Below, one piece after another: positions 1 through 33,926 of a stretch of DNA of 33,926 bases. Position numbers and translations under genes: made by a program. Position 1 is the stretch's first letter, and each line of letters starts with the position of its first letter. Under the pieces are notes generated by a model, which was not told where the DNA came from, ran no database searches, and saw only the letters and a program-made list of their open reading frames with translations. The DNA comes from Bacteroidaceae bacterium (GTDB lineage Bacteria; Bacteroidota; Bacteroidia; Bacteroidales; Bacteroidaceae): contig JAFXQT010000008.1 in the NCBI GenBank assembly GCA_017526905.1, positions 1 through 33,926 of the forward strand. Reading direction: 5' to 3'.

Positions 1-2
1 AT

Positions 3-86
3 ATGAAAGATGAAATATGAAAGATGAAAGATGAAATATGAAAGATGAAATATGAGATATAAAATATGAAATATGAAAGATAGGTT
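3..86. repeat. Heptanucleotide tandem repeat upstream of DUF4837 gene
   Basis: About twelve units of 7 bp, mostly ATGAAAG or ATGAAAT, degenerating to ATGAGAT, ATAAAAT and ATAGGTT at the downstream end. The array ends a few bases before the ATG at 90. A comparable 7-bp array precedes lptE (3658-3699), so the pair looks like the front part of one dispersed repeat type. It may extend beyond the left edge of the window. The unit length is not a multiple of three, but the array lies outside the reading frame, so copy-number change would alter spacing to a promoter rather than the frame. Confidence 0.85.
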
Positions 87-89
87 ACT

Positions 90-180
90 ATGAGCAACAT
101 ATTCAGCAAGTCTAATACATACTTCAAGTTTGAAGCGTCCCCTTGGGCCGAGCGTCGCTCCCTCCCAGGGAGGGCGGGGG
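90..180 (+). repeat. Translated dispersed repeat cassette, copy 1
   Basis: The sequence from the ATG (ATGAGCAACATATT, then GCAAGTCT) to the imperfect inverted repeat CGCTCCCTCCC/GGGAGGGCGGGG resembles positions 3703-3800 upstream of lptE. In both copies the ATG reads MSNIF-KS and the GC-rich part reads RSLP at exactly residues 23-26. The central part differs between copies. The CTCCCTCCC...GGGAGGG end resembles a common Bacteroidales intergenic palindrome; another relative is at 14763-14783. Confidence 0.75.
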
Positions 181-1250
181 GAGGGCCCTTCTCTTCCCTG
201 TTCCTTGTTCCCATGCTTCTTTGCATGTTCCTGTTTGCTTCCTGCAAGAAGGAGTTTGTGATGCCTCGTGCCAGCGGCCGTCCCTACGAAGTGATGGTGG
301 TGATGAGCGATGAGGCGTGGAAGGCCAAGGAGGGACGGGCGCTGTTTGCCGTGCTGGACACCGACATCCCCGGTCTGCCGCAGCCCGAGCGCTCGTTCCA
401 CATCTCGCAGGTGGCGCCCAAGCACTTCGACCATATCCTGAACATCTTCCGCAACGTCATTCTGGTGGACATCAACAAGCAATTGTACACACGCACGAAG
501 ATGAAGTTCTCGCGCGACGTACACTCCATCGGACAGATTGTGCTGACCATTCAGAGTCCGTCGGCCGACGAGTTTGTCGATTACTGCTTTGAGCACGGGC
601 AGGAAATCATCGACTTCCTCACGAAGATGGAGATGAACCGGCTGGTCAAGGAACTGGACGGGAAGTACTCCAAGGTGACGGCTCACCTGGCCAAGGAGAA
701 GTTCAACTGCACGCTGCACGCCCCCGACGAACTGAAGAGCTTCAAGCGCGGCGACAACTTCTTCTGGACATCGAGCAACGGCGCATCAGCCATGGTGAAC
801 ATTGCCATGTACACCTATCCCTACGAGGGGCCGCACACCTTCAACAAACAATACGTGCTGGCCAAGCGCGACTCCGTGATGGCCGCCAACATACCCGGCA
901 CCCTGCCTTCCATGCACATGGCCACCGACACCCTCTGCACCACCTGCAAGCCCATTGTGGTGCACGGCCAGTATGCCTACGAGGCACGCGGCCTGTGGTA
1001 CATGGAGAACGACGGCATGGGCGGTCCCTTCGTGAGCCACTCGCGCGTGGACACCGTGCGCAACCTGGTGGTTGTGGTGGAAGGCTTCGTGTTCGCACCA
1101 GAAAAGATGAAGCGCGGCCTGATGCGACGCATGGAAGGCTCGCTGTACACCCTGAACCTGCCCTACGAAGAAGAGGTGGAGATAAAAACCACGATGGAAG
1201 AGGTGGTAATCACCCCGCAACAGCGGCAGGAAATGCGCGAAAAGCAATAA
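90..1250 (+). CDS. DUF4837 family lipoprotein (copy 1), repeat-derived N-terminus
   Basis: A predicted outer-membrane or periplasmic lipoprotein of unknown function, of the DUF4837 type common in Bacteroidales. From the ATG at 90 it is 386 residues. The lipobox FASC puts the acylated Cys at residue 52, which is far from the start. Residues 1-30 (MSNIF-KS then RRSLPGRAG) come from a dispersed repeat shared with lptE. An alternative ATG at 213 leaves only ten residues before the Cys and no positive charge, so it is a poor signal peptide; the real start is therefore uncertain. The mature part matches the second copy at 26370-27425: LAKRDS followed by NIPG, RGLWYMEN.GMGGPFVS, and VEGFVFAP near the C-terminus. 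It lies 43 bp upstream of pdxA and probably shares its transcript. Family assignment rests on recognition and the internal paralogue; function is unknown. Confidence 0.8.
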   Translation: MSNIFSKSNTYFKFEASPWAERRSLPGRAGGGPFSSLFLVPMLLCMFLFASCKKEFVMPRASGRPYEVMVVMSDEAWKAKEGRALFAVLDTDIPGLPQPERSFHISQVAPKHFDHILNIFRNVILVDINKQLYTRTKMKFSRDVHSIGQIVLTIQSPSADEFVDYCFEHGQEIIDFLTKMEMNRLVKELDGKYSKVTAHLAKEKFNCTLHAPDELKSFKRGDNFFWTSSNGASAMVNIAMYTYPYEGPHTFNKQYVLAKRDSVMAANIPGTLPSMHMATDTLCTTCKPIVVHGQYAYEARGLWYMENDGMGGPFVSHSRVDTVRNLVVVVEGFVFAPEKMKRGLMRRMEGSLYTLNLPYEEEVEIKTTMEEVVITPQQRQEMREKQ

Positions 1251-1281
1251 CCCTAACGATAACGCGAACCCTAACGATAAC
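1249..1281. repeat. Direct repeat of AACCCTAACGATAAC between DUF4837 gene and pdxA
   Basis: Two exact 15-bp copies (1249-1263 and 1267-1281) separated by GCG, at an 18-bp period. They overlap the stop codon of the DUF4837 gene and end shortly before the pdxA start. No known function; the telomere-like appearance is coincidental in a bacterium. Confidence 0.8.
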
Positions 1282-1293
1282 CAAGACACAGAT

Positions 1294-2373
1294 ATGAGTA
1301 AGATAAAGATAGGCATTACCCACGGTGACCCCAACGGCATCGGCTACGAGATAATCCTGAAGACGTTTGCAGACCCCGCCATGCTGGAACTGTGCACCCC
1401 CGTGGTGTATGGCTCGCCCAAGGTGGCTGCCTACCACCGCAAGGCCCTGGACCTGCAAACCAACTACCTCACGGTGAACACGGCTGCCGAAGTGCAGGCC
1501 GACCACCTGAACCTCATACCCTGCACGGCCGAGGAGGTGAAGATAGACTTCGGCAAGGACACGGCCGAGGCCGGACGCGCAGCCCTGGCAGCGCTGGAAC
1601 GCGCCATCATTGACTGGCGTGCCGGTCTGATCGACGTGCTCGTCACGGCCCCCATCAACAAGCACAGCATTCAAAGCGACACCTTCCGCTTTCCCGGCCA
1701 CACGGAGTTCATCCAGGAGCGGGTAGGCGAGGGGCAGCAGGCGCTGATGATACTGATGAACGGACTGCTGCGCGTGGCGTTAGTCACCACGCACATGCCC
1801 ATCAGCAAGGTGGCGGCTGCCGTGACACAGGACACCGTGCTGGAACGCCTGCGTGTGTTCCACACCGCGCTGCGGCGCGACTTCTGCATCTCCAACCCGC
1901 GTATCGCCGTGCTGGCACTGAACCCCCATGCCGGCGACAGTGGCTTGCTGGGCGAGGAGGAGCAGACGGTGATTGCACCCGCCATGAAAGTCGCTGCCGA
2001 GGCAGGCATCGGTTGCTACGGACCCTTTGCTGCCGACGGCTTCTTCGGCACACGCCAGTATGAGCACTACGACGGCGTGCTGGCCATGTACCACGATCAG
2101 GGTCTGGCACCTTTCAAGGCGCTGGCCATGAACGATGGCGTGAACTATACTGCCGGCCTGCCCCTGGTGCGCACCAGCCCAGACCACGGCACCGCATTTG
2201 ACATTGCAGGCAAGGGCGTGGCCGACGAGGCCTCGTTCCGTCAGGCCATCTACACAGCCATCGACGTGTGGCGCAACCGCCAGCACTGGGACGAAGCACA
2301 CGAGAATCCCCTGCCAAAACTCTACCAGGACCGCCGTGAGGACCGCCGCGTGCCGGCGCAGCGCCCTGAATAG
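1294..2373 (+). CDS. pdxA: 4-hydroxythreonine-4-phosphate dehydrogenase PdxA
   Basis: Cytoplasmic metal- and NAD-dependent dehydrogenase of the DXP-dependent pyridoxal 5'-phosphate pathway. It oxidises 4-phosphohydroxy-L-threonine; the product is used with deoxyxylulose phosphate by PdxJ. The 359-residue protein begins with the family motif THGDPNGIG (residues 9-17). It has FPGHTEF near 133, and its three likely metal ligands H167 (TTHMP), H212 (NPHAGDSG) and H267 (MYHDQG) sit one position from the E. coli numbering, followed by TSPDHGTAFDIAG. The C-terminal tail is Arg-rich and not conserved in the family. The gene lies between the DUF4837 lipoprotein and the sigma-54 activator with a short 29-bp gap downstream, suggesting co-transcription. 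No frameshift or missing key residue is seen. Confidence 0.97.
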   Translation: MSKIKIGITHGDPNGIGYEIILKTFADPAMLELCTPVVYGSPKVAAYHRKALDLQTNYLTVNTAAEVQADHLNLIPCTAEEVKIDFGKDTAEAGRAALAALERAIIDWRAGLIDVLVTAPINKHSIQSDTFRFPGHTEFIQERVGEGQQALMILMNGLLRVALVTTHMPISKVAAAVTQDTVLERLRVFHTALRRDFCISNPRIAVLALNPHAGDSGLLGEEEQTVIAPAMKVAAEAGIGCYGPFAADGFFGTRQYEHYDGVLAMYHDQGLAPFKALAMNDGVNYTAGLPLVRTSPDHGTAFDIAGKGVADEASFRQAIYTAIDVWRNRQHWDEAHENPLPKLYQDRREDRRVPAQRPE

Positions 2374-2402
2374 CAGACAGAATTTACTTAAAGAGTCGCG
2401 AG

Positions 2403-3650
2403 ATGGACGCTAAAGAATTGCAAGCCGTTAAGAGTCGCTATGGCATCGTGGGCAACTGCGAAGCCTTGAACCATGCGCTGGATATCGCACTGCAGATGGC
2501 ACGGACGGAGATGTCGGTGCTCATCACGGGCGAGAGCGGCGTGGGCAAGGAGGTGCTGCCGCGCATCATTCATGACCACAGCGTGCGGCGGCAGAAGAAG
2601 TATTTTGCCATCAACTGCGGATCGATTCCCGAAGGAACCATCGACAGCGAGCTGTTCGGCCATGAGAAAGGTGCCTTTACCGGTGCCATAGGCGAGCATG
2701 AAGGCTACTTCGGCGTGGCCAACGGCGGCACCCTCTTCCTGGACGAAGTGGGCGAACTGCCCCTCAGCACCCAGGCACGCCTGCTGCGTGTGCTGGAAAC
2801 GGGCGAATATATCCGCGTGGGCTCCAACCAAGTGCGCCAGACGGACGTGCGCATCGTGGCTGCCACCAACGTGAACTTCCGCACCGCCATCCGCGACGGC
2901 AAGTTCCGCGAGGACCTCTTCTTCCGCCTGGCGGGCACGAACATCAAGATGCCCCCTCTGCGCGAACGCGGCGAGGACATCATCCTGCTGTTCAAGAAGT
3001 TCGCCATGGAGATAGCCCGGAAGTACCAGATGCCCGACTACATCACCCTCTCGCCCGAGGCGGCCGAGGTGATGAAACGCTACAAGTGGCCGGGCAATAT
3101 CCGCCAGCTGAAGAACGTGACCGAACAGATGTCGATACTGCTGCGCGACACACGCGTGGTGACACCCGAGATCCTGTCGGAATACGAGGTGTGGCCCACC
3201 ACTGAGGAGACGGGCATCGCCCTGCGCGAGGCACAGACGTCAGGCACGGGGGCACACAGCTACCAGACCGAGCGGCAGATGCTGTTCCAAATGATCAATG
3301 CCCTGCATCAGGAGATAGCCGAGCTGCGAAAGCAGGTGGAACGCGGCGCTGCCCACCACCATGAAGTGGAGCCTGAGTACACGCCTGTGCATGTGGAGGC
3401 CGTACCGGTGACGCATGCCCCTGTAGCGAACCATGCGCCGTTGCACGAGGCCGTACGTCCGCAAGCCGACGATTTCGCGCAGGCTGAGGAATATGTGGAG
3501 GAATCCCTCTCGATCGACGACCAGGAGAAACGCCTCATTCAGAAGGCCCTGGAGCGCTCGCACGGACGGCGTAAGAAGGCGGCCGAGGAACTGCACATCA
3601 GCGAACGGACTCTCTACCGGAAAATAAAAGAGTACGGGCTGGAAGAGTGA
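2403..3650 (+). CDS. Sigma-54-dependent transcriptional activator (AAA+ and Fis domains, no receiver)
   Basis: Enhancer-binding protein that remodels RNA polymerase holding sigma-54 using ATP. The 415 residues start almost directly with the AAA+ domain: Walker A GESGVGKE at 43-50, the sigma-54 contact loop GAFTGA at 90-95, Walker B GGTLFLDEVGE at 108-118, and the arginine-finger region FREDLFFRL at 168-176. A Fis-type helix-turn-helix fills 372-415 (KKAAEELHISERTLYRKIKEY). There is no N-terminal receiver, GAF or PAS domain, so activity is probably set by a partner protein or by its level. An unusual His-rich linker lies between the two domains (about 315-350). In Bacteroidales this activator is commonly found just upstream of lptE, as here. 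Target promoters are not identified. Confidence 0.93.
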   Translation: MDAKELQAVKSRYGIVGNCEALNHALDIALQMARTEMSVLITGESGVGKEVLPRIIHDHSVRRQKKYFAINCGSIPEGTIDSELFGHEKGAFTGAIGEHEGYFGVANGGTLFLDEVGELPLSTQARLLRVLETGEYIRVGSNQVRQTDVRIVAATNVNFRTAIRDGKFREDLFFRLAGTNIKMPPLRERGEDIILLFKKFAMEIARKYQMPDYITLSPEAAEVMKRYKWPGNIRQLKNVTEQMSILLRDTRVVTPEILSEYEVWPTTEETGIALREAQTSGTGAHSYQTERQMLFQMINALHQEIAELRKQVERGAAHHHEVEPEYTPVHVEAVPVTHAPVANHAPLHEAVRPQADDFAQAEEYVEESLSIDDQEKRLIQKALERSHGRRKKAAEELHISERTLYRKIKEYGLEE

Positions 3651-3657
3651 GGAGGGA

Positions 3658-3699
3658 GATGAAAGATAAAAGATAAAAGATAAGAGATAAGAGATATAA
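3658..3699. repeat. Heptanucleotide tandem repeat upstream of lptE
   Basis: Six units of 7 bp (GATGAAA, GATAAAA twice, GATAAGA twice, GATATAA) run from just after the stop of the sigma-54 activator to the ATG at 3703. Same period and similar content as the array at 3-86, and again directly in front of the MSNIF reading frame. Confidence 0.8.
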
Positions 3700-3702
3700 G
3701 AG

Positions 3703-3800
3703 ATGAGCAACATATTTGGCAAGTCTGCTCGGCCCGAGGGGGCGCTTGCTCCTTCACATCATACATTTCGCTCCCTCCCTTTAGCGAGGGCGGGGAGAGA
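3703..3800 (+). repeat. Translated dispersed repeat cassette, copy 2
   Basis: The second copy of the element at 90-180. ATGAGCAACATATT and GCAAGTCT are shared, followed by a divergent middle and then CGCTCCCTCCC...GAGGGCGGGGAGAG. It is open in the lptE frame and would encode MSNIFGKS ... RSLP--RAG. The distance from ATG to the RSLP codons is identical to copy 1. Confidence 0.75.
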
Positions 3801-4344
3801 GTATGGGGGGAGAGTGTCCTTCTCCTGCTTGCGCCGGGTTGGTAGCGTGGCCTTTCTTTTTGTGCTCGTTGTGTGCTGCCTCATGTCCTGCGCCATCGAG
3901 TACCGTTTCAATGGGGCGAGCATCGACTACACCAAGACAAAGACCATCCAGATAGACCAGTTCCCCATCCGTTCGGCCTATGTGTGGGCGCCCATGCAGG
4001 GCATCTTCAATAACCGCCTCACCGACATCTTCGCCCAACAGACCAAACTGCGGCAGGTGAAGCGCAATGGCGACTTGGTGATTCAGGGCGAGATCACGGG
4101 CTTTGACCAGTTTAATAAAGGTGTGTCGAGTGACGGCTATTCGTCGCAAGTGCAGCTGAAGATGACTGTCAACGTGCGCTTTACCAATACCAAGAATCGG
4201 ACAAAGGACTTTGAAAAGCAATTCTCCGCTACGACGGAATACGATGCAACCCAGCAGCTCATCAATGTGCAGGAACAGCTGGTTACGCAGATGACGAAGG
4301 ATATCACCGACCAGATCTTTAATGCCACCGTGGCCGATTGGTAG
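3703..4344 (+). CDS. lptE: LptE-family LPS-assembly lipoprotein, start uncertain
   Basis: Bacteroidetes LptE-type outer-membrane lipoprotein, expected to plug the LptD barrel that inserts lipopolysaccharide in the outer membrane. From the ATG at 3703 it has 213 residues, with lipobox LMSC and Cys at residue 63; the mature part starts AIEYRFNGASIDY. Sixty-two residues before the Cys is far too long for a normal lipoprotein signal, and the first 31 derive from a dispersed repeat. A GTG at 3814 would give a textbook 26-residue signal (Arg-Arg, hydrophobic core, LMSC), so initiation there is a real alternative. The gene lies between the sigma-54 activator and a TPR-type gene 12 bp downstream, followed by secG, which is the usual Bacteroidales order. 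Function is by family; the start is open. Confidence 0.88.
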   Translation: MSNIFGKSARPEGALAPSHHTFRSLPLARAGREYGGRVSFSCLRRVGSVAFLFVLVVCCLMSCAIEYRFNGASIDYTKTKTIQIDQFPIRSAYVWAPMQGIFNNRLTDIFAQQTKLRQVKRNGDLVIQGEITGFDQFNKGVSSDGYSSQVQLKMTVNVRFTNTKNRTKDFEKQFSATTEYDATQQLINVQEQLVTQMTKDITDQIFNATVADW

Positions 4345-4356
4345 GCCCATACAGAT

Positions 4357-5172
4357 ATGAAACTGACTGACTATATACGAAACCCGGAACAACTCGACGC
4401 CGTGGCGGTGGAGCAATTGGGGCAGCTCGTAGAGCGCTATCCCTACTTCCAGACAGCCCGTCTGCTGCTGCTGCGAGGGCTTTACCAGCTGCAGGACGAC
4501 CGCTTTGGGCCGGCATTGCGTGCTGCTGCCATCTATGTGCCCGACCGCACCAAACTGTTCCAACTGATAGAGGGCTATAAGTTTCAACTGCAGCCTGAGT
4601 CGCGCAACAAGCATGTGCAGGTAAAGGCCGAGCCTTCCATGGATCGGACGCAAAGCCTGATAGAATCCTTCCTGGCACAGCAGGCTGAGCAACCGGCCCG
4701 TCCGAAGGTGGTGGATGCCTCGACAGACTATATGGCCTATTTGGAGCAGTTGGACGACCTGCCCGTGGCCGACGACCAGCCTGTGGCCGACGAGCCATCG
4801 GCGGCCATCATAGACCATTTCATGGAGAATACGGGTGGCCGAATCACTCTGCCGAAAGAGCAGACGGAACCGTCGGTGGAGGCACCGCAGGAAGAACACG
4901 CAGAACCCGAACCGACGGTGACGCAGGCACCGACCTCGGAAACAGACGAAAACGCACAGCCTGACGACTATTTTACCGAGACTTTGGCCCGTATCTACGT
5001 CAAACAAGGCAAATATAACAAGGCAATTGAAATAATTAGGCGAATAAATTTGAATTATCCAAAAAAAAGCACTTACTTTGCCGACCAAATCCGGTTCTTG
5101 GAGAAGTTAGCCCTCAATGAGAGCTTCCGCAAAGACCCTTCAGAGCCCATTCAGAAACGTAAACAGACGTAA
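4357..5172 (+). CDS. TPR-like protein of the lptE-secG cluster
   Basis: A 271-residue protein of unknown function, without signal peptide or membrane segment. The N-terminal half has helical repeat character (LGQLVERYPYFQTARLLLLRGLY). An acidic, Pro/Glu/Thr-rich linker fills about 115-205. The C-terminus has a clear tetratricopeptide-like pair (ETLARIYVKQGKYNKAIEII, then LNYPKKSTYFADQIRFLEKL). The start follows lptE by 12 bp and secG begins 20 bp after its stop, so the three are probably one transcript. The same order is common in Bacteroidales, which suggests a cell-envelope link, but no specific role can be assigned. The 3' part has an AT-rich patch around 5030-5090 unlike its neighbours. 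Confidence 0.8.
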   Translation: MKLTDYIRNPEQLDAVAVEQLGQLVERYPYFQTARLLLLRGLYQLQDDRFGPALRAAAIYVPDRTKLFQLIEGYKFQLQPESRNKHVQVKAEPSMDRTQSLIESFLAQQAEQPARPKVVDASTDYMAYLEQLDDLPVADDQPVADEPSAAIIDHFMENTGGRITLPKEQTEPSVEAPQEEHAEPEPTVTQAPTSETDENAQPDDYFTETLARIYVKQGKYNKAIEIIRRINLNYPKKSTYFADQIRFLEKLALNESFRKDPSEPIQKRKQT

Positions 5173-5192
5173 ACTTTAAACCATCAATAAAA

Positions 5193-5570
5193 ATGTACAC
5201 TTTACTTGTAATTCTTGTGGTCATTGCATCCATCTTCATGTGCCTCATTGTGCTCGTTCAGGAGTCCAAGGGCGGCGGTCTGGCCAGCGGCTTCAGCAGC
5301 GGCAACCAGATGATGGGCGTTCGCAAGACCACCGATGTGATTGAGAAACTTACTTGGGGCCTGGCTGCAGCCATGGTTGTGCTGAGCGTCCTGTCCGTCT
5401 TTTTCATTCCTGCACGTCAGGGTTCCACCTCTGTCATGGAGAATGTGGCCACGGAACAGAAGGCAACGGCTCCCACCAACCTGCCCGGTATTCCTGCCAC
5501 CGATGCCAAGCAGGCTGCTCCCGCTGAGGCTGCTCCCGCTGAGGCTCCTGCCGAAGCTCCTGCACGGTAA
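5193..5570 (+). CDS. secG: Preprotein translocase subunit SecG
   Basis: Small inner-membrane subunit of the SecYEG channel that assists protein export. Of 125 residues, two membrane helices are visible (about 3-22 and 53-73), joined by the family loop with LVQESKGGGLASGFSSGNQMMGVRKTTD. The C-terminal tail is a low-complexity Ala-Pro-Glu stretch with repeated APAEA units, as often seen in Bacteroidetes SecG proteins. It is the last gene of the lptE cluster and is followed by a hairpin at 5592-5627. Confidence 0.96.
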   Translation: MYTLLVILVVIASIFMCLIVLVQESKGGGLASGFSSGNQMMGVRKTTDVIEKLTWGLAAAMVVLSVLSVFFIPARQGSTSVMENVATEQKATAPTNLPGIPATDAKQAAPAEAAPAEAPAEAPAR

Positions 5571-5591
5571 GCATATCTACAGAATACTCTT

Positions 5592-5627
5592 CAACCCCGG
5601 AAGTTGCGCAACTGCCTTTCGGGGTTG
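5592..5627 (+). terminator. Hairpin after secG
   Basis: CAACCCCG (5592-5599) pairs with CGGGGTTG (5620-5627), and the loop holds the perfect palindrome AGTTGCGCAACT (5602-5613). It lies 21 bp after the secG stop and before the GH115 gene. A T-tract is lacking, so termination is inferred from position and stem only. Confidence 0.6.
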
Positions 5628-5671
5628 ACTTGGTTCAAAGCAATGCATATATCAAACCACTCTGTTAGCTG

Positions 5672-8083
5672 ATGAAACACCTGTTCTTGCTCCTCTCGTT
5701 TGCAACCTTGCCGCTTGTGTCGTGGGCTGCCGACTTCTTTTTGCAGGCCAACCAACCGGTGGTGGTGGCTGTTCCCGCTGGCGAGGCACCGGTCGTGCAA
5801 ACGGCCACGGACCTGCTCGCGCGCGATATGAAAACGGTGTTGGGAGCCGAGATGCTGCGCAACGATTCCCGGCCGCAAATCCTCATTGCCACCTACCGGC
5901 ATCTGTCCAAGCAGCAACAGAAGCACCTGCAGATAGATGCCTCGCTCTTTCAGGGGCAGGCCCAGGCGTTCCTGATTACTGTGGCCAAGGATGGCTTGCT
6001 GGCCATTGTGGGCAGCGACGAGTATGGAACGGCCTATGGCATCATTGAACTGACCCGCATGCTGGGTGTGTCGGCCTGGGAGTGGTGGGCCGACGTGACA
6101 CCCTACCGCATGGACAACTTCCGGCTGAAGCAGGGCTTTGCCCGTTTCAGCGCGCCGAACGTGTCGTTCCGTGGCATCTTCATCAACGACGAGGACTTTG
6201 CTTTCGTGCCTTGGTCGGCCGACCATTTCGACCCACAACCAGCCACAGGGACGAAGGCGCGTGCCATTGGACCAAAGACCACCGAGAAGATATTCGAGCT
6301 GATGCTGCGCCTGCGTGCTAACCTGTACTGGCCGCCCATGCACGAATGCACACAGCCCTTCTTCCTCACTCCCGGCCTGCGCGAACTGGCTGCACGCTAC
6401 GGTATCTTTATCGGTACCAGCCACTGCGAGCCCATGGCCTGCAATGCCAACGGCGAGTGGAACGTGCGTGGGCAAGGTGCCTACGACTACGTGAACAACC
6501 GCGATGGTGTGCTCAGTTTCTGGGAACAGCGCGTGGCCGAGACAGCCCATCAGCCCATGATTTACACCCTGGGCATGCGCGGCATACACGACGGACCCAT
6601 GCAGGGCGTCTCGGGGGTGGAGGCACAGAAACAGGTGCTGGAACAGGTGTTTGCCGACCAACGTGCCCTACTGGCCAAGCATGTCTATCAGAATCCGGAG
6701 CGCGTGCCGCAGGTGTTCATTCCCTATAAAGAGGTGTTGGACGTGTACCGCAGCGGCTTGCAGGTGCCCGACGATGTGACGCTGATGTGGTGCGATGACA
6801 ACTATGGCTATATCCGCCATTTTCCTACCGAGGCCGAACGGGCCCGCAGCGGCGGCAACGGCATCTATTACCACGTGTCCTACTGGGGCAGGCCGCACGA
6901 CTACCTCTGGACCAACTCGGCCAGCCCCTTCCTTATGTATCAGCAGATGTCCGAGGCATTGTACCATGGGGCCGGCCGCATGTGGGTGCTCAATGTGGGC
7001 GATATCAAGCCGCTGGAGTACCAGATCAGCCTGTTCATGGATATGGCCTGGGACCTGGACAGCGTGAGGACGCTGTCTGTGGGCACCCATCTGGAACGCT
7101 GGTTTGCACAGACCGTTCATCCTGACGTGGCGCGCCTGTCCAGCATCTACATGAAGAAATACTATAACTACGTGTTCCAGTGCAAGCCTGAGCACATGGC
7201 AGGCACACGCACGGAAGAGAGGGACCCCAAGTGGACCAAGGTGACCGACCTGCCATGGAGCGAGGCCAAGCTGCGGAAGCGCCTGAAAGACTATGACCAA
7301 CTGAGCCGTGAGTTGCGCTGGCTGGCCGACTCTGTGCGCCGTGCCTACCCCGAGCGCTACGATGCCTTCTACGAACTGGTGGAGTACCCGCTGCTGACGG
7401 GGGCTGCCGTCAACGAGAAATACTGCACGGCACAACTGGCGCGCCACGGCAAGACCTATCTGGCCAAGGACGACGTGCAGAGCACTTGGGCTCATAGCGA
7501 CCGTGCACATCAGACCATACTGGACATGACCGAGCAATACAACAGTCTGCGCGGTGGCAAATGGCGCGGCATGATGAATGCTTCACCGCGCGGCCTGACG
7601 GTGTTCAAGCCCGTGCCCCACGAGCAGGTCAGCACGCCGCTGCCCACCGACCTGCTCACCATAGCCACCTTCTACGGCGCCAGCTTTCAGGCTTCGTCCT
7701 TCTCGGGCAGCTCCGTGCTGAACCCGGTTCTCGGCCTTGGTGCCAGCATCCGTGCCATGCCTGTGCCCAAGGACTGCAACGTGACCTACAGGTTCCGCCA
7801 CGATTTCAAAAGTCAGCAGTACGTGCAGGTGGAGATACACATGTTGCCCACACATCCCATACAAGCAGAGCAGCGCTTCACCCTTTCACTGGATGGCTGT
7901 AGCCCCCTCACACTTACCTATGAACAGGCCGACCGCAACGAGGTGTGGAAACAGAACGTGCTGCGCGGTTATGCCGTGGTCATAGCCCGGCTGCCTGTGA
8001 CCCGCGCTATGGGCGAGCACGAACTGGTGCTCGGCGCACTGGACGACGGCGTTGTGGTGGATTACGTGAAAGTGTTGCGCTAA
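5672..8083 (+). CDS. GH115 family alpha-glucuronidase, secreted
   Basis: Predicted glycoside hydrolase family 115 enzyme; the family removes (4-O-methyl)-glucuronic acid side chains from xylan. The 803 residues start with a Sec signal peptide (about 1-19, ending SWA-A). An N-terminal domain with GSDEYGTAYGIIELTRMLGVSAWEWWADV (about 113-141) leads into the catalytic barrel, with SFRGIFINDED, LRANLYWPPMHE, GTSHCEPM, YTLGMRGIHDGPM, LMWCDDNYGYIRHFP and YYHVSYWGRPHDYLW, all typical of GH115. The C-terminal part (about 665-803) is a beta-rich domain usual for the family. It is isolated between secG and ffh; no SusCD pair or other xylanase is adjacent. Substrate specificity is by family only. Codon use does not stand out from its neighbours by eye. 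Confidence 0.9.
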   Translation: MKHLFLLLSFATLPLVSWAADFFLQANQPVVVAVPAGEAPVVQTATDLLARDMKTVLGAEMLRNDSRPQILIATYRHLSKQQQKHLQIDASLFQGQAQAFLITVAKDGLLAIVGSDEYGTAYGIIELTRMLGVSAWEWWADVTPYRMDNFRLKQGFARFSAPNVSFRGIFINDEDFAFVPWSADHFDPQPATGTKARAIGPKTTEKIFELMLRLRANLYWPPMHECTQPFFLTPGLRELAARYGIFIGTSHCEPMACNANGEWNVRGQGAYDYVNNRDGVLSFWEQRVAETAHQPMIYTLGMRGIHDGPMQGVSGVEAQKQVLEQVFADQRALLAKHVYQNPERVPQVFIPYKEVLDVYRSGLQVPDDVTLMWCDDNYGYIRHFPTEAERARSGGNGIYYHVSYWGRPHDYLWTNSASPFLMYQQMSEALYHGAGRMWVLNVGDIKPLEYQISLFMDMAWDLDSVRTLSVGTHLERWFAQTVHPDVARLSSIYMKKYYNYVFQCKPEHMAGTRTEERDPKWTKVTDLPWSEAKLRKRLKDYDQLSRELRWLADSVRRAYPERYDAFYELVEYPLLTGAAVNEKYCTAQLARHGKTYLAKDDVQSTWAHSDRAHQTILDMTEQYNSLRGGKWRGMMNASPRGLTVFKPVPHEQVSTPLPTDLLTIATFYGASFQASSFSGSSVLNPVLGLGASIRAMPVPKDCNVTYRFRHDFKSQQYVQVEIHMLPTHPIQAEQRFTLSLDGCSPLTLTYEQADRNEVWKQNVLRGYAVVIARLPVTRAMGEHELVLGALDDGVVVDYVKVLR

Positions 8084-8133
8084 GATGACTTTGCCGCAAC
8101 GTCAAAACTGAATAAGTATAATACATTAAATAG

Positions 8134-9459
8134 ATGTTTGAAAATTTATCCGAAAGATTAGAACGGTCCTTCAAACTGCTGAAGGGCGAAGGCAAGATTA
8201 CAGAGATCAACGTTGCCGAGACCTTGAAGGACGTGCGCCGGGCACTGCTCGATGCCGACGTCAACTATAAGGTGGCAAAGCAGTTCACCGACACCGTAAA
8301 GCAGAAGGCGCTGGGCCAGAATGTGCTCACCGCCGTGAAGCCGTCGCAGCTGATGGTGAAGATCGTGCACGACGAGCTGGCCCAGCTCATGGGCGGCGAT
8401 ACGGTCGACCTCCAGCTCAACGGTCGTCCTGCCGTCATCCTCATGGCAGGTTTGAATGGTGCGGGTAAGACCACCTTCAGCGGTAAGCTGGCCTTGATGC
8501 TCAAGAACAAACGCGCCAAGAAACCGCTCATGGCCGCGTGCGACGTCTATCGTCCTGCTGCCATCGAGCAGCTGCGTGTGCTGGGCGAGCAGGTGGGCGT
8601 GCCCGTATATACCGAGCCCGGCAACACCGACCCCGTGCAGATTGCCCTCAATGCCATCCATGAGGCCAAGGCAAAAGCCTACGATGTGGTCATCGTCGAT
8701 ACCGCCGGCCGCCTGGCCGTTGACGAACCCCTGATGCAGGAGATTGCAGCCATCAAGCAGGCTGTCAACCCCGATGAGACCCTCTTCGTGGTGGATGCCA
8801 TGACCGGTCAGGACGCCGTTAACACCGCCAAGGAGTTCAACGACCGCTTGGACTTCACGGGCGTAGTGCTCACCAAGCTCGACGGCGACACCCGTGGCGG
8901 TGCAGCCCTCAGCATCCGCACCGTGGTGGATAAGCCTATCAAATTCGTAGGCACGAGCGAGAAGATGGACGGCATCGACCTGTTCCACCCCGCACGTATG
9001 GCCGACCGTATCCTCGGCATGGGTGATATCGTCAGCCTTGTGGAGCGTGCCCAGGAGCAGTACGACGAGGAGGAGGCACGCCGCCTGGAGCGGAAGATAC
9101 GCAAGAACCAGTTCGACTTCAACGACTTCTACGCCCAGATTCAGCAAATTAAGAAGATGGGCAACATCAAGGACCTCGCCTCCATGATTCCCGGTGTGGG
9201 CAAGGCGCTGAAGGACATTGACATTGACGACGATGCATTCAAGGGCATTGAGGCCATCATCCTCAGCATGACCCCCAATGAGCGCACACACCCCGAGTGC
9301 CTCAACACCAGCCGCCGCAACCGCATAGCCAAGGGCTCCGGCACCGACATACAGGCTGTGAACCGTCTGATCAAGCAGTTCGACCAGACCCGCAAGATGA
9401 TGAAGATGGTTACCAACCCGAAGATGGCGCAGATGATGCAACGGATGCCGAGGAGGTGA
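8134..9459 (+). CDS. ffh: Signal recognition particle protein Ffh
   Basis: GTPase of the bacterial signal recognition particle: with 4.5S RNA it binds nascent membrane-protein signals and docks at FtsY. The 441 residues show the N domain, then the G domain with P-loop GLNGAGKT (106-113; more often GLQGSGKT), DTAGR (189-193), [10 protein letters not shown] (247-256) and [11 protein letters not shown]. The methionine-rich M domain runs from about 330, with the RNA-binding helix region [22 protein letters not shown], and ends in a Met-rich tail. Full length with no defects. A near-match to the TAnnTTTG promoter element (TGACTTTG, 8086-8093) lies upstream. folD follows after 55 bp. Confidence 0.98.
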
Positions 9460-9514
9460 GAGGCGTGCGGTGTGCGTAGTATTTAAAGTAAAATTGTTTA
9501 AAGTTCAGAGAGAG

Positions 9515-10399
9515 ATGGAGTATTCTTTGATCGATGGCAAGGCAACGGCTGCCGCCATCAAGGCCGAGATTAAGCAACAGGTAGAGGCCATCGTGGCCGC
9601 AGGCGGCAAGCGCCCTCATTTGGCCGCAGTGCTGGTGGGGCACGACGGTGGCTCCGAAACATACGTTAATAATAAGGTACGCGCGTGCGCGGAGTGTGGC
9701 TTTGAGAGTACCCTGATCCGCTTTGAGGCCGACGTGACAGAGGAAGAACTGCTGGCTTGCGTGGACCGCCTGAACCGCGACGCCTCGGTGGACGGCTTCA
9801 TCGTTCAGCTGCCGCTGCCGCGCCACATTGCCGAGCAGAAAGTCATTGAGGCCATCGACTACCGCAAGGATGTGGATGGTTTCCACCCCATCAATGTGGG
9901 TAGGATGGCCATCGGACTGCCCGCCTTTGTCAGTGCCACGCCCAAAGGCATTCTCACCCTGCTGCAGCGCTATGGCGTGCAGACCAGCGGTAAGAAGTGC
10001 GTGATTCTGGGCCGTTCAAACATCGTGGGCAAGCCCATGGCACAACTGATGATGCAGAAGGAGGGTGGCGATGCCACTGTTACCGTGTGCCACTCGCACA
10101 GTCCTCAGCTCAAGGACGAGTGCCGGCAGGCCGACATCATCATCGCCGCCATTGGCCGTCCGGACTTTGTCACGGCCGATATGGTCAAGCCCGGTGCCGT
10201 AATCATCGACGTGGGCACCACCCGTGTGCCCGATGCTACGCGCAAGAGCGGTTTCCGCCTGAATGGCGACGTGAAGTTTGATGAGGTGGCACCCCTCTGC
10301 ACTGCCATCACGCCTGTGCCTGGCGGTGTGGGCCCCATGACCATCTGCATGCTTATGCAGAACACGCTGGCCGCAGGTCGCCACGAGTACTACGATTGA
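9515..10399 (+). CDS. folD: Bifunctional methylene-THF dehydrogenase / methenyl-THF cyclohydrolase FolD
   Basis: Cytoplasmic folate enzyme that interconverts 5,10-methylene-THF and 10-formyl-THF for purine and formyl-Met synthesis. The start at 9515 ([12 protein letters not shown]) is preferred over an in-frame ATG at 9470 because the family begins with LIDGK. 294 residues. Visible motifs: the catalytic region [16 protein letters not shown] (Tyr and the following Lys in YVNNK), [22 protein letters not shown], the NAD(P)-binding [16 protein letters not shown], and the C-terminal [15 protein letters not shown]. Complete. It ends convergent to the minus-strand gene at 10527 with a long hairpin between. 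Confidence 0.98.
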
Positions 10400-10431
10400 G
10401 GAGGCCTGTCCGGCATACATAGGAGCCTGCT

Positions 10432-10508
10432 ACAAATAGACTGCGCTCGGCAGCCAGAAGGAACAGTTTAAGAGTTGTTCCTCGGGCTGCCGAGCGCAGA
10501 TCGTTTGT
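10432..10508. terminator. Long bipartite hairpin between convergent genes
   Basis: A stem of three helices: ACAAA/TTTGT, then a 15-bp CTGCGCTCGGCAGCC (10441-10455) with its complement at 10485-10499, then GGAACA (10460-10465) with TGTTCC (10476-10481), and a 10-nt loop. It lies between folD and the minus-strand gene ending at 10527 and is symmetric, so it could end transcripts from both sides. The TGCGCTCGGCA core resembles a dispersed palindrome of Prevotella-like genomes (recollection, not checked). Confidence 0.7.
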
Positions 10509-10526
10509 GGCGGATGCCAATAGTTC

Positions 10527-11297
10527 CTAATCCTTGCTTGGCTGTTCCTTTCCTTGCACCTGTGCATCCTTAAGCCGCTGTAGGTTCAGGCTGGCTTCTT
10601 CCAGCAGGGCGTCCTGTATGCTGTCGGTGGCAGATGTTGTTGCCATTTCCTGCCGTTTCTGCAGATATGCTTCGAAATCGGCCTCGCTCACTCCCATTAG
10701 TTGCTGGCACTGTGCCAATTTCTCTTTCATTTGGCAGAGCAGTAAGCCGCTTGTATAGATGTATTCGCTTGCATAGCGTATGCGCATCACCTGGCTGTAT
10801 TCCGTGAAGCCCCCGATCTCGTCAAGATCCTGCATAAACTTGTCGCAGATGGTTTCCTTGTATTGCTTTCTGAGCCGGTAGATGTCCGATATGTTCTCGG
10901 TGAAGAGCACGTTGCCAAGGGTGTTGATGGTTTCAATGCTCGACGAGAAGATTTGCTCCACGGTCTCGGTGTAGCTGATGTGTGGCACGGATTGTGCCAT
11001 GAGGAAGGGGTTTTGCAGGAGCAGTGCTGAGTCCTTGGCCACGGCCAGTTGCAGCTCGAATCCTTGACGGAGCAGTGAGTCGGCTTTCTCTGCCTGTGCT
11101 ATGTTGCCAGCCAGGTCGCAGAGTATCATCATCACCATTTCGCGCTTGGCCTCCTCCTTTTTGCGGCCTTCCAACCATGCCGCGGTGCCAAAGGTGAGTA
11201 CGATGGATATCGTCGTGGCTACCAACGACATCAGGATTTCTTTCACCATAGCCTTGACGCGGCCGTTTGTCGTGTTCTTCGGCGTTTGTTCTTTCAT
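10527..11297 (-). CDS. Uncharacterised membrane-anchored protein
   Basis: I do not recognise a named family with certainty; the layout resembles the DUF6090-type proteins of Bacteroidetes. From the ATG at 11297 it has 256 residues: a short charged N-terminus, one hydrophobic helix (about 20-42, LMSLVATTISIVLTFGTAAW), then about 210 mostly helical residues predicted outside the membrane, with a Gln/Glu-rich C-terminus. An in-frame ATG at 11372 is less likely because a TACCTTTG promoter element at 11329-11336 lies downstream of it. It is convergent to folD and probably monocistronic. No enzymatic motif is visible. Confidence 0.75.
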   Translation of the reverse strand: MKEQTPKNTTNGRVKAMVKEILMSLVATTISIVLTFGTAAWLEGRKKEEAKREMVMMILCDLAGNIAQAEKADSLLRQGFELQLAVAKDSALLLQNPFLMAQSVPHISYTETVEQIFSSSIETINTLGNVLFTENISDIYRLRKQYKETICDKFMQDLDEIGGFTEYSQVMRIRYASEYIYTSGLLLCQMKEKLAQCQQLMGVSEADFEAYLQKRQEMATTSATDSIQDALLEEASLNLQRLKDAQVQGKEQPSKD

Positions 11298-11328
11298 AAT
11301 CGTTGCCTTGAATGCTTGTTTGACGATG

Positions 11329-11336
11329 CAAAGGTA
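11329..11336 (-). promoter_or_regulatory. -7 promoter element TACCTTTG
   Basis: Exact match to the Bacteroidetes TAnnTTTG element on the minus strand, about 32 bp before the ATG at 11297. A clear TTTG -33 box at the usual 19-21 bp is not seen. Confidence 0.6.
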
Positions 11337-11403
11337 GTACTTTTCTCCAATCGGCGTATCTGTTTGCTGCAAAATGTGCGGGGGATATATGGGGCACTAA
11401 GAA

Positions 11404-11449
11404 AGAGAGAGAGAGACGGGGCCGGTAGGGCTTCCGTCTCTCTCTCTCT
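11404..11449 (-). terminator. GA/CT-repeat hairpin after the GH85 gene
   Basis: A run of AG repeats ending GACGG (11404-11419) is exactly complementary to CCGTC followed by TC repeats (11434-11449), a 16-bp stem with a 14-nt loop. It lies about 100 bp downstream of the minus-strand GH85 stop, so it may end the susCD operon. There is no T-tract; simple-sequence slippage could change stem length. Confidence 0.5.
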
Positions 11450-11551
11450 CGGTTATAGGGGGCGCAACGATGCGCCGAGTGTCATTGTGCGCTGTGCGCT
11501 GTTACGCGCGTGAAATAATTAATGTTCGCGCGCGGGCGCACATGTGCGTGC

Positions 11552-14500
11552 TTACTTCACGGTGAACTTGCGCGAGCGCAGCACATTCTGCTGCTGCATC
11601 TTCACGATGTAGGTGCCGGCGGGGAAGTCGGTTGCTACGTTGGCGGGGTTCTTGACAAAGCGTACGAGCTTGCCGTCGGCGGTGTAGATCCATGCCTTCT
11701 CCACATTGCTGAACTGGAGGCGGCCGTCGGCCAGCTTCATTTCCGAGGCGGCGCCGATGCTGCGCACGGCATCGTCGGTCTTGGTCAGGCCTTCGGGCTC
11801 GTCGGCCACGCCCTCATCGATGGGTCGTGCGGTGGGCTGACGTTCCTCGTTGGTGCCGCTCACCTCAACGCCGAGGTCGATGGTGAAGCCCTTGGCCGTG
11901 AGACCCACGGGGCCGGGGTGTGCTGCCCAGGCATCGGTGAACACGATACGGATGCGCGATGTGCCACAAACGGCGTCCTCAGGAATCTTCACCTTGAAGG
12001 GGATGAAGGGGTTGTCTGTCCAGCCGTTCACGTGCAGCGGTGAGCCGGTTACTGAACCCTCGGGCGTGTTCTCGATGCTGTTGTTGGTGTTGGACTTGCC
12101 CTGCTCGATGATGAGCTCGTCGGTGGTGCCTTCGAAGAAGCCGTTGATGTTCCAGTCGGCATAGCCCTTCATGATGCACCACTGCAGGCCGTCGCTGGAA
12201 TTGTTCCACTCGTAGCTGATGGTCACTTCGTCGCCCTGCTTCACTTTAAGCACAGCGTCCTTGGTGGCATTCACGTAGTTGCGATCCTCCACGGGGCCGG
12301 GCTCGTTGCAGGTGTAGCTGAAATTGGCCACGGAGGCTCCGGTGCTGGTGATCTTGGTCAGGTAGCGGCTCTTGATGGCGGTTTGGTAGCCGTCGGCATC
12401 GGGGTTGATCTCGCTCACGCCATATTCCATGCCGTCGGCATCGGCACCCTGAGGCACGTTGCTGCTGCGGCTGATGGCCACCCACTGGGGCTCGGAGTAG
12501 GTCTTGAGGTCGGTGCCCACGGCGCGCACGCCGAAGAAAGGTTGTTCGCCCTCGGCCATCGGCATGTTGCCCACGAAGGCCGACCAGCCCTGCACGTGGC
12601 TAACCACGCTGACGCGGCCGTCCTCGCCGTTCTTGTAGAGCACTTCGAAGTGGTCAACGCCAGCCTCGTCGTTATACACGATGAAGGGCGAAGCGCCAGC
12701 CTTGTCGAGCGCCCAGTTCAGTTTCACGCTGAGCTTGGTGGTGGTTTCCATCTTCACTTCGGCCATGAGATCCTTGACGGCAGCGGGCTCAGAAGCGACA
12801 TCGTCGTTCAGTTGCAGTTCGCCCACGAACACCTGATAGTTCGGGGTTACGTTCTTGACGCGCAGGCCGATGAAGTCAATCTGGTCGGCTGAGGCGATGC
12901 CGTCCAGCTGGATGGTCTTTTCCTCCCAGGTCTTGCCAGTGGTGGCGCCCACAGGATATTCCTTCCACTCGTTGCCCACCTGGACAATGAGATAGAGCCC
13001 GGTTTCGGTCTCGCCTTCCTGCTTGGTCTTGACGGCCAACTTGGCATAGGGCTGTCCGGAGGTACCGGTCAGTGCGGTGTGGAACAGGATGATGTCGGCA
13101 TCGCCGTTGCCAATGCCTTTCAGGCGCAGGCAGGAGCCGCCCATATAGGCATCCTCGATGGTGAATTCGGGGTTGACGACGGAAGCGGCATTGCGTGTGC
13201 CGGCCTGGTACTGCAGCCAACGGTAGGTGGGCACGATGTCCTGCGTGGACATGTTGTACCAGTTGCCGTGTGTGCGCTTGCCCTTATAGGTGTAGAACTC
13301 GCCGATACCGGTGTTGAAGTAGGTGTGGAAAGGCAGTTTGCCCTGGATGGCCGAACGCTCGGGGAAGTAGGTGGCCAGGCCGCCGAACTTGGACAGCGGG
13401 GGAGTGGTGCCGTTCCAGCCCCACTCGTTGCCGGTGTTCTGCATCTGCGGACGATTGGCCGGGTTGCGGTTGCCGCCCGACACGGCGCGCTCCAGCAGGG
13501 CTTGATAGTTGCCTTGGAACTCGGTGGCATCGTTGCCCACGTTGTTGCTCCAGAAGCGGCTGTTGGCGTGTTCGCCCCATAGCACGGCACCTATGTCACG
13601 GCCGGCCAGGTTGGTCCAGCTGCGGTTCATGGTCACGATCCAAGTGCCGCAGTACAGGCCGTCGGTGGTGCCCATGGCGTTCATGGCTGCTGTTTCGGAG
13701 CTGCGCATGGCCATAGAGGAGATGAAGTTCATGGCCGAGTAGTTGAGGAAGGTGTCGGCGGTGCGGCCCTCAGAGTTGCCGAACAGGGCATTGGCGTTGT
13801 TGGCGGTGAGGGTGCTCTGGCTGGTGTAGAGACCAATGTGGAAGTGCTTCATGCCACGTGCCTCGGCCTCCTTGTACAGTGCCTTGTGGAAGGCCACGAT
13901 GTCCTCGTTGGCATAGGAAGCATCCTCCCAGTTATAGTTGATGCCGTCCGAGCCGAAGAACTGCAGCGCGCTGATGAGGGGCTTCACGTACTTGAATGAG
14001 CCGTCGGCATTCTTCTCGGTAACCAGCTTGGAGTAGGCCTGGTCGCCGCTGCCGGGGGTCCAGCTCTCAAAGAACTTGATGCCGGAGAAGATGTCGGTGC
14101 CGTTCTGGTGGGCGGCATCAATCCATGCACCAGGAGCCTGGAACAGGCTGTGGTTCCACGAGCCGAACAAGTGGGTGTAGTTCCAGATGGAGTAGGTGTC
14201 GTCGCCTGCATTGGTGCCGGGATAGCCGCCGATGCCGCGTGCCGTGCCCATGGGGATGTTCAGCCACAGGCGGCGGGTGTTCTTCACGTTGCTAAGCAGC
14301 TGCTTGTCCTGATCGTAGATGATTTCGCGGGGGCGCACATGCGAGCGTGCAAACTCGATGTCCATCATGTTGAAGCCTGCAGCCTCGAATTCCTCGCGCG
14401 TGGGCACCTCGCGGCCTGCCTGCTGCGCGTTGTAGAAGAGGTTGAGGATGCCGCTGTCCGTGAAGGGGGCGAAGTCGAAGATCTCGCGCGAGGCGGAGGC

Positions 14501-14581
14501 GTCGTACTCCTGTGCGGCGGCGGGTTGTGCACTGCCCAGCCACATGGCGGCCAGTGCTGATAGAAGTAGTGTTCGTTTCAT
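11552..14581 (-). CDS. GH85 endo-beta-N-acetylglucosaminidase with T9SS sorting domain
   Basis: Predicted to cut the GlcNAc-GlcNAc core of N-linked glycans. The 1009 residues start with a Sec signal (about 1-23). The catalytic domain has FGSWNHSLFQAPGAWIDAAHQNG (about 139-161) and the motif D212-G-x-x-x-N217-x-E219 (DGINYNWE). This fits the GH85 pattern DGWLINIE, where the Asn-Glu pair acts in substrate-assisted catalysis. LYTSQSTLTANNANALFGN and FLNY follow as in the family. Behind it lie a beta-sandwich domain (about 500-615), an FN3-like domain (to about 715) and a GEVED-like domain (to about 925). The C-terminal domain (AWIYTADGKLV ... FPAGTYIVKMQ ... RKFTVK) is a type A T9SS signal, so the enzyme should reach the cell surface. 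It is third in the susC-susD operon. GH18 is less likely because DxxDxDxE is absent. Confidence 0.85.
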   Translation of the reverse strand: MKRTLLLSALAAMWLGSAQPAAAQEYDASASREIFDFAPFTDSGILNLFYNAQQAGREVPTREEFEAAGFNMMDIEFARSHVRPREIIYDQDKQLLSNVKNTRRLWLNIPMGTARGIGGYPGTNAGDDTYSIWNYTHLFGSWNHSLFQAPGAWIDAAHQNGTDIFSGIKFFESWTPGSGDQAYSKLVTEKNADGSFKYVKPLISALQFFGSDGINYNWEDASYANEDIVAFHKALYKEAEARGMKHFHIGLYTSQSTLTANNANALFGNSEGRTADTFLNYSAMNFISSMAMRSSETAAMNAMGTTDGLYCGTWIVTMNRSWTNLAGRDIGAVLWGEHANSRFWSNNVGNDATEFQGNYQALLERAVSGGNRNPANRPQMQNTGNEWGWNGTTPPLSKFGGLATYFPERSAIQGKLPFHTYFNTGIGEFYTYKGKRTHGNWYNMSTQDIVPTYRWLQYQAGTRNAASVVNPEFTIEDAYMGGSCLRLKGIGNGDADIILFHTALTGTSGQPYAKLAVKTKQEGETETGLYLIVQVGNEWKEYPVGATTGKTWEEKTIQLDGIASADQIDFIGLRVKNVTPNYQVFVGELQLNDDVASEPAAVKDLMAEVKMETTTKLSVKLNWALDKAGASPFIVYNDEAGVDHFEVLYKNGEDGRVSVVSHVQGWSAFVGNMPMAEGEQPFFGVRAVGTDLKTYSEPQWVAISRSSNVPQGADADGMEYGVSEINPDADGYQTAIKSRYLTKITSTGASVANFSYTCNEPGPVEDRNYVNATKDAVLKVKQGDEVTISYEWNNSSDGLQWCIMKGYADWNINGFFEGTTDELIIEQGKSNTNNSIENTPEGSVTGSPLHVNGWTDNPFIPFKVKIPEDAVCGTSRIRIVFTDAWAAHPGPVGLTAKGFTIDLGVEVSGTNEERQPTARPIDEGVADEPEGLTKTDDAVRSIGAASEMKLADGRLQFSNVEKAWIYTADGKLVRFVKNPANVATDFPAGTYIVKMQQQNVLRSRKFTVK

Positions 14582-14638
14582 AATTGTTAGTTGTTAAAGG
14601 ATGAATAAGGTTATGTTTATTGGGGAGAGAGGGGCGGT

Positions 14639-14741
14639 GGCTGCAGCCTTTGTGAGGGCCAGTGGCCGACGCCTTGTGTGTGAATAGCAGGCTGGCACCT
14701 TGTGGCTGACGGGCAGGCTCACGACTTTATGGGTGAGTGGC
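14639..14741. repeat. Degenerate 26-bp tandem repeat in susD-GH85 spacer
   Basis: Four imperfect units begin at 14639, 14664, 14690 and 14716, each starting GGCT or GGCC with a central CTT-TG pattern (for example GGCTGGCACCTTGTGGCTGA). The period is 25-26 bp. The last unit passes into GGCTGGCTGC next to the GC-rich hairpin. Units are diverged, so this looks old. Confidence 0.55.
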
Positions 14742-14762
14742 TGGCTGCTGCCCCTCCCTTTG

Positions 14763-14783
14763 CCCCTCCCTTTTGAGGAGGGG
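14763..14783. repeat. GC-rich palindrome CCCCTCC/GGAGGGG
   Basis: CCCCTCC (14763-14769) and GGAGGGG (14777-14783) form a 7-bp stem around CTTTTGA, just downstream of the susD stop, and a direct copy of CCCCTCCCTT precedes it. The form resembles a frequent Bacteroidales intergenic palindrome and the CTCCCTCCC parts of the repeats at 90-180 and 3703-3800. It may end or stabilise the susCD mRNA. Confidence 0.6.
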
Positions 14784-14797
14784 CTGGGGGATGAGGG

Positions 14798-16600
14798 TCA
14801 GAAGTTGGGGGTGTCCTTGTCCCACCACACACGTGTGGCTTGGTAGTCCTCGCCGCCCAGGGCATCAAGACCGGAGCGTTCGATGTCGGCCACGGAGGCA
14901 TCGTCGGTGTCGGGGAATACGCAGCGGCGGATGAGATCGCCATCGCGGAGCGTGCCGTCGCCCTCGTCGGCATTGAGCACGGGGAAGAGCTTAGGATAGC
15001 CGGTACGGCGCAGGTCGGTCCATGCCTCGAAGCTATAGGGGAAGCCGGCAATGTACTTCTGTGTGATGATCTTCTCCAGCTTCACCTCAGGGCTGTCGGC
15101 TTCGTCCCATGCCACGCCGATGGTGGTGCGGCTTGGCTCATCTGCCACCATGCCGAGCGGGTCGTGCCAGGTGTAGGGCACGGCTTCGGTGCGCTGCAGG
15201 TAGTCCTCGACCAGCATGTCGTATTCCTCGTGGAAGTATGCCTCGGAGCGTTCAAACAGGTAGGCATTGCGGATGCCGCGCTCGTAGAAATCCTTGGCTG
15301 CGCCGCCCATGTTCCAGCCGCGGATGGCTCCTTCGGCACGGAGGAAATCCACCTCGGAGAGTTTCATCAGGTAGAGGGGTGCCTGTGCCATATAGTCGGC
15401 ATCGAACACGCTGAAGTTGAGCATGGGGTTGGTGGCTGCGCTCTGTCCCATGCCCGGGTGGATGCCTTCGCGCAGGCCTACGATGCGTGTGTCGGCCTCC
15501 AGCACCTCGCCCGTCTTGGTGTTGACGATGGCGCCGCCGTTCTTCTTGAAGAAGGGGTATTCGCCCTTGGTATAGGGGTGGTCCAGGCTGAGCAGCAGGC
15601 TCTCGAACGAGGCGCTCAGGCGGGCATCGCCCCACGATATCCAAATCATGTTGAGCGGGTGGCCGAAGCCCAGTTGGAAGCCCATCAGCGCAAACTCCTG
15701 GTCGGTGTTCTCAATCACGCCATCGGCCACGGCCTCCTCGGCCCATTGGCGTGCCAGTGCCGGCTCGGCCTTGACGCAGTGCATGGCCATGCGCAGCTTG
15801 AGCGAGTTGGCAAAGCGGACCCACGAGTCGGTGCCGGTGCGACCCATGTACTTGTCCTTGCTGGGCTCGAGGTTGGAGTTCATGAGCGCCTGTACCTTCT
15901 GCTTGTACCAGTCGGGGCGTGCGTCGAAACCGCGCAGGCAGTCTGTGATGGCATCGATGTGGCCGATGATGGTTTTGTAGATGTGCTCGGCGCCGTTGTA
16001 GGTGAAGGGCGCCGTTTGTTTGTTGTCCAGGAAGTCGTCGTAGGGGAAGGCGCCGTGGATGTCGGCAATCTCAACCGACGAGTAGTCGAACATGAGCAGG
16101 TAGATGGCCTTCAGCTCGGGGATGGAGTCGATGGCAGGGTGGTTCAGCAGGGGCACCATGGCGTTCTTTACAATGAGATAGGAACTGTTGGGGCCGGGGT
16201 TGAACTCCACGCTGATGTCGTAGGAACTTTGCAGCGTGCCGTACATGAAGTCGTAGTGGGGCACGGTGGTGTATTGCGCGTAGTTGTCGGGGCCGAGCGA
16301 GAACTGGCGCTGGTAGGCGTGCTCGCCGGGGTAGTCGCCGTTCTTGCCACCGCGCATGGCATACTGTCCGGCTTTGGCCTGCTTGAGGGGCGTGTTCAGG
16401 CGCAGCAGGGCGCTGTCCAAGCCTGCCTCGGTGGCGGCGCCCAGTCCGAACTGGGCCGGTTGGCCGTGGTACACAGAGTCGTCGGCTATTTCCTGGTTGA
16501 TGTTCAGGGTGTCGAAGGGGTGGTCGAAGTCCAGGCACGAGGTCAGTGTGCCGGCCGCGAGCCCGGCCACCAGGAGGGTGATAATCTTATGTTGTTTCAT
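14798..16600 (-). CDS. SusD/RagB-like glycan-binding lipoprotein
   Basis: Surface lipoprotein that captures glycans and forms the lid of the SusC transporter. The 600 residues have a lipoprotein signal with lipobox LTSC (Cys22). The helical body shows the family pattern: AIYLLMFDYSSVEIADIHGAFPYDDF, a TPR-like region WVRFANSLKLRMAMH, and a C-terminal part with LMKLSEVDFLRAEGAIRG and ITQKYIAGFPYSFEAWTDLRRTGYP. It looks closest to the SusD-like-2 type. It starts 29 bp after susC and is followed by the GH85 gene, which implies N-glycans or their fragments as ligand; this is inference from context. Confidence 0.95.
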   Translation of the reverse strand: MKQHKIITLLVAGLAAGTLTSCLDFDHPFDTLNINQEIADDSVYHGQPAQFGLGAATEAGLDSALLRLNTPLKQAKAGQYAMRGGKNGDYPGEHAYQRQFSLGPDNYAQYTTVPHYDFMYGTLQSSYDISVEFNPGPNSSYLIVKNAMVPLLNHPAIDSIPELKAIYLLMFDYSSVEIADIHGAFPYDDFLDNKQTAPFTYNGAEHIYKTIIGHIDAITDCLRGFDARPDWYKQKVQALMNSNLEPSKDKYMGRTGTDSWVRFANSLKLRMAMHCVKAEPALARQWAEEAVADGVIENTDQEFALMGFQLGFGHPLNMIWISWGDARLSASFESLLLSLDHPYTKGEYPFFKKNGGAIVNTKTGEVLEADTRIVGLREGIHPGMGQSAATNPMLNFSVFDADYMAQAPLYLMKLSEVDFLRAEGAIRGWNMGGAAKDFYERGIRNAYLFERSEAYFHEEYDMLVEDYLQRTEAVPYTWHDPLGMVADEPSRTTIGVAWDEADSPEVKLEKIITQKYIAGFPYSFEAWTDLRRTGYPKLFPVLNADEGDGTLRDGDLIRRCVFPDTDDASVADIERSGLDALGGEDYQATRVWWDKDTPNF

Positions 16601-16629
16601 GACGTTCGTATGTGTGTGTTAGGTGGCAC

Positions 16630-19600
16630 TTAGAAGTTCATTTTCACGTTGAAGCCGAAGGAGCGGGTCGAGGGCGTGTTGAACAGCTCGAAGCCGCCCA
16701 GGCCGTTGCCTGTGGAGAGCGAGATGTCGGGATCCACCGGAGCTTTCTTGTACAGGAAGAAGAGGTTGCGGCCGATGAATGAGAGGGAGATATCCTTGTT
16801 CTCGCCGAACACATTCTTGAACGTGTAGGCCAGCGACAACTCGCGCAGGCGGAAGTTGGTGGCATCATACACATACAGCGGGTTGTACTGGCTGCCGCGG
16901 GCGCCCATCACCTGGTAGTAGTTCTGCACGCCGATGAGCTGGCCGCTGCCGTCGGGCAGGTACATGGCCGGCTGGCCGTCGGCGGTGAAGAGGTTGTTGG
17001 CGTAGGCGTTGTCGCGAGCCTGGGCGGTGCGTTCGGACAGGCCCATCTCGTCGAGGTAGGCTTCGGTCAGTGAGATGACCTTGCCACCCACGCGGCCATT
17101 GATGAGGAATGACAGCTGCAGGTTCTTCCAGGTGAAGGTGTTGCTCCAGCCCATCTGCCAGTCGGAGTTCATGTTGCCGATGTACTTGGTGTAGCGGCCC
17201 TCCTTCATGATGTTGCCGTTGCTGGACAGGAAGATGGAGCCGTCGGGGTTGTGACGTATGTCGCGCACGTACATATCGCCGTAGGAGTCGCCCTTGATGT
17301 AGCGCACGCGCACGCCGGCCACGTCGGTATAGACCAGTTTCTCCATGCCGTTCTCGTCCACGCCTACGCTCAGAATCTCGTTCTTGTTGAACGACACGTT
17401 GTAGGCGGTGCGCCAGCGCACGTCGCCGGCAAAGCGGAAGTTGTAGGCCACCGTGGCTTCCAGACCTTGGTTGCGCAGGCTGGCCGAGTTCTCATACACG
17501 GTTACGCCGGCGGTGTTGCCGATGCCCATGAACAGGCCCTTCACCTTGGCGTTGTAGTAGGTGAGGTCCAGGCTGAGGCGGCTGTCCAGGAAGAGCATTT
17601 CCAGACCCGTCTCGAACGAGTGTGTGCGTTCGGGCTCGGGCGAAACCACCAGATTGTTGTTCACTGAGGCGGCACCTGTGCGCGAAGAGTTGCTCACGCC
17701 GTAGTACAGGCGCGAGGGGATGGCGTTACCCACCTCGGAGTAGGAGATGCGGTACTTGGCATAGTTCCACCACTTGGGCAGTTTGATGAGGTCGCTCAGC
17801 AGGGCGTTGGCACCGAAACCGAAGTAATTGCAGGCTTCGGGACCGCCCGTAAACTGCTGGAATACGCGGTACTGGTCGCGGCGCCATGAGGCATCCACAT
17901 AGATGCGTTCTTTCCAGCCCAGTTGTGCCGTGGCCAGCCAGGAGCGGTCCCAGTTGGACGATTCGCCCTCGTGGGTGATGCCGTTGCTGCCGTAGGAGAC
18001 GTCGAAGCGGTTCACCTCCGTCATCAGTTTCTGGTTGAGCGGGTCCACATAGGTGGCGTTGGCCAGGTAGGTGTTGTAGTTGCTGCCCTTTACGGTGTGT
18101 CCCACCCAGCCCAGGGTGGCGCTCACGTCCCATGTGTCGGCCAGGTTCTTGTTGTAGGAGAGCAGGTAGTCCAGATACATCTCCGTGCTGTTGTTGCGGC
18201 CCTTGTTATAGGTGCCGAAGTCGTACATGTTGCTGGGTGCGAAGGTGGTGGCATAACGGTAGCCGCTCTCCTGATACTTGTCGTAGTCGAAGTTGTAGCG
18301 TGCCTGGAAGGTCAGGCCGTCGTAGATGTCCAGGTTGCCCTGGAAGGTGCCGAATACGCGGTCCTCCTTCTGCTGGTTATGGTTCTGGTGCAACAACCAG
18401 TAAGGGTTGTTCTGGCGGGCATCCAGGTAGGCGTAGTTCATCATGGGGCCGCTGAGTTGGGCGCGGTCGTTCTGCCGTACGAAGCCGTTGGCCGTTTGAA
18501 CGTAGTGCCCCTGCTCGTCGCTCAGCCAGGTGCCGTCGGGGGTAGCGTAGTTGTCGCGGTAGTAGCCCATGTCGATGTTGCGCGGGGCGGTGTACAGGTG
18601 GTAGGTGGGGTTGCCTACGGTGCCTCCGCCGATGCGGTTGTTCGTCTTGGTCTGCATGTAGTTGAGCGATGCGTTCAGTGTGAGCCGGTCCCACAGCTTG
18701 TAGGTTTGGCGGAAGGCAATGGTGTTACGGTTGTAGGTGTTGGTCTCGATGAGTCCCAGGGCGTGGCTGTTGCTCACGCTGAGGTAGCTCTGAACCTTTT
18801 CCGTGCCGCCGCTCACGCTGACAGAGTTGTTGGTGGTTACGCCCGTGCGGTAGAAGTCGGCCACGTCGTCGTTGCCCTGATTGCGCAGGCGTATGTCGCG
18901 CTCGTAGGGTATCTTGTCCGTGGCGCGCGAGCGTGCCGTGAGAGGACTTTGGTCTATGCGTCCGCCCCAGCCGTTGGCAGCGCCCAGGTAGCCCTGCGCA
19001 TCTATGGCGGCGCCGTAGGTGTTCTGTATTTTGGGCGTGGTTAGGGGTACGTCGAAGGTCACGTTGCCAGTGTAGCTCACGTCCAGTTTGCCGGCCCGGC
19101 CCTTCTTGGTGGTGATCATCAGCACGCCGTTGGCAGCCCGTGAGCCGTACAGTGCAGCGGCGTTGGCGCCTTTCAGCACGTTGATGCTCTCGATGTCGTC
19201 GGGGTTGATCATGGACAGGGCATCGGCCCCTTCTGTGCTGACGTATTCGGTCATGTTGCGCGAGTCGGTGGTTTGGTTGCGGATGCTGTTACCCATGGGC
19301 ACGCCGTCGATGACGATGAGGGGCGATGACCCACCTACGATGGACTTGGCGCCGCGCAACTGGATTTTCGAGGCACCGCCAGCACCGCCGGCACCCTGTG
19401 TAACGACCACGCCGGCCACCTTGCCTTCCAGGCTGTTGGCCACGTTGGCATCCTGCACGCGCATCAGTTCGTCGGCCTTGACCTGCTGTGTGGCATAGGT
19501 CAGTGATTTCTCCTTGCGCAGGATACCCATGGCCGTTACCACCACCTCCTTGATGTTCTTGGCGGCGGCCGGGGCCATCTTGATATTCACGTTGGAGCGG

Positions 19601-19944
19601 TTGCCCAGCCGTATCTCCTGCGGCTCATAGCCTATATAGGTCACCACGAGCGTGGCGCCATCGGGCACGTTCTGTATGGTGAAGTTTCCATCCATATCGG
19701 CCTGGGCGCCATTGGTGGTTCCCTTTACTTTGACGGTGGCGCCGATGAGCGGCTCGTTAAACTCGTCGATGACGTTGCCCTTCACGGTGCGGCCGTCGGG
19801 CGGTGCCACCAGCAGGGAGCTGGCATTCGGTGTGTGCAGATAGCTTGCATTAGCGGGGCTTGCGGCCACGGATAGGAGCGGTGCGGCAAGCAGTGCTGAC
19901 ATGAGAGTGACTCCTGTGAGCACGGTTCTTCGGCTTTCTTGCAT
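16630..19944 (-). CDS. SusC/RagA-family TonB-linked outer-membrane transporter
   Basis: TonB-dependent barrel that imports oligosaccharides with its SusD partner. The 1104 residues start with an export signal (about 1-29). A carboxypeptidase-regulatory-like domain follows (about 53-125: VKGNVIDEFNEPLIGATVKV, then GNFTIQNVPDG, VVTYIGYEPQEI). Then come the TonB box region IKEVVVTAMG (131-140), the plug with GKVAGVVV, IQLRGAKSI, PLIVIDGVPM and INVLKGANAAALYGSRAANGVLMITTKKG, and the barrel, ending NVKMNF with a terminal Phe. There is no STN domain, so it is not expected to signal to an anti-sigma factor. First gene of the susC-susD-GH85 operon, with its own promoter element at 20044-20051. Confidence 0.97.
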   Translation of the reverse strand: MQESRRTVLTGVTLMSALLAAPLLSVAASPANASYLHTPNASSLLVAPPDGRTVKGNVIDEFNEPLIGATVKVKGTTNGAQADMDGNFTIQNVPDGATLVVTYIGYEPQEIRLGNRSNVNIKMAPAAAKNIKEVVVTAMGILRKEKSLTYATQQVKADELMRVQDANVANSLEGKVAGVVVTQGAGGAGGASKIQLRGAKSIVGGSSPLIVIDGVPMGNSIRNQTTDSRNMTEYVSTEGADALSMINPDDIESINVLKGANAAALYGSRAANGVLMITTKKGRAGKLDVSYTGNVTFDVPLTTPKIQNTYGAAIDAQGYLGAANGWGGRIDQSPLTARSRATDKIPYERDIRLRNQGNDDVADFYRTGVTTNNSVSVSGGTEKVQSYLSVSNSHALGLIETNTYNRNTIAFRQTYKLWDRLTLNASLNYMQTKTNNRIGGGTVGNPTYHLYTAPRNIDMGYYRDNYATPDGTWLSDEQGHYVQTANGFVRQNDRAQLSGPMMNYAYLDARQNNPYWLLHQNHNQQKEDRVFGTFQGNLDIYDGLTFQARYNFDYDKYQESGYRYATTFAPSNMYDFGTYNKGRNNSTEMYLDYLLSYNKNLADTWDVSATLGWVGHTVKGSNYNTYLANATYVDPLNQKLMTEVNRFDVSYGSNGITHEGESSNWDRSWLATAQLGWKERIYVDASWRRDQYRVFQQFTGGPEACNYFGFGANALLSDLIKLPKWWNYAKYRISYSEVGNAIPSRLYYGVSNSSRTGAASVNNNLVVSPEPERTHSFETGLEMLFLDSRLSLDLTYYNAKVKGLFMGIGNTAGVTVYENSASLRNQGLEATVAYNFRFAGDVRWRTAYNVSFNKNEILSVGVDENGMEKLVYTDVAGVRVRYIKGDSYGDMYVRDIRHNPDGSIFLSSNGNIMKEGRYTKYIGNMNSDWQMGWSNTFTWKNLQLSFLINGRVGGKVISLTEAYLDEMGLSERTAQARDNAYANNLFTADGQPAMYLPDGSGQLIGVQNYYQVMGARGSQYNPLYVYDATNFRLRELSLAYTFKNVFGENKDISLSFIGRNLFFLYKKAPVDPDISLSTGNGLGGFELFNTPSTRSFGFNVKMNF

Positions 19945-20043
19945 GTGGTTAATTTTGTATGTTAAAGGTTAATAATATTGGCATTCTGTAGGTTAGGAGT
20001 GGCAACGTGGACGCTGCCTATCTATCTATGATAGATAACGAGA

Positions 20044-20051
20044 CAAAGGTA
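20044..20051 (-). promoter_or_regulatory. -7 promoter element of the susC operon (TACCTTTG)
   Basis: Exact TAnnTTTG on the minus strand, about 100 bp before the susC ATG. A weak -33 (TTCG, 20071-20074) has 19-bp spacing. The expected transcript start falls in or beside an inverted repeat TATCTA-TGA-TAGATA (20023-20037), part of a TCTA-rich stretch, so the long leader would begin near this palindrome. Confidence 0.65.
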
Positions 20052-20104
20052 CAAAAAACTTTCGATGCTCCGAAGAGAAACCACATTTTATATGCACCTT
20101 AACA

Positions 20105-20320
20105 TAAATTAAGCCTTTGCGATGGGCTGAGCAGCCCAGCTGGCATCGCAGTTGGAGGCGGTCAAAGACTGGAGGTCTGCCTCACGAAAAAGTGACGATC
20201 CACATGCGAAGCACCACGACTTCTGCAGCCACTGATTCGTGTTGGCGGTCTGAAAGAGGCGTGAGCAAGGCTCCGATTTGCTGCCAGGTGGCTTTCAGGT
20301 TGAATCCGAGGCGACCCTAA
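20105..20320. other. Structured GC-rich non-coding stretch upstream of susC
   Basis: No convincing gene. Several local inverted repeats are visible: TGCGATG...CATCGCA enclosing GGGCT-gag-AGCCC region (about 20118-20150), and GAGGC...GCCTC enclosing AGAC-TGGAG-GTCT (about 20155-20183). A minus-strand frame is open for 44 codons (20185-20316) but lacks a start. It could be a non-coding RNA, a gene remnant or a degraded repeat; I cannot decide. Confidence 0.35.
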
Positions 20321-20326
20321 AGAAAA

Positions 20327-20440
20327 TTGTACGTACGTATAAATGGTAGTTGTACGTACGTATAAATGGTAGTTGTACGTACGTATAAATGGTAGTTGTA
20401 CGTACGTATAACTTATGGTTGTACGTACGTATAACTTCTA
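20327..20440. repeat. Five tandem 23-bp repeats with palindromic core TACGTACGTA
   Basis: Units start at 20327, 20350, 20373, 20396 and 20419, each exactly 23 bp apart (the last is 22). The first three are identical; the last two differ in their 3' third (AACTTATGG and AACTTCTA instead of AAATGGTAG). Every unit contains TTGTACGTACGTATAA with the self-complementary core TACGTACGTA. The lack of unique spacers excludes a CRISPR array. Confidence 0.92.
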
Positions 20441-20580
20441 TTGAGGTTAGCCGTGGAGTGCTGTGGGGAAGATGTGAGGGGTGATTGGGATGTGCTTGGC
20501 AGACGGATGGGCTCCCCATGGAGCATGCAGCCGCACGGCCCAAAGGCTGGGGGCATGGCTTGCGACACAGAGTTAGGAGC

Positions 20581-20617
20581 AAAAAAAGAAATCCCTGCAC
20601 AGGTGTTGTGCAGGGAT
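20581..20617 (-). terminator. Rho-independent terminator after tRNA-His
   Basis: On the minus strand, ATCCCTGCAC (complement of 20608-20617) pairs with GTGCAGGGAT, a 10-bp stem with a 7-nt loop, followed by TTTCTTTTTTT (complement of 20581-20590). It starts 10 bp beyond the encoded CCA of the tRNA gene. Confidence 0.9.
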
Positions 20618-20629
20618 GTGTGTTGGTGG

Positions 20630-20704
20630 GGTGCCTAGTGGGACTCGAACCCACGACATTCAGAACCACAATCTGACGCTCTAACCAACTGAACTATAGG
20701 CACC
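20630..20704 (-). tRNA. tRNA-His (anticodon GTG)
   Basis: Cloverleaf on the minus strand: acceptor GTGCCTA/TAGGCAC, D arm with AGTTGGTTAGAGC, anticodon stem TCAGA/TCTGA with loop TTGTGGT (anticodon GTG, complement of 20667-20669), and T arm GTGGG-TTCGAGT-CCCAC. The extra 5' G (20704) pairs with C73 (20630), the hallmark of histidine tRNA. CCA appears to be encoded (20627-20629). Single gene with its own promoter and terminator. Confidence 0.97.
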
Positions 20705-20757
20705 ATGTAGGAGCGTTCGCTCCAGCCTCGTTGGGCATCCTTTCGGATTTGCGGGTG

Positions 20758-20789
20758 CAAAGGTAAGTCATTTCTGCCATTCCACCAAA
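20758..20789 (-). promoter_or_regulatory. Promoter of tRNA-His, TTTG-N20-TACCTTTG
   Basis: On the minus strand a -33 TTTG (20786-20789) and a -7 TACCTTTG (20758-20765) are separated by exactly 20 bp, a full match to the Bacteroidetes sigma-ABfr consensus. Transcription would start about 47 bp upstream of the mature tRNA. Confidence 0.85.
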
Positions 20790-20913
20790 TTTTTGTTCCC
20801 TTTTCTTTATCGTCGCCCCGTTTTTCCTTCGCCCGAGCCCACTGCCGTGCTTCCTTGTCCACGTGCAGGGATGGCGGGATATGGAAAAGGCTGTGGAGAC
20901 TATGGGAAAAAGA

Positions 20914-20949
20914 AGCGGGGCGCATCCGTTGGTGTGGATGCGCCCCGCT
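20914..20949 (-). terminator. Strong terminator after the BACON/OB lipoprotein gene
   Basis: A perfect 14-bp GC-rich stem (20914-20927 with 20936-20949; arms start GGGGCGCATCC) and an 8-nt loop, followed on the minus strand by TTCTTTTTCCC. It lies 28 bp after the stop of the minus-strand lipoprotein gene and ends the receptor-lipoprotein operon. Confidence 0.9.
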
Positions 20950-20977
20950 GGGATAGGAGTGGGTGAGGAAAGAATGG

Positions 20978-22741
20978 TTATTCCTTCTTGCCGTTGAGCG
21001 AGTAGATGTAGGCCTGTTTGGATGCCGTCTCGGGCGTGTTGCCGTTGTAGTTAACCAGTTTGCCGCAAACCACCACGGCATCGCCTTCGGTTATCTGCGT
21101 GTTGCCATCCACCCAGGGCTGATTGCCGAAGTAGTAGCAGCTGTAAATCTGGAACTGCTCGCTTTCGGGGTCGCCGTCCTCGGAGATGAAGAAGGTGGCT
21201 GTGCCGTACTGGGCGCTGAAGGTGTACTTGATCTTACAGATCTCGCCAGCCACGTAGTAGTCCTCCTCGGTGGGCACGCCAGCCTCGAGTGTGGACACGA
21301 AGGCGTTGGCCTGTGCGGGGGTGAAGGGGTTGAGGCGAGTGCCTGGCAGGTTGGCCTCAGAGGCGCTCTTGCGGCTTACGATATACACGTTGCCGGAGAA
21401 TTCGGGTGTGAAGTTCTCGCCGTCGCGTGTGAAGTTGACCAGTTTGCCGCACATCAGCACCTCGTCGCCAACGCCGATTTCGTCCTCGGAGGTGAACTTC
21501 TGGTTGTCCAGGCTGTAGGAGCGGTAGCAGGTGAGTGCGTGCTCGTCCGTGCCGTCGTCGGAAATGTTGAAGGTGGCATTGCCGTAGTTGGTGCTGACCT
21601 CCTTGATGCTGCTGATGATGCCCCGTGCGTAGTAGATGACTCCGTCGGAGGTAGAGCCTATCTGCTGGCACTTGGCGATGGCTTCAGCAATGGTGAAGGG
21701 ATCGTCGGCCGTCTCTCCGTGAGGCAGTACGAAGGCTTCCTGGCTGATGGTCCACTGGATGTCGCTCTGGTTAGTGGCGTTGCTCGAACTGAAGGTGAGT
21801 ACGGCCTTGCGTGCGGCACCGTCGTTGGGCTGTACGCTGAGGTGTACGACGGCCGTGTCAGCGGGGTTCGGCTCGAAGAGCGTGGCTTTGCCGGGCACGT
21901 AGTCGGTGCCCAGGATGCTCACCCAGTTGCAGTCGGCCGGCAGGGTGGCATAGGCGCCGCTGCCCTTGTAGGCCAGCTTTACGTCGATGGCTTCGCCCTC
22001 CTTGCTCACGGTGGGCTCAGGGGTGACCACCTTGATGAGCGATTTAGTGATGTTCACCACAGTGACATCGACCAGTTCCACCGTGCCGTTGTAGGTGCTC
22101 TTTGGACCCTCTACGGTGATGCTGTCGCCCACCTCAAAGCCCCAGCCAGCCGAGCCGTCGATGGGGTCGTTGCCCTTCTTGCCGTCGCGGTCGTTGGTGC
22201 CATAGATGTAGATGGTGCCTGTGTCGTCGGCCAGGTACCAGTTGCCGTAGTGCGTGTTGGCAATGGAGGTGACGACACCCTTCACGCGGAATGTCTTGCC
22301 GTCGGGGGCGGCGATGACGTCGGCGCAGGTGGCCTCGGATGCTTCCATCGAGCCTTGGCGCACCACCACGAACTGCTTTCCGGCGCCGCAACTGATGCGC
22401 AGTTCGGCCTCACGGCCGCCGTTGGTGGCATCGGCATGGAAGGTGACGGTGGTTTGGCCGGCACTGCCAGCCTCGGCCGTGGCTGTGAGCCAGGAGGGCA
22501 GGGCGGTGTAGGTGGTGTCGCGCGTGCCGTCGTCGTTGCGCACCACGTTCATGAACAATTTGTCAAACTGCCAGTCGGCCTGTGCCGTCACAGTGACGGT
22601 GGCGTCGCCGCCGGTGGCGTCGATGGCTACGAAGGTCTGATCCAGGCGGATGCTGTCCAGCGGCTCCACGCTGTTCTCGTCGGAGCAACCCACGGCCAGC
22701 AATGCGGCCAGCGCCATGCTGAAAATATGTTTTAGTTTCAT
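20978..22741 (-). CDS. BACON/OB-fold repeat lipoprotein (DUF5689-type)
   Basis: Predicted surface or outer-membrane lipoprotein of 587 residues; lipobox LAVGC gives Cys19, followed by SDEN. Five domains can be read: BACON-like 33-130 ([17 protein letters not shown] ... LPSWLTA ... GGREAELRISCG ... VVRQG), OB-fold-like 132-232 (FRVKGVVTSI ... GNWYLADDTGTIYIYG ... VGDSITVEGPKSTYNG), a second BACON-like 240-337, and two more OB-like domains at 345-456 and 470-583. The last two share YYARGIISSIKE/YYVAGEICKIKY, and end alike with VLMCGKLVNF/VVVCGKLVNYNG. BACON domains are linked to carbohydrate or mucin binding; the OB-like parts have no known ligand. It lies 112 bp behind the Oar-like receptor, likely as its partner. 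No catalytic motif is seen. Confidence 0.8.
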   Translation of the reverse strand: MKLKHIFSMALAALLAVGCSDENSVEPLDSIRLDQTFVAIDATGGDATVTVTAQADWQFDKLFMNVVRNDDGTRDTTYTALPSWLTATAEAGSAGQTTVTFHADATNGGREAELRISCGAGKQFVVVRQGSMEASEATCADVIAAPDGKTFRVKGVVTSIANTHYGNWYLADDTGTIYIYGTNDRDGKKGNDPIDGSAGWGFEVGDSITVEGPKSTYNGTVELVDVTVVNITKSLIKVVTPEPTVSKEGEAIDVKLAYKGSGAYATLPADCNWVSILGTDYVPGKATLFEPNPADTAVVHLSVQPNDGAARKAVLTFSSSNATNQSDIQWTISQEAFVLPHGETADDPFTIAEAIAKCQQIGSTSDGVIYYARGIISSIKEVSTNYGNATFNISDDGTDEHALTCYRSYSLDNQKFTSEDEIGVGDEVLMCGKLVNFTRDGENFTPEFSGNVYIVSRKSASEANLPGTRLNPFTPAQANAFVSTLEAGVPTEEDYYVAGEICKIKYTFSAQYGTATFFISEDGDPESEQFQIYSCYYFGNQPWVDGNTQITEGDAVVVCGKLVNYNGNTPETASKQAYIYSLNGKKE

Positions 22742-22853
22742 AGGTTTTGAATGTGATTTAGCTGTTTGTTATGGTTGGATTGTCGATTGCCCGTTGGCGG
22801 CCATGCTGCGTCGTGGCGGTGTGCAGGCCGTGCTTGGCTGCAATCTGCAATCG

Positions 22854-25800
22854 TCAGTTGAACATGTATCTCACGCCGATGCTTGCATACCAGCACTGTC
22901 CGATGTTGCCGCGGTAGGGTACGAAGGTGTTGGTGTCGGCGCTGAGGCCCTTGAGGGTTGAGAAGACGGGGTAGCCCTGCTCGTCGGTGCGCTCGTACTT
23001 GAGAATGCGCCCTTCGTTGAGCGAGGGGTTCAGGTGCTTGCTCACGCCCCAGTAGGAGTTGAACAGGTTGAGCACGTTTTTCAGGTCGAAGCCCAGTTGC
23101 AGCGTGTTCTTGCTCTTGCCGGCGCGCACCACGAAGTCGTGCTTGTAGCTGATGTCGATGCGGTGCACCCAGGGGCTATACACGCTGTAGGCCTCGGCAT
23201 ACTGGCCCTGATGACTGCTCAGGTAGGAGTCGGCATGTACGTAGTCCATGAAGCGTTGCTGGTCGGAGGCCGTGGCAAAGCGGAACTGGCCGCTCTGAAC
23301 CTGTTGGTCGGTGGGTATGTAGAGGGCGTCGTAGTTGTAGCCGTCGCCGTTCATGTCGTTGCTCATCAGGTAGGTGTCGTTGTAGCCGCCGCGCCACGAT
23401 TCGTAGAAGAGGCTGTAGTGGTTGCCAGCCTTATCGTGCAGCGTTACGTTGGCAATGAGGCGGTCGGGGGTGACATACTGCGAGTTGTGCAGTTTCAGGT
23501 TGTTGGGGCCGGCCATGCCAGGCACGTAGGCAAAGGCGCTCTCGGCGTTGGAGCCGGGCATGCCGGTGAGTTCCTTGCGCACGGTGTGCGTGTAGGCTGC
23601 CATCAGGCTTACCCACTTGGCCGGTTGTGCGCTCAGCGATATGTTGGCCATCCAGTGGTAGCCCTTGTGGGTGTTCTGCAGCACGAAGGCCTTGTTGCCG
23701 GTGCGGAAGTCGGAGGGGAAGATGGGGCGGTTGTCGGCACCGTTCCAACGGGCAAAGCCCTCGGCAGGCAGGATGCTCCAGTCGGACAGGGTGGTGGCGT
23801 TGAGGGTCTTCTCGAAGAGGCCTTCTACGCTAATTGTGAAGGGGAAGCTGACGGGCAGCTGGTAGTCCAGGGCCAGCGACGTCTTCCACACCTGCGGCAT
23901 CTTGAAGTGCTTGTCCACAGCCTGGATGGTGCTGGGCACGGTGCCGTCCTCGGGGCGGACGGTCTGCGGGAAGCCCATGCTGGCCAGTTTCTGCTGCAGG
24001 GCGGCAGCGGTGGCGTGGCCGTTGGCATCGGTAACCAAGCCTCCGGCAAAGGCGCCCATCACAGCGCTCATGTCGGCATACTGCGCACGGACGGCTTCGG
24101 GAAGGTTACGGTAGGAGGTGGAGGCGCCCAGGTAGGCTTGGTACTGCACCATGCCGCCGTTGGTGGGCATGTTGGTGAAGAACACCAGGGGCAGACGGCC
24201 CGAGAAGAGGCCCGTGCCGCCACGCACCTTCAGGCTCTTGTTGCCAAAAACATCCCATGTGAACCCTACGCGCGGCGAGAAGATCAGGTTGGCCGAGGGC
24301 CACTTGCCCGTGTCGATGCTGCGGGCGGCACCATTGGCATCGTAGTAGGTGAGGGCCTTGATGGCGTTGTTTGTCATCAGGTCGCCGTTGTCGAAGAACA
24401 GGCCGTCGATGCGCAGGCCGTAGGTCAGTTTGAAGCGGTCGGTCAGGTTCCAGTCGTCCTGGGCGTAGATGCCCACCTTATTATATTGTACGCGCGAGGC
24501 AGGCTTTGTTTGGCCGTCGTAGCCGTAGGTCTGGCACACCACATCGGGGGTGGCGCCGCTAAGGAAGTCGTCGATGCTCTTGTAGCGGTAGTAGCCTGAG
24601 CCCATGCGCATGTACATGTTGTCGTCCATCTGGTGCTCATAGCTGATGCCGCCCATGATCTTGTGGTTGCCCAGGTAGTAGCTGAGGTCGTCCTTGATGT
24701 TCCATGAAGTGCTGTGCACGGCGTTGTTCCAGGTGAACAGCTCGTAGCCCAGCGACATGTACTGGGCGTTGTTGCCTGTGCCGTCCTGAATGTCGATGAA
24801 GGGGAACTCGTCGGAGTTGCTGGAGCGCACGTCGTCCTTCTTGGCAAAGGCCACCAGCAGCTGGTTGGACAGGTTGTCGGCCAGACGGCTGTTCAGGTCG
24901 AGCGAGGCTGAGTGTACCAAGTTGTCCATGCCGTAGAGCGAGTTGGCAAAGACCATGGAGTACTGCGATACGCGGCCGAAGGGCGACACCGGTCCGCCAT
25001 TCATCGAGGTGGCGCTGGGGTTGGTCCAGTAGTTGTTTTTCGTGTAGTTGTAACGTGCGGCCAGGTGGTGGCGGTCGTTGATGTTCCAATCAATGCGTGC
25101 CAGGATCTTGTAGTTGTTCTGGTCGGCTGGGTAGTTGGTAAAGGAACCGGTGTTGTAGCCGTAGGTGTTGCGGACGAAGTCGGACACGCGCTGCATGTCG
25201 GCCGCGCTGGTGCGTGCGATGTAGTTGTCGGGGTCGGCCACGCCATCGGCCGATGCCCGCCAACGGTTCACCACGGTGGGTGTCTTGATCATCTCGGCAT
25301 TGGCAAAGAAGAACAGTTTGTTTTTGATGATGGGGCCGCCGAAAGTGAAGCCGTAGGTGGTGGTGCGGTCGCGCTCGCGGGCTGTGGCTATCTGCTCGCC
25401 GGCCACCGAGCTGCCGCGCAGGTTCTCGTTCTTATGGTACACGTAGGCCGAGCCCTTGAAGGTGTTGGTGCCGCTTTTGGTCACGGCGTTGATGCCGCCG
25501 CCGATGAAGTTGGTCTGGCGCACGTCGTAGGGCGACACAACCACCTGCAACTCATCGATAGCATCGATGCTGATGGGGTTGCCGCCGCCGGGCAGGTTGC
25601 CGCTCAAGCCGAAGTCGTTGTTGAAGTTGGCACCGTCCACGGTGAAGTTGCCCAGGCGAGCGTCCGAACCGGCAAAACTCATGCCGCTGCCGCCGTAAGG
25701 CGACAGGCGTGTGATGTCGGTGATGCTGCGGCTGATGGTGGGCAGGTTCATCATCATGTCGTTGCTGATGTTGGTCGAGGCTCCCGTGCGTTCGGCAGAG

Positions 25801-26186
25801 AACTTCGAAGCCCGTTCGGTGATGAGCACTTCGGCCAGGCCGGTGGCGTTCTCGGCCAGCCATACGCTGAGGTTGTACGTCTCGCCCAGCACCAGGTTGA
25901 TGCCCTGAAGCGACTTGCTTTGGTAGCCGATGTATGACACCGTGACGGCGTAGGGGCCGCCGGGCCGCATTCCTTGGATGTTGAAACGGCCTTCGGCATT
26001 GGTCACGGCAGCATAGCGCGTGCCCGAAGGCTGATGCACCGCCTGCACATTGGCACCGATGACACTCTCGCCCGTGGCATCGTCGAGCGTAACCTTTCCG
26101 CTCAGACCGGACGTGGTGACCTGAGCCGTTATGGTGGACAAGGCCATCATTACGGCTGCAATCAGAAAGAGAATTCTTTTCTGCAT
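22854..26186 (-). CDS. Oar-like TonB-dependent receptor with carboxypeptidase-regulatory domain
   Basis: Outer-membrane barrel of 1110 residues. Signal peptide about 1-21 (ending ITAQ). A carboxypeptidase-regulatory domain follows (about 28-115: GLSGKVTLDDATGESVIGANV, GRFNIQGMRPGGPYAVTVSYIGY). The plug domain has the Oar-type motifs NFTVDGANFNNDFGLSGNLPGGG, PISIDAIDELQVVVSPYDVRQTNFIGGGINAVTKSGTN and FKGSAYVYHKN. The barrel ends in YMFN. It differs from the SusC at 16630 and has no SusD beside it; a BACON/OB lipoprotein follows instead. Oar-like proteins are often linked to export or adhesion in Bacteroidetes, but substrate is unknown. It is transcribed divergently from the second DUF4837 gene. 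Confidence 0.93.
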   Translation of the reverse strand: MQKRILFLIAAVMMALSTITAQVTTSGLSGKVTLDDATGESVIGANVQAVHQPSGTRYAAVTNAEGRFNIQGMRPGGPYAVTVSYIGYQSKSLQGINLVLGETYNLSVWLAENATGLAEVLITERASKFSAERTGASTNISNDMMMNLPTISRSITDITRLSPYGGSGMSFAGSDARLGNFTVDGANFNNDFGLSGNLPGGGNPISIDAIDELQVVVSPYDVRQTNFIGGGINAVTKSGTNTFKGSAYVYHKNENLRGSSVAGEQIATARERDRTTTYGFTFGGPIIKNKLFFFANAEMIKTPTVVNRWRASADGVADPDNYIARTSAADMQRVSDFVRNTYGYNTGSFTNYPADQNNYKILARIDWNINDRHHLAARYNYTKNNYWTNPSATSMNGGPVSPFGRVSQYSMVFANSLYGMDNLVHSASLDLNSRLADNLSNQLLVAFAKKDDVRSSNSDEFPFIDIQDGTGNNAQYMSLGYELFTWNNAVHSTSWNIKDDLSYYLGNHKIMGGISYEHQMDDNMYMRMGSGYYRYKSIDDFLSGATPDVVCQTYGYDGQTKPASRVQYNKVGIYAQDDWNLTDRFKLTYGLRIDGLFFDNGDLMTNNAIKALTYYDANGAARSIDTGKWPSANLIFSPRVGFTWDVFGNKSLKVRGGTGLFSGRLPLVFFTNMPTNGGMVQYQAYLGASTSYRNLPEAVRAQYADMSAVMGAFAGGLVTDANGHATAAALQQKLASMGFPQTVRPEDGTVPSTIQAVDKHFKMPQVWKTSLALDYQLPVSFPFTISVEGLFEKTLNATTLSDWSILPAEGFARWNGADNRPIFPSDFRTGNKAFVLQNTHKGYHWMANISLSAQPAKWVSLMAAYTHTVRKELTGMPGSNAESAFAYVPGMAGPNNLKLHNSQYVTPDRLIANVTLHDKAGNHYSLFYESWRGGYNDTYLMSNDMNGDGYNYDALYIPTDQQVQSGQFRFATASDQQRFMDYVHADSYLSSHQGQYAEAYSVYSPWVHRIDISYKHDFVVRAGKSKNTLQLGFDLKNVLNLFNSYWGVSKHLNPSLNEGRILKYERTDEQGYPVFSTLKGLSADTNTFVPYRGNIGQCWYASIGVRYMFN

Positions 26187-26278
26187 AAGTACGTGTTTTG
26201 AAGTTAAATGAATAGATGTAAGTGAGTTAGGTTGTTCTCAAAGGCATAGGGTAGGGATGCGTCCCCTTAATGGCGCCA

Positions 26279-26286
26279 CAAAGTTA
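26279..26286 (-). promoter_or_regulatory. -7 promoter element TAACTTTG of the Oar-like receptor
   Basis: Exact TAnnTTTG on the minus strand, about 93 bp before the receptor ATG. No clear -33 TTTG at the right distance. Confidence 0.6.
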
Positions 26287-26341
26287 GCAAGAAAGCAGAG
26301 AAAAACGTGAGAAAAGGCGAATAAATTTGCGCGGAAATGCT

Positions 26342-26349
26342 TACTTTTG
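26342..26349 (+). promoter_or_regulatory. -7 promoter element TACTTTTG of the second DUF4837 gene
   Basis: Exact TAnnTTTG 20 bp before the ATG at 26370. It overlaps the region just after an in-frame ATG at 26337, which argues that translation starts at 26370. The leader would be very short (about 14 nt). Confidence 0.6.
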
Positions 26350-26369
26350 TGCCCGATAACCAAACCGAC

Positions 26370-27425
26370 ATGCGCTTCATATTCGTTCACATCGGCACAA
26401 CCATTAGATTGCTGACAGGTGCAGCCTTGGCAGCGAGTCTTTTGCTTCTGACCTCCTGTGGGGCCGATGGTCGGCGCGCTACTGGGGCTGAGCCGAGTTC
26501 GCAGCAGCACATGCCTGCCTCTAAGGGGCTGCCCTTTGAGATGGTGGTGATAGCGCCCCGGCTGGCCTATGAGGGCGAGTTGGCCGACTCGGTGGATATG
26601 CTGCTGCGCTGTTCCACGCCTGTGTTGCCACAACACGAACCCCTTTTCCGCCTGAATGTGGTGTGGGCAGATGGCAATCTCACGCCTTGGCGCACCTACC
26701 GCTCGCGCCTTGTGCTGGACATCGATCCTCACGCCCCGGCTCACTCCGCCATCGGGGTGGCGCGCAACCATGTGGCTCGGCCACAGTTGGAGATAAAGGT
26801 CACGGCCCGTTCGACTCACGAACTGGCGCAACAGCTGGGGCTGTACAAGGAACGCTTGCGCAACCTGCTTGTGGATCACGAACTGGACTACATGGCGGCC
26901 GAGTTGCGCCGAAAGTACAGTCTGCCTACGGCCAAGGCGCTGAAGGAAGTGGCTGGGCACACCATCTGTGTGCCGCCGGGGCTGAAGGCTTCCAAGCGCG
27001 CACCGCACTTCCTCTGGACGGGCACGAACCTGAACGACAAGGATCAGAATTTTGTTTTCTATGCCTACGACTGGGATGGACGTCCGCTGACGTTGACCAC
27101 GGCTGTGGCTAAACGTGATAGCGCCCTCGGCGTGAATATCCCTGGAAGCCGACCCGACCAATGGATGCAGACGGCACGCGATGCACAGACGCATCGGCCG
27201 CTGGTCGTCTCGCGCGCACGCGTAATAAATAAAAGGTACGTTCACGAACTTCATGGCCTGTGGGAGATGCGCAACGGGGCGCTGGGTGGTGCCTTCGTCT
27301 CGTTGGAGCGCATCGACACTGCCGCCCGTCGGGTGCTCGTCACCGAAGGTTTCATTTACTCGCCCTACTCCCCAAAGCGTAACTTGCTCAGGCAGATGGA
27401 AGCTGCGCTGCGCACCTGGCAGTAG
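26370..27425 (+). CDS. DUF4837 family lipoprotein (copy 2)
   Basis: Paralogue of the first gene of the window. From the ATG at 26370 it has 351 residues and a regular lipoprotein signal, lipobox LLTSC with Cys30. An ATG at 26337 is rejected because a promoter element lies after it. Shared with copy 1: VAKRDSALGVNIPG, HGLWEMRNGALGGAFVSLERIDT, and TEGFIYSPYSPKRNLLRQME. The N-terminal half is much more diverged. Function is unknown. It is single, between a divergent Oar-like receptor and the FadL gene, whose own promoter lies in the gap. Unlike copy 1 it has no repeat-derived N-terminus. Confidence 0.85.
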   Translation: MRFIFVHIGTTIRLLTGAALAASLLLLTSCGADGRRATGAEPSSQQHMPASKGLPFEMVVIAPRLAYEGELADSVDMLLRCSTPVLPQHEPLFRLNVVWADGNLTPWRTYRSRLVLDIDPHAPAHSAIGVARNHVARPQLEIKVTARSTHELAQQLGLYKERLRNLLVDHELDYMAAELRRKYSLPTAKALKEVAGHTICVPPGLKASKRAPHFLWTGTNLNDKDQNFVFYAYDWDGRPLTLTTAVAKRDSALGVNIPGSRPDQWMQTARDAQTHRPLVVSRARVINKRYVHELHGLWEMRNGALGGAFVSLERIDTAARRVLVTEGFIYSPYSPKRNLLRQMEAALRTWQ

Positions 27426-27524
27426 GGGCATTGCCTGTGCCGCAAGTAGCTCTCTCCCTCGTGCGCTGAGTCACCGACCATGCGGCCTTTTTGCTGTTGC
27501 AGCCCTTGACATAACGCAATCCTT

Positions 27525-27551
27525 TTGCACAAAACACTACTTTTTGTGCAA
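27525..27551. promoter_or_regulatory. Inverted repeat next to the fadL promoter
   Basis: TTGCACAAAA (27525-27534) and TTTTGTGCAA (27542-27551) are perfect 10-bp arms with a 7-nt gap. The repeat ends four bases before the -33 box of the promoter at 27556-27587 and 100 bp after the stop of the DUF4837 gene. It could be an operator for the fadL promoter or a weak terminator for the upstream gene. Confidence 0.6.
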
Positions 27552-27555
27552 TTTA

Positions 27556-27587
27556 TTTGGCCGTCCGGCAGATTGGGCGTACCTTTG
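27556..27587 (+). promoter_or_regulatory. Promoter of the FadL-like gene, TTTG-N20-TACCTTTG
   Basis: A -33 TTTG (27556-27559) and -7 TACCTTTG (27580-27587) are spaced by exactly 20 bp, a full match to the Bacteroidetes consensus. The leader to the ATG at 27678 would be about 85 nt. Confidence 0.85.
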
Positions 27588-27677
27588 CGCCCGAAATAAC
27601 AAACCGCAGCCTGTTTGCAGGCGGGTGCCAATACTGATCATGCCCCTGTCATGGGGCGCAATAAAAGCAAAAGAACA

Positions 27678-29300
27678 ATGAAAAGGAAACTTGTCATGGC
27701 CGCATCGGCCCTGCTATTCGCCACGAACAGCTTCGCAGGCGGCTATCTCACAAACACAAACCAGAATGCGGCATTTGGCCGTAACCTCTCGCAAGAGGCC
27801 CAGATCGACATCACATCGACCTATGCCAATCCTGCTGGTGTCGGCTTCCTGACTCCCGGCTGGCACTTTGCGCTGAACAACCAAAGTGCGTGGCAGACGC
27901 GCACGGCCGAGTCGTGGTTTGTACACCCGCAGCAGGGACCTTTCGCCCAGGGCTATGTAAACGGCCTTAATAATAGCGCAGCCACCAAGGAATACAAAGG
28001 CACAGCCACAGCTCCAATCATTCCCAGCTTCGATTTGGCCTATGTTCACGACCGCTGGAGTCTGGCCTTCCATTTCGGCGTTGTAGGAGGCGGCGGAAAG
28101 TGCGAGTTCAAGAATGGCCTCGGCTCTTTTGAGAGCAAGGTTGCCATGTTGCCTTCCGTGTTAAACGCCTTTGCCGGAACAACTGCTGCCGCTGGCTATG
28201 CCATGGACACCTACATGCGTGGCAAGCAGTACTACTTCGGAGGCCAGCTGAATGGCTCATACAAGGCGACGGACAACCTGAATATCGCACTTGGCCTGCG
28301 TGCCGTATATGCTTCGAGCAATTACTATGGCTATGTGCGCGATATGAAAGTGGTGACACCTACAGGCGCGCAAGTGCCTGTGAGAGACGCCATGGCACCA
28401 CTGGTGACCCAGCTGGCAACGGCTGTGCCGCAGTTGGCACCCGTGATGGAAAGTATTGCCGGTGTGGCTGGCGATGTAAACTTGAACTGCGACCAGAAGG
28501 GTTGGGGGATTACACCCATCATCGGTGTTGACTGGCGTATCAATGACCACTGGAACCTGGCTGCCAAGTACGAGTTCAAGACACGGATGCGCTTGGAGAA
28601 CGAGAGCGGCGAGAGTGCAAGCGCATCGGCACTGGCACAGCTGGACGAATATGCGGACGGGAAGAAAGTGGCTGCCGACCTGCCTGCTATCCTCTATCTT
28701 GGTGCACAGTACAGCCCCATCAAACAGGTGCGTATCAATGCTGGAGCGCACGTGTTCTTCGACAAGCAGGCCACTCAATATAACCACCGCGAGAAGGAAC
28801 TGCAAGGACAGACATGGGAATTGGCAGCCGGTGCTGAGTACGATATCAATAAGGTGGTAACGGTGAGCGCCGGTTGGCAGAGTACCAACTATGGCCTGGG
28901 CGACAATAGCAAGTACATATCTGATATGAGCTTCGTGTGCAGTTCCAACAGCGTCGGCCTCGGTGCCCGCTTCCACGTGAGCAAGCACGTGGCACTGGAC
29001 GTATCCTATTTTAAGACGCTCTACAAGCATTACGACAGGTATCAGACTGACTACAACGGAATCAAGCAAAACTTCGGAACGTTGCTGACCCAAGTGGGGG
29101 GGAGCGTAGCGCAGATTGCCCAGGGCATTGCTGCCGAGGATGTGGCTGCCGGAATCAATCCACAGGACGACCCCCGCATGGCTGTGTTCAATCAGTTGAA
29201 TAGTGCCGTGGCTGGCGTGAGTGCCGTAGAGGTTCCGGGCAACGACCATCTGCATCGCACCAACGATGTGCTTGGGATAGGTGTCATTGTTAACTTCTAA
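27678..29300 (+). CDS. FadL/OmpP1-type outer-membrane transport protein
   Basis: Predicted outer-membrane barrel of the long-chain fatty acid/toluene transporter family, importing hydrophobic compounds. The start at 27678 (MKRKLVMAASALLFATNSFAGG) gives a normal signal peptide of about 20 residues; an ATG at 27615 is in frame but has no signal character. 540 residues. The N-terminal hatch shows GGYLTNTNQNAAFGRNLSQEAQID and YANPAGVGFL, as in FadL proteins. A barrel repeat pattern follows (WNLAAKYEFKTRMRLENE, GAEYDINKVVTVSAGWQSTNYGLG, SVGLGARFHVSKHVALDVSYFKTLY), and the protein ends GVIVNF. Substrate is not predictable. It has its own strong promoter with an adjacent palindrome. Confidence 0.92.
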   Translation: MKRKLVMAASALLFATNSFAGGYLTNTNQNAAFGRNLSQEAQIDITSTYANPAGVGFLTPGWHFALNNQSAWQTRTAESWFVHPQQGPFAQGYVNGLNNSAATKEYKGTATAPIIPSFDLAYVHDRWSLAFHFGVVGGGGKCEFKNGLGSFESKVAMLPSVLNAFAGTTAAAGYAMDTYMRGKQYYFGGQLNGSYKATDNLNIALGLRAVYASSNYYGYVRDMKVVTPTGAQVPVRDAMAPLVTQLATAVPQLAPVMESIAGVAGDVNLNCDQKGWGITPIIGVDWRINDHWNLAAKYEFKTRMRLENESGESASASALAQLDEYADGKKVAADLPAILYLGAQYSPIKQVRINAGAHVFFDKQATQYNHREKELQGQTWELAAGAEYDINKVVTVSAGWQSTNYGLGDNSKYISDMSFVCSSNSVGLGARFHVSKHVALDVSYFKTLYKHYDRYQTDYNGIKQNFGTLLTQVGGSVAQIAQGIAAEDVAAGINPQDDPRMAVFNQLNSAVAGVSAVEVPGNDHLHRTNDVLGIGVIVNF

Positions 29301-29319
29301 TGCTCAATAACGCCCAATA

Positions 29320-29376
29320 TTAAGGTGGAACACACCTTAACTTAGTGCTAACGATTCGGCAGCGCTTTCAGGCGCT
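29320..29376. terminator. Two hairpins between convergent genes
   Basis: TTAAGGTG/CACCTTAA (29320-29327 with 29333-29340, 5-nt loop) and AGCGC/GCGCT (29361-29365 with 29372-29376) lie between the FadL gene and the minus-strand HSDR_N gene. Neither has a long T-tract; a terminator role is inferred from position. Confidence 0.5.
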
Positions 29377-29389
29377 CTACGCGAGAAAG

Positions 29390-29881
29390 TCAATGTTCGG
29401 AACCAAACATAACCTCTTCATACAAAGGCACCTGTGGCAGAAAGTCATAGGTGCCTTTTTCAATGTCGAAACGGCACACCACATGCTTCAGCCCATTGCT
29501 GACGATGAGCCACTTTACACGTAGCACCAGATTGTAGCGCCATATCTGGTCGAATACCTTCTGCGTCAATGCCACACTGGGGCGCTTGTACTCAATGATA
29601 ATGTGGGGTAGGCCGTCGGTGCCAAGCAACACGGTGTCGCAACGCTTCGAAAGACCGTTCAGCGTGATGGGCACTTCGTTGCCGAGCAAAGTGGCAGGGT
29701 AGTGGAGATGGTCGGTAAGATAGTGAACAAAGTGCTGGCGCACCCATTCCTCCGGCGTCAGAGCCACGTAACGCTTGCGCAGGATATCAAAAACTGCAGT
29801 CTTGCCGTTTTTCTCGGTCAGTCGCAGCTGTGCCGGTGGAAGGTTCAAGGCAGGGTAAAGCCCTTTAGATTCAGTTTTCAT
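29390..29881 (-). CDS. HSDR_N-type PD-(D/E)xK domain protein, orphan
   Basis: A small stand-alone protein related to the N-terminal nuclease-like domain of type I restriction HsdR subunits (HSDR_N_2 type). The start at 29881 gives 163 residues; an earlier in-frame ATG at 29929 lies upstream of a promoter element and is rejected. Visible: FDILRKRYVALTPEEWVRQHFVHYL (residues 31-55), then the catalytic-type motif D82 ... E97-Y-K99 in CDTVLLGTDGLPHIIIEYK, followed by FDQIWRYN and WLIVSNGLKHVVCRFD. No hsdM, hsdS or helicase is adjacent. Such short proteins are widespread single genes in Bacteroidetes and their role is unknown; restriction activity should not be assumed. Confidence 0.85.
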   Translation of the reverse strand: MKTESKGLYPALNLPPAQLRLTEKNGKTAVFDILRKRYVALTPEEWVRQHFVHYLTDHLHYPATLLGNEVPITLNGLSKRCDTVLLGTDGLPHIIIEYKRPSVALTQKVFDQIWRYNLVLRVKWLIVSNGLKHVVCRFDIEKGTYDFLPQVPLYEEVMFGSEH

Positions 29882-29885
29882 GCCG

Positions 29886-29893
29886 CAAAGGTA
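29886..29893 (-). promoter_or_regulatory. -7 promoter element directly before the HSDR_N start
   Basis: Exact TACCTTTG on the minus strand with only four bases between it and the ATG at 29881. The expected transcript start would fall at or beside the start codon, implying a leaderless or nearly leaderless mRNA. Confidence 0.65.
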
Positions 29894-30142
29894 GAAACTT
29901 TTCCCCGATAAACAGCTCTTTTCGCTCAAAAAGCATCACTGATGGCCGAAGTGTTTTTGGCCCATGAGGTTTCGCTGGTGCATGTCTCACAATTTGCCAA
30001 CCACAACCGACCGCTTCTTTCATTATCGCTTGTTGTTTCAGAAGGGGGGTAAGCGTTCCTGCTTAATTTGATTTCAACTTCCGCTGTAGGCACAGTGGCC
30101 GAAAAAAAAGGAGTTTCTGTGATGAGAATGGGAATTAATGCT

Positions 30143-30150
30143 TATCTTTG
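30143..30150 (+). promoter_or_regulatory. -7 promoter element TATCTTTG of AMP nucleosidase
   Basis: Exact TAnnTTTG 23 bp before the ATG at 30174. No exact -33 TTTG at 19-21 bp. Confidence 0.65.
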
Positions 30151-30173
30151 CCGCAGAAATAAACTAAAAGCGC

Positions 30174-30950
30174 ATGAAAACTAAGCAAGAAATCGTTGAA
30201 AACTGGTTGCCGCGCTACACGAAGCATCCCTTGGAGGACTTCGCACCCTATGTACTGCTGACCAATTTCAATAACTATGTGGATATTTTTTGTGAGCACT
30301 TCGGCATAGAGGCGCCCCTGTACGATGCCAATATGCGCATGGCTACGGCAGATGGTATTACGATCATCAACTTCGGCATGGGCTCGCCTAATGCAGCCAT
30401 CATCATGGATCTGCTTTCGGCAATCAAGCCAAAGGCCTGCCTTTTCCTGGGCAAATGTGGCGGTATTACACACAAGGCCCAGTTGGGCGATTTGATTTTG
30501 CCGCTGGCGGGTATCCGTGGCGAGGGCACCAGTAACGACTATTATCCACCCGAAGTTCCTGCGCTGCCTGCATTCATGTTACAACGTGCCGTTTCTTCGG
30601 CCATTCGCGATGCAGGACACGATTATTGGACGGGTACCGTTTATACCACCAACCGTCGCATTTGGGAGCACGATGACGCCTTTAAGGAATACTTGCGGCG
30701 CACGCGTGCGATGGCGGTAGATATGGAGACGGCAACACTCTTCACTTGCGGATTTGCCAATCATATCCCTACTGGTGCCTTGCTGCTGGTTTCTGACAAC
30801 CCGATGACCCCCGATGGTGTAAAGACTGCCGATAGCGACCGTAAGGTAACGGCCAATTACGTGGCCGACCATGTGCTCATCGGCATACAGAGTCTTGAGA
30901 AGATCAAAAAGGAGGACAAGACTGTGCGGCACCTGAAGTTCGACTGGTAA
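30174..30950 (+). CDS. amn: AMP nucleosidase (short Bacteroidetes form)
   Basis: Cytoplasmic enzyme of the PNP/UDP phosphorylase fold, expected to split AMP into adenine and ribose 5-phosphate. The 258 residues correspond to the catalytic domain only and lack the N-terminal regulatory domain of the long proteobacterial Amn; the short form is usual in Bacteroidetes. Motifs: NFGMGSPNAAIIMDLL (about 66-81), FLGKCGGITHKAQLGDLILP (91-110), GEGTSNDYYPPEVPALP (116-132), and the purine/ribose-binding VDMETATLF (182-190). Preceded by its own promoter element; holA follows after 48 bp. The substrate is by family; another nucleoside or nucleotide is possible. Confidence 0.9.
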   Translation: MKTKQEIVENWLPRYTKHPLEDFAPYVLLTNFNNYVDIFCEHFGIEAPLYDANMRMATADGITIINFGMGSPNAAIIMDLLSAIKPKACLFLGKCGGITHKAQLGDLILPLAGIRGEGTSNDYYPPEVPALPAFMLQRAVSSAIRDAGHDYWTGTVYTTNRRIWEHDDAFKEYLRRTRAMAVDMETATLFTCGFANHIPTGALLLVSDNPMTPDGVKTADSDRKVTANYVADHVLIGIQSLEKIKKEDKTVRHLKFDW

Positions 30951-30998
30951 TACCCGCCTTTTGTTTTCGCAAACCTTCCTTTTTTACCTCTCTATATT

Positions 30999-32156
30999 AT
31001 GGCCAAGAAAGCAGGTCCAACCTATGATGATGTGGCACGTGAAATTGCCGCTGGTGACTTTCGTCCTGTCTATTATCTGATGGGCGAAGAACCCTATTAT
31101 ATCAACCTGCTATGTGATTTAATTGTAGAGAAAGCACTGAAAGAGGAAGAGCGCGATTTCAATCTGACCCTCTTGTATGGCCCGGACACGAATGGGGCAG
31201 AGGTGGTTAATGCGGCCAAGCGCTACCCCATGATGGCCGAGCGGCAAGTGGTGGTAGTGCGTGAGGCGCAGAACCTGGATGGGCGCGATGCCTTGGCTTT
31301 CTACTGCCAGAAACCATTGTTGTCCACCGTGCTGGTGATTTGTCATCCGCATGGCACTCTCGACCGTCGAACAAAGCTCGCAACGGAGATTTCACGCGCT
31401 GGAATCGTCTTTGAATCGAACAAGATTTATGAGAATCAACTGCCTGGTTTTGTTAATACTTACGTGCGAAACAAGGGGGTTGAGATTGAAGCAAATGCCA
31501 ATTACCTCCTATGTGAGTACGTAGGCGCGGATCTCAGCCGCCTTACAGGCGAGCTTGACAAACTCATTATTGCCATGCAGCCACAGATGGTTGCAACGGA
31601 TGGGGTGGGAGCCGCTTCCAATTTGGATGCAAACTCGGTTAGTTCCAACTTGACCTCAAACCCTGCTGCTGCAAACCTCGCTGATCCGGCCGCCGCAAAT
31701 ACGGGCACTGGCACAAGGAGCGCTAAGATGATCACAGCCCAACTGATCCAAGACAATATAGGTATATCCAAAGACTATAACACGTTCGAACTGACCGATG
31801 CCCTTGGAACGAAGGATGTGAAGAAGGCAATGCGTATTGTGAAATATTTTGACAGCAATCCGAAGAATTTTGCATTGCAGCCAACGCTGGCCACATTGTT
31901 CCGTTATTTCTCCGATTTACTGTTGGCTTTCTATTCGCCTGTGCGCACGGAAGCGGGTGTTGCTGCATGGTTGGAACAGTCGGCTTGGCAAGTCCGGAAG
32001 AACGTAATGCCAGCCATGCGAAATTACACCGCAATGAAGGCTTTTCAGATTGTAGGCGAAATACGCAAAATTGACGGGGCATCCAAGGGGGTGGGAGGCC
32101 AGCATACCACCGATGGAGACCTCCTGAAAGAGCTCGTTTATTTCATTCTGCACTGA
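30999..32156 (+). CDS. holA: DNA polymerase III delta subunit HolA, with low-complexity insert
   Basis: Subunit of the clamp loader that opens the beta clamp. Of 385 residues, the N-terminal domain has FRPVYYLMGEEPYYINLLCDLI (21-42), the family loop and QVVVVREAQNL (83-93). VLVICHPHGTLDRR and ELDKLIIAM (185-193) follow, then domain II/III with ITAQLIQDNIGISKDYNTFELTDALGTKD and LFRYFSDLLLAFYSP. Between ELDKLIIAM and the normally close ITAQLIQDNIGISKDYN lies an insert of about 48 residues (195-243) rich in Ala, Asn, Ser and Thr. It is in frame, and the rest of the protein is intact. The DNA of the insert looks repetitive in AAC/GCT codons. Follows AMP nucleosidase. Confidence 0.93.
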   Translation: MAKKAGPTYDDVAREIAAGDFRPVYYLMGEEPYYINLLCDLIVEKALKEEERDFNLTLLYGPDTNGAEVVNAAKRYPMMAERQVVVVREAQNLDGRDALAFYCQKPLLSTVLVICHPHGTLDRRTKLATEISRAGIVFESNKIYENQLPGFVNTYVRNKGVEIEANANYLLCEYVGADLSRLTGELDKLIIAMQPQMVATDGVGAASNLDANSVSSNLTSNPAAANLADPAAANTGTGTRSAKMITAQLIQDNIGISKDYNTFELTDALGTKDVKKAMRIVKYFDSNPKNFALQPTLATLFRYFSDLLLAFYSPVRTEAGVAAWLEQSAWQVRKNVMPAMRNYTAMKAFQIVGEIRKIDGASKGVGGQHTTDGDLLKELVYFILH

Positions 32157-32920
32157 TTTCCTCTCTGGATGGTCGTTTCTTCCTGACACAGTTTTTGTCA
32201 CCTACCAATCCTGTTTTTCAGTTGTTTTGAAGGAAAACAAGCGTGCTGAGAATCGCTCAGAATCGTTTGTTTGTACATTTCCCAGGCTCCATTTCATTCT
32301 GGGCGTTTTTCACGTTTTAGTGCGCTTCCGGATTTCCGTTTGCAAACTTTTACATTTATTTCACCAAATCGCATTTGTAAATCTAAAGTGAGGGAGAGGC
32401 AAAGATGTGTAATTTCTAAATTTATTTACAAAGGCGAACCAATTTAGAAAGAAGAAAGTTTACCTTTTGAAATCTAAACACGACAAATTAAAAAGATAAA
32501 CGAATAATTATACGTATGGTTTTGCTCTTTCTATATCATTAAATATAAGTTAGTTATATGTTTTGTTTATATCTTTTAGCCTCTAAATTCATGCTTTTTC
32601 TGGCATTTTGAGCCAGAATATGGATGGAGGGTCCAATTTTATCGGTAATAACTAAATTAAACTTAGTTAGTTAAGTGGTAATAACTAAAGTGGTTTATTT
32701 AACCAAATCAGATGTCTCCTTAATTCTTTAGGTTTATAAATACAAATTTAGCGTATATGTGGTTTTACTTATTGAATTTGTAAATCTTCATAGATTCCGA
32801 TACTTAAATTTTCAACTTTATTAAGCAAAAATTTGGCGGATTCAGAACTTTTACTTTACTTTGCAGCGTCAAAACCGGAGGAGGTGTCATAGCCTCTGAC
32901 AAATGCGATACGATTACAGC
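32157..32920. other. AT-rich gap without genes
   Basis: About 760 bp with no plausible coding frame and far lower GC than the rest of the window. Visible are two direct copies of GGTAATAACTAAA (from 32644 and 32677) around an inverted repeat TAACTAA...TTAGTTA, and a near-consensus promoter for the next gene at its end. An antisense frame at 32804-33394 overlaps the regulator gene and is not convincing. A small RNA or long regulatory region is possible, not shown. Confidence 0.7.
32832..32863 (+). promoter_or_regulatory. Near-consensus promoter of the XRE regulator
   Basis: A -33 TTTG (32832-32835) and a -7 TACTTTG (32857-32863), one base short of TAnnTTTG, are spaced by 21 bp. The leader to the ATG at 32921 would be about 50 nt and contains GAGG...CCTC arms (32881-32896). 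Confidence 0.45.
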
Positions 32921-33400
32921 ATGAATAATAGAATACAACAAGTACGTCAGCACACCAATCTCTCTCAAAAAGATTTTGCTGCTCTCACTGGTATTTCTGC
33001 TGCTACCCTTTCGCAGATCCTTTCTGGTAAGCAAGCGCCCACGATAAAGACTATTGAAGCTATTCATAGTGCACTGCCCGAAATCAGTTTGGACTGGCTT
33101 ATGTTTGGCAAGGGTGAAATGCTCCAGGCAGATCAGGTTGCCGAAGGCTCTCAACCTGAAGTTACCTCTGCACATGCTGAGGTCTCGCAACGGTTCGAGC
33201 GTGAATCCAATATTGGAGGAATGCAGGCTACCCTTTTCGCCCCTTACGATGATCAACGCAGGCGTAATGAAAATCCAGCCAAGGCGAATCCTTCGGACGA
33301 TGGGAAAAAAACCGACAAGCGGCAACGCTATATTACAGAGATACGCGTGTTCTATAGTGATGGAACGTTCGAGTCCTTTGCGGGCAATAAACAACCTTAG
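32921..33400 (+). CDS. XRE-family helix-turn-helix regulator
   Basis: A 160-residue-class DNA-binding protein. The start at 32921 (MNNRIQQVRQHTNLSQ) is preferred over an ATG at 32903 because relatives begin right at the first helix. The HTH spans about residues 4-62: LSQKDFAALTGISAATLSQILSGKQAPTIKTIEAI, then LPEISLDWLMFGKGEML, a common Bacteroidales form. The middle is polar and probably disordered. The C-terminus has a short strand-rich motif ITEIRVFYSDGTFESF, also seen in related Bacteroidales regulators, perhaps for oligomerisation. No neighbour suggests a target; it stands alone between the AT-rich gap and a strong terminator. Confidence 0.85.
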   Translation: MNNRIQQVRQHTNLSQKDFAALTGISAATLSQILSGKQAPTIKTIEAIHSALPEISLDWLMFGKGEMLQADQVAEGSQPEVTSAHAEVSQRFERESNIGGMQATLFAPYDDQRRRNENPAKANPSDDGKKTDKRQRYITEIRVFYSDGTFESFAGNKQP

Positions 33401-33525
33401 GCGTCGTCTCTCCGATAAGATTTGAAGCTACAGAGCGACCTTTTTTCATAAGCATATCCATATATCACTTTTACCCAAAAGACAGATCGGTGTCGTTTTC
33501 TACTCCTTATTTTTCTGCACCGGTC

Positions 33526-33567
33526 AAAAGGGGCTTCCTCCCGTGAGGGACGAGGTCCCCTTTTTTT
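33526..33567 (+). terminator. Rho-independent terminator after the regulator
   Basis: AAAAGGGG (33526-33533) pairs with CCCCTTTT (33557-33564), inner arms CCTC/GAGG (33537-33540 with 33552-33555), followed by a run of seven T. It lies 125 bp after the regulator stop. The gap between holds nothing else recognisable. Confidence 0.85.
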
Positions 33568-33628
33568 AAGTACCACCCAGCATGGGCGTGCGCTATAGGT
33601 GCAAGCTACCCCCCCCAGGAAAAGTGAA

Positions 33629-33904
33629 AAACACAAATGTACCTGCGTACCTGCGTACCTGCGTACGTGCGTGCCAGGAAGCCTTTCGCCCCCACGTGCA
33701 AAATGAAAAAACACAAATGTACCTGCGTACGTGCGTTCCAGGAAGCCTTTCGCCCCCCCACGTGCAAAATGAAAAAACACAAATGTACCTGCGTACGTGC
33801 GTACCTGCGTACCTGCGTGCCAGGAAGCCTTTCGCCCCCACGTGCAAATGAAAAACACAAATGTACATGTGTACGTGCGTACAAGCGTACAAGCGTACCT
33901 GCGT
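33629..33904. repeat. Compound minisatellite with 8-bp subrepeats
   Basis: Four units start with ACACAAATGTAC at 33631, 33711, 33777 and 33855. Each holds a variable number of 8-bp subunits (GTACCTGC, GTACGTGC; in the last unit also GTACAAGC). The first three continue with CCAGGAAGCCTTTCGCC, a run of C, CACGTGCAAA and an A-rich stretch. Unit lengths of 80, 66 and 78 bp differ mainly by whole 8-bp subunits. Frames through it encode only repeat peptides (YLRTCVPA or its antisense) and are not genes. The array approaches the right edge of the window. Confidence 0.9.
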
Positions 33905-33926
33905 CAGCTGGCTACCATTGTCTGAT

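Follow-up and report, generated by a model that had tools for sequence, protein, structure and literature searches.

Rickettsia offers the best-known cases of palindromes within protein genes. One account of the Rickettsia palindromic elements (RPE) names 19 gene fusions and describes a fused product, guanylate kinase, that is made and active (PMC2229807), and another distinguishes ten families (PMC10969869). Among repetitive extragenic palindromes (REPs), those tagged CGTC are reported from five phyla including Bacteroidetes, apparently without a dedicated transposase (PMC3733652), and the enterobacterial RU-1, RU-2 and RU-3 repeats (ERIC, YPAL) are described as small mobile sequences that lie in frame in genes (PMC2759123).

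The Bacteroidales repeat analysed here resembles RPE, by description of the latter, in being palindromes of several families that join the reading frames of unrelated protein genes and also lie between genes. By sequence, copies are in frame in several unrelated genes, but the element falls short of the 105–150 bp of RPE: its conserved part is ~45 nt, and its ATG-bearing tandem units are 80–115 bp apart, against RPE of 105–146 or ~150 bp. Its Bacteroidales host, N-terminal placement and units with an ATG and a 7-bp array also set it apart from RPE. As far as the published descriptions go, short hairpins, inverted doublets, several families and some copies in genes and at NH2 termini recall REP/REPIN, including intragenic GTAG- and CGTC-tagged REPs, and RU-1, RU-2 and RU-3 are longer (103–168 bp) and from another phylum.

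In the window, the whole stretch of 33,926 nucleotides that was analysed, a DUF4837 gene and lptE have two things in common, a segment with the ATG and a palindrome of the form CTCCCTCCC-loop-GGGAGGGCGGGG (Table 1). Their products match PF16125 (E 3.4e-99) and PF04390 (E 5.7e-20) in a profile search. A sequence-only reading had drawn attention to MSNIF-KS at the opening of both ORFs, RSLP at residues 23–26, a lipobox Cys as late as residue 52 (DUF4837) or 63 (LptE) and a 7-bp array ahead of each ATG; all were recovered from the sequence and ORFs, the arrays by Tandem Repeats Finder. The first ~33 codons of the DUF4837 gene are leader plus repeat. That reading also gave the inserted element a constant length in the two genes. 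CTCCCTCCC does begin 68 nt past the ATG in each gene (at 158 and 3771), but the equality looks coincidental, and equal spacers as the mark of one event were rejected, because the spacers are different mosaic parts, with GAAGCGTCCCCTTGGGCCGAGCG in DUF4837 and a related stretch of opposite orientation in LptE. Within the fetched regions of the window's own genome, GAAGCGTCCCCTTGGGCCGAGCG has four sites, and period-7 arrays also lie directly 5' of several further start copies.

Table 1. Features of the two gene starts in the window.
Feature	Position	Strand	Basis
7-bp tandem array (ATATGAA)11 before the DUF4837 start	1..78	+	Tandem Repeats Finder
DUF4837 lipoprotein gene	90..1250	+	ORF; PF16125 at residues 61-354
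Start segment ATGAGCAACATATTCAGCAAGTCT, 22/24 bases identical to that of lptE	90..113	+	sequence comparison
Palindromic repeat copy in DUF4837, hairpin 158-179, shortened loop	128..189	+	covariance model, 44.1 bits, E 3.3e-10 (copy among the model's source copies)
Another short repeat, GAAGCGTCCCCTTGGGCCGAGCG, lying 3' of the start segment and 5' of the hairpin	132..154	+	repeat search
ACG at the site of the in-frame overlapping ATG of other lptE loci	3634..3636	+	locus comparison
7-bp tandem array (AGATAAA)6.4 before the lptE start	3657..3701	+	Tandem Repeats Finder
lptE gene, alternative in-frame start GTG 3814	3703..4344	+	ORF; PF04390 at residues 80-208
Start segment ATGAGCAACATATTTGGCAAGTCT, common to lptE and the DUF4837 gene	3703..3726	+	sequence comparison
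Stretch related to the 132-154 repeat, opposite orientation	3727..3748	-	comparison by eye
Palindromic repeat copy in lptE, hairpin from 3771	3745..3805	+	covariance model, 46.9 bits, E 4.4e-11 (copy among the model's source copies)

The genome search that the sequence-only reading called for found the palindrome dispersed, and more widely than first noted. In the 2.80-Mb assembly, ATGAGCAACATATT has two exact sites and one 1-mismatch site (reversed control 0), CGCTCCCTCCC has 18 matches (control 3) and the exact pattern of the full palindrome has 27 (control 0); a covariance model gives 84 matches at E ≤ 1. Subfamily A has a conserved part composed of ~11 nt, a 26-nt hairpin and GGAGAGTC. Subfamilies B (25 matches, control 0) and C (19 at ≤1 mismatch, control 0) are akin to it. 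The repeat was found in 32/49 genomes of the genus and 0/32 outside it, its hosts being a group of Bacteroidales mostly from the ruminant gut, and genomes of the genus have anywhere from no copy to at least 66, in a search that scored at most 66 candidates. The named and unnamed collections seem to have contigs in common, as some contigs are equal in length.

Copies are intergenic and intragenic, and occur singly, as outward-facing inverted doublets or as tandem units. As in REPINs, palindromes are paired in inverted orientation: neighbours are minus-plus in 20/27 pairs of the own genome and 48/52 at named loci, and never plus-minus. Named loci were retrieved with an exact pattern of subfamily A that covers the hairpin and GAGAGTC; the search itself thus imposes part of their conservation, and they were left out of the tail count. 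By eye, the tail of own A1 copies is GAGAGTC in 25/31 and CGTC in 1/31, and these copies as a group do not carry the GTAG or CGTC end tag of the REP superfamilies; a subfamily-B copy (C95:29490) ends in GAGCGT. The mostly AGTC tail differs from that of CGTC REPs by one base, so the repeat may be a diverged CGTC family. A copy in DinB matches the model only weakly (14.8 bits, E 0.49) and was not counted as evidence.

Host genes in the own genome include Fmt, ValS and HisB, and in relatives PurC, ArgB, RimO and Ddl; in each of these the family domain begins right after the repeat and is intact behind it. Among proteins picked by hand, profile matches start at residues 23–32 and take in the profile from close to its beginning; this holds for HisB, Fmt, FucP, ValS (two species), PyrI, ArgB, PurC, ArgC, RimO, Ddl, RmlB, IlvN and RibF. 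A copied element between leader and protein, as proposed for the two window genes, recurs in many unrelated genes, but there are also internal, C-terminal-side and other copies, and the family is not limited to gene starts. TrmB, ProA and GH35 carry copies within coding DNA. In TrmB, the copy adds ~19 codons (by eye) where relatives have SVVEDVPFE, with no obvious target-site duplication by eye at this gene, and the TrmB of another genome (G043) has a subfamily-B copy in the same loop; in ProA, about as many residues are replaced as added (by eye).

For copies with coding DNA directly after them, we took the reading frame from the codon usage of the flank alone. Counted once per protein cluster and category, subfamily A lies in one frame in 63/76 and one orientation in 76/81 (binomial 8e-19 and 1e-17, assuming independent counts; raw counts 72/85 and 85/92). 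Subfamily B has no frame bias, with plus-orientation cluster counts of 8, 3 and 8 over the three frames. The random frames named in advance as the adverse outcome are thus absent for subfamily A and present for subfamily B. Because of its frame bias we read subfamily A as coding: a copy within a gene most likely adds ~15–25 translated amino acids to the product, in most cases SAPSLTGRAGGES, which is a small, polar linker rich in Gly and Ser, and we infer that this happens in the cell. The bias at starts is a measured property of the Bacteroidales repeat, whereas the REP account doubts that many terminal REPs are coding (PMC3733652). Gene-start and signal-peptide calling in Bacteroidales MAGs with the repeat would be affected.

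We hold with good confidence that a non-autonomous palindromic repeat family was copied around this Bacteroidales genus and kept inside genes when frame and peptide were harmless, sometimes supplying a start codon. The repeat would be mobile, copied about genomes as a non-autonomous element, and intragenic copies would persist if their length preserves the frame and the encoded peptide is harmless; selection, not insertion targeting, would then set the frame. Tolerated sites would lie after the first codons, in the signal-peptide n-region and in protein loops. At some starts an ATG is part of the copied unit, together with an A-rich array of period 7, and the start codon would then come from the repeat. 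Tandem units before HisB (C64) and ApbE (C83) each contain an ATG; those of a third tandem array (C24) contain none.

Comparison with relatives, also suggested beforehand, reveals both filled and empty sites. Repeats occupy the DUF4837 n-region of the window gene and of 4 of the 18 relatives with a match, one of them decayed; the lptE site is filled in the window and, by a different copy, in G019. With such adjacent filled and empty sites and the range of copy number, the entry of repeat DNA into essential genes is open to direct testing. At 16 of the 30 lptE loci examined, an in-frame, open ATG overlaps the 3' end of the preceding sigma-54 activator gene. Some relatives in which no repeat is evident at this site (L263 and L266 among them) also lack this ATG, so relocation of the lptE start is not due to the repeat alone.

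In front of a copy there is often an ATG, and in some cases also an A-rich array of period 7; the sequence-only reading had seen both at the two window genes. Among bounded N-terminal copies, an in-frame ATG precedes 34/35, in 25/35 the closest one lies 9–12 codons ahead of the hairpin core, and 24/35 have no ATG, GTG or TTG in the 15 codons past the core (11/35 do); this test covers 35 of 54 start-class copies, the other 19 having an upstream run of >60 codons or being unbounded. A mechanical list of 30 start copies includes doubtful ORFs (C41:41476 and C26:4189). The proposed portable start finds partial support. In HisB, the sole ATG, GTG or TTG ahead of the catalytic motif FIDRDG is inside the repeat unit, which would give HisB its start codon if only these codons are used. 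The unit probably also provides the start codons of LptE and DUF4837, but both have in-frame candidates past the repeat (ATG or GTG codons; in lptE GTG 3814, as had been pointed out), from which translation may begin instead.

Two stronger versions are less credible. It is doubtful that a mobile gene-start cartridge, comprising the 7-bp array, the ATG and a frame-locked linker of 15–25 codons, spread as a unit and displaced the native starts of many housekeeping genes; if it did, initiation signals of the genus would belong partly to the repeat family rather than to the genes. We also consider it unlikely that array, ATG, ~10 codons and hairpin form an adaptive portable initiation cassette, selected for expression control and not merely tolerated as selfish DNA. 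The preferred ATG spacing (25/35) would suit such a cassette, as would the multiplication of ATG-bearing units in tandem before HisB (C64; 80 and 86 bp apart) and ApbE (C83; 115 bp apart). Although 17/53 arrays lie within 100 bp of a copy, 36/53 lie away from any, and although the lptE start leader has no predicted structure (0 kcal/mol), that of DUF4837 is not free of structure (−5.5 kcal/mol, z −1.47). Internal or C-terminal-side copies and differing presence among species also speak against expression control.

That the copies are classical REPINs moved by a RAYT (Y1) transposase seems improbable. Inverted-doublet palindromes and several subfamilies per genome are consistent with it, as are the Bacteroidetes RAYT subclasses with flanking secondary structures that one report describes (PMC6006769) and weak Y1 matches in four high-copy genomes (G003, G042, G043 and G048; E 3.8e-5 to 9.7e-4). 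However, Y1_Tnp has no match in the own genome (79% complete) or in the incomplete assemblies of high-copy G015, G016, G018, G019 and G040, and stronger matches occur in G013, G022, G027, G032 and G035, with only 3–9 copies each. Y1 matches, present in 22/61 genomes of the genus (incomplete assemblies), do not track copy number; the strongest is in G087, which lay outside the copy-number search. On this lack of correspondence, RAYT or IS200 is an unlikely mobiliser in the own genome and the 61-genome set searched, the four weak matches notwithstanding; as assemblies are incomplete, absence is no proof.

More improbable still is the reading that copies at N-termini lie in untranslated 5' leaders as regulatory or neutral hairpins, with a later in-frame start and an accidentally open frame. 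Many NH2-terminal REPs of other species are perhaps extragenic, according to one account (PMC3733652). The later in-frame starts of lptE and DUF4837 and those within 15 codons in 11/35 start copies would agree with untranslated hairpins. Two own ORFs, which we take to be NqrB and FrdB from their resemblance, likewise have an ordinary-looking ATG after the repeat. Compared with shuffled sequences, the LptE copy has the better fold (z −2.14; 3/200 shuffles equally good). No such gain is seen for the consensus core (−15.8 kcal/mol, z −0.04) or for the copy in DUF4837 (z −0.43), and special RNA folding was rejected. Against untranslated hairpins stand the single frame in 63/76 cluster counts, the 24/35 copies lacking a nearby later start, HisB without an ATG, GTG or TTG between repeat unit and FIDRDG, and the TrmB, ProA and GH35 copies inside coding DNA. 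We found nothing in favour of the idea that the two unrelated starts resemble each other by chance, and its probability is negligible: the ATGAGCAACATATT, CGCTCCCTCCC and full-palindrome counts over reversed controls rule it out, and the 84 model matches and the frame bias oppose it.

Based on sequence comparison, the repeat at the starts of the two window genes belongs to a REPIN-like family of Bacteroidales palindromes, which at gene starts very probably codes for protein and sometimes contributes the start codon. Re-reading of both open reading frames (ORFs), which match the Pfam families DUF4837 and LptE, bore out the common MSNIF-KS start, the RSLP at residues 23–26, the late lipobox cysteine and the 7-bp arrays described in the sequence-only reading. 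In the window's own genome (2.80-Mb, 79%-complete assembly), ATGAGCAACATATT has two exact occurrences and a further one with a single mismatch, against 0 in the control, and CGCTCCCTCCC has 18 matches, against 3 for the reversed control; inspection of the CGCTCCCTCCC matches revealed the palindrome. The pattern CTCCCTCCCN{1,10}GGGAGGGCGGGG gave 27 own-genome matches against 0 in the control, and a covariance model built from 31 own copies, which match by construction, gave 84 at E ≤ 1 (best 150 of 565 candidates scored). Two related versions of the palindrome, subfamilies B and C, returned 25 matches and, with ≤1 mismatch allowed, 19 matches, each against 0 in the control.

Subfamily A comprised 205 copies (27 own and 178 from named genomes), of which 197 had 60 nt of flank at each end; removing similar flanks left 158. 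Relative to the hairpin core, which is 26 nt long in 149 of the 158, conserved positions extend from about −11 up to +8 or +9; at the hairpin and GGAGAGTC the conservation is partly imposed, since named copies were mostly fetched with a pattern fixing both. By eye, 25 of the 31 own copies behind the model (A1) carry the tail GAGAGTC, and two upstream forms alternate, near AATACATTCYG and AAGGTAACYG. Of neighbour pairs no more than 300 bp apart, 20 of 27 in the own genome and 48 of 52 among named copies are outward-facing, and none is inward-facing. Both window genes share the order of the start-class copies, those near gene starts: the 7-bp array precedes the ATG and start segment, after which come the second short repeat, the hairpin and the signal peptide. 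The second short repeat, GAAGCGYCCCYTTGGGCCGAGCG, was seen at four places in fetched own-genome regions, where the signal peptides encoded by DUF4837, a SusD-like gene and other genes begin.

A codon-usage score trained on 15 window genes was applied to 276 copies (68 own, 208 named), assigning coding status and frame to the 240 nt beginning 15 nt past the core and leaving the repeat itself unscored; 120 copy-sides passed as coding, in 97 clusters of similar proteins. Counted once per protein cluster and category, 76 of 81 subfamily A cases were oriented toward the gene (raw 85 of 92) and 63 of 76 read in the frame ..APSL.GRAGGES (raw 72 of 85), with 9 and 4 in the remaining frames. Just one other forward frame is usually open, and the main frame outnumbered it by 62 to 8; the bias persisted in copies flanked by coding DNA at both ends (17, 2, 1). 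The constant frame proposed from the two window genes is borne out as non-random for subfamily A and fails for subfamily B, which shows no frame bias (8, 3, 8).

Start-class copies in the main frame number 54, of which 35 have a bounded open upstream run of ≤60 codons, a few orthologues (ValS, TrmB) included. An in-frame upstream ATG is present in 34 of the 35, the nearest lies 9–12 codons before the core in 25, and the 15 codons past the core are free of ATG, GTG and TTG in 24. HisB is the clearest case of a repeat that is probably translated, the repeat unit's ATG being the sole ATG, GTG or TTG between the upstream stop and FIDRDG. In a mechanical listing with a few doubtful entries, 30 of the 84 model matches show an ATG upstream of the repeat and 100 or more open codons downstream of it. 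On contigs C64 (spacings of 80 and 86 bp) and C83 (spacing of 115 bp), tandem units hold ATG and hairpin together, which supports copying of the ATG along with the unit; in a third array, on C24, the units have no ATG. The idea that a mobile repeat carries gene starts is partly supported. In lptE, initiation may instead occur at GTG 3814, which would yield a plausible signal peptide. In DUF4837 the later ATGs fall within the hydrophobic core and, in our judgement, look poor as start candidates. By ORF and Pfam comparison, a second DUF4837 gene, a paralogue located at 26337, lacks a repeat-type start.

Eight of ten proteins scanned from the window's genome matched NCBIfam families (HisB, Fmt, TrmB, ProA, DinB, FucP, ValS and a LolD-like ABC protein), and the two window proteins, DUF4837 and LptE, made up the rest of the ten and had no NCBIfam match. 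All ten proteins hand-picked from 71 in named relatives matched (PyrI, ArgB, PurC, ValS, ArgC, RimO, Ddl, RmlB, IlvN and RibF). In N-terminal cases the family profile starts at residues 23–32, directly behind the repeat; the LolD-like protein has a longer linker and a profile start at 52. Further carriers are ApbE, GH35, a SusD-like protein, glutamate synthase and an ABC-2 permease. The DinB copy was set aside for its weak model match.

For DUF4837, 20 regions were fetched by synteny, 18 with a match, and repeats were judged by eye. A B-like n-region repeat occurs in genomes G018, G040, G041 and, decayed, G016; of the other 14 loci, 10 have a short ordinary signal (for example, MKKSLFLILTATLLLAAC) and L374, L375, L380 and L381 a longer leader with no recognised repeat. 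For lptE, 30 loci including the window's were read from 56 genomes with a match. At 16 of the 30 loci, an in-frame open ATG lies across the end of the upstream sigma-54 activator gene; the window has ACG at this point, and its frame is closed. G019 has a separate repeat within the LptE signal peptide (MRIKHFCNCNLQKHILRSLIGRGWGGSLFFILILTSC). The lptE start is also shifted in L263 and L266, loci without an evident repeat, which weakens the claim that the repeat caused the move. TrmB of the window's genome holds three copies, one alone, spanning about 19 codons, and two in a doublet region that takes up about 50 residues; at the counterpart sites many of the 30 loci in the alignment show no more than a short loop, and the first loop in G043 holds a B copy. 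The ProA copy is also present in G018 and, decaying, in G016.

At E ≤ 0.001 with stricter filters, the model matched 32 of 81 genomes, all among the 49 of the window's genus, and 0 of 32 from other genera in the same order. An exact-pattern scan of named genomes gave at least 114 stretches; among the matches listed, 113 are titled Bacteroidaceae, Prevotellaceae, Prevotella or Bacteroidales MAGs, many of them ruminant-derived, and the single one titled Ruminococcus may be misbinned. Several contigs agree in length between the named and unnamed sets, which are therefore not independent. A domain search of the own genome found no Y1 transposase domain. Y1 matches occurred in 22 of 61 genomes of the genus set (17 above the cut-off); where copy number is known, the stronger ones belong to low-copy genomes, and several high-copy genomes have no Y1 match and four have weak ones. 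Y1_Tnp proteins were seen in G087, G022, G027, G035, G013, G032 and other genus members, and in several genomes larger ORFs, about 350–510 aa in most cases, give weak matches and may be a different protein family.

The closest analogue is the Rickettsia palindromic elements, RPEs (PMC2229807, PMC10969869); these repeats are also a candidate diverged relative of the CGTC REPs. We found no earlier description of this repeat family, its peptides or DNA in a search that covered few subscription journals, and priority is not certain.

Arrays of 7-bp repeats are common in the own genome: 53 arrays of period 6–8, mostly 7, lie in 293,590 bp of sequence selected because it surrounds repeat copies. Some lie within coding DNA, as in a C72 ORF that we take to be BlaR1-like.

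Coordinates of short and tandem repeats (C, own-genome contigs; L, fetched loci)
Feature	Location	Remark
Second short repeat GAAGCGYCCCYTTGGGCCGAGCG	window 132–154; also C74:6326 region, C77:143 region	
GAAGCGYCCCYTTGGGCCGAGCG-type repeat in lptE	window 3727–3748	opposite orientation
7-bp array examples	C72 (L114:1551–1620); C28 (L079:4855–5095); TrmB of G018 (L391)	
23-bp tandem repeat	window 20327–20434	4.7 copies of TTGTACGTACGTATAAATGGTAG
Array of 66–78-bp units with 8-bp GTACCTGC repeats	window 33611–33907	contig end
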